64,000 nt of DNA, from positions 868,001 to 932,000 of the forward strand of contig NZ_CP060790.1 of assembly GCF_014489595.1 (NCBI RefSeq). Direction: 5' to 3'. The DNA is from Paenacidovorax monticola (lineage in GTDB: Bacteria > Pseudomonadota > Gammaproteobacteria > Burkholderiales > Burkholderiaceae_C). The notes beneath the pieces are model-generated. The model had not been told where the DNA came from, searched no databases, and saw only the letters and a list, made by a program, of their open reading frames with translations. Below are positions 1 through 64,000 of the stretch, in pieces (positions within the stretch are counted from its first letter, which is position 1; each line of letters begins with the position of its first letter). Position numbers and translations under genes: made by a program.

Positions 1-840
1 CTCCGCCAGCTCGATGGAGGGCCAGCTCATCACGGTCCAGGCCCGCACCCCAGAGGCCCGTGCCGTAAGCCAGGGGAATCCTGCCAGTTCCGCTCGCAGC
101 AAGGGCTTTTGGTTTTGCCACCACTGCGAGAACCTCGCAGCCTGCCGCCCCGAGTGCAGCGCGACGACAACATCAGGTTGTACGGACACAATGGCCTGCT
201 TCAGATCGCCAAACTCGTGCACTTGCCCAGGCACTCCGGCGATATGTCGGCCCATGATCTGGCCGCCGAGCGAGTGCCAGCGGTCTTGGAATGCCTGGAC
301 GAAGTCATAGCCCGACTCGTGCCAGCCGAGAGACAGAAAGGCGCGTGGCCCGCACTGGGCGTGCACCTTGTCCGCAAGCGCAGATGCCATGGCGCAGAGT
401 TCGAGTGTATGGCGGGCGTACGATGCTCCGGTGGCGGACGGCTCGGCCAGGTCGGCTCCCGTGTCGCTGATCCATAGAGGCACCTCGGCCTTCTGGGCCA
501 GCGGTGCGAGCCTCTTCGACAGGAGCGGGGGAATCCAGCCCATCAGCGCATCGACCCTGCGCTGCTGCAGTGCAGACGCGATCACCTTGGCCGGCGCTGA
601 CGGCAGGGAGCCTGCTGACAGCCAAGTGACCTGGACGGCCGCACCCGCCTGCGCCAAGCCCAGTTCCACGCCGCGGGTGTACTCCGCGGCGAGTGCCGGC
701 AGTTTTTGCGATGCGGGGGCGATACCCAGAACGCGCCAGGTGGCGCTAGCGGATGCCAGGGCGGGAACGGATGCCTGGACACCGCTGGCCGCCGCGGCGC
801 CACTGGCCGCCAGAAAATGGCGCCGATGAAGCTCGATCAT
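1..840 (-). CDS. Tat-exported periplasmic substrate-binding protein (partial, runs off left edge)
   Basis: The frame is open from the ATG at 840 to the window edge, giving 280 codons with no stop. The N-terminus has a twin-arginine-like signal (HRRHFLAASG, then an Ala-rich stretch), so export is likely. The remainder (for example WRVLGIAP, YTRGVELGLAQAG, MGWIPPLLSKRLAPLAQKAEVPLWISD) resembles type-1 periplasmic binding proteins of the branched-chain amino acid ABC transporter class. The start codon overlaps the stop of the sulfotransferase-like gene (ATGA), so it is the fourth gene of the collagen-like operon. The ligand is unknown and the C-terminus is not visible. Confidence 0.7.
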   Translation of the reverse strand, partial: MIELHRRHFLAASGAAAASGVQASVPALASASATWRVLGIAPASQKLPALAAEYTRGVELGLAQAGAAVQVTWLSAGSLPSAPAKVIASALQQRRVDALMGWIPPLLSKRLAPLAQKAEVPLWISDTGADLAEPSATGASYARHTLELCAMASALADKVHAQCGPRAFLSLGWHESGYDFVQAFQDRWHSLGGQIMGRHIAGVPGQVHEFGDLKQAIVSVQPDVVVALHSGRQAARFSQWWQNQKPLLRAELAGFPWLTARASGVRAWTVMSWPSIELAE

Positions 841-1862
841 GGCAGGGCCTCCTCGAGGGAATTTGGGGCAGCGGCACGCTGGGCGTGGCGCAGGTTCTGC
901 AATTTTCGATAGTGGGGAGCGATCCATTGCTCTGCAAGGGATTGAAGATGGTCGCTTGCCATGCTGTGTTTCGTCTCCGTGTCCGGAAGATAGGCCTGAT
1001 ATGGGTGCTTGCCGTGCATCGCACAGCGTTCGCGCATGCGGTCCCGGTCCTGCTCGGAGCAGTGCCAGCGCATATGGGGAAGCACCAGCGTCTCGATGGC
1101 AGCGGGCAGCTCGGCATGGTCGAGCAGCAGGGTGCGTTCCGGGACGAACTCCCGGGCCATGGCTGCGTAAATGTCCCCCAGCACGCGCGCGCAGAAAAGG
1201 GCTGCGGGCATGGAGGCCAGCTCGTGGATGCTCAGGCCATCGAGGCATGCCCCCAGCGTGCCGGGCACGAGAAAGAAGGCGCGCTCGCGCATCTGGGACA
1301 CCAGCACCGACAGGGGCTCCCGGGCGAGAAACACCCACCGCGCTTCGGGCCAGGCCTGGGCCACCAGGGCTGCCTTGTCCGTGTTCCAGGCATCGAGCTT
1401 GATGCTGCAGGACTGCAAAGTGGGGCTGGCGCTGTCGCAGCGCTGCGCCCAGGCGCCCGCCCAGGCACGCAGTGCGCGCACGGCCTGGGCTTCGTCCAGC
1501 AGACCGCTGGGCAAGGCATGGCGCAGAAGGAAATCCACCGGAGCGGGCTCCGACAGCTGGAGGTGGTACGGGCTCTGGCCCAACGCCTGTGTGATGAGCG
1601 TGGAGCCGCACCGCGTGACGTGGAAGATCACCAGCGTGGGAGAGAGTCCTGCGCTGGCCTCGTGCCAGGCTAGCAGGTCTTCCAGAGGCGTCTGGCGCCT
1701 GAACGCCAGGTGGAACGGCAGCTTCAGCTGGCTCTGGACGCCATGCTGGAAAAAGGGCTCCAGAAGAGGGGTATCCATCAGGCGCGCCCAGTCCACCATC
1801 ACCCGTCCTTTGGCGATGTAGATCCGGATGGGGCGCCAGCCGCTGAAGTTCAAAGTACCCAT
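837..1862 (-). CDS. sulfotransferase-like protein
   Basis: The 341-residue protein has a P-loop-like PAPS 5'-phosphosulfate motif near residues 80-92 (FHVTRCGSTLITQAL). Further on it has a REPLSVLVSQM segment typical of the 3'-phosphate-binding part of sulfotransferases. Known relatives move sulfate from PAPS to hydroxyl or amine acceptors; the acceptor here is unknown. Its start overlaps the upstream hydroxylase gene by 13 bases and its stop overlaps the downstream binding-protein start as ATGA, so translation is probably coupled. No signal peptide is seen, so it should act in the cytoplasm. The family is fairly clear; a role in modifying the collagen-like protein is inference from gene order. 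Confidence 0.75.
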   Translation of the reverse strand: MGTLNFSGWRPIRIYIAKGRVMVDWARLMDTPLLEPFFQHGVQSQLKLPFHLAFRRQTPLEDLLAWHEASAGLSPTLVIFHVTRCGSTLITQALGQSPYHLQLSEPAPVDFLLRHALPSGLLDEAQAVRALRAWAGAWAQRCDSASPTLQSCSIKLDAWNTDKAALVAQAWPEARWVFLAREPLSVLVSQMRERAFFLVPGTLGACLDGLSIHELASMPAALFCARVLGDIYAAMAREFVPERTLLLDHAELPAAIETLVLPHMRWHCSEQDRDRMRERCAMHGKHPYQAYLPDTETKHSMASDHLQSLAEQWIAPHYRKLQNLRHAQRAAAPNSLEEALP

Positions 1863-2698
1863 TGTTCCATCCAGGAGCGGCGGCCGGCCTTCATGGCCGA
1901 CTCCACGTCCGATGCCTCGAACTGAAATCCGGCGCCGTGGCCCAGTTGCACGGAGGCTTGCACGAACTCGGCCTTGTCGGTGATGGCGCTGAGCCGCCTG
2001 GAGTATTCCTCGTCGGTGCCGACAAAGTCCCTGAACCGCAGGAACTGGCTCCAGGGATCGGTGGCATCGGGCAGGGGATCGCCTGCGTCGCTGGCGCGAA
2101 AGGCTTCCAGCAGGCGTTCGTCCACCCAGGCGTCCGCGACCAGGTGGATGCGTGTCTGGCCGCCACGGTTGCGCACGCGGTGGGGGCGCGATACGTCAAG
2201 GTACCAGCACTCGCCGGCACGCAGGGGGATGCGCTCGCCGTCGACGTGGAAGTAGACATGCTCGCCCGTCTGCAGCGGTACATGCAGCCGCACTTCCCCC
2301 TGGGCCGCGCTGACGCCTGCGTCCGTGTGCTCCATGATCTCGCAGCCAGGCAGCAATTGCATGAGCCGTACGGATTTCCACGGCAGGGCCATCGCCTCCA
2401 GCATGGCGCGCAGGCTGGGGCATTGCTCCAGAGCTGGGGCATCGACGAAGCCCGAAGGGGGCACGTCGATGGGAACGACATCCATGGGCGCCGCCGGGGC
2501 ATGGCGTAGCGCAAGCGCCTGCCAGCCGCCATCATGGCGCCCTTCATTGAAATGCGTGCGCCAGAGGGAAACGGGCAGCGCCTTCGCTTCGGCCAAGGCC
2601 GAAGCGGCATCGAAACGCCAGGGAAGGCGTGCCGACCGCATGCCTTGCACCCGCAGTCCCTCGCACGGCGCTTGGGCGGACAACCCGGGATGCGTCAT
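1850..2698 (-). CDS. aspartyl/asparaginyl beta-hydroxylase-fold 2-oxoglutarate dioxygenase
   Basis: The 282-residue protein carries the Fe(II)/2-oxoglutarate facial triad: H124 and D126 in [10 protein letters not shown]173 in DVSRPHRV, with R183 (TRIHL) placed to bind 2-oxoglutarate. The jelly-roll layout matches the Asp/Asn beta-hydroxylase family. The same fold family includes bacterial L-proline cis-4-hydroxylases, and the roughly 90-residue extension after the core resembles theirs in position. The ATG at 2698 overlaps the stop of the collagen-like gene (ATGA). The longer upstream frame is antisense noise from the repeat region. The substrate is unknown; a Pro, Asp or Asn residue of the upstream gene's product is the obvious candidate, but this is inference. 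Confidence 0.85.
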
Positions 2699-3510
2699 TG
2701 GGAGCAGATCGCGTGAGCGTTGCACGAGGGCGCGACGCCTCGGTAGGGATTGAGGACGCGCACGTTCCAGCCTTGAACGCTGGCCCCGCAAGCACCGCCA
2801 ATCCCGGGATAACTGGCGGACACATAGACCGCATCCGCCTCGATCCCCGCAACATTGCTGCTGGCCTGATACCCCCCGCCCAACACCTTCTCGCCGGCGC
2901 CGCAGCAGGCGGTGGCCGTGCAGGCATCCCCCGCTGCCGTGCCTGCGTTCACGACCGTGTGAGTCAAGACAATCGACGAACCGGCAGGCCCCTGGATGCC
3001 TTGTGGCCCCTGGATGCCCTGGATGCCTTGGGCTCCCGTCGCGCCTGTCGCGCCGGTGGCACCTGTTGGCCCGGGAACGCCGGCGCTGCCTTGCGGGCCG
3101 GTGGCTCCAGGGGTTCCAGAGGTTCCCGTTGCTCCCGTGGGACCCTGGGCCCCCGTGGCACCCTGAGCGCCGGTGGGGCCAGTGGCCCCCGTGGGGCCGG
3201 TTGCTCCAGTAGCGCCAGTCGGCCCCTGTGCCCCAGAGCCCACGCCGGGGGCACATTGCCCCAGGCGTCCGGTGGGGCCGTCAAAGCACAGCAGGCTGTT
3301 GGTGATGGGCGTGCCCGCCAGGCCTGGAACCAGCACTTCGCCGGTGCCTTGCACGCGCAGCCGCTCGTGGTTGGCCTGGTCCTTGACCACGAAGCCTCCT
3401 CCGACAGGCGGCGTGATGGTCACATCCGCCGCGTGGGTGGTGAGCGATGCCAGCGCCAGGCAGGCCTGGCCTGCCCACAGCGACTTGGATGAGAAAGGAG
3501 TGCGTTTCAT
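2695..3510 (-). CDS. secreted collagen-like triple-helix repeat protein
   Basis: Reading from the ATG at 3510, this is a 271-residue protein with a signal peptide ([10 protein letters not shown], hydrophobic core, likely cleavage after THA). A short N-terminal domain is followed by 28 uninterrupted Gly-X-Y triplets (residues 93-176) dominated by [12 protein letters not shown] and GPQ. A C-terminal domain of about 95 residues contains six cysteines. The repeats contain no charged residue and no Asp or Asn, and are rich in Thr and Gln. A TTG start at 3543 is possible, but no good ribosome-binding site marks either start. It is the first large gene of an overlapping operon with a hydroxylase and a sulfotransferase. 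The function is unknown; surface or secreted adhesin-like roles are known for other bacterial collagens. Confidence 0.85.
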
Positions 3511-3919
3511 AGGTGTCAGGAGGCGAGGGCGCTTGAGTGGCAAGGGGCAACAGGGGGACGCCTGCGAGGCGTGTCAGCAGGCCTGTCGAGGTGCGAAGGG
3601 AGCGTTTGGAAGCGGGCCGAGGGCGAGACTCTCCGCCGCCTGGCGCGCCATGGGCCTGTCAGCAAGCGACAGCAATGGCTGCACGGAAAACTTCATTTCT
3701 TCTCCCTGGTGATTGCAGTGGGCAGAGACCGTCCCCGTGGGCATCCGCTGCCGTGCTCTTCCCCATTTCCCAATGGAGGTGAAAGCGCGGCAGAGTGTGC
3801 AACAAAATGATGAGTGTGTAAATTTTTTAACGCGCATCGCAAGAATCTGCATCCGCCGTTCGCCAAGGGGCCGCTGCTGGCCGGACTGGGAAGGGCTGCC
3901 CGCACGCCACAATCGGTCC
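3511..3919. promoter_or_regulatory. divergent control region between collagen-like operon and LysR gene
   Basis: This 409-base interval separates the minus-strand collagen-like operon from a plus-strand LysR gene. It holds one small ORF (3574-3696, listed separately) and an AT-rich stretch at about 3800-3835, which stands out against the GC-rich surroundings and is the likely promoter area. No promoter hexamers are strong enough to assign. LysR regulators often control the gene divergent to them, so the operon is a candidate target. Confidence 0.35.
3574..3696 (-). CDS. putative small ORF upstream of the collagen-like gene (40 aa)
   Basis: The ORF begins with ATG at 3696, preceded by a strong ribosome-binding sequence (GGGAGAAGAA immediately upstream), much better than that of the collagen-like gene itself. 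The peptide starts MKFSVQPLLSLADRPMARQ and ends in PFAPRQAC. It has no clear membrane segment or known domain. It ends 63 bases before the ATG of the collagen-like gene and lies in the same direction, so it may be a leader peptide or a small protein of the operon. It could also be chance. Confidence 0.4.
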   Translation of the reverse strand: MKFSVQPLLSLADRPMARQAAESLALGPLPNAPFAPRQAC

Positions 3920-4822
3920 ATGGACTGGGATCATTTCCGTTACTTCCTGGAGCTGGCCCGCACGGGCACGCTGGCTGGAGCCGCGCGCCGCCTGGGCGTG
4001 GAGCACACCACCGTGTCGCGCCGCATCCAGGCACTCGAAAAGCAGATGGGCACGGCCTTGTTCGCCCGCGAGGCGGGCGGCCACCGCCTCAGCGAAGCGG
4101 GGCGACAATTGCTGCCGGCCGTGGAGGCCATGGAGTCCGCCGTGCTGGGCGTGGAGCGTTCGGCCCCCACGCCGGGCGGCGGGCCCTCGGGCCTGGTGCG
4201 GGTGGGGGCGACCGAGGGCTTCGGCACGCTGATCCTTGCGCCGCACCTCGCGAAGCTCACGCACAAGCACCCGCAGCTCTCGATCGACCTGCTCGCGCTG
4301 CCGCGCATGCTGCACCTGTCGCGGCGCGAAGCCGACATCGTGATCTCGCTCGAGCGGCCCACGCGCGGCTCGGTCATCGTCACAAAGCTGGCCAACTATG
4401 TGCTGCACCTCTACGGCCAGCGGGAGTACCTGGCGCGCCGCCCGCTTGTGGCGCAGCGCGAGGACCTGCGGCACCACGCCTTCATCAGCTATGTGGACGA
4501 CCTTCTGTTCACCAAGGAGCTGCAGTTCCTCGACCAGCTCTACCCGCCCGAGCGCTTCGCGTTCCGCAGCACCAGCGTCACGGCGCAGTACGAGGCCGTG
4601 CGCGCGGGCGCGGGCCTGGCCGTGCTGCCGGCCTTCCTGGCCGACCGCGACCCGGTGCTCGCCCGCGTGCTGCCTCAGGAGGCGCGCTTCACGCGCACCT
4701 TCTGGATGAGCATGCCGGCCGAGGCCAAGCACCTGGCCCGCATGCAGGCGGTGTGGGGCTTTCTGAAGGAAACGGTGCAGCGCGAGCAGGCGCTGCTGGT
4801 GCCCGGGGGCAGCGCCGCCTAG
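3920..4822 (+). CDS. LysR-family transcriptional regulator
   Basis: The 300-residue protein has the N-terminal winged helix-turn-helix of LysR regulators (MDWDHFRYFLELARTGTLAG, then the VEHTTVSRRIQALE recognition helix) followed by the two-lobed effector domain. The ATG at 3920 is chosen because it gives the standard LysR beginning; the in-frame upstream extension lacks family character. It is divergent from the collagen-like operon and convergent with metE. The effector is unknown. Control of the divergent operon is plausible by analogy only. Confidence 0.9.
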   Translation: MDWDHFRYFLELARTGTLAGAARRLGVEHTTVSRRIQALEKQMGTALFAREAGGHRLSEAGRQLLPAVEAMESAVLGVERSAPTPGGGPSGLVRVGATEGFGTLILAPHLAKLTHKHPQLSIDLLALPRMLHLSRREADIVISLERPTRGSVIVTKLANYVLHLYGQREYLARRPLVAQREDLRHHAFISYVDDLLFTKELQFLDQLYPPERFAFRSTSVTAQYEAVRAGAGLAVLPAFLADRDPVLARVLPQEARFTRTFWMSMPAEAKHLARMQAVWGFLKETVQREQALLVPGGSAA

Positions 4823-4830
4823 GCCGCATG

Positions 4831-4862
4831 CTGCTATTGATTGCGTAGCTGCATGCGCTGGT
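4831..4862 (+). repeat. copy of dispersed short repeat (weak)
   Basis: GCTATTGATTGCGTAGCTGCATGCGCTGG lies between the LysR gene and metE. It shares the TAGCTNC-TGCGC core with the better copies at 18134, 28117, 33011 and 53071. Confidence 0.4.
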
Positions 4863-4910
4863 CACATCAGCGCATGAGCCCGTTCTGACCGCAGAATCGT
4901 CTTCTGGCCT

Positions 4911-7280
4911 TCAGGCGGCGGCCGGTGCGGCCTGAGCCCACTCCTGCCGCAGCTGCCGCGCGGCATGCACCATGTTGCGCAGCGCGGCCTCGGTCTCGGG
5001 CCAGCCGCGGGTCTTGAGGCCGCAGTCGGGGTTGACCCAGAGGTGGGCGGGCGGCACGACCTCGGCGGCCTTGCGCAGCAGGCGCAGCATTTCATGAACG
5101 GTGGGCACGCGCGGCGAGTGGATGTCGTACACGCCGGGGCCGATCTCGTTGGGGTAGCGGAAGCTGCCGAAGGCGCCCAGCAGCTCCATGTCGGAGCGGC
5201 TGGTCTCGATGGTGATCACGTCGGCATCCATGGCCGCGATCTCGGGCAGGATGTCGTTGAACTCGCTGTAGCACATGTGGGTGTGGATCTGCGTGGCGTT
5301 GCCCACGCCCGAGGCGCTGAGGCGGAAGGCACGCGTGGCCCAGTCGAGATAGGGCTTCCAGAGCGCGCGGCGCAGCGGCAGGCCTTCGCGGATGGCGGGC
5401 TCGTCGATCTGCACGATGCCGATGCCGGCCTGCTCCAGGTCGGCCACCTCGTCGCGGATGGCCCAGGCGATCTGTTCGCAACTGCGGCTGCGCGGCTGGT
5501 CGTCGCGCACGAAGGACCACTGCAGGATGGTCACGGGCCCCGTGAGCATGCCCTTCATGGGCCTGGCCGTGAGGCTCTGGGCGTACACGGTCCAGTCCAC
5601 CGTCATGGCGCGCGGGCGGGCCACGTCGCCATAGAGCACGGGCGGCTTCACGCAGCGCGAGCCGTAGCTCTGCACCCAGCCGTTGGCGGTGAAGGCGAAG
5701 CCATCGAGCTGTTCGCCGAAGTATTCGACCATGTCGTTGCGCTCGGCCTCTCCATGCACGAGCACGTCGAGGCCCAGTTCTTCCTGCTTGCGCACGGCCA
5801 GGGCGATCTCGGCGCGCATCTGCGCCCGGTAGTGCGCGTCGTCGAGCGTGCCGCGCCGGTGGGCGGCGCGCGCGGCGCGGATCGCGGCGGTCTGCGGGAA
5901 CGAGCCGATCGTGGTGGTGGGCAGCGGCGGCAGGCCAAAGCGCCCGCGCTGCACCACCTGGCGCGCGGCGAAGGGGGCGCGGCGCTGGTCGGCGCCCGCG
6001 GGGGCCTCGGCCAGGCGGCGGGCTACCTCGGGGCGGTGCACGCGCGGGCTGGCGCGGCGGCTTGCGATCGCGGCGCGGGATTCGGCCAGGCGCGGGTCGG
6101 TGTCCTGCACGCTGCCGTCCAGCAGATCGCGCAGCAGGCCGAGTTCGCCGAGCTTTTCGGTGGCGAAGGCGAGCCAGGAGCGCAGTTCGGCATCGAGCAC
6201 CTCCTCGCCCGCCAGCGCAACGGGCACGTGCAGCAGCGAGCACGACGGCGCAATCCACAGCGGCCCCGGGTGCTTGTCGGCCACGGGGCGCAGCAGGGCC
6301 AGGGCGGCATCGGGGTCGGTGCGCCAGATGTTGCGGCCATCCACCACGCCCACCGACAGCACCTTGTAGCCCGGCAGCCAGTCGGCCACGCCCGTGAGCT
6401 CCTGCGGCGCGCGCACGGCGTCTACGTGCAGGCCCGCCACGGGCAACTGGCAGGCCAGGCGCAGCTGGGTTTCCAGCGGCGAGAAATAGGTGGCCAGCAG
6501 CACCTGCGGGCCGGCCTTGCCGAGCTGCCAGTAGGTGGGCTCGAAGGCCTGGCTCCAGGCGGCGGGCAGTTCCAGGCCCAGGATGGGCTCGTCGATCTGC
6601 ACCCATTCCACGCCCTGCGCCTTAAGCCGGGCGAGGATCTGCGCGTATACGGGCAGCAGGCGGTCGAGCAGCGTCAGCCGGTCGAATGGCGCCTGGCCTT
6701 TTTCCTTGGACAGCCACAAGAAGGTGAGCGGCCCCACGAGCTGCGCCTTCACGCGGTGGCCCTGGGCCTGGGCCTCGGCCACCTCGTCGAACAGGCGGTG
6801 GCCCGAGAGGCGGAACGGTGTGTCCGCATGCAGCTCGGGCACGAGGTAGTGGTAGTTGGTATCGAACCACTTGGTCATTTCGAGTGCGGGCTGGCCCGCG
6901 CCCTCGTGTGCCGTGTGCGTGCAGCCCGCGTCGCAGGATGCGGCTTCGTGGGGCTGGGCCTGCACGCCGCGCGCCATGGCGAAGTAGCGCGCCAGTTCGG
7001 GCGTGCCCGGCGCGAAGCCGAAGCGCGCGGGCTCACAGCCCAGCAGCTGGATCAGAGTCGCCATGTGGTCGTAGTAGGCAAAGTCGCCCACGGTGGCGAA
7101 GGCCAGGCCCGCGTCGCGCTGGGCCTGCCAGTGGCGCGCGCGCAGTTCGGCGCCCACGGATTCAAGCGCGGCGGCGTCGATCTCGCCGCGCCAGTGGCGC
7201 TCCAGCGCGAACTTGAGCTCGCGCTGTGCGCCCATGCGCGGAAAACCCAGCGTGTGCGTGAGGAGGGGGGTGGCAGCCAT
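4911..7280 (-). CDS. metE: cobalamin-independent methionine synthase
   Basis: The 789-residue protein transfers the methyl group from 5-methyltetrahydropteroyltriglutamate to homocysteine, the last step of methionine synthesis. It starts with the typical [21 protein letters not shown] segment that binds folate. The C-terminal barrel has the zinc and homocysteine ligands H668 and C670 (HTHMC), E692 and C753 (NPDCGLKTR), with the same spacing as the E. coli enzyme. An AGGAA precedes the ATG at 7280. It is divergent from metR, the classical arrangement, so activation by MetR with homocysteine is expected. Confidence 0.97.
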
Positions 7281-7391
7281 GGTGTTCTTGTTCCTTCGAA
7301 TGGAGTCTTGTAATGGAGCTTGCGATGGTCCGCCAACGGCATTTATGATTCAAACGAAAGTTTTATTGAATCAGCTTGAGAATTTTTAATA
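7281..7391. promoter_or_regulatory. metE-metR intergenic control region with a MetR-like site
   Basis: This short divergent region contains TGAATCAGCTTGA at 7367-7379. It fits the known MetR consensus TGAA-N5-TTCA with one mismatch. The location next to metR and upstream of metE is the usual one for autoregulation and metE activation. No exact promoter boxes are assigned. Confidence 0.45.
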
Positions 7392-8318
7392 GTGCGGTCG
7401 ATCCTCGAAATCCGCCACCTGCGCACGCTGCAGGCGCTGCGCGACAGCGGCAGCCTGGTGCGTGCGGCGCAACTGCTCAACCTCACGCAGTCGGCGCTGT
7501 CGCACCAGATCAAGCTGCTGGAAGACCGCTACGCGGCACCGCTGTTCGAGCGCAAGTCGGTTCCGCCGCAGTTCAGCGCCACGGGAGCGCGCCTGCTGCA
7601 GCTTGCCGATGCCGTGCTGCCCCAGGTGGAGGCGGCCGAGCGCGATGTGGCGCGGCTCTCGGCCGGCACGGGCGGGCAGCTGCGCATCGCCGTGGAATGC
7701 CACACCTGCTTCGACTGGCTGATGCCGGCCATGGACCTGTTCCGCGTGCGCTGGCCCGAGGTGGAGCTCGACATCGTGAGCGGCTTCCAGGCCGACCCGG
7801 TGGGGCTCCTGCATCAGGACCGGGCCGACCTCGCCGTCGTCTCGGTGGTGGATGAAGACGAGGGCAGCGCCGTGGACCACCACCCGCTGTTCGGTTTCGA
7901 GATCCGCGCGCTGCTCGCCAACGGGCATCCGCTGCTGGCCAAGCCCTGGCTGGATGCGGCGGACTTTGCCGGGCAGACGCTCATCACCTATCCGGTGCCC
8001 GACGAAATGCTCGACCTCGTGCGCCAGGTGCTCGCGCCCGCGGGCGTGCACCCGCCGCGCCGCACGACCGAGCTCACGGTGGCCATGCTGCAGCTCGTGG
8101 CCAGCGGGCGCGGCGTCGCGGCGCTGCCGTTGTGGGCGGTGCAGGGCTACCTCGACCGCGGCTACGTGAGCGCGCGGCCCGTGGGGCAGGGCGGGCTCAC
8201 CGGGCGGCTCTACGCGGCCTGCCTGCCCGCGCTGTCGCGACGGCCCTACCTGGCCGACTTTGTGGCCGTGGTTCGCGAGAGCTGCTTCGTCACCCTCAAG
8301 GACGTGACGCTTTTGTGA
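7392..8318 (+). CDS. metR: LysR-family regulator MetR
   Basis: The 308-residue LysR protein begins at GTG 7392 with an N-terminal helix-turn-helix (IRHLRTLQALRDSGSLVRAA, then NLTQSALSHQIKLLE). The TQSALSHQIK helix and the rest of the protein match MetR, which activates metE and other methionine genes using homocysteine as co-inducer. It is divergent from metE with a 111-base spacer. GTG is used because it gives the normal MetR N-terminus right after the control region. Confidence 0.93.
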   Translation: MRSILEIRHLRTLQALRDSGSLVRAAQLLNLTQSALSHQIKLLEDRYAAPLFERKSVPPQFSATGARLLQLADAVLPQVEAAERDVARLSAGTGGQLRIAVECHTCFDWLMPAMDLFRVRWPEVELDIVSGFQADPVGLLHQDRADLAVVSVVDEDEGSAVDHHPLFGFEIRALLANGHPLLAKPWLDAADFAGQTLITYPVPDEMLDLVRQVLAPAGVHPPRRTTELTVAMLQLVASGRGVAALPLWAVQGYLDRGYVSARPVGQGGLTGRLYAACLPALSRRPYLADFVAVVRESCFVTLKDVTLL

Positions 8319-8426
8319 CTTTCATGCTCCATATTCAGGAGCGTGATACGCAGGCGTGGAGAGCGTCAGGGGTATTTGTTCCTGCGATTCGAACTGGCGC
8401 GTGGGCAGCCTGGGACGGCACGGGGC

Positions 8427-8435
8427 TTGCATAAT
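8427..8435 (+). promoter_or_regulatory. possible extended -10 element
   Basis: TTGCATAAT lies about 33 bases upstream of the M20 peptidase ATG and resembles an extended -10 box (TGN-TATAAT-like). A matching -35 is not clear in the GC-rich sequence upstream. Confidence 0.3.
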
Positions 8436-8467
8436 CGTCCACCTGTTTTTCCACCCCAGAGCCGTCC

Positions 8468-9751
8468 ATGCAACGCCCATCGCCCTCCATCCTCCGTCCC
8501 CTGATCGCATCGCTGTCGCTGGCTTTCGCGGCCACGCTGGCCCAGGCCGCGCCCGTGGCCGCCGTGCACGAACTGGCGCAGAAGGAGCAGCAGCCGCTGC
8601 TCGATACGCTGCGCGATCTCGTGCACATCGAGTCGGGCAGCAAGGACATCGAGGGCCTGAACCAGATCGCCGAGCGCGTGGCCGGCCAACTCAAGGCCCT
8701 GGGCGGCGCGGTGGAGGTGCTGCAGCCCAGCGACATCTACCGCCTGGACGACACGCCCGAGAAGGTCGGCCCTGCCGTGCAGGCCGTGTTCAAGGGCCAG
8801 GGCACGAAGAAGATCATGCTCATCGCCCACATGGACACGGTGTACCTCAAGGGCATGCTCAAGGACCAGCCGTTCCGCATCGAGGGTGACAAGGCCTACG
8901 GCCTGGGCATCGCGGACGACAAGCAGGGCGTGGCGCTGATCCTGCACACCGTGGCGTTGCTGCAGAAGCTCGGCTTCAAGGACTATGGCACCCTCACCGT
9001 GCTCATCAACGGCGACGAGGAAATCAGCTCGCCCGGCTGGCGCAGCACCATCACGCGCGTGGCAGCCGATCAGGACGCCGTGTTCTCCTTCGAGGGGGGC
9101 GGTACCGACGGCTCGCTGCGCCTGGCCACGAGCGGCATCGGCGCGGCCTACCTCACGGTGCAGGGCAAGGCCTCTCACGCGGGCGCCAAGCCCGAGGACG
9201 GCGTGAACGCGCTCACCGAGCTGTCGCACCAGTTGCTGCAGCTCAAGGACCTCTCCAAGCCCGAGCAGGGGCTCAAGCTGAACTGGACCGTCTCCAAGAG
9301 CGGCTCCAACCGCAATGTGATCCCCGCCGAGGCCACGGCCCAGGCTGACGCTCGCGCGCTCAAGGTGGCCGACTTCGATGCGCTGGAGAAGGAGCTGCAG
9401 GCCCGCGTGCAGAAGAAACTGCTGCCCGATGCCAAGGTGGCCGTGAAGTTCGAGGTGCGCCGCCCGCCGCTCGAAGCCAACGAAGCCTCGCGCCGTGTGG
9501 CCGCCTACGGCAAGACCGTCTACCAGGAACTGGGCCTGCCGCTCACCGTGGTCGAACGGGCCACGGGCGGCGGCACCGATGCCGCCTTCGCCGCCCTCAA
9601 GGCCAGGGGCGCGGTGGTGGAGGGCATGGGCCTGTCGGGCTACGGCGCGCACTCCAACAACGCCGAGTACGTGCAGCTCAACACCATCGTGCCGCGCCTG
9701 TACCTGGCCACGCGCATGATCATGGACCTTTCGGCGGGCAAGCTGAAGTAA
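8468..9751 (+). CDS. M20 family glutamate carboxypeptidase (carboxypeptidase G2-like)
   Basis: The 427-residue protein has a cleavable signal peptide (to about AQA, residues 25-27) and is expected in the periplasm. Di-zinc ligands and catalytic residues of M20 peptidases are present: H121 and D123 in IAHMDTVY, D150 in IADDKQG, and E184/E185 in NGDEEIS. A dimerisation domain occupies the middle, and a C-terminal GYGAHSNNAEY segment supplies the last histidine. Carboxypeptidase G2 relatives release C-terminal glutamate from folates and peptides; the exact substrate here is not shown. It stands alone, convergent with the ABC exporter gene. Confidence 0.9.
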   Translation: MQRPSPSILRPLIASLSLAFAATLAQAAPVAAVHELAQKEQQPLLDTLRDLVHIESGSKDIEGLNQIAERVAGQLKALGGAVEVLQPSDIYRLDDTPEKVGPAVQAVFKGQGTKKIMLIAHMDTVYLKGMLKDQPFRIEGDKAYGLGIADDKQGVALILHTVALLQKLGFKDYGTLTVLINGDEEISSPGWRSTITRVAADQDAVFSFEGGGTDGSLRLATSGIGAAYLTVQGKASHAGAKPEDGVNALTELSHQLLQLKDLSKPEQGLKLNWTVSKSGSNRNVIPAEATAQADARALKVADFDALEKELQARVQKKLLPDAKVAVKFEVRRPPLEANEASRRVAAYGKTVYQELGLPLTVVERATGGGTDAAFAALKARGAVVEGMGLSGYGAHSNNAEYVQLNTIVPRLYLATRMIMDLSAGKLK

Positions 9752-9814
9752 GCCGCTCCCCGGTGGCGCTTCAGGAGCCGCCGGGGGCCGTGCTGGCCGG
9801 CGGAGGTGCGCCTG

Positions 9815-11656
<1,842 letters not shown>

Positions 11657-11762
11657 GTACGGCTCCTCTGCGCCCGATGGTAGGGCAGGGGCGTGCCAGT
11701 GTCCCCGCTGCCCGGCTTGCCCGTGTGCCGCGTGGGTGGATTGGCGCCGCGGCGGGCAGTCG

Positions 11763-12080
11763 CTACGAATGTGTGCGCACCTCGCTGAAATGTGTCTCGG
11801 GCTGCAGGTTGGTGTAGCGCGGCACATCGGCCATGAGCGTGGCGCCCGCCTGGCGCACGGCGGCCTGCGCCTCGGGCAGCGAGGCGAAGTATGCGTGCGA
11901 GATGGCCACCACCTGGCCGGGCCCGGGGTCGCGCGCATGCAGCATGCGGTCGCTTTCGAGCCGCATCAGGCCCAGGGGTGCGAGCGCTTCACGCGTGATG
12001 CGCATGTGCTCATGCTCGTAGTAGGCGTGGTCGAAGGTGGCGCCTTCGCGCCAGCGGTAGATGCCGGTGACCTTGATCAT
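11763..12080 (-). CDS. EthD-like small protein
   Basis: The 105-residue protein starts MIKVTGIYRWREGATFDHAYYEHEH, the pattern of the EthD/dimeric alpha-beta barrel family, whose members are small dimeric proteins of poorly defined function often near oxygenases or hydrolases. The ATG at 12080 is chosen over an in-frame extension without similarity. It lies downstream of the TauE-like permease on the same strand, 87 bases away. Confidence 0.75.
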   Translation of the reverse strand: MIKVTGIYRWREGATFDHAYYEHEHMRITREALAPLGLMRLESDRMLHARDPGPGQVVAISHAYFASLPEAQAAVRQAGATLMADVPRYTNLQPETHFSEVRTHS

Positions 12081-12167
12081 GCAGAGTGTCCCTGTAGAGT
12101 GCGGGGCCACGGTAGGCCGCCTTTGCAGGCCACGCAGCCGCCTGCGCGACAGGGCCACAGGCCAGGC

Positions 12168-12938
12168 TCAGGCCATGGCCTGGCGCCACAGCAGCGCCGC
12201 GCCCGAGCAGAGCACCACCAGGTTCACCACGCGCAGAAACTGCTCGCGCGACAGCGCCAGCGTGATGCGCCGCCCCAGGGCCGTGCCGATCACCATGGCG
12301 GGCGCGAGCGCCGCCGCGAGCAGCAGCAACGACGCCTGGGCATACACACCCGCCAGCAGGAACAGCACGGCGCGCGTGAGCGTGCTCAGGCCGATCAGCG
12401 TGGACTGGGTCACGCGGATGCGGTCCTTGTCGGGGAGGCGGCCGGCCAGGTAGATGGCGTAGAGAAAGCCACCGCTGCCGAACAGCGCCGAGAAGATGCC
12501 GCCGATGAAGCCGAAGGGCACGGCCGCGCGCGGCGTGAGCCGGCCCATGGGCTTGTAGCCGCTGAGCGAATACAGGGCGTAGCCCACGGCGAAGAAGCCC
12601 AGCGCCCACAGCAGGGCTTCGGGCCGCCCCCAGAGCAGCGCGGCCGCGCCCGCCAGGCTGCCCGCCGCCATGAGGGGCACGAGGCGGCGCAGTTCGGCCC
12701 GGTCGGCTGCGTGGCGGTCGCGGGCGATGTTGGTGGCCGCCGCGAAGAAGTCCAGCAGTGCCAGCAGCGGAACGATGGTGGCCACGGGCACGAAGTGCGC
12801 CAGCACGGGCCCCGCCACGAGGGCGGTGCCGAAGCCGGCCATGCCGAAGATGACGTAGGCGGCCGCCACGCCCAGGCCGATGACCGCCAGTTGCCAGGGA
12901 GCGACGGGCAGCAGGCCCGCCAGGGATTCGAGGAGCAT
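12168..12938 (-). CDS. TauE/SafE-family membrane permease
   Basis: The 256-residue, almost entirely hydrophobic protein has about eight membrane segments in two related halves (AAYVIFGMAGFGTALVAGPVLAHFVP early, PFGFIGGIFSALFGSGGFLYAIYLAG later). The glycine-rich GMAGFG and GGIFSALFGSGG segments are typical of the TauE/SafE (DUF81) family of sulfite or organosulfonate exporters. The substrate is not known. A LysR gene lies upstream on the same strand. Confidence 0.85.
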   Translation of the reverse strand: MLLESLAGLLPVAPWQLAVIGLGVAAAYVIFGMAGFGTALVAGPVLAHFVPVATIVPLLALLDFFAAATNIARDRHAADRAELRRLVPLMAAGSLAGAAALLWGRPEALLWALGFFAVGYALYSLSGYKPMGRLTPRAAVPFGFIGGIFSALFGSGGFLYAIYLAGRLPDKDRIRVTQSTLIGLSTLTRAVLFLLAGVYAQASLLLLAAALAPAMVIGTALGRRITLALSREQFLRVVNLVVLCSGAALLWRQAMA

Positions 12939-13031
12939 GGGCGAAGGGGCAGAGTGCGAGGGATGCGCGGCACTCTATCGGCCCGCCGCCCGCGCATCCA
13001 ATAGCAAATGCGGCGGGTATCTATCTCGAAA

Positions 13032-13931
13032 TCAGCTGGGTGCGTGCAGCGCTGGCGCGAGCGCCTCGGCGAACTGGCGCACCAGGGCCGAGGCATCCTC
13101 GCGCCACAGGGCCAGCACGGTGGTATGGCTGCCTTCGCCAGCCAGGGGGCGCGTGGCCACGCCCGGCGGGCACAGCTGTCCCATCGAGGCCGGCACGACG
13201 GCCACGCCGAAGCCCGCCTGCACCAGCGCGAGCTGCGACCATTTGCGCGAGCGCACGCGCGCACCCCGGGGCTCGAAGCCCGCCGCGCGGCACAGTTGCG
13301 CCACGCGGTGGCTCAGGCCGCCCCGGTCCAGGTGCGGCGTGGCGACGAAGGCTTCGCTCCGCAGGTCGTTCAATGCCACTTTGGAGGCCTGGGCCAGGGC
13401 GTGGCCCACGGGCAGGGCCACCACCAGCGGCTCGGTGTACAGCGGCACGTAGTGCATGCCGGGGTAGCGGCGCAGGACCGGATCGCGCGCCAGCCCTACG
13501 TCGGCGCGGCCCTCGGCGATGTCGAGTGCCTGGTGCTCCGAGGAGGATTGCGAGACCTCGACCGAAACGCCCGGGTGGCGATCCAGGTGGCTGCGCAGAA
13601 AGGCTTGCAGGGCCGGGGTGAGCGGCACCGAGCTGGCGTGCAGCAGCTGCACCGTGCCCTCGATGCCGCGCTGCGCGTGGCGCGCATTCACGGTGGCCTG
13701 CTGCAGGGCCGCGAGGACGCGGCGTGCGTCGTCGTACAGCGACTGGCCCGCGGGCGTGACGGCCAGATGGCGCGTGCCGCGCTCGAGCAAGGGCACCTGC
13801 AGGGCCTGCTCCATGTCCTTGACCTGCCGGCTCAGGGCAGACTGCGCGATGAAGAGCCGCTCGGCCGCCAGGCTGAAACTGCCCGCGTCGACGATGTCGA
13901 CGAAATAGCGCAACTGCTTGTGCGTGAGCAC
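13032..13931 (-). CDS. LysR-family transcriptional regulator
   Basis: The 299-residue protein starts at GTG 13931 (LTHKQLRYFVDIVDAGSFSLAAERLFIAQSALSRQVKDME), a standard LysR helix-turn-helix, followed by an effector-binding domain ending in LAPALHAPS. The GTG is 11 bases after the stop of the CopD-like membrane protein gene, so the two are probably co-transcribed. The target is unknown; the downstream TauE-like permease is one candidate. Confidence 0.88.
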   Translation of the reverse strand: MLTHKQLRYFVDIVDAGSFSLAAERLFIAQSALSRQVKDMEQALQVPLLERGTRHLAVTPAGQSLYDDARRVLAALQQATVNARHAQRGIEGTVQLLHASSVPLTPALQAFLRSHLDRHPGVSVEVSQSSSEHQALDIAEGRADVGLARDPVLRRYPGMHYVPLYTEPLVVALPVGHALAQASKVALNDLRSEAFVATPHLDRGGLSHRVAQLCRAAGFEPRGARVRSRKWSQLALVQAGFGVAVVPASMGQLCPPGVATRPLAGEGSHTTVLALWREDASALVRQFAEALAPALHAPS

Positions 13932-13942
13932 GGGTGCGGGTC

Positions 13943-14410
13943 TCAGAGCAGCCGCACGGCGGCCACCGCTGCCAGGCCGAGCCCGAGGTTCACGCCCACC
14001 CAGGTGCGGATGCGTGCCATGGCCTGCCCGCCCGCAGGCCAGTCCGCCGCTTCCACGGCGCGCGCCAGGCGCGGGTACAGAGCGAAGCGGATGTGGCCGA
14101 AGATGGCCGCCATGGCCAGGCCCAGCGTGGCCATCACGGTCCAGCCGGGCGGCATGGCAAAGCGGCCGCCCGATGCGCCTGCCGCCTGGGCGGCCAGGCC
14201 GATCATCCAGCCGCCGCTGGCCAGCAGCACCCCCACGGCAAGCAGCACGGCGGCAAGGAAGCGCCGCAGCACATCCCGCATGAGCCGCAGGCGCTGTGGC
14301 GGCTCCAGGGCCTGCGCGGCCGGGCGCAGGAAGAAATGGGCGAACACCATGCCACCCACCCAGACGATGGCGGACAGCAGATGCAGCAGTTGGAGTACGG
14401 CGTAGGGCAT
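13943..14410 (-). CDS. CopD-like integral membrane protein
   Basis: The 155-residue protein has about four membrane segments (LLHLLSAIVWVGGMVFAHFFL, FLAAVLLAVGVLLASGGWMIGLA, VMATLGLAMAAIFGHIRFALYP, and one at the C-terminus). The HLLSAIVWVGGMVF start with conserved His resembles the CopD/DUF2269-type cytochrome-like membrane families. The ATG at 14410 gives a compact protein; the in-frame extension is polar and unsupported. It is followed closely by a LysR gene. The role is unknown. Confidence 0.7.
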   Translation of the reverse strand: MPYAVLQLLHLLSAIVWVGGMVFAHFFLRPAAQALEPPQRLRLMRDVLRRFLAAVLLAVGVLLASGGWMIGLAAQAAGASGGRFAMPPGWTVMATLGLAMAAIFGHIRFALYPRLARAVEAADWPAGGQAMARIRTWVGVNLGLGLAAVAAVRLL

Positions 14411-14623
14411 GGGGGTCTTGCGGCAGTGAAGCAGGGTGTCCGCGATTGTGGCCGCATCCAGGGCTGGCCGGGTCGGGGAGGTGCGGAAAATCGCCTGCGA
14501 TGCGCCCGCCCGCCGTCGGTCCCCGAGGGGGAGGCACTGCAGGCCCATGCCGGAAAGCTCGCGCGGTGGGAGAGTGAGGGCGCCCCTATCGCAGCCAGGG
14601 CGTCCCGGCGGTGCAGGGGCACC

Positions 14624-15949
14624 TCAACTGCCGGTCGATGCGGTCATCACGCGGTTGCCGCCGTTCTTCTTGGATTGGTACATGGCGGCGTCGGCATGGC
14701 TCAGCAGGTGGTGCTCCTCCTGACCATGCTCGGGGTACAGCGCCACGCCGATGCTGGGTCGCATGTGCAGGCTCCGCTCCTGCAGGTCGAAGGGCAGGGC
14801 GAAGGCGTCGAGGATCTTGCTCGCCACCGTGGTCGCATGGTCGCGCGTGCGGCCGTTCTCGACCAGCACGACGAACTCGTCGCCCCCGAGCCGGGCCACG
14901 GTGTCCGACGCGCGCACGCAGCCGCGCAGGCGCTGGGCCACACCCTGCAGCAACTGGTCTCCCGTGGCGTGGCCGAGCGTGTCGTTCACCTCCTTGAAGC
15001 GGTCCAGGTCGATGAACAGCAGCGACAGCAGGGTCTGCTCGCGCCGTGCGCGCGCCAGCGCCGCGCGCAGCCGGTCCAGGAACAGCTGGCGGTTGGGCAA
15101 CTGGGTGAGCTGGTCGTACTGGGCCAGACGCTCCAGGCGCTCGCGCATCTGGCGCCGTTCCACGGCCGAGGCGACCTGGGTGCAGACGTACTGCAGCAGT
15201 TCCTTATCGCGCTCGGTGTACTGCGAAGGCAGGCCGTGGCTGCGCAGCACCAGCGCGCCCAGCACGCCGCCCTGGGTCTGCAGCGGCACGCCCAGCCAGT
15301 CGCCCGGCGCGCCGTCTTCGGCGTTCTGCGTGCACAGCAGCGTGCGCCCATGGCGTACGACCTCCTCGTACGGGCCGCTGCCGGACAGGGCGATGGGCGC
15401 GGGGCGGGGCGCATCGCGCTTGTCCACGTGGTAGGGGAACTCCAGCCGGTCATTGTGCGGATCATGGAGCGCGACGCAGAAATTCTCGGCCGACACGAAT
15501 CCGCCGATGATCTGGTGGATGCGCGCGAACAGGCTCTCGAGGTCTTCGGCGGCCTGGGCGGCTTCCGAGATGGCGTAGAGCGCCGCCTGCAGCGACTCGG
15601 TGTGCTTGCGTTCGGTGATGTCGTGCGCCACGGCCAGGCGCACCTGCTGCTCGGGCAGCCAGCGCGCGGTCCAGCGGATGTGCGCGACCTGGCCGTCCTT
15701 GCGGATGTAGCGGTTCTCGAAGTGCAACTGCAGGTGGCCCGCCATGATGTTGCGGGCCGCGGCCAGGGTGCGCTCCCGGTCGTCGGGGTGCACGAGCTCG
15801 ATCATGCGCCGGCCCAGCACCTCCTGTGGGTCATAGCCGAAGATGCGCTCGTAGGCCTGGCTGACGTACAGGTAGCGGCCTTCAGGGTCCACGATGCACA
15901 CGGCATCGAGCAGCAGATCCACGATGTTGATGGAGGCGAGCGAATGCAT
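14624..15949 (-). CDS. PAS-GAF-GGDEF diguanylate cyclase
   Basis: The 441-residue cytoplasmic protein has a PAS domain (about 1-115, ending in AHDITERK), a GAF-like domain (about 120-265) and a C-terminal GGDEF domain with DQLTQLPNRQLFLDRL and an intact ARLGGDEFVVL active site, so it should make c-di-GMP. The local sequence is LRGCVRASDTVARLGGDEF, where an RxxD-type inhibitory site may be present. No membrane segment is seen. It is monocistronic. Confidence 0.92.
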   Translation of the reverse strand: MHSLASINIVDLLLDAVCIVDPEGRYLYVSQAYERIFGYDPQEVLGRRMIELVHPDDRERTLAAARNIMAGHLQLHFENRYIRKDGQVAHIRWTARWLPEQQVRLAVAHDITERKHTESLQAALYAISEAAQAAEDLESLFARIHQIIGGFVSAENFCVALHDPHNDRLEFPYHVDKRDAPRPAPIALSGSGPYEEVVRHGRTLLCTQNAEDGAPGDWLGVPLQTQGGVLGALVLRSHGLPSQYTERDKELLQYVCTQVASAVERRQMRERLERLAQYDQLTQLPNRQLFLDRLRAALARARREQTLLSLLFIDLDRFKEVNDTLGHATGDQLLQGVAQRLRGCVRASDTVARLGGDEFVVLVENGRTRDHATTVASKILDAFALPFDLQERSLHMRPSIGVALYPEHGQEEHHLLSHADAAMYQSKKNGGNRVMTASTGS

Positions 15950-16055
15950 GAGACGGGAGCGGCCAGCGGTGGATGCTGGATCTATTGTGCCGCTCCTGAA
16001 CGGGTTCGCGTCCGTTCTTTTCTATTTTCAAACGCATGAAGCCTGCGGAAAAACC

Positions 16056-16916
16056 CTAGCCGTATTGCTTTTCCAGCGCATCCCAGCCGGGCTTGCCCAC
16101 GAGCCGCTGGCGCTCGGCGAAGGGCGCGACCACGGCCGGGTCCTCATCGATGCGCCGGGTATCGCGCAACTGCCCGAGCGCGCGCTGCATGCCCGCCACC
16201 GCGCCCTGCAGCGCCGCGTTCGCGTAGAGAACGAAGCCATAGCCCAGGTCCGCGAGCTCGCCCGCGTCGGTGATCGGCGTCTTTCCTCCGATCACCAGAT
16301 TCATGAGCTGGGGCCGGGGCAGCAGGCCCGGCAGCGCGCGGATCTGCTCGGCCGTGGTGACCGCCTCCACGAACAGGATGTCGGCCCCCGCCTCGGCGAA
16401 GCGGTGGGCGCGCTCCACCGCCGCCTCGAAGCCGTGCACGGCCGCCGCATCGGTGCGCGCCATGACGAGCAGGCCCGCATCGCGCCGCGCGTCGCAGGCG
16501 GCGCGGATCTTGCCGACCATCTCCGCCGTCTCGACCACATCCTTACCGTGGAAATGCCCGCAGCGCTTGGGCGACACCTGGTCCTCCAGCTGGATGCAAT
16601 CGGCGCCCGCGCGCTCGAGCGTGCGCACCGCGTGGTAGGTGTTGAGCGCATTGCCGAAGCCCGTATCGGCATCGACGATGAGCGGCAACTCCACGGCATC
16701 GCGGATGCGGGCCGTGTGGTCGGCGATGTCGGTGAGGCCCATGAAGGCCTGGTCGGGCAGGCCGAACCACATGTTGGTGACGCCGGCGCCGGTGACGTAG
16801 AGGGCCTCGAAGCCCAGGTCGGCGACGACGCGGGCGGAGAGGGCGTTGAACGCGCCGGGCACGAGCACGCCGCGGCGGGCTTCGGCCAGGGCCTTGAGTT
16901 GTTGCTTGGTATTCAT
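16056..16916 (-). CDS. isocitrate lyase/PEP mutase-family lyase (2-methylisocitrate lyase-like)
   Basis: The 286-residue TIM-barrel protein has the family hallmarks IVDADTGFGNALN (Mg-binding DxD) and LEDQVSPKRCGH with the catalytic Cys in KRCGH. It begins 10 bases after the prpF stop, so it ends the prp operon and could cleave 2-methylisocitrate to pyruvate and succinate. However, the C-terminal half (NLVIGGKTPITDAGELADLG) looks more like the oxaloacetate decarboxylase/2,3-dimethylmalate lyase branch than canonical PrpB. The family is certain; the exact reaction is not, so no symbol is given. Confidence 0.8.
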   Translation of the reverse strand: MNTKQQLKALAEARRGVLVPGAFNALSARVVADLGFEALYVTGAGVTNMWFGLPDQAFMGLTDIADHTARIRDAVELPLIVDADTGFGNALNTYHAVRTLERAGADCIQLEDQVSPKRCGHFHGKDVVETAEMVGKIRAACDARRDAGLLVMARTDAAAVHGFEAAVERAHRFAEAGADILFVEAVTTAEQIRALPGLLPRPQLMNLVIGGKTPITDAGELADLGYGFVLYANAALQGAVAGMQRALGQLRDTRRIDEDPAVVAPFAERQRLVGKPGWDALEKQYG

Positions 16917-16926
16917 AGGGTCTGTG

Positions 16927-18122
16927 TCAGAAACAATCGGCGGGGATGCGAACCCAGCCTTCCATGAGGATGCGTGCGCTGCGGCTCATGAGGGCCTTGG
17001 TGACCTGCCATTGGCCGTCCACCAGCGCGGCCTCGGCGCCCACGCGCAGGGTGCCCGAGGGGTGGCCGAACCGTACGGCGCTGCGTGGGCCTCCGCCTGC
17101 CGCCAGGTTGACCAGCGTGCCGGGGATGGCGGCGGCGGTGCCAATGGCCACGGCCGCCGTGCCCATCATGGCGTGGTGCAGCTTGCCCATGGAGAGGGCG
17201 CGCACGAGCAGGTCCACGTCCTGGGCCTCGATGCGCTTGCCGCTGGAGGCCGTGTAGCTGGCGGGGGGGCCACGAAGGCGATCTTGGGCGTGTGCTGGCG
17301 CGTGGCGGCTTCGTCCAGGTTCTGGATCAGGCCCATGCGCAGCGCGCCGTGGGCACGGATGGCCTCGAACCGCGCAAGGGCCGCCGAGTCGCCATTGATG
17401 GCATCCTGAAGTTCGGTGCCGGTGTAGCCCAGCTCCTGCGCCGTGAGAAAGATGGTGGGAATGCCCGCATTGATCAGCGTGGCCGCGAAGGTGCCCACCC
17501 CGGGGACCTCCAGCGTGTCGACGACACGGCCCGTGGGGAACATGGCACTGCCGCCTTCGCTGCCTTCGTCCGCCGGGTCCATGAACTCCAGTGGCACCTC
17601 GGCCGCCGCAAAGGTCACGCCGTCGAGCTCGAAGTCGCCGCTCTCCTGCACCTGTCCGTTGGCGATGGGCACGTGCGCCACGATGGTCTTGCCGATGTTG
17701 GCCTGCCAGATGCGCACGGCGAGGTGGCCATTGAGCGGCACGCGCGCCGCATCGATCAGCCCCAGGTGGATGGCGCAAGGCCCCACAGCGGCCGAGAGGT
17801 TGCCGCAGTTGCCGCTCCAGTCCACGAACGGCCGGTCAATGGACACCTGGCCGAACAGGTAGTCCACGTCGTGCCCGGGGCGCGTGCTGCGCGAGAGGAT
17901 CACGGCCTTGCTGGTGCTCGACGAGGCATTGCCCAGGCCGTCGATCTGCTTGCCGTAGGGGTCGGGACTGCCGAGCACGCGCAGCAGGATGGCGTCGCGT
18001 GCCGGGCCGGGCTGACGCGCCGATTCGGGCAGGTCCTGCAGGCGGAAGAACACGCCCTTGCTGGTGCCGCCGCGCAGGTAGGTGGCGGGTATGCGCATCT
18101 GCGGCGCGAAGACTGTGGTCAT
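16927..18122 (-). CDS. prpF: 2-methylaconitate cis-trans isomerase PrpF (frameshifted)
   Basis: The ATG at 18122 opens a protein with PrpF features (IPATYLRGGTSKGVFF, SSSTSKAVILS, DWSGNCGNLSAAVGP). The frame breaks at a run of seven C/G at 17263-17269. Restoring one base joins it to the second frame (ASYTASSGKRIEAQDVDLLV to the C-terminal MEGWVRIPADCF), for 398 residues, normal for the family. PrpF isomerises trans/cis 2-methylaconitate made by AcnD. It starts 7 bases after acnD. The break is probably a sequencing error, as several similar ones occur in the window. Confidence 0.85.
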
Positions 18123-18129
18123 GGCTTTC

Positions 18130-20781
18130 TCAATTTTGATAGCTGGCTGCGCTTGCTGCATGTGCGCCAGGGCGCGATTGGGCCAGGAAATCCTGGGCGA
18201 AGCGCTGCAGCACGCCGCCGGCTTCGTAGACCGAGACCTCCTCCGCCGTGTCGAGCCTGCAGGCCATGGGCACCCGCAGCACTTCGCCATTCTGTCGGCG
18301 CACGACCAGGGTCAGTGCCGCCCGCGGCTGCAGAGCACCCTCCACGTCGAAGGTCTCGGTGCCGTCCAGGCCCAGCGTCAAGCGGCTGGTGCCGGGCAGG
18401 AACTCCAGCGGCAGCACGCCCATGCCGATCAGGTTGGTGCGGTGGATGCGCTCGAAGCCCTCGGCCACCACCACCTCCACGCCCGCCAGGCGCACCCCCT
18501 TGGCGGCCCAGTCGCGGCTGGAGCCCTGGCCGTAGTCGGCGCCGGCGATGATGATCAGCGGCTGGCGGCGGTTCAGGTAGGTCTCGATCGCCTCCCACAT
18601 GCGCAGGACCCGGCCCTCGGGCTCCACGCGGGCCAGCGAGCCGGGCCGCACGCTGCCGTCGGCGTTGCGCACCATCTCGTTGCGGAGCGTGGGGTTGGCA
18701 AAGGTGGCGCGCATGGCCGTGAGGTGGTCGCCGCGGTGGGTGGCGTAGGAGTTGAAGTCCTCCTCGGGCAGGCCCATCTTGTGCAGGTATTCGCCGGCGG
18801 CGCTGTCCCTGAGGATGGCGTTGGAGGGCGAGAGGTGGTCGGTCGTGATGTTGTCGGGCAGGATGGCCAGCGGGCGCATGCCCTGGAGCGTGCGCGGGTG
18901 GGCGGCCAGCGCGCCGATGCCTTCGGTGTCCCAGTAGGGCGGGCGGCGGATGTAGGTGGACTGCGCTCGCCAGTCGTACTGCGGCGCCACCGTTTCGCCA
19001 CGGTCCTGGCGGATGGCGAACATGGGGTCGTACACGGCGCGGTACTGCGCGGGCTTCACGGCGGCCTTCACCACGGCATCGATCTCCTCGTCGCTGGGCC
19101 AGAGGTCCTTGAGGCGGATCTCCTGGCCATCCACGACGGCCAGCACATCGTTCTCGATGTCGAAGCGCACGGTGCCCGCAATCGCGTAGGCCACGACCAG
19201 CGGCGGCGAGGCCAGGAAGGCCTGCTTGGCGTACGGATGGATGCGGCCGTCGAAATTGCGGTTGCCCGAAAGCACGGCGGTGGCATACAGGTCGCGGTCG
19301 ATGATCTCCTGCTGGATGGCTGGCTCCAGCGCGCCGGACATGCCGTTGCAGGTGGTGCAGGCAAAGGCCACGATGCCGAAGCCCAGGGCTTCCAGGTCCG
19401 GCAGCAGTCCGGCTTCCTCCAGGTACAGCTCCACGGCCCTGGAGCCGGGGGCCAGCGAGGTCTTGACCCAGGGCTTGCGTGTGAGCCCGAGGCGATTGGC
19501 GTTGCGCGCCAGCAGCGCGGCCGCGATCACGTTGCGCGGGTTCGAGGTGTTGGTGCAGCTCGTGATGGCGGCGATGACCACCGCGCCGTCGGGCAGGGTG
19601 CCTTCTTCTGGAGCGGGCATGGCCCAGGGGCCAGCGATGCCCCTGGCGGCGAGGTCGCTGGTGGCCACGCGGGCGTGCGGGTTCGAGGGGCCGGCTAGGT
19701 TGCGCACGACGCTGGAGAGGTCGAAGCTCAGCTCGCGCTCGTACACGGCGTCCTGCAGCGAGCCGGACCACAGGCCGGCCTGTTTGGCGTAGATCTCGAC
19801 CAGCCGCACCTGCTCCGTGCTGCGGCCCGTCAGCGTCAGGTAGTCCAGCGTCTGCGCATCGATGCTGAACAGGGCGGCCGTGGCGCCGTACTCGGGCGCC
19901 ATGTTCGAGATGGTGGCGCGGTCGCCGATGGTGAGCTGGGCCGCGCCTTCGCCGTGGAATTCCAGGTAGGCTCCGACCACCCTGGCCTTGCGCAGGAACT
20001 CGGTCAGCGCCAGCACCACGTCGGTGGCGGTGATGCCGCTCTGGCGGCGGCCCGTGAGCCTGACGCCCACAATCTCGGGCAGGCGCATCCACGAGGCGCG
20101 GCCCAGCATCACGTTCTCGGCCTCCAGGCCGCCCACGCCGATGGCGATCACGCCCAGAGCGTCCACGTGCGGCGTGTGGCTGTCGGTGCCCACGCAGGTG
20201 TCGGGGTAGGCCACCCCATCCTGCGCATGGACCACGGGCGACATCTTCTCCAGGTTGATCTGGTGCATGATGCCGTTGCCCGCAGGGATCACATCCACGT
20301 TGGCGAAGGCCTTCCGGGTCCACTCGATGAAGTGGAAGCGGTCTTCATTGCGCCGGTCTTCGATGGCGCGGTTCTTGGCGAAGGCGTCGGGGTCGAAGCC
20401 GCCGCACTCCACGGCCAGGGAGTGGTCCACGATCAACTGCACCGGCACGACGGGGTTCACCCGGGCCGGATCGCCGCCGGCCGCAGCAATGGCATCGCGC
20501 AGGCCGGCCAGGTCCACCAGCGCGGTCTGGCCCAGGATGTCGTGGCAGGCCACGCGCGCCGGGAACCAGGGGAAGTCGCGCTCGCGCTTGCGCCCGATGA
20601 GCTGGCGCAGGCAGTCGTCCACGATGGCGGGATCGGCCTTGCGCACGATGTTCTCGGCATGCACGCGCGCGGTGTAGGGGAGCAGGGCCCAGGCACCGTG
20701 CTGCAGGGCCTCGACGGCCGAGCGGGCATCGAAATAGTCCAGCGAGGTGCCAGGCAGAGGGCGGCGAAAGAGGGAATTCAT
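18130..20781 (-). CDS. acnD: Fe/S-dependent 2-methylisocitrate dehydratase AcnD
   Basis: The 883-residue aconitase-superfamily protein is long as expected for AcnD. Iron-sulfur cysteines are visible in AITSCTNTSNP and FACTTCNGMSG. The C-terminal swivel domain contains IIAGADYGQGSSRDWAAKG. AcnD dehydrates 2-methylcitrate in organisms that lack PrpD and works with PrpF, which follows 7 bases downstream. The last codons (SYQN and the stop) come from a dispersed short repeat at 18134-18158. The start at 20781 gives MNSLFRRPLPGTSLDYFDAR, typical of the family. Confidence 0.95.
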   Translation of the reverse strand: MNSLFRRPLPGTSLDYFDARSAVEALQHGAWALLPYTARVHAENIVRKADPAIVDDCLRQLIGRKRERDFPWFPARVACHDILGQTALVDLAGLRDAIAAAGGDPARVNPVVPVQLIVDHSLAVECGGFDPDAFAKNRAIEDRRNEDRFHFIEWTRKAFANVDVIPAGNGIMHQINLEKMSPVVHAQDGVAYPDTCVGTDSHTPHVDALGVIAIGVGGLEAENVMLGRASWMRLPEIVGVRLTGRRQSGITATDVVLALTEFLRKARVVGAYLEFHGEGAAQLTIGDRATISNMAPEYGATAALFSIDAQTLDYLTLTGRSTEQVRLVEIYAKQAGLWSGSLQDAVYERELSFDLSSVVRNLAGPSNPHARVATSDLAARGIAGPWAMPAPEEGTLPDGAVVIAAITSCTNTSNPRNVIAAALLARNANRLGLTRKPWVKTSLAPGSRAVELYLEEAGLLPDLEALGFGIVAFACTTCNGMSGALEPAIQQEIIDRDLYATAVLSGNRNFDGRIHPYAKQAFLASPPLVVAYAIAGTVRFDIENDVLAVVDGQEIRLKDLWPSDEEIDAVVKAAVKPAQYRAVYDPMFAIRQDRGETVAPQYDWRAQSTYIRRPPYWDTEGIGALAAHPRTLQGMRPLAILPDNITTDHLSPSNAILRDSAAGEYLHKMGLPEEDFNSYATHRGDHLTAMRATFANPTLRNEMVRNADGSVRPGSLARVEPEGRVLRMWEAIETYLNRRQPLIIIAGADYGQGSSRDWAAKGVRLAGVEVVVAEGFERIHRTNLIGMGVLPLEFLPGTSRLTLGLDGTETFDVEGALQPRAALTLVVRRQNGEVLRVPMACRLDTAEEVSVYEAGGVLQRFAQDFLAQSRPGAHAASAASYQN
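18134..18158 (+). repeat. copy of dispersed short repeat at acnD 3' end
   Basis: TTTTGATAGCTGGCTGCGCTTGCTG (read on the plus strand) has the ATAGCT core and a GCGCTTGCTG tail also seen at 53071-53100. It provides the last codons of acnD; the stop codon lies in the adjoining bases. Confidence 0.55.
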
Positions 20782-20845
20782 GGGAGGTTCTTGCTCTCGG
20801 CAAGGGCTGCGCTAATATCCGCGCCCTTTGCTTCATGGTTGTTCA

Positions 20846-21292
20846 ATGCAGATCCGCCTTGCCACGCCCGACGATGCCGCCGCGCTGCTCGACGTCTGGC
20901 GCACCGCCGTGCTGGCCACGCACGGCTTTCTTTCGGCCGGAGATTTCCGGCAGATCGAGCGCCAGGTGGCGCAAGACTACCTGCCGCACTCGCCGCTGTG
21001 GGTGGGCTGCGATGAGGGCGGCGTGCCGCTGGGCTTTCTGGGGTTGACGGGGCAGCAGGTGGACAGCCTGTTCGTCCACCAGCGTGCGCGGGGGCAGGGC
21101 GTGGGACGGGCGCTGCTCGCGCATGCACGGCAGGTGGCGAAGGGCACCCTGGCGGTGGACGTGAACGAGCAGAACGCCCAGGCCGTGGGCTTCTACCTGC
21201 GCATGGGTTTTGAACAGGTGGGGCGCTCGCCCTGCGATGACGCAGGGCGCCCCTATCCGCTGCTGCACCTGCGGCAGGCCTGTGGCGGCTGA
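20846..21292 (+). CDS. GNAT family N-acetyltransferase
   Basis: The 148-residue protein starts MQIRLATPDDAAALLDVWR and has the acetyl-CoA binding motif A (VHQRARGQGVGRALLAHAR) followed by VNEQNAQAVGFYLRMGFEQVG, the normal GNAT order. It resembles YjaB/PhnO-type small acetyltransferases. It sits on the plus strand between acnD and prpC, both minus, so it interrupts the prp cluster. The acceptor is unknown. Confidence 0.88.
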   Translation: MQIRLATPDDAAALLDVWRTAVLATHGFLSAGDFRQIERQVAQDYLPHSPLWVGCDEGGVPLGFLGLTGQQVDSLFVHQRARGQGVGRALLAHARQVAKGTLAVDVNEQNAQAVGFYLRMGFEQVGRSPCDDAGRPYPLLHLRQACGG

Positions 21293-21303
21293 CGCGCAAG
21301 CGC

Positions 21304-22461
21304 TCACCGGCGCTCCCCGATGGGCACGAACTGCAGATCCTCGGGCCCGGTGTAGTGGGCGCTGGGGCGGATGATCTTGTTGTCGATGCGCTGCTCGATG
21401 ATGTGCGCGGCCCAGCCGCTGGTGCGTGCGATCACGAACAGGGGCGTGAACATGGCCGTGGGCACGCCCATCATGTGGTAGCTCACGGCGCTGAACCAGT
21501 CGAGGTTGGGGAACATCTTCTTCACGTCCCACATGACGGCCTCCAGCCGCTCGGCGATGCCGAACATCTTGGTGTTGCCGGCCTCTTCGGACAGGCGCCG
21601 GGCCACCCCCTTGATGACCACGTTGCGTGGGTCGCTCACGGTGTAGACCGGGTGGCCAAAGCCGATCACGACCTCCTTGGCTTCCATGCGGCGGCGGATG
21701 TCGGCCTCGGCTTCATCGGGGCTGTCATAGCGTTTCTGGATCTCGAAGGCCACCTCGTTCGCCCCGCCATGCTTGGGGCCGCGCAGCGCGCCGATGGCGC
21801 CGGTGATGCAGGAATATACGTCGCTGCCCGTGCCGGCCACGACGCGGGCCGTGAAGGTGGAGGCGTTGAACTCGTGTTCGGCATAGAGGTTCAGCGAGGT
21901 GTGCATCGCGCGCTCCCAGGCCGCGCTGGGCGGCGTGCCGTGCAGCAGGTGCAGGAAGTGTGCGCCGATGGATTCGTCGTCGGTCTCGACCTCGATGCGC
22001 TTGCCCTGCGTGCTCCAGTGGTACCAGTACAGCAGCATGGAGCCGAGCGAGGCCATGAGCCGGTCGGCAATGTCGCGAGCCCCGGGCGTGTTGTGGTCGT
22101 CCTTCTCGGGCAGCACGCAGCCCAGGGCCGATACGCCCGTGCGCATTACGTCCATGGGGTGGGCGCTGGCGGGCAGCTTCTCCAGGGCTTCCTTCACGCT
22201 CGCGGGCAGGCCGCGCAGGGCCTTGAGCCGCGCTTTGTAGGCCTTGAGCTCGGCGCGCGTGGGCAATTTGCCGTGCACCAGCAGGTGGGCAATCTCCTCG
22301 AATTCGCAGACCTCGGCAATGTCGAGGATGTCGTAGCCCCGGTAGTGCAGGTCGTTGCCCGTGCGGCCCACGGTGCACAGGGCCGTGTTGCCGGCCGTCA
22401 CGCCCGAGAGGGCCACGGATTTCTTGGGCTTGATGCCCGTTGCGGTTGCGGTATCGCTCAT
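21304..22461 (-). CDS. prpC: 2-methylcitrate synthase
   Basis: The 385-residue citrate-synthase-family protein condenses propionyl-CoA and oxaloacetate. Catalytic His segments are visible ([14 protein letters not shown] and [14 protein letters not shown]), and the [14 protein letters not shown] segment fits the methylcitrate branch. Its ATG overlaps the stop of the thioesterase gene as ATGA, and GGAGA precedes it. The substrate preference is inferred from the acnD/prpF neighbourhood and the divergent ScfR-type regulator. Confidence 0.93.
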
Positions 22462-22862
22462 GGTGTCTCCGTTGGGGATAGGGGGGAAGGGCGGCCCGCG
22501 GCATCCACGGCCACCATCTCGAAGGCGCCGCGCACGGCGGGCACCAGCCGGCCCGTGGCCAGGTCGTGGGCGGCACCCTCGACCTGCACGGTCATCGAAC
22601 TGGTGCCGCTGCGCACCACGCGGGCCTGCAGCTCCAGGGCCTGGCCCTGAGGCACCGGCGCGAGAAAGTCCACGCCGCTGCAGCGCGCCATGACCACGGC
22701 CCGGCGTGCATGCCGGCTGGCCGTGACGAACGCTGCCTGTCCCATCAGCAGCAGCGCCTGGCCGCCGAACAGCGTGCCGTAGTGGTTGGTGCGCTCGGGG
22801 AACACCATCTCGGTGAACCCGTGCGTGCCGGGGGGCTGGTGCGGAGGGTTCGCTTGCTGCAT
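22458..22862 (-). CDS. hot-dog fold acyl-CoA thioesterase
   Basis: The 134-residue protein matches the YciA/acyl-CoA hydrolase type: [33 protein letters not shown] includes the conserved Asn/His and the long helix of the hot-dog fold. It is the first gene of the prpC unit (ATGA overlap with prpC) and faces the operator-like repeats upstream. It may release CoA from propionyl- or other short acyl-CoA when they accumulate; this role is inferred from context. Confidence 0.88.
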
Positions 22863-22907
22863 GATTCGCAATGTACGCAGATGCTTTGCGCTGCAGAAGT
22901 CCTGAAT

Positions 22908-22961
22908 TTGCGAATGATTGCGAAGCAATTTGGAGTGATTTGCAAATATTGCGAATGATTG
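22908..22961. promoter_or_regulatory. operator-like repeats between thioesterase-prpC and the ScfR-type regulator
   Basis: The intergenic region holds two exact copies of TTGCGAATGATTG (22908-22920 and 22949-22961) flanking a perfect palindrome ATTTGCAAAT (22938-22947). A related ATTCGCAAT lies at 22864-22872. TTTGCAAA-like sequences are known targets of the RamB/PrpR regulators of this protein class, so the region is probably the operator for both the prp genes and the regulator itself. Confidence 0.65.
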
Positions 22962-22974
22962 AGATGGCATTGCG

Positions 22975-24402
22975 ATGAGAAAGACCTTCATGGGCGTGCG
23001 CCTGCGCCGCCTGCGCGAGGAGCGCGGCATGACCCAGGTGGCGCTGGCGCGCGCGCTGGACCTGTCGGCCAGCTACCTGAACCAGATCGAGCAGAACCAG
23101 CGCCCGCTCACGGTGCCCGTGCTGCTCAAGATCAATGCCGTGTTCGGCGTGGACGTGCAGCGTTTCTCCGACGACGACGAGGCGCGGCTCATTGCCGGGC
23201 TGCGCGAGGCGCTGGCTGGCCGGCCGGGCGAGGGCGAGGCGGTGTCGCTGGCCGAGATCCGCGAACTGGCCGCGAACATGCCCGCCGTGGCGCGCACGCT
23301 ACTGGCGCTGCATCAGGGGCGCCGCGAGGCGCTGGAGCGGCTCGACGCGCTGGCCGCGCGCTATGGCGACGAGCGCGGCGGCCCCGCTCTGAGCGCCGCC
23401 CAGCCCATGGCCTACGAAGAGGTGCGCGACTTCTTCTTTGCGCGGCACAACCACATCGCCGAACTGGACGAGGCTGCCGAGCGCCTGGCCGCGCAATGGG
23501 CGCTGGAGCCCGGCCGCGCGCAGGAGGGCCTGGCGCGGCGCCTGGCCGAGGCCCATGGCGTGCGCATCGCCGCGCAGCCGCGCCAGTCCGAGGGATCGCC
23601 CCGCCAGTACGACCCGGCCACGGGCGTGCTGCGCCTGGCGGACGGGCTGGAGCCGGGCCAGCGCGCCTTCCAGATGGCCACGCAGCTGGCCTTTCTGGAA
23701 ATGGGCCCCGAACTGCAGCGGCTGGCCGATGGCGCGGGCCTGTCGGGCGGTCAGGCCCGGGCGCTCGCGCGCATCGGCCTGGCCAACTACTTCGCAGGGG
23801 CCCTGGTGCTGCCGTACACCGAGTTCCTGCGCGCGGCCGAGGCCCTGCGCTACGACATCGACCTGCTGGGCCATCGCTTCGGCGTGGGCTTCGAGACCGT
23901 ATGCCACCGCCTGTCTACGCTGCAGCGGCCCGAGGCGCGCGGCGTGCCGTTCTTCTTCATCCGCGTGGACCGTGCGGGCAACATCTCCAAGCGCCAGTCG
24001 GCCACGCACTTCCACTTCAGCAAGATCGGCGGCACCTGCCCGCTGTGGAACGTGTACGAGGCCTTCGCGCAGCCCGGGCGCATCGTGCCGCAACTGGCGC
24101 GCATGCCCGACGGGCGTGCCTACCTGTGGGTGGCGCGCACGGTGTCGCGCAGCGCGGGGGGCTGGGGCACGCCGGACAAGACTTTCTCCGTGGCGCTGGG
24201 CTGCGATGTGCGGCACGCGCCGCAGCTGGTCTACTCCAAAGGCATGGACCTCGCCGACCCCGAGGTGCCCGTGCCCATCGGCATGGGCTGCAAGGTCTGC
24301 GAACGCGAGGCCTGCCCGCAGCGTGCGTTTCCTCCGATCGGACGCACGCTGGATGTGGACGAGAACCACAGCCGCTTCACGCCGTATCCCGTGGCCCGGT
24401 GA
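22975..24402 (+). CDS. XRE/ScfR-family short-chain fatty acyl-CoA regulator (PrpR/RamB type)
   Basis: The 475-residue protein has an N-terminal XRE helix-turn-helix ([21 protein letters not shown], then [17 protein letters not shown]), a central IrrE-like DUF955 region and a C-terminal domain typical of the short-chain fatty acyl-CoA regulators. A Cys-rich CKVCEREAC segment lies near residues 440-450; mycobacterial PrpR carries a 4Fe-4S cluster, so a cluster here is possible. It is divergent from the thioesterase-prpC unit across the repeat region and is the likely regulator of propionate catabolism. Confidence 0.92.
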
Positions 24403-24622
24403 GTGCGGCGCTGGGCGCAACGGGCGGCGGCGGACCTGCTAGTGCTCGCGTTTTGGTAGCTTGACGGGGCCGGTGGTAAGGCCGCCCGGGACTTTGTGAG
24501 GTTTTTGCCTACGGAAACACAATTTGCGGCGATTTGGGGTAGGGCACCCCAAAACGCCGCTATCCTCGACACCTTGGCCCGGCCGAGGTGCCCTTGCACC
24601 GATCGCGGCTCCACCTCCTCGA

Positions 24623-27600
24623 ATGTTCTCTGCCCACCCCATGAAGGCACTTCCTCCACTGCGCGCTCTCCGGCTCTGGATGCCGGGCGTGGCGGTCGCC
24701 GTGGCGGGGCTGGCGGTCAGCTTCTGGCTGGTGCGGCAGCAGGAGGCAGCGGGCGAAACCATCGCGCGTGTCCGTTTCACCGAGGAAATCCGCGCGTCGT
24801 CGGAGGCCATTTCGCAGCGCATCGCGGCCTATACGGAGATCGTGACCGGCCTGCGCGATCTGTTCCTGGTCAATCCCGCGCTGGGCCGTGCCGACTTCGA
24901 GCGCGTGGTGGCCGAGCGGAACCTGCAGCAGCGCTATCCCGACATCAAGAACCTTTCCTTCGTGCGCTGGGTGCCGGCCGCTGAGCGTCCAGCCTTCGAG
25001 GCCCGCATGCGGGCCGAAACCCCGCGTGACCGGTACAACGGCGCCGACCTGATTCACCCGGCGGGCGAGCGCCCCGAGTATTTCGTCACCGAGTACCTCT
25101 GGCCCCCGAAGGCAACGACGGGATCATCGGCCTGGACATCGGCGCCCAGCCCGCCAACCTCGCTGCCTTGCAGGCCGGGCGGGCCACGGGCCAGCCCGCA
25201 GTGTCGGCACCGTTCGAGCTGCTGCAGGAGCGCATGCTGCGCTCCGGCTTCGTGCTGCGCATTCCCGTGTTCGCCCCGGGCGCTGGCCTGGGCCATCCGA
25301 ATGCGCGTTTCGTCGGGGCCGTGGCGGCGTCGGTGCGGGCGCACGACATGGTGCGCACGGTGCAGGCCCAGGGCTTTCTGCGCGGCGTCACGCTGCGCCT
25401 GGAGGACATCGGGCCCGCGAGCGACAGCGCCGCTACGGCGCCGGTGGTGCTGGCCGAATCCGCGCCCAGCGCCGCGTCCCTGGGGCCGGACGAAGTGCGC
25501 GAACTGCTGGTGCACAACCGCCGCTGGCGGCTCACCTTCTCGCCCACGGCGTCGCTGCTGTCGGTGTCGGAGCGGCAACTGCCCTGGTGGGTAGGGGGCA
25601 GCGGCGTGGCCCTGTCGCTGCTGCTCGCGGCCCTGGTCACGCTGCTGTCGCGCCAGCGTGCGCTGGCGGTGACCGAGGCCCGGGCCTCGCACGAGGCGCT
25701 GCAGCAGAGCGAGGAGCGCTTTCGCGCCGTGTTCAACCAGGCGGCGGTGGGGGTGGCGCAGATCCACACACCCACGGGGCGCTTCCTGCGCGTGAACCAG
25801 AAGTACTGCCGCATCATGGGCTACACGGCCGAAGAGATGCAGGCGCTCGACTTCCTGGTGGTGAGCCATCCCGAGGACCTCGTCGAGGACCTGGCCCAGA
25901 TGGAGCGCCTCAAGGCGGGCGAGATTCCCGAATTCCATATGGAAAAGCGCCTCTTCCGCAAGGGCGGGCAGCCGATCTGGGTGGACCTCACGGTCTCGCC
26001 CATGTGGGCCCCGGGCGAGGAGCCGAACTTCCACATCGCCGTGGTGCAGGACATCACCGAACGGCGCAAGCTGCAGGACACGCTACGCGACAACGAGCTG
26101 CACCTGCGCAGCATCCTGCACCGCCTGCCCGTGGGCGTGTGCCTGGTGCAGCACGATGGGCGCATGACCTTCCGCAATGAGCGCTTCCTGCAGATCTGCG
26201 GTTACACCGAGCAGGACGTGCCCAACGTGGACGCCTGGTGGTCGCAGGCCTACCCCGATGCAGAGCAGCGCGAGCGCACGCGCCGCAACTGGGTGGCCGA
26301 GCGCGAACGGGCCCGCGCGGGCGACGGCACCATTGCCGCGGGCGAATACTTGATCCGCTGCCGCGACGGTCAGCGCCGCGTGGTGGAAATCTCCGGCGTG
26401 CTGCTGGGCGAGGATCATCTCGTCACCATGGTGGACCTGAGCCAGCGCAAGGCCGCCGAGGAAGAGATCAAGTACCTGGCCTTCTACGACCCGCTGACGC
26501 AGCTGCCCAACCGGCGCCTGCTGCTCGACCGCCTGCAGCAGGCCCTGGCGGCCAGCGCGCGGCGCCAGCGCTGCGGCGCGCTGCTCATGCTGGACCTGGA
26601 CAACTTCAAGACGCTCAACGAGACGCGCGGCCATGACAAGGGGGACTCGCTGCTGCGCCAGGTGGCCCAGCGCCTGCGCGACTGCATGCACGAGGACCAC
26701 ACCGTGGCGCGCCACGGCGGGGACGAGTTCGTCGTGGTGCTCGAAGATCTGGGCGACAACCCCGAGGAAGCCGCGGCGCGCGCGGAGGAGACCGGTCAGC
26801 GCATCCTGGCCGCGTTGCGCGAACCCTACCTGCTCGAGGGCGAGGACTACCACACCACCGTGAGCATGGGCGCCACGATCTTCCAGGGCCTCTCCGAAAG
26901 CGTGGACGAGCTGCTCAAGCGCGCCGATCTCGCCATGTACCAGGCCAAGGCGGCGGGACGCAACTCGCTGCAGTTCTACGACCCGCGCGTGCAGGCCGTG
27001 GTGCGCGCGCGTGCCGCGCTGGAGCTGGACCTGCGCGCGGGCTTGGCACAGGGCCAGTTCGAGCTGTTCTACCAGCCGCAGATGGAGAATGGCCGCATCA
27101 CCGGCTGCGAGGCGCTGCTGCGCTGGCGGCACCCGCGCGAAGGCTTCATCTCGCCGGCTTCGTTCGTGCCGCTGGCCGAAGACACGGGCCTGATCCTGCC
27201 GCTGGGCGAATGGGTGCTGCACGCGGCCTGCCAACAGCTTGCCAACTGGGCGCAGCAGCCCGCGCTGGCGCACCTGAGCCTGGCCGTGAACGTGAGCCCG
27301 CGCCAGTTCCACCAGGCCGGCTTCGTGCCCCAGGTGCTGGCGGCGCTCGCGGGCACGGGCGCCGAGGCGCGCCGCCTGAAGCTGGAGCTGACCGAGGGGC
27401 TGCTGCTCGAGGACGTGGAGGACACGATCGAGAAGATGGTGCAGCTCAAGGGCTATGGCGTGGGCTTTTCGCTCGACGATTTCGGCACGGGCTACTCGTC
27501 GCTGGCCTACCTCAAGCGCCTGCCGCTGGACCAGCTCAAGATCGACCAGAGCTTCGTGCGCGACGTGCTCACCGACCCCAACGACGCCGCCATCGCGCGC

Positions 27601-27780
27601 ACCATCGTGGCCCTGGGCACCAGCCTGGGCCTGCGCGTGATCGCCGAAGGCGTGGAGACCGAGGCCCAGCGCGACTTCCTGGCGCGCAACCATTGCCATG
27701 CCTGGCAGGGCTTCCTGCTGAGCCCACCCGTGCCCGTGGCGGAGTTCGAGGCCCTCGTGCAGCGCCACAACCATGCCTGA
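24623..27780 (+). CDS. CHASE-PAS-PAS-GGDEF-EAL c-di-GMP protein (frameshifted)
   Basis: The domains run: membrane helix ([19 protein letters not shown]), periplasmic CHASE domain, second helix ([16 protein letters not shown]), two PAS domains, GGDEF with an intact [10 protein letters not shown], and EAL with [23 protein letters not shown] and AEGVETEAQ. Both synthase and phosphodiesterase activities are therefore possible. The frame breaks in the five-C run at 25103-25107; one more C restores [17 protein letters not shown] through to the second part. The start is uncertain (24623 or 24641). The 220 bases upstream show nothing I can assign apart from a possible repeat fragment near 24450. Confidence 0.85.
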
Positions 27781-28105
27781 GTGGAAGGTGGCGGGCCTGT
27801 ACCTGGTCACGGCGCTGGCCGAGATCGTGGGGTGCTACCTGCCTTGGCTGTGGCTGCGCCAGGGCGCGAGTGCCTGGCTGCTGGTGCCGGCGGCCGCCAG
27901 CCTGGCACTGTTCGCGTGGCTGCTCACGCTGCACCCGGCGGCGGCGGGGCGCGTGTACGCGGCCTACGGCGGTGTCTACGTGGCCGTGGCGCTGGCGTGG
28001 CTGTGGCTTGTGGATGGCATCCGCCCAACGGCCTGGGACATGGCGGGGGTGGCCGTCACGCTCGCGGGCATGGCCATCATCGCGTTTGCACCGCGCGCGG
28101 GCTGA
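27773..28105 (+). CDS. YnfA-family (UPF0060) membrane protein
   Basis: The 110-residue protein has four membrane segments and the family pattern [23 protein letters not shown] and [20 protein letters not shown] with conserved Glu in the first helix. It is small-multidrug-resistance-like in topology. The start overlaps the end of the EAL gene by 8 bases. The transported substrate is unknown. Confidence 0.92.
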
Positions 28106-28116
28106 ATCGCTCCCGA

Positions 28117-28140
28117 TTTCATAGCTTCTTGCGCAGGCAG
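28117..28140 (+). repeat. copy of dispersed short repeat before smc
   Basis: TTTCATAGCTTCTTGCGCAGGCAG lies in the 183-base gap between ynfA and smc. It matches the copy at 33011-33035 at most positions of ATAGCNNCTTGCGCAGNC. Confidence 0.55.
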
Positions 28141-28288
28141 GATGCGCGCAGTGGGTATTTTTCACGTTTGCGCCGCCGGTGGCGCCGGTTGCGCAAGGGC
28201 CGTATGCGGGGCACGGTATCATTCGGGCCTGTTTTCCCTTGGCCGTTCCACGGCTCCCACCGCGACCCGCCCTCCAACAGCCTGACCC

Positions 28289-31200
28289 GTGCGCCTCAAT
28301 TCGATCAAGCTTTCGGGCTTCAAGTCCTTCGCCGAACCCACCAACTTCATGCTGCCGGGGCAGCTGGTGGGCGTCGTGGGGCCGAACGGCTGCGGCAAGT
28401 CCAACATCATGGACGCCGTGCGCTGGGTGCTGGGCGAGAGCAAGGCGAGCGAGCTGCGCGGCGAGTCCATGCAGGACGTGATCTTCAACGGCACCACGAG
28501 CCGCAAGCCCGCGAGCCGTGCGAGCGTGGAACTCACGTTCGACAACGCCGACCACCGCGCGGGCGGGCAGTGGAGCCAGTTCGCCGAAATCGCCGTCAAG
28601 CGCGTGCTCACGCGCGACGGCAACAGCAGCTACTACATCAACAACCAGCCCGTGCGCCGCCGCGACGTGCAGGACGTGTTCCTGGGCACGGGCCTGGGCC
28701 CACGGGCCTACGCGATCATCGGCCAGGGCACGATCAGCCGCATCATCGAGTCGCGCCCCGAGGAGCTGCGCCTGTTCCTCGAAGAGGCGGCGGGCGTGTC
28801 CAAGTACAAGGAGCGCCGGCGCGAGACCGAGAACCGCCTGCAGGACACGCGCGAGAACCTCACGCGCGTGGAGGACATCCTGCGCGAGCTGAACGCCAAC
28901 CTCGAAAAGCTCGAAAAGCAGGCCGAGGTGGCCGCCCGGTACAACGCGCTGCAGGCCGACGTGACGCTCAAGCAGCACCAGCTGTGGTTCCTCAAGCGGG
29001 CCGACGCCGAGGCCGATCAGGCCAAGGTGCGTGCCGACGGCCTGCAGGCCGTGAACGACCTCGAGTCGCGCATGGCCGACCTGCGCCACGTGGAGGCCGA
29101 CCTCGAGACCATCCGCCAGGCCCACTACGCGGCTGGCGATCAGGTCAACCAGGCCCAGGGCAAGCTCTACGAGGCCACGGCCGAGGTCGGCAAGCTCGAG
29201 GCCGAGATCCGCTACGTGGTCGAGGGTCGCCAGCGCGTGGAGCAGCGCCTGGCGCAACTGGCCGAGCAGATCGCCCAATGGGCGGGTCGCAAGGAAGAGG
29301 CCGAGGCCGAGATGGAGAACCTTGCGGGTGCAGGCATGGACGCCGAGGAGCGCGCCGAGTTGCTGGCCGCCCAGGTCGAGGAGCAGGCCCAGCAGCTGCC
29401 CGATCTCGAGGAAGCCCTGCGCCAGGCGCAGGCCCGCGCCGGCGAGCAGCGCGGCTCGGTCGTGCAGGTGCAGCAGCAGATCGGGGTGCTGGCCGCCGAG
29501 CAGCGCAGCATCGACGAGCAGAGCCGCCAGCTCGACGCCCGCCACGAACGCCTGCGCACCGACCGCAACGCGCTGGCCGCGCCCGACGAGGCGCGCCTGG
29601 CGAATCTGCAGGAGCAGCTCGGCGAGGCGACCGAGGCCGCCGAGATGGCCGAGGCGCGGCTGGCCGAGCTGCAGGAATCTGTGCCCCAGCTCGACGAGGA
29701 CCGCCGGGCGCGCCAGCAGTCGGTGAACAACGAAAGCGCGCGCCAGGCCGACCTGTCGGCGCGCATGGAGGCCCTCAAGGCGCTGCAGGAAAAGGTGAAG
29801 GTGGACGGCAAGCTCCAGCCCTGGCTGGCCAAGCATGGCCTCGATGGCCTGCAGGGCCTGTGGAGCCGCATCCACATCGAGCCGGGCTGGGAGAACGCGC
29901 TGGAGGCCGCGCTGCGCGAGCGCATGGGCGCGCTCGAGGTAGGGCGGCTGGACATGGTGCGCGGCTTCCTGGGTGCCGGCGGGGCCGACGCGCCGCCTGC
30001 GCGCCTGGCCTTCTACAGCCCGCCACAGGCCGCCGCACCCGAGGCTGCCGCCAGCCTGCCGCGCCTGTCCGACCTGCTGCGCCTGCAGGACGCCGGCTTG
30101 CGCGCCGTGCTGGCCGACTGGCTGCAAGGCTGCTATACGGCACCCACGCTGGACGAGGCGCTCTCGCACCGCGCCGGCCTGCAGCCCGGCGAAACCATCT
30201 ACGTGCCCACCGGCCATGCCGTGGGGGCGCACAGCGTGAGCTTCTACGCGCAGGACTCCGAGCAATCCGGCCTGCTGGCGCGTGCCCAGGAGATCGAGCA
30301 CCTCGAGAAAGAGCTGCGCGCGCAGGCCCTCATCAGCGAAGAGTCGCGCACGGCCCTGGTGCGCGCCGAGGCCGCCTATGCCGACGCCTCGCAACGTCTC
30401 GTGGCCGCGCGCCGCGAGGCCAGCGAGACCCAGAGCCGGGCGCATGAGCTCCAGGTGGAGACCCTGCGCCTCACGCAGCTGGCCGACCAGACGCGCGCAC
30501 GCAGCGAGCAGATCGGCGCCGACCTGGCCGAGGTCGAGGCCCAGCTGACCGACCTGCAGGAGCGCCGCGTGGCGGCCGAGGCGCGCTTTGAAGAGCTGGA
30601 CATGCAGCTTGCCGACAGCCAGGAGCGCGAGGCGCAACTGGGCGACCGCGTGATCGAGGCCGAGCGCAAGCTGGCCGAATGCCGCGAGCAGCAGCGCGCG
30701 CTGGAGCGCCAGGCGCAGGAGGCGACCTTCTCGCAGCGCAGCCTGGAGGCGCGGCGTGGCGAGCTGTCGCGCACCATCGAGACCGCCGCGCAGCAGGCCA
30801 AGGCCCTGGCCGATGAACAGCAGCGCGCGCGGGACGAGCAATCGCGCCTGTCCGACGCGGCCGCGCAGGGCGGGCTGCAGGACGCGCTGGCGCTCAAGAT
30901 GGAGCGCGAGCAGGCCCTGGGGGCCCGCCGCAGCGAGTACGACGACCTGACCACCAAGCTGCGCGCGAGCGATGAGCGCCGCCTCTCGCTCGAACGCGCC
31001 CTGGACCCGCTGCGCCAGCGCATCACCGAGTTCCAGCTCAAGGAACAGGCCGCGCGCCTGGGCCTGGAGCAGTACACCAACCTGCTGGCCGACGCGCAGG
31101 CCGACCTCGCGGCCGTGGCCCAGTCCATTGCCGAGGGCAATGTGCGCGTGAACGGCCTGCAGGGCGAGATCGACCGCCTGCACCGCGAGATCGCGGCCCT

Positions 31201-31816
31201 GGGCGCCGTGAACCTCGCAGCGCTCGACGAACTGACCATGGCGCGCGAGCGCAAGACCTTCCTCGACGCGCAGACCGAGGACCTGACCCTGGCCATGAAC
31301 ACGCTGGAAGACGCGATCAAGAAGATCGACGGCGAAACGCGTGAACTGCTGTCGGGCACTTTCGACACCGTGAACGGGCATTTCGGCCGCATGTTCCCCG
31401 AGCTGTTCGGCGGCGGGCAGGCCAAGCTCATCATCACGGGCGACGAAATCCTCGACTCGGGCGTGCAGGTCATGGCCCAGCCGCCGGGCAAGAAGAACCA
31501 GACCATCCACCTGCTGTCGGGCGGCGAGAAGGCGCTCACGGCCATCGCGCTCGTGTTCGCGATCTTCCAGCTCAACCCCGCGCCGTTCTGCCTGCTGGAC
31601 GAGGTGGATGCGCCGCTGGACGACGCCAACACCGAGCGCTACGCCAAACTGGTGTCGGCGATGAGCCGCGGCACGCAGTTCCTCTTTATCAGCCACAACA
31701 AGATCGCGATGGAAATGGCCCAGCAACTGATCGGCGTCACCATGCAGGAGCAGGGCGTCTCGCGTATCGTGGCGGTGGACATGGAGTCCGCCTTGTCGAT
31801 GGCCGAGATGGCCTGA
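28289..31816 (+). CDS. smc: chromosome segregation protein SMC
   Basis: The 1175-residue protein begins at GTG (MRLNSIKLSGFKSFAEPTNF). Walker A is GPNGCGKSN (31-39), coiled coils flank a hinge (about 510-640, beginning LQPWLAKHGLDGLQGLW), and the C-terminal head has the signature LLSGGEKALTAIAL and Walker B FCLLDEVDAPLDD. SMC dimers organise and separate chromosomes. Genes follow in the order smc-zipA-ligA, common in betaproteobacteria. The repetitive coiled-coil coding strand creates very long antisense frames that are not genes. Confidence 0.97.
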   Translation: MRLNSIKLSGFKSFAEPTNFMLPGQLVGVVGPNGCGKSNIMDAVRWVLGESKASELRGESMQDVIFNGTTSRKPASRASVELTFDNADHRAGGQWSQFAEIAVKRVLTRDGNSSYYINNQPVRRRDVQDVFLGTGLGPRAYAIIGQGTISRIIESRPEELRLFLEEAAGVSKYKERRRETENRLQDTRENLTRVEDILRELNANLEKLEKQAEVAARYNALQADVTLKQHQLWFLKRADAEADQAKVRADGLQAVNDLESRMADLRHVEADLETIRQAHYAAGDQVNQAQGKLYEATAEVGKLEAEIRYVVEGRQRVEQRLAQLAEQIAQWAGRKEEAEAEMENLAGAGMDAEERAELLAAQVEEQAQQLPDLEEALRQAQARAGEQRGSVVQVQQQIGVLAAEQRSIDEQSRQLDARHERLRTDRNALAAPDEARLANLQEQLGEATEAAEMAEARLAELQESVPQLDEDRRARQQSVNNESARQADLSARMEALKALQEKVKVDGKLQPWLAKHGLDGLQGLWSRIHIEPGWENALEAALRERMGALEVGRLDMVRGFLGAGGADAPPARLAFYSPPQAAAPEAAASLPRLSDLLRLQDAGLRAVLADWLQGCYTAPTLDEALSHRAGLQPGETIYVPTGHAVGAHSVSFYAQDSEQSGLLARAQEIEHLEKELRAQALISEESRTALVRAEAAYADASQRLVAARREASETQSRAHELQVETLRLTQLADQTRARSEQIGADLAEVEAQLTDLQERRVAAEARFEELDMQLADSQEREAQLGDRVIEAERKLAECREQQRALERQAQEATFSQRSLEARRGELSRTIETAAQQAKALADEQQRARDEQSRLSDAAAQGGLQDALALKMEREQALGARRSEYDDLTTKLRASDERRLSLERALDPLRQRITEFQLKEQAARLGLEQYTNLLADAQADLAAVAQSIAEGNVRVNGLQGEIDRLHREIAALGAVNLAALDELTMARERKTFLDAQTEDLTLAMNTLEDAIKKIDGETRELLSGTFDTVNGHFGRMFPELFGGGQAKLIITGDEILDSGVQVMAQPPGKKNQTIHLLSGGEKALTAIALVFAIFQLNPAPFCLLDEVDAPLDDANTERYAKLVSAMSRGTQFLFISHNKIAMEMAQQLIGVTMQEQGVSRIVAVDMESALSMAEMA

Positions 31817-31824
31817 GCAGCGTT

Positions 31825-35060
<3,236 letters not shown>

Positions 35061-35121
35061 GGCGCCTGTGCCGCGCATGCATGGGCCCCATCCCCATTTC
35101 TTCAACCGGAGGATTCTTGAA

Positions 35122-35904
35122 ATGAACGCGAAAAAACTGCTTTCCCTGGTGGCCACGGGTGTGCTGCTGTGCGGCTCTTTCCTGCTGCCGGCCCAGGCCG
35201 GCCCACGCCTGGACAAGATCATGGAGGCCAAGGTCATCCGCGTGGGCACGCCCGGCGACTACCGCCCCTTCGCCATCAAGACAGAGAGCGGCTACGCGGG
35301 CCACGACATCGACGTGATCGAGTCCATGGCCAAGGAACTGGGTGTCAAGATCGAGTACGTGTCGACCTCCTGGCCCAACCTCATGAAGGACATCCAGGCG
35401 AACAAGTTCGACGTGGCCGTGGGCGGCATCACGCGCAACGTGGCGCGCATCCGCCAGGTGGACATGCTCCCGGGCTATGCCCCCTTCGGCAAGGTTGCCC
35501 TGGTGCGCGCGGCCGACCAGGCCAAGTACCAGAAGCTGTCGGACCTGAACCAGGCGGGCGTGCGCGTCATCAAGAACCCGGGCGGCACCAATGAGGCCTT
35601 CGTGCTCGAACACCTGAAGGCGGCCCAGGTCAGCACGCACGACAAGAATGCCGAGATCCCCGCGCTGATCGCCGAGGGCAAGGGCGACGTGATGATCACC
35701 GAGACCTACGAGGCCCTGCACTACGCCAAGGCCGACCCGCGCCTGCATGCGGCCTTCATCGCCGCGCCGCTGACGCCGCCCAACACCCTGGGCTTCATGC
35801 TGCCGGCCGACGACGCCGACTATGCGCGCGTGATGCACTTCGTCTGGGGCCTGCTCGAAAGCCGGGGCGCGCTGCGCCAGGCTTCCGACAAGTGGCTCAA
35901 GTAA
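35122..35904 (+). CDS. exported cyclohexadienyl dehydratase-like (PheC-like) periplasmic protein
   Basis: The 260-residue protein has a signal peptide (MNAKKLLSLVATGVLLCG to AQA) after a good GGAGG site. The mature part matches PheC and related solute-binding-fold proteins: RLDKIMEAKVIRVGTPGDYRPFAIKTESGYAGHDIDV, TSWPNLMKDIQ and NPGGTNEAF with the Glu seen in PheC. PheC converts arogenate or prephenate in the periplasm; a simple amino-acid-binding role is the alternative. It follows ligA by 61 bases and is convergent with the Cache/CheW gene. Confidence 0.75.
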   Translation: MNAKKLLSLVATGVLLCGSFLLPAQAGPRLDKIMEAKVIRVGTPGDYRPFAIKTESGYAGHDIDVIESMAKELGVKIEYVSTSWPNLMKDIQANKFDVAVGGITRNVARIRQVDMLPGYAPFGKVALVRAADQAKYQKLSDLNQAGVRVIKNPGGTNEAFVLEHLKAAQVSTHDKNAEIPALIAEGKGDVMITETYEALHYAKADPRLHAAFIAAPLTPPNTLGFMLPADDADYARVMHFVWGLLESRGALRQASDKWLK

Positions 35905-35926
35905 GCCAGGGCCCGTTCACCCTCAT

Positions 35927-38494
35927 TTAGGCGATCGCGCGCTCCGCCACCGGCGCCAGCGCGCTCTCCTGCAGGGCTTCCAGCAGCCGCTGGGCGTCGA
36001 TGCACTGGATCAGCAGCCGTCCGCCGTTGGCCTTGATGAGCTCCGACACCAGCCGGCCGTGCGGCCCGGCGAGCGAGGGCGAGGCGATGACCTTGTCCGG
36101 CGCGAACGTGGTCACGCCGTGCAGCTCGCTCACCAGCAGTCCGATGCGTCGGCCGCCCTGCTGCAGCACCACGACCTGGCTGTGCTGCGTGATGGGCGAG
36201 GGCGTGCCGCGCAGCAGGTGGCCCAGGTCGAACACCCACACATAGCCCGTGACGGCGCCGTGCATGCGGCGCGCCAGCGTGCCCAGGCAGTAGGGCATGC
36301 GCCCGGCCGAGACCGGGGCGATGGCACTCGCGGGCAGGGCTTCGAGCACGGGCGCGGCGTCCAGGGCGAAAAGCGCGGAGTCCACGAAGAACGTCGCCAT
36401 CTCACGGCCGTCGGCCGGGGCCGCATCGGCCAGCAGCGTGGTGCGGCGGCGGTTCACGGCGTCCAGCGCGCCGTTCTGCACCACGCCGAAGGATTCGAAC
36501 GACAGCGCCAGCACGTCGTCGCGGTAGCCGTCGCTGATCTTGAACTCGCGGTAGCCGCTGGAGGCCGAGCAGCCCACGATGCAGTAGTGCCCGTCGTGCA
36601 CCATGGCGCGCGACAGGCTCTCGCCGCCCGGCAGGGCCAGCATGTCGGCGGGCAGGTCCATGTGCCCGCCCGGGCCACGCCGGCCACGGAGCTGGCGAGC
36701 ACGCGGCCCGCGCGGTCCACGAAGACCGTCCGGGTCTGGGGCTTGTCGGCCGTGGCGCCCTGCAGCATGGCGTCGAACTCCACGGCCGCGTTGAACACGA
36801 TGCCGATGCCGCCCACGACGAGGTCCGCGCCGTCGGGTGCGCGCACCGCCGCGTGGTACACGTAGGTGGCGCGGCCGCCGTCCAGCGCGCTTTCGCGCCA
36901 CGGGGTGACGTGGTAGGCCTGCGAGCCCTGCAGCGCGAGCACCGCCGCCAGCGTGTCGGACTCGATCCGGGTGCCGATGGCCGAGGCGCCGTCCGTCAGG
37001 GCGGGGCGGCTGGCTGCCACGATGCGGCCTTCTCGGTCGTAGACCACGAGGCGCGTGTACACGGTGTAGAGGCCGTTGATGTGCTCCAGGATGCGGCAGG
37101 CCTCCTCGCGGTCGGCTGTGCTCGCGCAGCCCGCGGCCTCGTCGGCCAGCAGGGCGCGCAGTTCGGGCGTCAGGGCCACCAGCGGCAGTCGTTGGCGCGC
37201 TCGTACAAGTTGCGGTCGAGCAGGTCGACCAGCAGGCGCGTGAGCAGCTCGCTGTCGCGCATGCTGGAGCTCAGCACGGTGTCGTAGAGGTCGCGGATGG
37301 ACTGCGTGAAAACCTCATTGGTGCGCGCACCGGTCTCCCCGATCTGCTCCAGCACCGATTTGAGGCGCTGCGCCCCGCCGCGCTGGCCCGCGGTCATGAC
37401 CTGGCCGTTCCACACCACGCGGCGGATGGTATCGGCGGCGGTGACGATCTCGTACAGCGGCGGGCAGAAGGTCTGCGCATGCGCGAGCAGGCCCTGGGCG
37501 ATGGAAGGCTCCAGTGCATCGATGGCGCGCGCGGCCTTGCCCGAGAACGCCAACTCGACGGGGATCATCACCTGGCCCCGCCATCCAGCCGGGCCGGGGT
37601 AGCCCTGGTAGCCGGCGGCGGCCACGGTCTGCACCAGGTAGGCCCGGCCCCGTGCACGAGCAGGCGTGCCGCACCGTCCTGGTTCACCGGGACCTGCGCG
37701 CCCTCGGGTACCCACAGCGGGTCGCCGCTGGCGATCACGCGGTGGCTGGCGTCGAGCAGCAGCGCGACGCTGCGGTTGTCCTCCTGCCGGCGCGCCTCGA
37801 AGATGCCCTGCATCTCGCTGTGGAACGCGAAGCTCAGGCACAGCACGCCCGCGGGCTCGCCCGTGCTTGGGTGCAGCATGCGGTGCGAGTAGATCAGCGC
37901 GTGCGGCTTGCCGGGGCGCAGGTCGCTTGCGCGGAAGGTTTCCACGTAGCCCGCGTGCGCCAGGGTCTGGGCCAGCAGCGGATCGCGGCTGCCTTCGACG
38001 GGCGACTCCTCGTCGATCTGCGCGAGCACGTTGCCCTGCGGGTCAAGCAGCATGATCTCTTCATAGACCGTGTACTTGTCGCGGTACTCGCGCAGCCGCG
38101 TGCGCACGGCGCCCACGTCGGTATCGACGCCGGCCACGAAGCGGCACAGCTCCTGGTCGGTGGCGAGAAAGCCCACGTCCGCCGTGCGCTCGTAGAGGTT
38201 GCGCACCACGATGTCGATCACGTGCCGCGCGCTGGTGCCGATCTCGGCCATGACCTCGCCAAGGGACTCGGCCACGAGCGATTGCACCAGATCGCCCTCG
38301 AGACGCTCGAAGCCCTCGCGTGTGGCGGCCATCATGGGCAGGATGCTGTGCGCCTCGTCAGGGCAGTTCATCTTGGCCGAGGCCTCGATGAGGCGCCACA
38401 TCAGGTTCAGCTCGCGCAGCGAATGCTCGCAGCGCACGACGTTGCGCATGAACGGAATGAACGTGTCCGTGGGGACACCGTGGTCAGCTCCCAT
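35927..38494 (-). CDS. large Cache-type sensor protein with C-terminal CheW-like domain (three frameshifts)
   Basis: The ATG at 38494 follows a perfect AAGGAGGT. Four consecutive frames code one protein of about 856 residues: an N-terminal helical region, a Cache-like sensor (YTVYEEIMLLDPQGNVLAQ), a second similar unit (YTVYTRLVVYDREGRIVAAS, DLVVGGIGIVFNAAVEFDAML) and a CheW-like end (VVVLQQGGRRIGLLVSELHGV). Breaks lie near 37648-37651, 37176-37180 and 36665-36676, each explained by one lost G or C. No clear membrane helix is seen, so the sensor may be cytoplasmic. The role in chemotaxis is inferred. Confidence 0.65.
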
Positions 38495-38584
38495 CGCCTA
38501 CCTCCTTGTGCATGGCCGACAGTCCCCGGGCACGGCCACGGGGCGGTCATTTGTCACAAGATGTAGCAAGAGCCGGGCCAAGGC

Positions 38585-38596
38585 CTGACCTGGGTC
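38585..38596. promoter_or_regulatory. near-palindromic TGACCTGGGTCA upstream of the Cache/CheW gene
   Basis: TGACC-TG-GGTCA has exact 5-base arms and lies about 90 bases upstream of the ATG at 38494, between that gene and the NUDIX gene. It could be a regulator site; no specific protein can be named. Confidence 0.25.
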
Positions 38597-38615
38597 AAAC
38601 CGGGCGGGCGCGACC

Positions 38616-39163
38616 TCAGTCGATGTCGACGCAGTGCACGCCGAACTGGCCCGTGCGGCGGTCGGCGAAAAAGCGCGTCAAGGTCTCCTTGACGGTGCGG
38701 AAGGCCAATTCGTCCCAGGGGATCTCGTCCTCGGTGAACAGCCGCGCCTCGATGGTCTCGGTGCCCGGCGCGAACTGGTCGCTTTGCAGCGTGGCCCGGT
38801 AGAACAGGTGCACCTGCCCCACGCGCCGCACGTTCAGCACCGAGAACAGCGGCCCGATCTCGAAGCGCGCGCCGGCCTCCTCGTCGGTCTCGCGCGCGGC
38901 ACCCTGCGAGGTGGTTTCGTCCAGCTCCATGAAGCCGGCCGGCAGCGTCCATTTGCCCCAGCGCGGTTCGATGTTGCGCTTGCACAGCAGCACGCGGTCT
39001 CCGAGCACGGGCACGGTGCCCACCACGTTCAGGGGTTCTCGTAGTGGATCGTGTGGCAGGCTGGGCAGACGGCACGGGGGCGGGTATCGCCGTCATCGGG
39101 AATGCGGTAGACCACGGCCGTCCCGCACTCGCGGCAATGCTTGATGGGGCTGCGAAAAATCAT
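38616..39163 (-). CDS. NUDIX hydrolase with N-terminal zinc ribbon (frameshifted)
   Basis: From ATG 39163 the protein starts with a zinc ribbon (KHCRECGTAVVYRIP, then CPACHTIHYENP). It continues, after restoring one base in the GGGG run at 39032-39035, into the NUDIX domain (GKWTLPAGFMELDETTSQGAARETDEEAG), which fits the NUDIX box. The repaired length is about 182 residues, the size of NudC-like or ADP-ribose pyrophosphatase-type zinc-ribbon NUDIX proteins. The substrate is unknown. Confidence 0.82.
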
Positions 39164-39370
39164 GCCGCGATTGTGCGGGAAGATGGCTTGGCCAGCGCGG
39201 CGGGGGGGCGCCGGTACCGCCACGGGGCCTGTGCGCGGGGCCTTTCACGCGCAGCCCGCCCAGGCGTTGTACGATCCTTCGTTTGGCATGCGCCCAGTCC
39301 CGAAGCGGGGTGCGGGCGATGCCGGTGGAGTGCTGCGGGGGTGCGCGTGTTGTCGATCTGTGTGCGTGGA

Positions 39371-39895
39371 ATGGAGCGGGGGGCGCGGGCCGTGGCGCTG
39401 TTGGGCCTGGTGGTGGCCGTGTCGGGCTGCTTTCAGCGGCAGGCGGCGCCGCTGAAGAATTTCGAGCCCGAGGCCTTCGATTCCACGGCCAACTATTCGC
39501 GGCACTATGAAACCGCTCCGGCCCAGGCCTGCGAGGCCGCGCGCCGGGCGCTGCTGAGCCAGGGCTATGTGCTGAGCGCCGCGTCGGGCGAACAGGTCAC
39601 GGGCCGCAAGTTCTTCCAGCCCAATGCCGAGGTCCATGTGCCGCTGGAGATGCGCGTGGTCTGTGCGCCGGAGGGGGAGGACAGCGCCATCGTCTTCGCC
39701 GTCGCGGTGCAGGAAGTGCACGCCGTGCGCAAGTCCAACAACTCGGCCTCGCTGGGCGTGGGCGGCCTGGGCTCGCTCTCTCTGCCTATCGAGGGCGGCA
39801 ATGACGGCATGGTCAAGGTCGGCACGCAGACGGTGTCTGACCCGCGCTTTTACGGCAGCTTCTTCGACCTGCTCGGCGAGCACCTGGAGCCTTGA
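39371..39895 (+). CDS. DUF2242-type lipoprotein
   Basis: The 174-residue protein has a short lipoprotein signal (MERGARAVALLGLVVAVSGC) with a VSGC lipobox, then an NFEPEAFDSTANYSRHY segment and a compact domain resembling DUF2242 proteins. It should be anchored to the outer or inner membrane. An upstream GTG is possible but ATG 39371 gives a normal signal. The function is unknown. It is divergent from the NUDIX gene. Confidence 0.75.
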   Translation: MERGARAVALLGLVVAVSGCFQRQAAPLKNFEPEAFDSTANYSRHYETAPAQACEAARRALLSQGYVLSAASGEQVTGRKFFQPNAEVHVPLEMRVVCAPEGEDSAIVFAVAVQEVHAVRKSNNSASLGVGGLGSLSLPIEGGNDGMVKVGTQTVSDPRFYGSFFDLLGEHLEP

Positions 39896-40041
39896 GTGGG
39901 TTCGCGGGCAGCCCCGGGTGCATGGCCTGGCTCACAGCCGGTGTCCGATGAACTGGTGCGAGCCCGCGGCCTGCCGGGCCATGGTGGTGACGCTCTGGCG
40001 TGCGACGTTGCCCGTGCTCAGGACACCTCGAATCTGGCCAC

Positions 40042-40737
40042 TCAGACCACCGTGAGGCGTAGTTCGCCCAGACCTTCGACGCCGCCTTCGAGCGTATCGC
40101 CGCGCACCACGGCGGCCACGCCCTCGGGCGTGCCCGTGAAGATCAGGTCGCCCGGCTGCAGCTCCCACGCGGCGGAGAGGTGCTCGATGGTTTCGCCGAT
40201 GTTCCAGATCAACTGGGCCACGCTGCTGCGCTGGCGGTCCACGCCATTCACTTGCAGCCAGATGGCGGCTTGGTTCACGGCGCCTGCCTGTGCGGCGGGG
40301 GTGATCGGGCCGATGGGGGCGCTGTGCTCGAAGCCCTTGCCGATGCACCAGGGGCGGCCCTGCTTCTTCATGTCGTTCTGCAGGTCGCGGCGCGTCATGT
40401 CCAGGCCGACGGCGTAGCCGAAGATGTGGCGGGCCGCATCGGCGGCGCGGATGTTCTTGCCGCCCACGCCGATGGCGACCACGAGTTCGATCTCATGGTG
40501 CAGGTTGGCCGTGAGGCTGGGGTAGGGCAGGCGGCCTGTCTCGCCTGCATTCACAGGCAGGACGGCGTCCGCGGGCTTCATGAAGAAGAAGGGCGGCTCG
40601 CGGCCCGTGAAGCCCATCTCCTTGGCATGCTCCTCGTAGTTGCGGCCCACGCAGTAGATGCGGTGCACCGGAAAACGGTCGCTGCTGCCCGCCACGGGAA
40701 CGCTGGCCACGGGGGCGGGAGAAAACACATAGCTCAT
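40042..40737 (-). CDS. fumarylacetoacetate hydrolase-family protein, probably fumarylpyruvate hydrolase
   Basis: The 231-residue protein has FAH-family features: IYCVGRNYEEHAKEMGF, EIELVVAIG (metal-binding Glu), GYAVGLDMTRRDLQ and GDLIFTGTPEGV. The MGFTGREPPFFFMKPADAV segment closely follows fumarylpyruvate hydrolases such as NagK of the gentisate pathway. The nearby maleylpyruvate isomerase-type gene and divergent MarR gene support a gentisate role. The dioxygenase is not in the window. Confidence 0.85.
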   Translation of the reverse strand: MSYVFSPAPVASVPVAGSSDRFPVHRIYCVGRNYEEHAKEMGFTGREPPFFFMKPADAVLPVNAGETGRLPYPSLTANLHHEIELVVAIGVGGKNIRAADAARHIFGYAVGLDMTRRDLQNDMKKQGRPWCIGKGFEHSAPIGPITPAAQAGAVNQAAIWLQVNGVDRQRSSVAQLIWNIGETIEHLSAAWELQPGDLIFTGTPEGVAAVVRGDTLEGGVEGLGELRLTVV

Positions 40738-40851
40738 ATCGGCCTTTCAGGAAAAACGGAGCGCCGGCAACGGAAGGAGCCTGCAGTTTGCCATGCAGGC
40801 ACGTGTTTTCCTGCCCCTGCGGGGCCGTTCGTCAGAGCTACACTGCCGTCC

Positions 40852-41280
40852 ATGCCACAGAGCTTTGACTTCCAGCAGGCAACCGGCCACCTGATCCGCA
40901 GGGCGCACCAGCGCTCCGTGGCGATCTTCATGGAAGATATGGCGGCATTCGACGTGACGCCTGTGCAGTTCGCCATCCTCGTAGCCCTGCTGGACCGCCC
41001 AGGGGAGGACCAGGTCACGCTCGCCGCCTGTGTCGCGCTGGATGCCGCGACCTCGGGTTCCGTCATTGGCCGGCTCGAAGCGCGGGGCTGGGTCCGGCGC
41101 GAGCCCGACACGCGGGACCGCCGCCGCAAGCTGCTGTGGATCACCCCCGACGGCGAGCGTGCCGCGCTGCAGATGCTCGACGCCGCGCCGCGCGTGCAGG
41201 AGCGCCTGGTGGCGCCGCTTTCCGCCGAGGAGCAGGCAGACCTGCAGCGGCTGCTGGCACGGCTGGTCTACAGCGACTAG
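40852..41280 (+). CDS. MarR-family transcriptional regulator
   Basis: The 142-residue protein has the MarR winged helix: DVTPVQFAILVALLDRPGEDQVTLAACVALDAATSGSVIGRLEARGWVRREPDTRDRRRKLLWITPDG includes the recognition helix and the DxRxRR wing. It is divergent from the fumarylpyruvate hydrolase gene and 41 bases upstream of the GST-type isomerase gene. It probably represses both until an aromatic acid binds; this is inferred from the arrangement. Confidence 0.9.
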   Translation: MPQSFDFQQATGHLIRRAHQRSVAIFMEDMAAFDVTPVQFAILVALLDRPGEDQVTLAACVALDAATSGSVIGRLEARGWVRREPDTRDRRRKLLWITPDGERAALQMLDAAPRVQERLVAPLSAEEQADLQRLLARLVYSD

Positions 41281-41321
41281 GGATATCGGCCTGGCCGCGG
41301 TACGGCGTTATGCTTGGCCGC

Positions 41322-41993
41322 ATGAAGCTCTACAACTATTTCCGTTCCTCGGCCTCGTTCCGGGTCCGCATCGCGCTGCAGATCAAGGGCCTGGACTACG
41401 ACTACGTTCCTGTGAACCTGCTGAAGGCCGAACACCTGGAGCCGGGCTATGCGGCCCGGCTGGGCGACGCGCTCGTGCCCGCGCTCGAAACCGACGACGG
41501 CCATACGCTGGGCCAGTCCATGGCCATCATCGAATACCTGGAAGAAACCCACCCGGCGGCACCGGCCCTGCTGCCCTCCGACGCGCTGGGCCGGGCCCGC
41601 GTGCGCGCCCTCGCGCAGACGGTGGCCTGCGAGATCCATCCGCTCAACAACCCGCGCGTGCTCCGGTATGTGGTGCGCGAGCTGAAGGCGGACGACGCCG
41701 CCAAGACGGCCTGGTACCGCCACTGGGTGCGCAACGGGCTCGAAGCCTTCGAGCGCCAGCTGACCCTGCTGGCGCGTGAGCGCGCCCAGGCGGGCCTGCC
41801 CCCCTCCGTGTACTGCTGGGGCGATACCCCCACGCTGGCCGACTGCTGCCTGGTGCCGCAGATCTTCAATGCGCAGCGCTTCGACGTGAACCTCGATGGC
41901 CTGCCGCAGACCATGGCCATTCACGCAGCCTGCATGGCCCTGCCGGCCTTCCAGCGCGCCCAGCCTTCGGCCTGCCCCGACAGCGCCGCCTGA
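41322..41993 (+). CDS. maiA: zeta-class GST, maleylacetoacetate/maleylpyruvate isomerase
   Basis: The 223-residue protein begins MKLYNYFRSSASFRVRIALQIKGL; SSxSxRVRIAL is the zeta-class glutathione-binding motif. The C-terminal helical domain has CEIHPLNNPRVLRYV and YCWGDTPTLADCCLVPQIFNAQRF, as in MaiA and NagL. It isomerises maleylacetoacetate or maleylpyruvate with glutathione. Its partner, fumarylpyruvate hydrolase, is divergent just upstream, so the maleylpyruvate reaction is favoured. The stop overlaps the pgeF start as TGATG. Confidence 0.9.
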   Translation: MKLYNYFRSSASFRVRIALQIKGLDYDYVPVNLLKAEHLEPGYAARLGDALVPALETDDGHTLGQSMAIIEYLEETHPAAPALLPSDALGRARVRALAQTVACEIHPLNNPRVLRYVVRELKADDAAKTAWYRHWVRNGLEAFERQLTLLARERAQAGLPPSVYCWGDTPTLADCCLVPQIFNAQRFDVNLDGLPQTMAIHAACMALPAFQRAQPSACPDSAA

Positions 41994-42828
41994 TGACCGG
42001 ACAGCCACCGGTCGCTGACTGGCTCCAGCCCGACTGGCCCGCGCCCCCCGGGGTGCGGGCGCTGTGCACCACGCGCGCCGGCGGTGTCAGCGCGGCCCCC
42101 TATGACAGCATGAACCTGGGCGACCATGTGGGCGATGCCCCCGAGGCCGTGCAGTCCAACCGCGCCGCGCTGCAGCAGGCCGTGCAGGGGCACGCCGTGT
42201 TCCTGCGCCAGGTGCATGGCACGGGCGTGGTGGAGCTTGGCCCCAGACCGCCGATGGCACCGAGGCCGATGCCTGCGTCAGCACCCTGGCGGGCGTGGCA
42301 TGCACCATCATGGTGGCCGACTGCCTGCCCGTGCTGCTGGCCCACCGCGGCGGCCGGGTGGTGGCCGCCGCGCATGCCGGCTGGCGCGGGCTGGCAGGCG
42401 AGGGCGGGCATGGAGTGCTGGAGGCCGTGTTCGAGCGATTTTCGGCGCTGGCGGCTTTGGGGAAAGCGCAGGGTGCTATCGAAGCTGAAGCATCTCAGTC
42501 CGTGGCATCCGGCACGCTGGCCTGGCTGGGGCCCTGCATCGGCCCTCAGGCCTTCGAGGTGGGGGCCGAAGTCCGTGCGGCGTTCTGCGATCGTGACGCC
42601 GGGGCCGCCGCGCACTTCGTGTCGCGGGCGGGCGGCAAGTTTCTTGCCGACCTGGCAGGGCTGGCACGCCGGCGCCTGGCGGCGTTGGGCATCACGGCTG
42701 TCTATGGCAATGACGGCAGCGCGCCCTGGTGCACAGTAGGCAACCCGTCACGGTTCTTTTCGCACCGGCGCGATACGGTCGCCCTCGGTGGCAGCGGCCG
42801 GCTGGCCGCCTGCGTCTGGATCGGTTGA
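41993..42828 (+). CDS. pgeF: purine nucleoside phosphorylase/laccase-domain protein PgeF (YfiH) (frameshifted)
   Basis: The N-terminal part (PPGVRALCTTRAGGVSAAPYDSMNLGDHVGDAP, LRQVHGTGVVELGP) and the C-terminal frame (CTIMVADCLPVLLAHRGG, AAHAGWRGLAGEG, LGPCIGPQAFEVG, FFSHRRD) together form one YfiH-family protein of about 278 residues. The frame breaks in the CCCC run at 42241-42244, and one more C repairs it. Conserved Cys and His of the zinc site are present. The family acts on purine nucleosides and corrects peptidoglycan errors. Confidence 0.87.
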
Positions 42829-43068
42829 AGCGCTCGCTGCCATGGCCTGCTGCTGCGCCAGCCACTGCGCATGTTCAGCGTGCTCGCGCGCCTTGATGGC
42901 GCGGCGCCGCGCGGGTGTGCCCAGGATGTAGACCACGATTCCCATCGGCAGCAGCCCGTAGAGCACAAAGGTGATGACGGCGCCCAGCACCGTGCCGTTG
43001 CTGTTCGTGGCCTCGGCCACGGCCATCATGAGGGTGACATACAGCCACGCGATAACCACCAGATACAT
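42748..43068 (-). CDS. small membrane protein of unknown function
   Basis: The 106-residue protein starts MYLVVIAWLYVTLMMAVAEATN and has two membrane helices (the second VLGAVITFVLYGLLPMGIVVYILG), followed by a basic helix (PARRRAIKAREHAEHAQ) and a polar tail. Its 3' end overlaps the 3' end of pgeF on the other strand by 81 bases. I do not recognise a named family. Confidence 0.65.
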   Translation of the reverse strand: MYLVVIAWLYVTLMMAVAEATNSNGTVLGAVITFVLYGLLPMGIVVYILGTPARRRAIKAREHAEHAQWLAQQQAMAASASTDPDAGGQPAAATEGDRIAPVRKEP

Positions 43069-43208
43069 GCTGCAATGATGCCGTGCAAAGGGATGAGTGA
43101 AAACACCACGACGCAATCGTTGCCTTGCCCCTTGCAGTGGGCAACAATGGGCTGGACCCTGGACCATTCGGGTGGCGGGGCCGCATTTTCCACCAACGAG
43201 GTCGCAGC

Positions 43209-44907
43209 ATGAATTCTGAATCACTCTGGGCTCAGAGCGCCCAGCAATTCCAGCAAATGTTCTCCAACAGCTGGACCCAGGCGCTGCAGTCCTTTCAGCA
43301 GATGGATCTGGGCAGCGCCAAGGCCCCATGGCCCTGCGCTTCGCGCCCGAGAAACTGCAGGCACTGCAGCAGCAGTACCTGAAAGAGGCCGGCGAGCTAT
43401 GGCAGCAAGGCCTGCAGGGCTCGGCCAAGCCGGGGGACCGGCGCTTTGCCGGCGAAGGCTGGGCGCAGAACCCCGTCGCTGCCTTCTCGGCTGCGGCCTA
43501 CCTGCTCAACGCCCGCACCATGATGGGCCTGGCCGAAGCGGTGGAGGCCGACGAGAAGACCCGTGCCCGCATCCGCTTCGGCGTCGAGCAGTGGATGGCC
43601 GCCATGGCGCCCAGCAATTTCCTGGCCTTCAATGCCGACGCGCAGAAGAAGGCGCTGGAGACCCAGGGCGAGAGCATCGCCAAGGGCATCGCCAACCTGC
43701 TGCACGACATGCGCCAGGGCCATGTGTCGATGACCGACGAGAGCCTGTTCGAGGTGGGCCGCAATGTGGCCACGACGGAAGGCGCCGTGGTGTTCGAGAA
43801 CGAACTGTTCCAGCTCATCGAGTACAAGCCGCTCACGGCCAAGGTGTACGAGCGCCCCTTCCTGCTCGTGCCGCCCTGCATCAACAAGTTCTACATCCTG
43901 GACCTGCAGCCCGACAACTCGCTCATCCGCTATGCGGTGGAACAGGGCCATCGCACCTTCGTGGTGAGCTGGCGCAACCCCGATGCGTCGCTGGAGCACA
44001 AGACCTGGGACGACTACATCGAGGACGCCGTGCTGGAGGCCATCGCCGTGGTGCGCCAGATCACCGGCGCCGAGCAGCTCAACGCGCTGGGATTCTGCGT
44101 GGGCGGCACCATGCTCGCCAATGCGCTGGCGGTGCTGGCCGCGCGCGGCGAGGAGGCCCCGGTGGCCAGCGCCACCTTCCTCACCACGCTGATCGACTTC
44201 ACCGACACGGGCATCCTCGATGTGTTCATCGACGAGAACTTCGTGAAGTTCCGCGAGATGCAGATGGGGCAGGGCGGCATGATGAAGGGGCAGGATCTGG
44301 CCTCCACTTTCAGCTTCCTGCGGCCCAACGACCTGGTCTGGAACTACGTGGTGGGCAACTACCTCAAGGGCGAGACGCCGCCGCCGTTCGACCTGCTGTA
44401 CTGGAACAGCGACAGCACCAACCTGCCCGGCCCTACTACGCCTGGTACCTGCGCAACTTCTACTTGGAAAACAACCTCGTCAAGCCCTGCAAGCTCACCG
44501 TGTGCGGCGAAAAGCTCGATCTGCGGCAGCTCGACCTGCCGGTGTACATCTACGGCTCGCGCGAGGACCACATCGTGCCCATCACGGCCGCCTACGCCTC
44601 CACGCAGGTGCTGCCGGGCAAGAAGCGCTTCGTGATGGGGGCCTCGGGCCACATTGCGGGGGTGATCAACCCACCGGCCAAGAACAAGCGCAGCCACTGG
44701 ATCCGCGCCGACGGCAAGCTGCCCGCCACGCTGGACCAATGGCTGGCCGGCGCGACCGAACATCCGGGCAGCTGGTGGACCGATTGGTCCCAGTGGCTCA
44801 AGGGCCATGCGGGCAAGCAGATCGCCGCGCCCAAGGGCTACGGCAAGGCGCCTGGGTTCAAGGCCATCGAGCCAGCGCCGGGCCGCTATGTGAAGCAAAA
44901 GGCCTGA
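43209..44907 (+). CDS. phaC: class I polyhydroxyalkanoate synthase (two frameshifts)
   Basis: Three successive frames make one PhaC of about 566 residues. The first is MNSESLWAQSAQQFQQM, then MALRFAPEKLQALQQQ after a lost C in the run 43324-43327, then YYAWYLRNFYLENNLVKP after a second lost base near 44431-44433. The lipase-like box with catalytic Cys is GFCVGGTM, the Asp lies in REDHIVPI and the His in GASGHIAGVINPP. It polymerises 3-hydroxybutyryl-CoA on granules. phaA and phaB follow on the same strand. Confidence 0.9.
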
Positions 44908-45006
44908 GCGGGGGTGATACGCAAAAGTCCTGATACCCAACCCTGAGAGAATTTCACGCAGCGCCGCAGCAGACAGGCGCCCCGATTCGTTTCTGAAAGG
45001 ACCACC

Positions 45007-46185
45007 ATGGAAGACATCGTCATCGTTTCCGCCGTTCGCACGCCCGTGGGCAAGTTCGGCGGCTCGCTCGCCAAGACCCCGGCCACCGAGCTGGGCGCCA
45101 TCGTCATCAAGGAGGCCCTGGCACGGGCCAAGGTGGCATCCGACCAGGTCGGCGAAGTCATCATGGGCCAGGTGCTGACGGCAGGCGTGGGCCAGAACCC
45201 CGCACGCCAGGCCATGATGAAGGCCGGCGTGGCCAAGGAAACCCCCGCGCTGACCATCAACGCCGTGTGCGGCTCGGGCCTGAAGGCCGTGATGCTGGCC
45301 GCCCAGGCCGTTGCCACGGGCGACAGCGAGATCGTCGTGGCCGGTGGCCAGGAGAGCATGAGCCTGTCGCCCCACGTACTCAACGGCTCGCGCGACGGGC
45401 AGCGCATGGGCGACTGGAAGATGGTCGACACCATGATCGTCGACGGCCTGTGGGACGTGTACAACCAGTACCACATGGGCATCACCGCCGAGAACGTGGC
45501 CAAGCAGTACGGCATCACGCGCGAGATGCAGGACGCCCTGGCCCTGGCCAGCCAGCAGAAGGCTGCCGCCGCGCAGGACGCAGGCCGCTTCGTGGACGAG
45601 ATCGTGGGTGTGAGCCTGGCGCAGAAGAAGGGCGACCCCATCCTCTTCAACGCCGACGAGTACCTGAACCGCAAGACCAATGCGGACGCCCTGGCCGGCC
45701 TGCGCCCGGCCTTCGACAAGGCCGGCAGCGTGACGGCAGGCAACGCCTCGGGCCTGAATGATGGCGCCGCCGCCGTGGTGGTCATGAGCGCCAAGAAGGC
45801 CGCGGCCCTGGGCCTGACGCCGCTGGCGCGCATTGCCGCGTTCGGCACCAGCGGGCTGGACCCCGCCACCATGGGCATGGGCCCCGTGCCGGCCTCGCGC
45901 AAGGCGCTGCAGCGCGCCGGCTGGAATGCTGCCGACGTGGACCTGTTCGAGCTCAACGAAGCCTTCGCGGCCCAGGCCTGTGCCGTGAACAAGGAACTGG
46001 CGCTGGATCCGTCCAAGGTCAACGTGAACGGCGGTGCGATCGCCATCGGCCACCCCATCGGCGCCTCGGGCTGCCGCGTGCTCGTCACCCTGCTGCACGA
46101 AATGCAACGGCGCGGCGCCAAGAAGGGCTTGGCCGCACTGTGCATTGGCGGCGGCATGGGGGTTTCGCTGGCGGTGGAGCGCTGA
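45007..46185 (+). CDS. phaA: acetyl-CoA acetyltransferase (beta-ketothiolase)
   Basis: The 392-residue thiolase has catalytic Cys88 ([11 protein letters not shown]), the His of [12 protein letters not shown] and the C-terminal Cys in ALCIGGGMG. It condenses two acetyl-CoA to acetoacetyl-CoA, the first step of PHB synthesis. AAGGA precedes the ATG. It lies 99 bases after phaC and ends before a strong terminator, so phaC-phaA form one unit and phaB has its own start region. Confidence 0.95.
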
Positions 46186-46210
46186 TCGACGGGTACATGC
46201 CCGCCGCATG

Positions 46211-46239
46211 AAAAACGCCGCGCTTTGCGCGGCGTTTTT
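46211..46239 (+). terminator. rho-independent terminator after phaA
   Basis: AAAAACGCCGCGC-TTT-GCGCGGCGTTTTT forms a perfect GC-rich hairpin with a T-tract, starting 25 bases after the phaA stop. The mirrored A-tract makes it potentially bidirectional. Confidence 0.92.
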
Positions 46240-46385
46240 CATGGCGGATGCCGGCGTGGCGGCTCGATGCAATCGAAAGAAGATACCTCTGTGTTAGAAA
46301 TTGTGCAGCTTGGTGTTTACCTCAACGGAGCCGGCATGAATCTTGGGTAGAGTGCTTACGTAGACCATCGACAAGGAGCACGAGA

Positions 46386-47123
46386 ATGAGTCAGAAAGTA
46401 GCGTATGTCACCGGCGGCATGGGGGGGATCGGCACTGCCATCTGCCAGCGCTTGCACAAGGAAGGGTTCAAGGTGATCGCAGGCTGCGGCCCGACGCGCG
46501 ACTACCAGAAATGGCTGGACGAGCAGAAGGCCCTGGGCTTCACCTTTCACGCATCGGTGGGGAATGTGGGCGACTGGGACTCCACGGTGGCCGCCTTCAC
46601 CAAGGCCAAGGCCGAGCATGGCAGCATCGATGTGCTGGTAAACAATGCCGGCATCACGCGCGACCGCATGTTCCTCAAGATGACGCGCGAGGACTGGGAT
46701 GCGGTGATCGAGACCAACCTGAACTCCATGTTCAACGTCACCAAGCAGGTGGTGGGCGACATGGTGGAAAAGGGCTGGGGCCGTATCGTCAACATCAGCA
46801 GCGTGAACGGCGAGAAGGGCCAGGCCGGCCAGACCAACTATTCGGCCGCCAAGGCTGGCATGCACGGCTTCACGATGGCCCTGGCCCAGGAACTGGCCAC
46901 CAAGGGCGTGACGGTGAACACCGTGAGCCCGGGCTACATCGGCACCGACATGGTCAAGGCGATCCGCCCGGATGTGCTGGACAAGATCGTGGCGACGATT
47001 CCCGTGAAGCGCCTGGGCGAGCCCAGCGAGATCGCGTCCATCATTGCCTGGCTGGCCTCGGACGAGGGCGGCTACTCCACGGGGGCCGACTTCTCGGTCA
47101 ACGGCGGCCTGCACATGGGCTGA
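46386..47123 (+). CDS. phaB: acetoacetyl-CoA reductase
   Basis: The 245-residue short-chain dehydrogenase has the cofactor motif VTGGMGGIGTAICQRL, NNAG at the core, and the catalytic Ser-Tyr-Lys (NISSVNGEKGQAGQTNYSAAKAG). The ending GADFSVNGGLHMG is typical of PhaB. It reduces acetoacetyl-CoA to (R)-3-hydroxybutyryl-CoA with NADPH. The ATG at 46386 follows AAGGAGCACGAGA. The phaA terminator lies upstream, so it likely has its own promoter in 46240-46385. Confidence 0.95.
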   Translation: MSQKVAYVTGGMGGIGTAICQRLHKEGFKVIAGCGPTRDYQKWLDEQKALGFTFHASVGNVGDWDSTVAAFTKAKAEHGSIDVLVNNAGITRDRMFLKMTREDWDAVIETNLNSMFNVTKQVVGDMVEKGWGRIVNISSVNGEKGQAGQTNYSAAKAGMHGFTMALAQELATKGVTVNTVSPGYIGTDMVKAIRPDVLDKIVATIPVKRLGEPSEIASIIAWLASDEGGYSTGADFSVNGGLHMG

Positions 47124-47140
47124 GGTTTCATACAGGCCAT

Positions 47141-47167
47141 AAAAAACCCCGCCATGGCGGGGTTTTT
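47141..47167 (+). terminator. rho-independent terminator after phaB
   Basis: AAAAAACCCCGCCATGGCGGGGTTTTT is a perfect hairpin (arms 47147-47154 and 47155-47162, an uninterrupted palindrome) with flanking A and T tracts, 18 bases after the phaB stop. It could work in both directions. Confidence 0.9.
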
Positions 47168-47229
47168 CAATGGAGGAGCAGAACGGGGTGGCGCGGAAGG
47201 GACCATTCCTTTGGCCCCGCGCCCACCCA

Positions 47230-47304
47230 TCAGAGGCGGGCCGGTGCGCGCTTGCGGTCGCGTTCGTCGTCGGGCCAGGCGGACATGATAGCGGTGGTGT
47301 TCAT
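47230..47304 (-). CDS. putative 24-aa small protein
   Basis: The minus-strand ATG at 47304 is preceded by AGGAG nine bases upstream. It opens a 24-codon frame starting MNTTAIMSAWPDDERDRKR and ending in RAPARL. The peptide is charged with no membrane segment. It sits in the 355-base gap between phaB and the ABC-F gene, which otherwise shows only the phaB terminator and a weak hairpin at about 47401-47421. Confidence 0.4.
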   Translation of the reverse strand: MNTTAIMSAWPDDERDRKRAPARL

Positions 47305-47478
47305 ACTGGAAAACTCCTGTGATGAGTGAACAACGCACCGGAGCGACGCCGCGTTGACAGAAGAACGAAAAAAAATGCAACGGGGCAAGCGGGGGCGGGG
47401 AGCTCTCAAAAAAGGAGCGCTAAACTCTTGTCTGATCAGGGAAAAATACCAAAATCAGCGGTGATGAGTTACAGGATT

Positions 47479-49482
<2,004 letters not shown>

Positions 49483-49531
49483 AAGCAACCAGCGGAAGCT
49501 GAACCGCTAAATGCTGTTCATCGTTGACGGA

Positions 49532-49562
49532 GCGCGAGAGCCTGTTTTGGAGTGGCTCGCGC
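49532..49562. other. imperfect hairpin between ABC-F gene and the glycan island
   Basis: GCGCGAGAGCC and GGCTCGCGC form a stem with a two-base bulge and an 11-base loop. It lies downstream of the DUF2142 gene and upstream of the ABC-F gene on the same strand. There is no T-tract, so a terminator role is only possible. Confidence 0.3.
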
Positions 49563-49587
49563 ATATTGGTTAGCGCTGCATTGATTT

Positions 49588-50949
49588 TCAGAAGAACGGC
49601 ATTTCATGCTGAATAATAACCGCACTGGTCATTGCATATAAAGAGTAGCCAGAAAAACAAAGCAGCGCGAAAACCACCCATGGTTTTAGTGCGGGTTTTC
49701 CTGCATTGAGGTTTTCAAACGCATATGCCAGAAAAATGGCAGGTATGGTGAAATAGCGGCCATGGACTCCAATGATTCGCAATGCCGGGTAGTTGCTCCA
49801 GGAAACAGCCATGGCAAAGAAGATAAGCAGCGCACTAGAGAAAGAAATGAAAAGCATGAGGCCACGCATTTCCAGTGCGCTGCGCCAGGGTGCCCTGAAA
49901 GCTTGGATCAAGACAACCAGAATCAGTGCGGAAAATATGATGCGAATACTTTGGCGGGAGATTGGTGTGTCGATCCAACCGAGAATTCCAATGAAGGAGT
50001 GCTTGTAGAACCGGCGGAGATCGTTGTCCATTACGGTATCCCACAGCAAAATGAAAAATTCACTCGGGCTGCGAAGGTAACGGATCATGATTTCCGTGGT
50101 GGGAAGGGAGCGAACAACCCGATGGTCGTAAGTGCTAAAGACTCCGAATGCTATCCATCCCAGGGTTAGGGTATACAGTACTAAAGTGGCAATGAGCCGT
50201 TGTGATGAATAGTTGTTCTTGAGAATGAAGGCAGGAATCAGCAATGCAGGAAGAAGATTGGTCCGTGCAGAGCACAAGATAAATATCAGAAGATAGAGAA
50301 GATACTCTAGTCGTGAAACACTTTTGCCCGGCGGCTCTCTGTTCAGAAGTATCCAGATGCTGACGATCAATAGCGTGATAGACGCACACAATCCATCGAT
50401 TGTTGGCGAAAGAAATTGAAAAATGGACATCGGCGTGAGCAGCAGCATCAGTGCCAATGGGCTGGGAGTATGAAGCAGGCAGGCCCAAACGATGATGGCG
50501 AATGATGTTGCGATGACGATGGCACGTGTAAGCTCGTAGCTCGTTCGCATTGAAAAATCGAGCTGGCGCGAAATGAAAAGCCCAGCCGCATGCGGAACAT
50601 AAATCAGCGGGATGTAATATCCGGTGCCTGCCGAATTGGCAAAGACCTGATGTCCAGCCCAGTTGATATCCTTGGCTCGCTCCATCACCACTTTGGCAGG
50701 GGGGTTGCCCGAGCGCGGCATCATGGCGGCAAGGAATGAATCCAGGTTTGCATCAACCCAACCGCCTTCTCGCCCTTTCAGTCGCTGCGCATCAGGTTGC
50801 AAGAGCCACTGACCATGTGCAATCATATCTGCGCGCAGCAGATGTACGTTTTCATCAGGCGATTGAACTGCAGGCATGACACGAGTGACAACTGCTGCAA
50901 TGAGAAAAATGATGAACGCAAATAATCCCAGGCGCGTGCGCTGATTCAT
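49588..50949 (-). CDS. DUF2142-type multi-spanning membrane protein (possible glycosyltransferase)
   Basis: The 453-residue protein has about 10-12 membrane helices. An N-terminal periplasmic loop (MPAVQSPDENVHLLRADMIAHGQ) carries the SPDE-H pattern of DUF2142 proteins, and acidic loop residues of this kind are used by GT-C-fold transferases. The coding region is clearly more AT-rich than neighbours. It is the third gene of a unit with a polyprenyl-phosphate glycosyltransferase and a small EamA-like protein. By analogy with gtr operons, it could transfer the sugar to a surface glycan; this is inference. Confidence 0.75.
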   Translation of the reverse strand: MNQRTRLGLFAFIIFLIAAVVTRVMPAVQSPDENVHLLRADMIAHGQWLLQPDAQRLKGREGGWVDANLDSFLAAMMPRSGNPPAKVVMERAKDINWAGHQVFANSAGTGYYIPLIYVPHAAGLFISRQLDFSMRTSYELTRAIVIATSFAIIVWACLLHTPSPLALMLLLTPMSIFQFLSPTIDGLCASITLLIVSIWILLNREPPGKSVSRLEYLLYLLIFILCSARTNLLPALLIPAFILKNNYSSQRLIATLVLYTLTLGWIAFGVFSTYDHRVVRSLPTTEIMIRYLRSPSEFFILLWDTVMDNDLRRFYKHSFIGILGWIDTPISRQSIRIIFSALILVVLIQAFRAPWRSALEMRGLMLFISFSSALLIFFAMAVSWSNYPALRIIGVHGRYFTIPAIFLAYAFENLNAGKPALKPWVVFALLCFSGYSLYAMTSAVIIQHEMPFF

Positions 50950-51030
50950 CGTGTTAATGCCCCGGCGGACTGAGGGCATGAGTGGTAAAGGGAAATTGGC
51001 AGGCAAGAGTTGACAGAACCCTTGCAATGG

Positions 51031-51384
51031 TTAACGCGAAGAGGAGAAGATGCAGATGATGCCTGTAGCAATCAGCGCCGATCCGATGAAATATCCTGGG
51101 GAGTATCTTTCGCCAAAAAGCCAGTGGCTTGCCAAAGGAACGAAGACAAATGCCAAGGCCATGATCGGGTATATCTTCCCAAGCTCTGCGTGTCTCAGAA
51201 TGAGAACCCACCCGACGGATGTCACGCCATAAAGTGCCATGGTGGCACCAAAAAACATGATGGGGCGGATCGCAAAAATGCTGCCCGCCTGGTTGAGTGC
51301 GAGGGCACTGTATTTGAACATCACTTGACCGGCAGCGATGCCTGCTACGCACACAAGGGCTAGCAAATATAAACCCACTGCCAT
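51031..51384 (-). CDS. EamA/SMR-like small membrane protein (ArnE/ArnF-like)
   Basis: The 117-residue protein has four membrane segments (LYLLALVCVAGIAAGQVMFKYSAL; IMFFGATMALYGVTSVGWVLIL; IYPIMALAFVFVPLASHWLFGE; FIGSALIATGIICIFSSS). The KYSAL and GERYSP segments are typical of half-size EamA proteins such as ArnE/ArnF lipid-linked sugar flippases. It begins one base after the stop of the glycosyltransferase gene, so the two are coupled. A flippase role for the lipid-linked sugar is likely but unproven. Confidence 0.78.
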   Translation of the reverse strand: MAVGLYLLALVCVAGIAAGQVMFKYSALALNQAGSIFAIRPIMFFGATMALYGVTSVGWVLILRHAELGKIYPIMALAFVFVPLASHWLFGERYSPGYFIGSALIATGIICIFSSSR

Positions 51385-51385
51385 T

Positions 51386-52375
51386 TCAGTGTTGCTCCTT
51401 TGGGAGAGCGTTGGATGGAAGCCTGCGATGCAATAATTTATGGATAGGTGATTGCGGCTGGCTGGCGATATCATTGCTGACGAAGGCCAGCAGCAAATGC
51501 AAGCCTGTCAAGATTGGAAGTGCTGCAAGCATTACGGTTCCTGAAGAGGATGGAATCTTTGCCATGCTGGATTCGATCCAATGTGTGGCCCCGAATGCAG
51601 TACCAAAAACCATCAGAGTGAGTCCAAGAGGCAGTTCGAGGGATGCTACGGACATGCCTCGAAGATAGTAGTTGTAGAATATTCGCTTGAGTGTGTTGCG
51701 AATATGCTTGGCAAGAAATTCTGGAAGAATCTTGCTGATGCGTAAATTGCTCTGCTCGTCGCCATAAAAGGCATCCATTGGGACATCAACGACCACTGCA
51801 CGGAGGGTGTTGAGGCGAAAGAGCATGTCCGTTTCGAAGAAGTAGCGCTTGCTAATTTTCTCCATGGGCAAATGGCTGGCCACCTTGGCGTGCACCGCAG
51901 TGTACCCATTCGTTGGGTCAAAGAGTCCCCAATATCCAGTGGAGAGCCTGCTCATGAAGGAGAGAACGGCGTTTCCAAACAGCCGTATGAAAGGCATCCG
52001 ATGGATCATCTCAAGATGGAAAAACCGATTGCCTTTTGTATAGTCGGCTTCACCTGCTGCAATCGGGGCAACGAATGCGGGCAGCAACTGCGGATCCATC
52101 TGGCCATCCCCGTCAATTTTGACGATGATGTCGTGCCCGTCTGCGATGGCCGCACGGTACCCTGTCATCACCGCGCCACCTACACCCTGGTTTTCCGCAT
52201 GAACCCGTACATGCACTCTAGGGTCTGTGCATTGCTCTTGCACATACGAGCCCGACCCTTCTGGGCAGCAATCGTCAATGACGTAAATCGCATCAACCTC
52301 GGGGCCGATGCGGGCAATAACGTCCAGAATGTGTCGACGAACGCGGAAACATGGAATAGTAACGGCAATAGACAT
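51386..52375 (-). CDS. family 2 polyprenyl-phosphate glycosyltransferase (DPM1/GtrB-like)
   Basis: The 329-residue protein starts with a GT-A fold (AVTIPCFRVRRHILDVIARIG; YVIDDCCPEGS; ENQGVGGAVMTGYRAA) and has the metal-binding D-x-D in KIDGDGQMDP. Two C-terminal membrane helices (LPLGLTLMVFGTAFGATHWIE, VMLAALPILTGLHLLLAFVS) match GtrB-type enzymes that put a sugar on undecaprenyl phosphate. It is AT-rich and the first gene of the island, starting 8 bases after the prmB stop. The sugar is unknown. Confidence 0.85.
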   Translation of the reverse strand: MSIAVTIPCFRVRRHILDVIARIGPEVDAIYVIDDCCPEGSGSYVQEQCTDPRVHVRVHAENQGVGGAVMTGYRAAIADGHDIIVKIDGDGQMDPQLLPAFVAPIAAGEADYTKGNRFFHLEMIHRMPFIRLFGNAVLSFMSRLSTGYWGLFDPTNGYTAVHAKVASHLPMEKISKRYFFETDMLFRLNTLRAVVVDVPMDAFYGDEQSNLRISKILPEFLAKHIRNTLKRIFYNYYLRGMSVASLELPLGLTLMVFGTAFGATHWIESSMAKIPSSSGTVMLAALPILTGLHLLLAFVSNDIASQPQSPIHKLLHRRLPSNALPKEQH

Positions 52376-52383
52376 GCACTAGA

Positions 52384-55641
<3,258 letters not shown>

Positions 55642-55703
55642 GGGGGCCCTCTCGTTTCTTGTGTCGGTGTGTTCGGCGCTGGAGATCGAGGCAAACGCGA
55701 GGT

Positions 55704-56537
55704 TCAGTCGCGCAGCAGGTCGTTCAGGCTGGTCTTGGAGCGCGTCTGCGCATCCACGGTCTTCACGATGACGGCAGCGTAGGTGGCGTAGTCCTGGCCG
55801 CTCTTGGTCTTCTTGGGCAGGCTGCCGCTGATGACCACGCTGCCCGATGGCACGCGCCCGTAGCTGATCTTGCCGGTGTCGCGGTTGAAGATGGGGGTGC
55901 TCTGGCCGATGTACACGCCCATGCCCAGCACGGAGTTCTCTTCGACGATCACGCCTTCAACCACCTCGGAGCGCGCGCCGATGAAGCAGTTGTCCTCGAT
56001 GATGGTGGGGTTGGCTTGCAGGGGTTCCAGCACGCCGCCCAGGCCCACGCCACCCGACAGGTGCACGTTCTTGCCCACCTGTGCGCAGCTGCCCACAGTG
56101 GCCCAGGTGTCGACCATGGTGCCTTCGTCCACGTAGGCGCCGATGTTCACGTAGCTGGGCATCAGGATCGCGCCCTTGGCGATGAAGCTGCCGCGGCGGG
56201 CCACGGCCGGGGGCACCACGCGCACGCCGGTGGCGGCCATTTCATCGGCCGAGAGGTGGGCGAACTTGGTCTGCACCTTGTCGTAGAAGCCCAGGTCGCC
56301 GGCCTTGATGGACTCGTTGTCCTTGAGGCGGAACGACAGCAGCACGGCCTTCTTGATCCACTGGTGCACGGTCCACTGGCCCACGCCTTCGCGCGTGGCC
56401 ACGCGCAGCTTGCCGTTGTTGAGCTCGGCGATCACATGTTCGACGGCGTCGGCCACTTCCTTCGGAGCGGCCTTGGGCGAGATGCTGGCGCGGTTTTCCC
56501 AGGCGGCGTCGATGATCTGTTGCAGTTGTTGGGTCAT
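55704..56537 (-). CDS. dapD: 2,3,4,5-tetrahydropyridine-2,6-dicarboxylate N-succinyltransferase
   Basis: The 277-residue protein has an N-terminal helical domain ([20 protein letters not shown]) and a left-handed beta helix of hexapeptide repeats ([42 protein letters not shown]). The Asp and Glu of the active site appear in [11 protein letters not shown]. It succinylates tetrahydrodipicolinate. It lies 8 bases after dapC on the same strand. Confidence 0.97.
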
Positions 56538-56545
56538 TGGATGGC

Positions 56546-57751
56546 TCAGTTCTTATGGGATTGGATGAATTGCACGATGCGCGAGGCCGCCTCGACGCAT
56601 TCCTCGGTCTCGGCCACGAGGGCCATGCGCACGCGCTGGGCACCGGGGTTCACGCCCGCGGATTCACGCGCGAGGTAGCTGCCCGGCAGCACGGTGACAT
56701 TGTATTGAGCCAGCAGGGCGCGGGCGAACTCGGCATCGCTCATACCGAGGTGCTCCGGCACCTTGGCCCAGAGGTAGAAGCCCGCGTCGGGCAGGGCTAC
56801 CTCCATCACGGCGGCGAGCATGGGCGTTACCTGGGCGAACTTCTGGCGGTACAGCGCGCGGTTCTCGACCACATGCTGCTCGTCATTCCAGGCCGCGACG
56901 CTCGCGCCTTGCACGGTAGGGCCCATGGCGCTGCCATGGTAGGTGCGGTAGAGCAGAAAGGCCTTGATGAGCTGGGCATCGCCAGCGACGAAGCCGCTGC
57001 GCAGGCCCGGCACATTGCTGCGCTTGGACAGGCTCGTGAAGGCGATGAGGTTGCGGTAGTCGCTTCGTCCGAGCCGGGCCGCCGCCTCCAGGCCGCCCAG
57101 GGGGGGCTCGTCGCGGAAGTAGATCTCGCTGTAGCACTCGTCCGAGGCGATCACGAAGCCGTAGCGGTCGGACAGCGCAAAGAGCTTTTCCCACTCGGAC
57201 AGCGGCATCACGGCCCCCGTGGGATTGCCCGGCGAGCAGACGAACAGCAACTGCGCGTTCTGCCACACGGATTCGGGCACGCTGTCCCAGTCCACCGCGA
57301 AATTGCGCGCCGGGTCGCTGGGCGCGTAGTAGGGCGTGGCGCCTGCCAGCAGGGTGGCCCCCTCGTAGATTTGATAGAACGGGTTGGGGCAGACCACCAT
57401 GGCGCCTGGGCGCGTGGCATCGATCACGGTCTGGGCGAAGGCGAACAGCGCCTCGCGCGAGCCGTTGATGGGCAGTACCTGGGTGGCGGCATCGAGCGCC
57501 AGACCATAGCGCCGCTGCATCCAGGCGGCGCAGGCCTCGCGCAGGCGTGGCTCGCCGGCCGTGGCGGGGTAGCTGGCAAGGCCGCCCAGGCTCTGGGTCA
57601 GAGCCTCCTTGATGAAGGCGGGAGTGGGGTGGCGGGGCTCGCCCATGCCCAGGCTGATGGGGCTGTACTGGGCCGCAGGCGTCACCCCCGCGAAAAGCTG
57701 CCGCAGCCGCTCGAAGGGATAGGGCTGGAGTTTGGAGAGCAGGGGATTCAT
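56546..57751 (-). CDS. dapC: succinyldiaminopimelate transaminase
   Basis: The 401-residue PLP aminotransferase of fold type I has [37 protein letters not shown] and the PLP lysine in [17 protein letters not shown]. It belongs to the DapC class next to dapD and dapE. It makes N-succinyl-LL-diaminopimelate from the keto compound and glutamate, and is the first gene of the dap run. Confidence 0.94.
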
Positions 57752-57920
57752 GGCCCGCCATTATGTGGGAAGGGGGGCCGCCTGCCGGGTGCCGGGGGTG
57801 ATGCCCCGCGTTATGAATGTCTGAATGCCCTGGTTATTCCGGCCTTGTCAATCCGGCGTAAGAGGTTACAACTAGTATCAAAAGCATAAGACAAGACAAG
57901 TGCATCTGGAGACATCGACA

Positions 57921-59423
57921 ATGGCTGGATTCCTTCCTTTGCGGCCGGGGCTGTGGCTGATGCGGCGCCTGCGCCTGCCGGGCAAGCTCGGCCTGCTGGG
58001 CGCCGTGGCGCTGGCGGCCCTGGTGGCCACGGCCTGGGCCGAGGGGCCGGCATGGACCTGGGGCCTGATGGCGGCGGGAAGTCTGGCGGTGGCCTACCTG
58101 CTGGCCGCGCTGCATGTGAGCCAGTCGGAGGACCTGGCCCGTCTCCAGCGCACGATGGAGCAGACCACCAGCGGCGACCTGCGCGCGCGCGCCGCCCTGG
58201 CGGGGCATGACGAACTGGGCGAGATGTCCGCGCTGCTGGACCGCATGGTGCTCGCGCTCTCGGCCATGGTGGCCGACATCCGCAGCAACGCCGCCCTGGT
58301 GGCCCATGCGGGGCAGAGCCTCGCGGTGGACAACCGGGCTCTTGCCGAGCGCACCGAACAGCAGGCGGCCAACCTGGAGCAGACGGCGGCGAGCGTGGAG
58401 CAACTGTCGGCCACCGTGCAGAGCAACGCCCAGACGGCCCAGGGCGCCGATCAGCGCGCGGCCCAGGTGCGCGACGCCGCCGAAGCGGGAGCCGAGGCCA
58501 TGGCCCGGGCCGTGCAGTCCGTGGAAGCCATCCAGCAGAGTGCGCGCCGCATGAACGAGATCATCGGCGTGATCGACGGTATTGCCTTCCAGACGAACAT
58601 CCTCGCGCTGAACGCGGCCGTGGAGGCCGCACGCGCGGGCGAGCAGGGGCGCGGCTTCGCCGTCGTGGCGGCGGAGGTGCGTACGCTGGCCCAGCGCTCG
58701 GGGGAAGCCGCGCGCGAGATCCGCCAGCTCATCGGTACCTCGGTGCAGCAGGTCGAGACCAGTGCGGGCCTCATCCGCGCCGCTGGCGAAGGCATTGCCG
58801 GCATGGCCGGCGGCATCCGCACCGTGGCGGCCAACATGACGGAGATCTCCCACTCGGGCCAGGAGCAGAGCACGGGGCTTGCCGAGATCAGCACCGCCGT
58901 GCAGCAGCTCGACCAGATCACGCAGCGCAACGCGCAGATGGTGGGCAACGCCGTGCAGCAGGCCGAGGCGCTGGAGCACCGCGCGTCCACGCTGTCGAGC
59001 GCGGTGGCGGCCTTCCGGCTGCAGCAGGGCACGGCGGACGAGGCCGTGGCGCTGGTGGAGCGGGCCGTGGCGCTGCGCCGTCGCGCAGGCTCGCGCGACC
59101 AGTTCCTGCGCACCATCACCGACAAGAGCCAGCCGTTCCACGACCGCGACATGTACGTGTTCGCACTCGACGGCGACGGCACCTACCTGGCCTTTGGGGG
59201 TAACCCGGCCAAGGTGGGCACGCGCGTGCAGGACATTCCCGGCATTGCCGGCGACCGGCTGGTGCACGACATCCTGGCCCAGGCCCGGCGCGGGCCGGGC
59301 TGGGTGGAGTACGACATCACCAACCCCGCCACGGGCAAGGTGCAGACCAAGATGTCCTTTGTCCAGGGGCAGGACGACCTGGTGCTGGGCTGCGGGGTCT
59401 ACAAGTCGCTGGCGGCCGCCTAG
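57921..59423 (+). CDS. methyl-accepting chemotaxis protein with C-terminal Cache domain
   Basis: The 500-residue protein has two N-terminal membrane helices with almost no periplasmic loop (LGLLGAVALAALVATAW and WGLMAAGSLAVAYLLAAL), a HAMP-like linker and the signalling hairpin (MNEIIGVIDGIAFQTNILALNAAVEAARAGEQGRGFAVVAAEVRTLAQRS region). A C-terminal Cache-like domain follows (FLRTITDKSQPFHDRDMYVFALDGDGTYLAFGG), placed in the cytoplasm. The ligand is unknown. It is divergent from dapC and convergent with the ferredoxin gene. Confidence 0.93.
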   Translation: MAGFLPLRPGLWLMRRLRLPGKLGLLGAVALAALVATAWAEGPAWTWGLMAAGSLAVAYLLAALHVSQSEDLARLQRTMEQTTSGDLRARAALAGHDELGEMSALLDRMVLALSAMVADIRSNAALVAHAGQSLAVDNRALAERTEQQAANLEQTAASVEQLSATVQSNAQTAQGADQRAAQVRDAAEAGAEAMARAVQSVEAIQQSARRMNEIIGVIDGIAFQTNILALNAAVEAARAGEQGRGFAVVAAEVRTLAQRSGEAAREIRQLIGTSVQQVETSAGLIRAAGEGIAGMAGGIRTVAANMTEISHSGQEQSTGLAEISTAVQQLDQITQRNAQMVGNAVQQAEALEHRASTLSSAVAAFRLQQGTADEAVALVERAVALRRRAGSRDQFLRTITDKSQPFHDRDMYVFALDGDGTYLAFGGNPAKVGTRVQDIPGIAGDRLVHDILAQARRGPGWVEYDITNPATGKVQTKMSFVQGQDDLVLGCGVYKSLAAA

Positions 59424-59427
59424 GGAT

Positions 59428-60036
59428 CTATACCCGCCGCTGCCGCGCGCGCGCCAGGGCCGCGGCGATCACGGATGGCTTGGGGTCCGCGGTGGCGGTG
59501 CTTTCTGCCGCAGGCGTGGCCTCCTCGCGGGCCAGGCGTTGCTGGCGCGCGTGGTAGCGTTCGCGGGCGGTATCGGCCTGCACCGGGGACCAGGCGGCCC
59601 AGCCCGTGGCGCCCGGGCTGGCATCCTCCAGCCCGATGCAGTCCACGGGGCACACTGGAATGCACAGTTCGCAGCCCGTGCAGTGGGGCGCGATCACCGT
59701 GTGCATGAGCTTGTTGGCACCCAGGATGGCGTCCGTAGGACAGGCCTTGATGCACAGCGTGCAGCCGATGCACCAGGCCTCGTCGATCACGGCCACCGTG
59801 CGCGGCCCTTCCCGCCCGTTTCCCGAGTTGAGCGCCTGCACGGGCTGGCCCGTGATGGCAGCCAGCCGGGCAATGCCTTCGGCCCCGCCGGGCGGGCACT
59901 GGTTGATGGGAGCGCCTTCCGTGGCGATGGCGCGTGCGTAGGCCGCGCAATCGGGGTAGCCGCAGCGCGTGCACTGGGTCTGGGGCAGGGCGGCGTCGAT
60001 GCGGGCCGCCAGCCCCTGCAGGCCGGCGGACGCCAT
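59428..60036 (-). CDS. RnfB/RsxB-like ferredoxin protein
   Basis: The 202-residue protein has an N-terminal four-Cys Fe-S module (CTRCGYPDCAAYA, then CPPGG) and two 4Fe-4S ferredoxin motifs (CIGCTLCIKACP and CTGCELCIPVCP), the order seen in RnfB. The N-terminal membrane anchor of true RnfB is missing and no other rnf gene is nearby, so it is probably a soluble electron carrier. A TTG start at 60048 would overlap phaZ; ATG at 60036 is preferred. Confidence 0.85.
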   Translation of the reverse strand: MASAGLQGLAARIDAALPQTQCTRCGYPDCAAYARAIATEGAPINQCPPGGAEGIARLAAITGQPVQALNSGNGREGPRTVAVIDEAWCIGCTLCIKACPTDAILGANKLMHTVIAPHCTGCELCIPVCPVDCIGLEDASPGATGWAAWSPVQADTARERYHARQQRLAREEATPAAESTATADPKPSVIAAALARARQRRV

Positions 60037-60044
60037 GGGGCCGC

Positions 60045-61442
60045 TCAAGCCTTGCGGGGCGCGCGCCGCGCGCGCCGCGCGCGGGGCGCGGGGGCCGCCG
60101 TCACGGCGGGCTGTGCGCCGGCCTCCGCGGCCGCAGGCGATGCGGCGGCCTGCGTGGCCTTGCCGCGCGAGGACTGCGCGGGCTCATGGGCCTGGATGAA
60201 CTGGCGCACCTGCGGGTACACCATTTCGCGCCAGCGGCGGCCGCTGAAGATGCCGTAGTGGCCCGCGCCCTTGACCTCCAGGTGGTGCTGTTCAGCACCC
60301 TGGATGCCGGTGCACAGGTCGTGGGCGGCGCGGGTCTGGCCCGAGCCGGAGATGTCGTCCAGCTCGCCTTCCACCGTGAGCAGCGCGGAGCGGGTGATGT
60401 CCTGCGGGCGCACCAGCTCGATCCGGCCCTCGGGAGAACGCACTTCCCAGGTGCCGTGCACCAGCTTGTAGTCCTGGAATACGGTCTGGATGGTTTCCAG
60501 GTAGTAGTCCGCGTCCATGTCGAGCACGGCGTTGTATTCGTCGTAGAACTTGCGGTGCGCCTCGGCGCTCGCATCGTCGCCCTTGATGAGGTTCTTGAAG
60601 TAGTCGTAATGGCTCGATGCGTGGCGGTCGGGGTTCATGGCCACGAAGCCCGTGTGCTGCAGGAAGCCCGGGTACACGCGCCGGCCCGCGCCGGGGAAGT
60701 TGTCGGGCACGCGGTAGATCACGTTGTTCTCGAACCACTCGAAGCTGCGCTGCGTGGCGAGGTTGTTCACCGCGGTGGGCGATTTGCGTGCGTCGATAGG
60801 GCCGCCCATCATGGTCATGGTCAGCGGCGTGGTCTCGCCGCGGCTTGCCATGAGCGACACGGCCGCCAGCACAGGCACGGTGGGCTGGCACACGCTGACC
60901 ACGTGGCAGTTGCCGTAGATGCCTTGCAGGTGGCGGATGAACTCCTGCACGTAGTTCACGTAGTCGTCGAGGTGGAACTCCCCGTCGGCCAGCGGCACGA
61001 GGCGGGCGTTCTTCCAGTCGGTGATGTAGACCTTGTGGTCCTTGAGCATGGTGCGCACGGTGTCGCGCAGCAGCGTCGCGTAGTGGCCCGACAGCGGCGC
61101 CACGATGAGCACCACGGGCTGGCCCTTGAGCTTGGCGAGGGTGGCCGGGTCGTCCGAGAAGCGCTTGAAGCGGCGCAGTTCGCAGAAGGGCTTGTCAACC
61201 TCCACGCGCTCGTGGATGGCCACGCCCACGCCGTCCACATCCACGGTGGCGATGTCGAAGGCGGGTTTCTCGTAGTCCTTGCCCAGGCGGTAGAGCAGGT
61301 CGTAGCTGGCGGAGACGCGCTGCGCGAACGGGCTCTGGCTGAAGGGGGACAGCGGGTTGCTGTAGAGCTTGGCGGCCGCCTGGGCGAAGTCGGCGAACGG
61401 CTCCATGAGCGAGCGTTGGGTTTCGTAGATCTGGTACAGCAT
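60045..61442 (-). CDS. phaZ: intracellular polyhydroxyalkanoate depolymerase
   Basis: The 465-residue protein begins MLYQIYETQRSLMEPF and matches the short intracellular PHA depolymerases. The catalytic Cys185 lies in VVSVCQPTVPV, with APLSGHYATLLRDTV and a C-terminal GAGHYGIFSGRRWREMVYPQ segment. It mobilises PHB granules. The C-terminus ends in an Ala/Pro-rich, strongly basic tail (RARRARRAPRKA). It is followed directly by the ferredoxin gene. The ATG at 61442 excludes an unsupported extension. Confidence 0.93.
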   Translation of the reverse strand: MLYQIYETQRSLMEPFADFAQAAAKLYSNPLSPFSQSPFAQRVSASYDLLYRLGKDYEKPAFDIATVDVDGVGVAIHERVEVDKPFCELRRFKRFSDDPATLAKLKGQPVVLIVAPLSGHYATLLRDTVRTMLKDHKVYITDWKNARLVPLADGEFHLDDYVNYVQEFIRHLQGIYGNCHVVSVCQPTVPVLAAVSLMASRGETTPLTMTMMGGPIDARKSPTAVNNLATQRSFEWFENNVIYRVPDNFPGAGRRVYPGFLQHTGFVAMNPDRHASSHYDYFKNLIKGDDASAEAHRKFYDEYNAVLDMDADYYLETIQTVFQDYKLVHGTWEVRSPEGRIELVRPQDITRSALLTVEGELDDISGSGQTRAAHDLCTGIQGAEQHHLEVKGAGHYGIFSGRRWREMVYPQVRQFIQAHEPAQSSRGKATQAAASPAAAEAGAQPAVTAAPAPRARRARRAPRKA

Positions 61443-61629
61443 GGGGCGAAACTCCGTTATGTTGCGATGCAATATAGCAGGAGCCTGCAGCGGTTGAATG
61501 GAGTAAAACCACCAACATCGAGTCACATAGGTGACACCGTCAGCCGCCTGTCAGGGGCGGGCGATGCGGGGGGGCGATTCTTCAAAATTGAGAGCGGTAA
61601 AGCCAATACAGTAAAGCTCGCAACGGCAT

Positions 61630-62691
61630 TCAGGCCGGGTTTTCGGCCAGCCAGGCCTCGAAGGCGTCCCGCGCCACGGGACGCAGCGCGGGCCGGAACG
61701 CCTGCCGGTCACTCAGGTACAGGCAGTGCCGCATCACGGTGTAGGGGTTGAAGCTGGTTTCAGGGTTGAGCTCCTCGAAGTGCTGCTTGTAGCGCTTCAC
61801 GGTGCCCAGGGTCTCGCGCATCAGGGTGTTGAAGCGCGAGCGAGTGATCGAGGGCGACCAGCCCGCGATGTCGTCCACGAACTGTTCCACCTTGTGGGCC
61901 TCGAACTCGAAATCCTTGAAGAAGTGGTGGGCGATCTTGAGGAACGTGAACGCGTTGAGCTCGCTGCCCGGGCTGGCGGGCCTTTCGGCCTGCTGGGGCG
62001 TTTCCGCCGTTTCCGCGGTCTCGTCGGGGGCCTGCAGCAGCTCCGCATCGGTGGCGTCGCGGATCTGCCGGAATTCGCGGTCGGCCAGTTCGAACAGGGC
62101 CGACAGCACGTTGATGCGCCGGCGCAGCGGCGCCGCAATGGCCTTCTTGTAGCGGATCTTGTGGTCCAGCACGCTCCAGGCGTCCTGGATGATGGTGCGC
62201 ACCTGCAGCTCGAAGGGCAGGTCGGCGTGCGGTGCGTGCTCGGGCAGGGTGCGCAGGGCGGCGTTCAGCCGCAGATCCAGGTGCAGCCCCTTGTAGCCGA
62301 AGGAGGCTTCCGTCCCCTCCAGCGCGGCCACCTTGTCGGTCACGTCCATCACGTCGAAATGGCTGCGCACGGCATCGGCCACGCGCTCGAGCTCGTCCTC
62401 GTACAGGCAGACCACGCGCACGCCGATGAGGTCGGTGATGTAGGGGCGGATTTCGTAGGGCGTGCCGCTCGCCTCCAGCGCGGGGCGGTACTTGCGCGAG
62501 AACTTGCGGATGCATTCGTCACGGTCCTTGACGCGCCCCTCGACCTTGGAGGCTTCGATAAAGCGCGCACGCTCCACGATGGCGGACAGCAGGTCCACGA
62601 AGGTCGCGCAGGCCTGCTCCAGCCGGGGCAGTTGCTGGTCGTAGAAGGCCTGGAACTGGGCCTCCTCAAGGTCGAAATCGAGCGATGGCAT
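61630..62691 (-). CDS. RelA/SpoT synthetase-domain protein (GTP pyrophosphokinase-like)
   Basis: The 353-residue protein has a (p)ppGpp synthetase domain: RVKDRDECIRKFSRKYR (ATP-binding R..K..S..K), DLIGVRVVCLYEDEL, GYKGLHLDLRLN and FELQVRTIIQDAWSVLDHKIRYK. It has no HD hydrolase domain and no TGS/ACT domains, so it resembles small alarmone synthetases but with a longer helical C-terminus. It is divergent from the right-edge CHASE gene. Confidence 0.86.
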   Translation of the reverse strand: MPSLDFDLEEAQFQAFYDQQLPRLEQACATFVDLLSAIVERARFIEASKVEGRVKDRDECIRKFSRKYRPALEASGTPYEIRPYITDLIGVRVVCLYEDELERVADAVRSHFDVMDVTDKVAALEGTEASFGYKGLHLDLRLNAALRTLPEHAPHADLPFELQVRTIIQDAWSVLDHKIRYKKAIAAPLRRRINVLSALFELADREFRQIRDATDAELLQAPDETAETAETPQQAERPASPGSELNAFTFLKIAHHFFKDFEFEAHKVEQFVDDIAGWSPSITRSRFNTLMRETLGTVKRYKQHFEELNPETSFNPYTVMRHCLYLSDRQAFRPALRPVARDAFEAWLAENPA

Positions 62692-62788
62692 GCAAAAGTT
62701 GTCGGGGCGGCAGGAATATGGGCATACCAGTATCGCGCAGTGGGAATCCCTTGTTGATAATGGCACCACGCTGGCGGCATTTACTCCT

Positions 62789-64000
62789 ATGGCCGGCTGT
62801 CGCAGTGCCTCTTTCATGAACCCAAGCACCCCGCCGTACGCCCTGGCCAGCGCCCCGCGCGGCTGGCGGCCCCACGTGCTGGTGGCGCCACTGCTCACGG
62901 CGGCCCTGCTGGGGCTGACGTTCCTTTACTGGCAGGGCGAGAGCGCGGCCGCCCGGGAGCGCCAGCGCCGCAGCTTCGACCGGGCCGCGGAGCAGATCTC
63001 CTCGAACCTGAAGGACCGCATGGCCGCCTACGAGGTGGTGCTGCGCGGCCTCAAGGGCTATTTCGATGGGTCCGAGGCCGTGAGCCGTACGGAATTCCAT
63101 GCCTATGTGGAGGCTCTGCGCCTGCGGGAGACGCGCCCGGGCCTGCAGAACGTCTCGCTGATCTCCTGGGTGCCCTGGGGGCAACTGTCGGCGCACGAGG
63201 AAGACGTACGTGGCAAAGGCTACGCGGACTACCGGGTGCAGCCCGGTGGCGTGCGGGGGTTCTATGCGCCCGTGACCCATATCGAGCCCCAGGACGGCGA
63301 CAACCTCAAGGCAATGGGGTTCGACGTGGCCACCGTTCCCGCTGCGCGCGAGGCGCTGGTGCGGGCCGCCGAGACGGGCCGGCTGGTGCTCAGCAGCCGC
63401 CTGACGCTGGTGCAGGACGTGGGTACCGAGCGCGCGGGCGACGCGGCCCTGGTCATGTACATGCCGCTGTATGCCCAGGGCTCCGAAGGGGCGGGAGGCG
63501 CCAGGGCGAGCTGCGTGGCTGGGTCAGTGCGCCGTTCCGGATCAAGGACATCGTGCGCGGGCTGGCGCGCGAGTTCGACCCGGACATCGCGCTGACGATC
63601 TATGACGGCGCCGAAGCCGACGAGGCGCGGCGCCTGTTCTCCATGGCGCAGGACCTGGGCATGCCCGCGCCCGCGGCGGGCGCGATGCGTGCGACGCGGC
63701 AGTTCGAACTCGGCGGCCGCGTCTGGACGCTGACCATGTCCCCGCTGCAGGCCTTCGAAGCGCGCGTGGACAACCGCCAGGGCGATCTGCTGGCCCTGAT
63801 GGGCGTGGTGCTGAGCCTGGCGGCGGGTTGGCTGGTGTGGATGCTGATGACCGCGCGCGACCGCGCCGAGGACGTGGCCCAGCGCATGACGCAGGAGCTG
63901 CGCGGCGCACGCGACGACCTCGACAGCACGCTCAGCGCCATCCCCGACCTGCTGTTCGAGATCTCGCTGGACGAGCGCATGCTGCGCTACCGCTCGTCGC
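62789..64000 (+). CDS. CHASE-domain sensor protein (partial at right edge, frameshifted)
   Basis: After a membrane helix (HVLVAPLLTAALLGLTFLYW) the protein has a CHASE domain (LKGYFDGSEAVSRTEFHAYVEAL, VSLISWVPWGQL, GFDVATVPAAREAL). The frame breaks near 63508 in a run of G; one more base restores GELRGWVSAPFRIKDIVRGLAREFDPD and a second helix (LLALMGVVLSLAAGWLVWMLM). It then remains open into a PAS-like start (LDSTLSAIPDLLFEISLDERML) at the window end. It is probably a GGDEF/EAL or histidine-kinase-type sensor. Starts at 62789 or 62816 are both possible. Confidence 0.78.

Follow-up and report, generated by a model that had tools for sequence, protein, structure and literature searches.

A hydroxylase-sulfotransferase operon of Paenacidovorax monticola and a tail-collar protein as its candidate substrate

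Which molecule is modified by a hydroxylase and a sulfotransferase whose genes adjoin that of a collagen-like protein? This question is raised by a locus at one edge of a 64,000-nucleotide stretch of Paenacidovorax monticola DNA (contig NZ_CP060790.1, positions 868,001 to 932,000), referred to here as the window. A preliminary description of this stretch had proposed that the enzymes modify the collagen-like product itself, hydroxylating a residue and then sulfating a hydroxyl. Five genes, designated COL, HYD, SUL, PBP, and TC, form one operon on the minus strand (Table 1). The overlapping COL-HYD-SUL junctions reported earlier were confirmed, the coordinates giving overlaps of 4 bp (COL/HYD) and 13 bp (HYD/SUL), with a further 4 bp between SUL and PBP. 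Beyond the window edge the operon continues through PBP into TC, the fifth gene, a continuation that had not been seen in that description. HYD gave one weak match among 50,697 phage records and 25 partial plasmid matches, all below 60% identity and none covering 80% of HYD, and the operon is therefore not evident phage or plasmid cargo.

Table 1. Genes of the operon (positions are those of the window unless prefixed L003)
Gene	Position	Strand	Product and features
COL	2695-3510	-	271 aa; signal peptide by eye; Gly-X-Y; Pfam Collagen
HYD	1850-2698	-	282 aa; Fe(II)/2-oxoglutarate hydroxylase, Asp/Asn beta-hydroxylase family
SUL	837-1862	-	341 aa; predicted PAPS-type sulfotransferase; motif FHVTRCGSTL
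PBP	1..840 in window; whole gene L003:11749-12840	-	Periplasmic-binding-protein-like; crosses window edge
TC	L003:11114-11662 (outside window, next after PBP)	-	182 aa; tail-collar protein, Pfam Collar

Our results support the earlier assignment of both enzymes. HYD matches Pfam Asp_Arg_Hydrox (PF05118) with 68.1 bits (cutoff, 22.6), adopts a double-stranded beta-helix fold, and finds weak relatives among solved structures in sequence searches. The dioxygenase site described earlier is intact, as H124, D126, H173, and R183 are invariant in 7/7 aligned sequences, the HYD of the window included; we take the first three to be the His-x-Asp...His metal site and R183 to be the 2-oxoglutarate-binding Arg. 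The sulfotransferase-like nature of SUL is borne out by its predicted fold, which matches PAPS sulfotransferases and includes the 5'-phosphosulfate loop. Its Sulfotransfer_3 score of 21.0 bits lies below the cutoff of 27, as does that of the relative at L056 (14.0), whereas the relatives at L036 (30.9) and L192 (32.1) exceed it; sequence searches of SUL against solved structures gave only chance-like matches to antibody chains. HYD and SUL adjoin in all 27 loci of a nonexhaustive contig scan built on a single peptide pattern, and in L039, L040, and L220 HYD and a sulfotransferase are fused in one chain. Of the 299 family genomes, 75 contain a strong APS kinase (E ≤ 1e-18), compared with 7/7 of those with HYD-SUL, and an APS-kinase match (Pfam-checked in two cases) directly precedes HYD-SUL in all seven Flavobacterium loci of the scan. 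A strong HYD was also found in 20 additional genomes (hereafter the further genomes), 8 of which showed no SUL by profile. Neither HYD nor SUL has a signal peptide.

The last gene of the operon encodes a protein that matches Pfam Collar (PF07484) with 105.5 bits (cutoff, 24), a family whose bacterial members are often named microcystin-dependent proteins. Collar proteins are common, being found in 67/299 family genomes and in 60/150 Flavobacterium genomes, many of them without HYD, and their distribution nevertheless follows that of HYD. Among the 150 Flavobacterium genomes, Collar was present in 28/28 with an uninterrupted HYD versus 32/122 others (p 5e-14), and in the family survey in 7/7 with the two-gene HYD-SUL pair versus 60/292 others (p 2e-5). 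It was also found in 22/23 genomes of the scan loci (the other four scan genomes are counted in the family survey) and in 19 of the 20 further genomes, one of which, G1017, carries HYD as the end of a 692-codon frame with uncertain start and stand-alone state. HYD and TC share a fetched locus in 8 of these 20. The exceptions with HYD in these two sets were G309 in the scan, a HYD-SUL genome, and G470 among the further genomes, likewise with HYD-SUL. Where HYD is fused or weak, Collar was mostly lacking, as in G258 and G208 of the family survey and in four of six phylum-search genomes that were set apart for their weak or fused HYD (G499, G488, G767, G621, G697, and G833; Collar in 2/6). A relatedness-corrected test pointed in the same direction without significance (median p 0.25; 11 independent pairs, of which 2.9 agreed, 0.0 disagreed, and 8.0 tied). 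The co-occurrence counts suggest that the steadier partner of HYD across two phyla is the tail-collar protein, not COL.

The C-terminal end of TC (...GIYPSRN) points to a candidate site. An Arg-Asn end was found in 51/52 TCs from HYD-bearing loci or genomes versus 19/113 from HYD-less genomes, and among TCs with Arg at the penultimate position, Asn is last in 51/52 (linked or HYD-bearing) versus 19/70 (HYD-less). We spotted this tail by eye before counting it. The further genomes, which were fetched later, served as a check, and at least one TC with this end was found in 19/19 of those with a Collar protein. Unlinked TCs in HYD-bearing family genomes had it in only 5/9 cases, and the TCs of the six genomes set apart in 0/5. 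In an unbiased column scan of pooled TCs a single other column scored slightly ahead of the last residue, and for Flavobacterium alone the last residue was not among the top ten, which indicates that part of the signal reflects TC subfamily. A Tyr in the position of TC aligned with NQRNAQY was considered as a sulfation site and rejected, since the clade A TCs of L034, L046, L047, and L049 have Phe there. No signal peptide is visible in TC, and TC would therefore meet the cytosolic enzymes. We propose that HYD hydroxylates TC, most likely at the C-terminal Asn, that SUL then moves sulfate from PAPS onto the new hydroxyl, and that COL and PBP are clade-specific partners, a reading to which we assign a chance just short of even.

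The proposal that COL is the substrate deserves to be weighed against this. HYD and SUL would then hydroxylate and sulfate COL, at its Thr-rich Y positions or in its Cys-bearing C-terminal domain, before Sec export. COL matches Pfam Collagen with 46.6 bits (cutoff, 27.2), and the Sec-type signal peptide noted earlier is recognizable by eye, although the count of 28 perfect Gly-X-Y triplets should read 29 (aa 93 to 179, uninterrupted). Its C-terminal domain contains a conserved Cys, and orthologs with the same end domains occur at 11 other loci. In clade A (Acidovorax, Comamonas, Diaphorobacter, and Paracidovorax), COL, HYD, SUL, PBP, and TC are all present in 12/12 loci and COL directly precedes HYD in every one; this C-terminal domain was found in 3/150 sampled family genomes, all three with HYD, and in none without it. 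This linkage, together with the predicted sulfotransferase fold, the fusions, and the APS kinase, is what speaks for the earlier proposal, and conserved three-gene co-occurrence holds within clade A. It does not hold more widely. COL is present in 10/27 scan loci, and in the other 17 HYD-SUL loci no collagen-like run was found in the examined flank, which is the very case that the preliminary description had named beforehand as counting against it. The putative triple helix would also offer few target residues. In the longest uninterrupted runs of 12 COLs, Asp/Asn occur at most twice per protein, Lys and Tyr are absent, and Pro occupies the Y position in 13/406 triplets (2 in the COL of the window); with Y-position Pro or Lys in the helix as its mark, maturation of the animal collagen type is not indicated for these 12 proteins. 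Thr at Y in 182/406 triplets could nonetheless accept sulfate. The Sec signal on COL has no counterpart on the enzymes, and with TC as the steadier partner of HYD we regard COL as an unlikely substrate.

A small molecule, a lipid, or a free amino acid as the substrate of HYD and SUL, with TC and COL sharing only their regulation or a surface role, is in our judgment similarly unlikely. The folds close to HYD include L-proline cis-4-hydroxylase and a nucleoside-antibiotic hydroxylase, and TC was not found in the examined flank of the APS kinase-HYD-SUL trio in 7/7 Flavobacterium scan loci. HYD also matches the profile of the lipid hydroxylase LpxO weakly, with a score of 27.2 bits (cutoff, 500) that is too low to identify HYD as LpxO. 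The near-strict genome-level link to Collar and the correlation with the TC tail would, however, be unexpected for enzymes of small molecules. In a purely genomic explanation, HYD, SUL, and TC would have no chemical connection and would co-occur only as members of a single surface-protein island that moves horizontally, with the Arg-Asn end marking a TC lineage. Genes of the GNAT and DUF6916 families do lie beside TC in HYD-less genomes as well (24/55 and 11/55 fetched loci, respectively), and we rejected them as HYD-specific partners on this ground; the nonsignificant pair test also fits such an island. On the other hand, HYD and TC frequently lie apart from each other in Flavobacterium and others and still co-occur, and the Arg-Asn bias is kept in each of the two classes into which TCs were crudely divided by any xNxxP within residues -32 to -17 (25/34 versus 11/82 and 59/62 versus 8/31). 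We consider an island of this kind improbable.

Under the preferred reading, with TC as substrate, the operon would produce surface or fiber proteins, one of them modified in the cytoplasm. COL and PBP would be exported; PBP has a Peripla_BP_6 match just under the cutoff and a Tat-like signal match also under it. COL might join TC in a trimeric assembly, serving as its stalk or anchor, or might itself be a second substrate. A broader pathway in Pseudomonadota and Bacteroidota, in which the C-terminal Asn of tail-collar proteins is beta-hydroxylated and then O-sulfated by way of a dedicated hydroxylase that is in many cases accompanied by APS kinase and a sulfotransferase, seems to us rather doubtful. 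In curacin biosynthesis, sulfotransferase chemistry uses sulfate as the leaving group in a decarboxylative elimination. The putative acceptor in TC adjoins the free alpha-carboxylate, and sulfate could thus act as a leaving group here as well; in this boldest form, decarboxylative elimination could give a C-terminal enamide, or an amide after hydrolysis, and would offer a new way of capping or cross-linking the C-terminus of a protein. Should the preferred reading be correct, a hydroxylation-sulfation pathway would be added to bacterial protein modification, and the tie of a collagen-like protein to such enzymes in one clade would be explained. A specific enzyme partner and a predicted site make the role of the common tail-collar proteins testable. 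Our literature searches, judged from the search results, returned no report of modification of a tail-collar protein.

The proposed system differs from those to which its parts are related. HYD and AspH both belong to the Asp/Asn beta-hydroxylase family (PF05118). AspH lacks the His-x-Asp metal site, and its targets sit in EGF-like domains, whereas HYD is bacterial, has that metal site, contains no TPR domain in its 282 aa, adjoins a sulfotransferase gene, and has a C-terminus as its proposed target. Among the solved folds closest to SUL are TPST1/2 and polyketide sulfotransferase domains (curacin and olefin synthase), which use protein or beta-hydroxyacyl acceptors; SUL shares 12-15% identity with them and is a stand-alone protein with no visible signal peptide. 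A bacterial hydroxylase and a collagen-like protein also come together in Bacillus, where a review discusses a prolyl-4-hydroxylase, reportedly tested on synthetic peptides, together with the glycosylated collagen-like BclA (PMC8968730); the substrate there is prolyl, and the portion of that source considered here mentions no sulfotransferase. The C-terminal helical region of HYD weakly resembles Nif11.

The genes for the Fe/2OG hydroxylase (HYD, of the Asp/Asn beta-hydroxylase family) and the predicted PAPS-type sulfotransferase (SUL) belong to a conserved module that also includes tail-collar proteins (TC; Pfam Collar, PF07484), and the gene for the secreted collagen-like protein (COL) is a clade-specific member within the same operon. 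In the 4.68-Mb, single-contig P. monticola genome (the window is G000:C1:868001-932000), this operon occupies the first 3.5 kb of the window on the minus strand and then runs past its edge. COL, HYD, SUL, and a periplasmic-binding-protein-like gene (PBP) overlap successively by 4, 13, and 4 bases, and TC begins 86 bases after the end of PBP, in sequence beyond the window edge. COL does contain Gly-X-Y triplets, but 29 of them rather than the 28 of the preliminary description.

Genes of the operon in transcription order (L003, stretch reaching past the window edge)
Gene	Position	Strand	Remark
COL	2695-3510	minus	first gene
HYD	1850-2698	minus	second gene
SUL	837-1862	minus	third gene
PBP	840 to beyond base 1, end at L003:11749	minus	fourth gene; only its start in the window
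TC	L003:11114-11662	minus, as PBP	fifth gene; strong Collar domain

Among 299 genomes of the window's family (Comamonadaceae, judging from its named members), seven carry the two-gene HYD-SUL pair (G000, G084, G017, G264, G163, G046, and G034); the remaining HYD matches were mostly LpxO-like and also included a weak one (G208), a fusion in G258, and a fused second copy in G017. A non-exhaustive contig scan with the HYD alignment, based on a single peptide pattern, gave 27 loci, and HYD adjoins SUL in all of them. The preliminary description had proposed that HYD and SUL successively modify COL. The three genes are indeed adjacent, in the order COL-HYD-SUL-PBP-TC, in all 10 clade A scan loci (five Acidovorax, four Comamonas, and Paracidovorax citrulli), or 12/12 with the window and G017, but no Gly-X-Y run of at least ten was found in the examined flank of the other 17 scan loci. 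Ten of these 17 come from Massilia, Janthinobacterium, Ramlibacter, and others, and in most of them TC, GNAT, and DUF6916 genes are close by (TC in 7/10). The other seven, from Flavobacterium, have an APS kinase match immediately ahead of HYD-SUL (Pfam-checked in L056 and L058), and TC is absent from their examined flank. CysC, GNAT, and DUF6916 genes also lie convergent to the operon in the four Comamonas and in G017. In two family genomes (L036:1431-4642 and L037:11035-14201; Pfam on L036 only), a second sulfotransferase gene, with the gene for a large DUF4347 surface protein immediately after it, lies beside the tail-collar and HYD-SUL genes.

At the genome level, Collar was found in 67/299 family genomes and in 7/7 with the HYD-SUL pair (p 2e-5); it was not found in G258 (fused HYD) or G208 (weak HYD). 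It was present in 22 of the 23 genomes of scan loci, the exception being a metagenome-assembled Flavobacterium (G309); the remaining four scan genomes are apparently G084, G264, G046, and G034 of the family survey. Within the genus Flavobacterium, 60/150 genomes have Collar and 29/150 have a HYD match, interrupted in one (G469), and all 28 genomes with uninterrupted HYD bear Collar (p 5e-14). The genome with the interrupted gene (G469:C219, L100) is the sole Collar-less one among the 29. In G378, a stop was counted in the HYD search match, yet direct alignment showed none within residues 1-224. Phylum-wide searches of 329 and 247 genomes yielded 20 previously unused genomes, 10 per phylum, whose HYD is strong (E <= 1e-47) and not joined to a sulfotransferase: Collar occurs in 19 (exception, G470), SUL in 12, and HYD plus TC within one fetched locus in 8 (G526, G613, G492, G688, G706, G887, G896, and G1000). 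Collar is present in two of the six genomes whose HYD is weak or fused, which were counted apart. Thus, the HYD-TC association is broader than HYD-SUL and far broader than HYD-COL. As for the supply of PAPS, a strong APS kinase match (E <= 1e-18) occurs in 75/299 family genomes and in 7/7 with the HYD-SUL pair (p 5e-5), an association that is partly built in because CysC sits inside some clusters. A PBP relative (tblastn) follows the tail-collar gene in Flavobacterium genomes both with and without HYD (L085, L087, L089, L090, L093, L104, and L106), so that PBP looks like a tail-collar partner.

One result counts against a TC-centered reading: COL, for its part, is also linked to HYD, its end domain occurring in 3/150 sampled family genomes, all three with HYD. 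Animal-type prolyl or lysyl hydroxylation would find few targets in COL. In the longest runs of 12 COLs (406 triplets), position Y holds Thr 182, Ala 97, Gln 45, and Pro 13 times; these runs contain neither Lys nor Tyr, and Asp/Asn number 0-2 in each protein. COL might still be sulfated on Thr, with no hydroxylation involved, or be modified in its end domain. One review (PMC8968730) describes a Bacillus prolyl-4-hydroxylase active on synthetic peptides and the glycosylation of BclA. A literature search that mostly stopped short of full texts returned no report of sulfation of bacterial collagen-like proteins or of modification of tail-collar proteins. By eye, COL has a Sec signal and none is visible in TC, HYD, or SUL, which places TC in the same compartment as the two enzymes. 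TC as the substrate of HYD and SUL is the most economical reading, and we give it roughly an even chance.

The TC C terminus offers a lead, its terminal Asn being a candidate modification site. The TCs compared came from 12 clade A and 8 clade B loci and from 17 of the 28 HYD-positive Flavobacterium genomes, and, on the HYD-less side (lacking this HYD type, some with LpxO-like matches), from 20/32 Collar-bearing Flavobacterium genomes and 35 loci of 34/60 Collar-bearing family genomes. An Arg-Asn ending is found in 12/12 clade A, 14/14 clade B, and 25/26 HYD-positive Flavobacterium TCs, versus 9/37 in HYD-less Flavobacterium and 10/76 in HYD-less family genomes; TCs at other places in HYD-positive family genomes have it in 5/9. 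In the 19 Collar-bearing genomes with strong HYD from the phylum-wide searches, 33/44 TCs end in Arg-Asn, with at least one in every genome. Six of the 11 exceptions are second TC clusters (G962 and G994), two (G688 and G887) keep the last Asn with Gln ahead of it, and three (in G597, G704, and G718) represent other types of protein or frame. Arg at -2 is frequent in both groups (52/52 on the HYD side and 70/113 HYD-less), and among TCs with this Arg the last residue is Asn in 51/52 versus 19/70. The residue that tracks HYD is the last Asn, which suggests Asn as the modified residue and agrees with the chemistry of the HYD family.

Some results weigh against this reading. In a FastTree phylogeny of 222 sequences with the last 8 residues omitted, 11 independent pairs on supported branches gave on average 2.9 agreements, 0.0 disagreements, and 8.0 ties (median p 0.25); four pairs within Flavobacterium gave 1.6 and 0.0. 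A blind scan of 184 positions placed a single column narrowly ahead of the last residue in the pooled set; in Flavobacterium alone, the last residue fell outside the top ten. We take the outranking column to be a subfamily marker; dividing the TCs by a crude motif chosen to track it left the effect in place in both classes (25/34 versus 11/82 and 59/62 versus 8/31). The scan and split outcomes indicate that the Asn signal is due in part to subfamily history.

Judged by eye, several TCs of HYD-less Flavobacterium (among L101-L120, e.g., L116, L117, and L118) start with Sec-like signal peptides, as seemingly do 0/26 from HYD-positive genomes. In L199:299-6615 (G492; by Pfam) and L192:3552-7620 (G688; by sequence likeness only), genes for PqqD, asparagine-synthase-like, and HPr-kinase-like (below cut-off) proteins and a second sulfotransferase adjoin HYD, SUL, and TC, with Transglut_core3 additionally in L199. 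This set is reminiscent of lasso-peptide machinery, which suggests RiPP-like processing close to these tail-collar genes.
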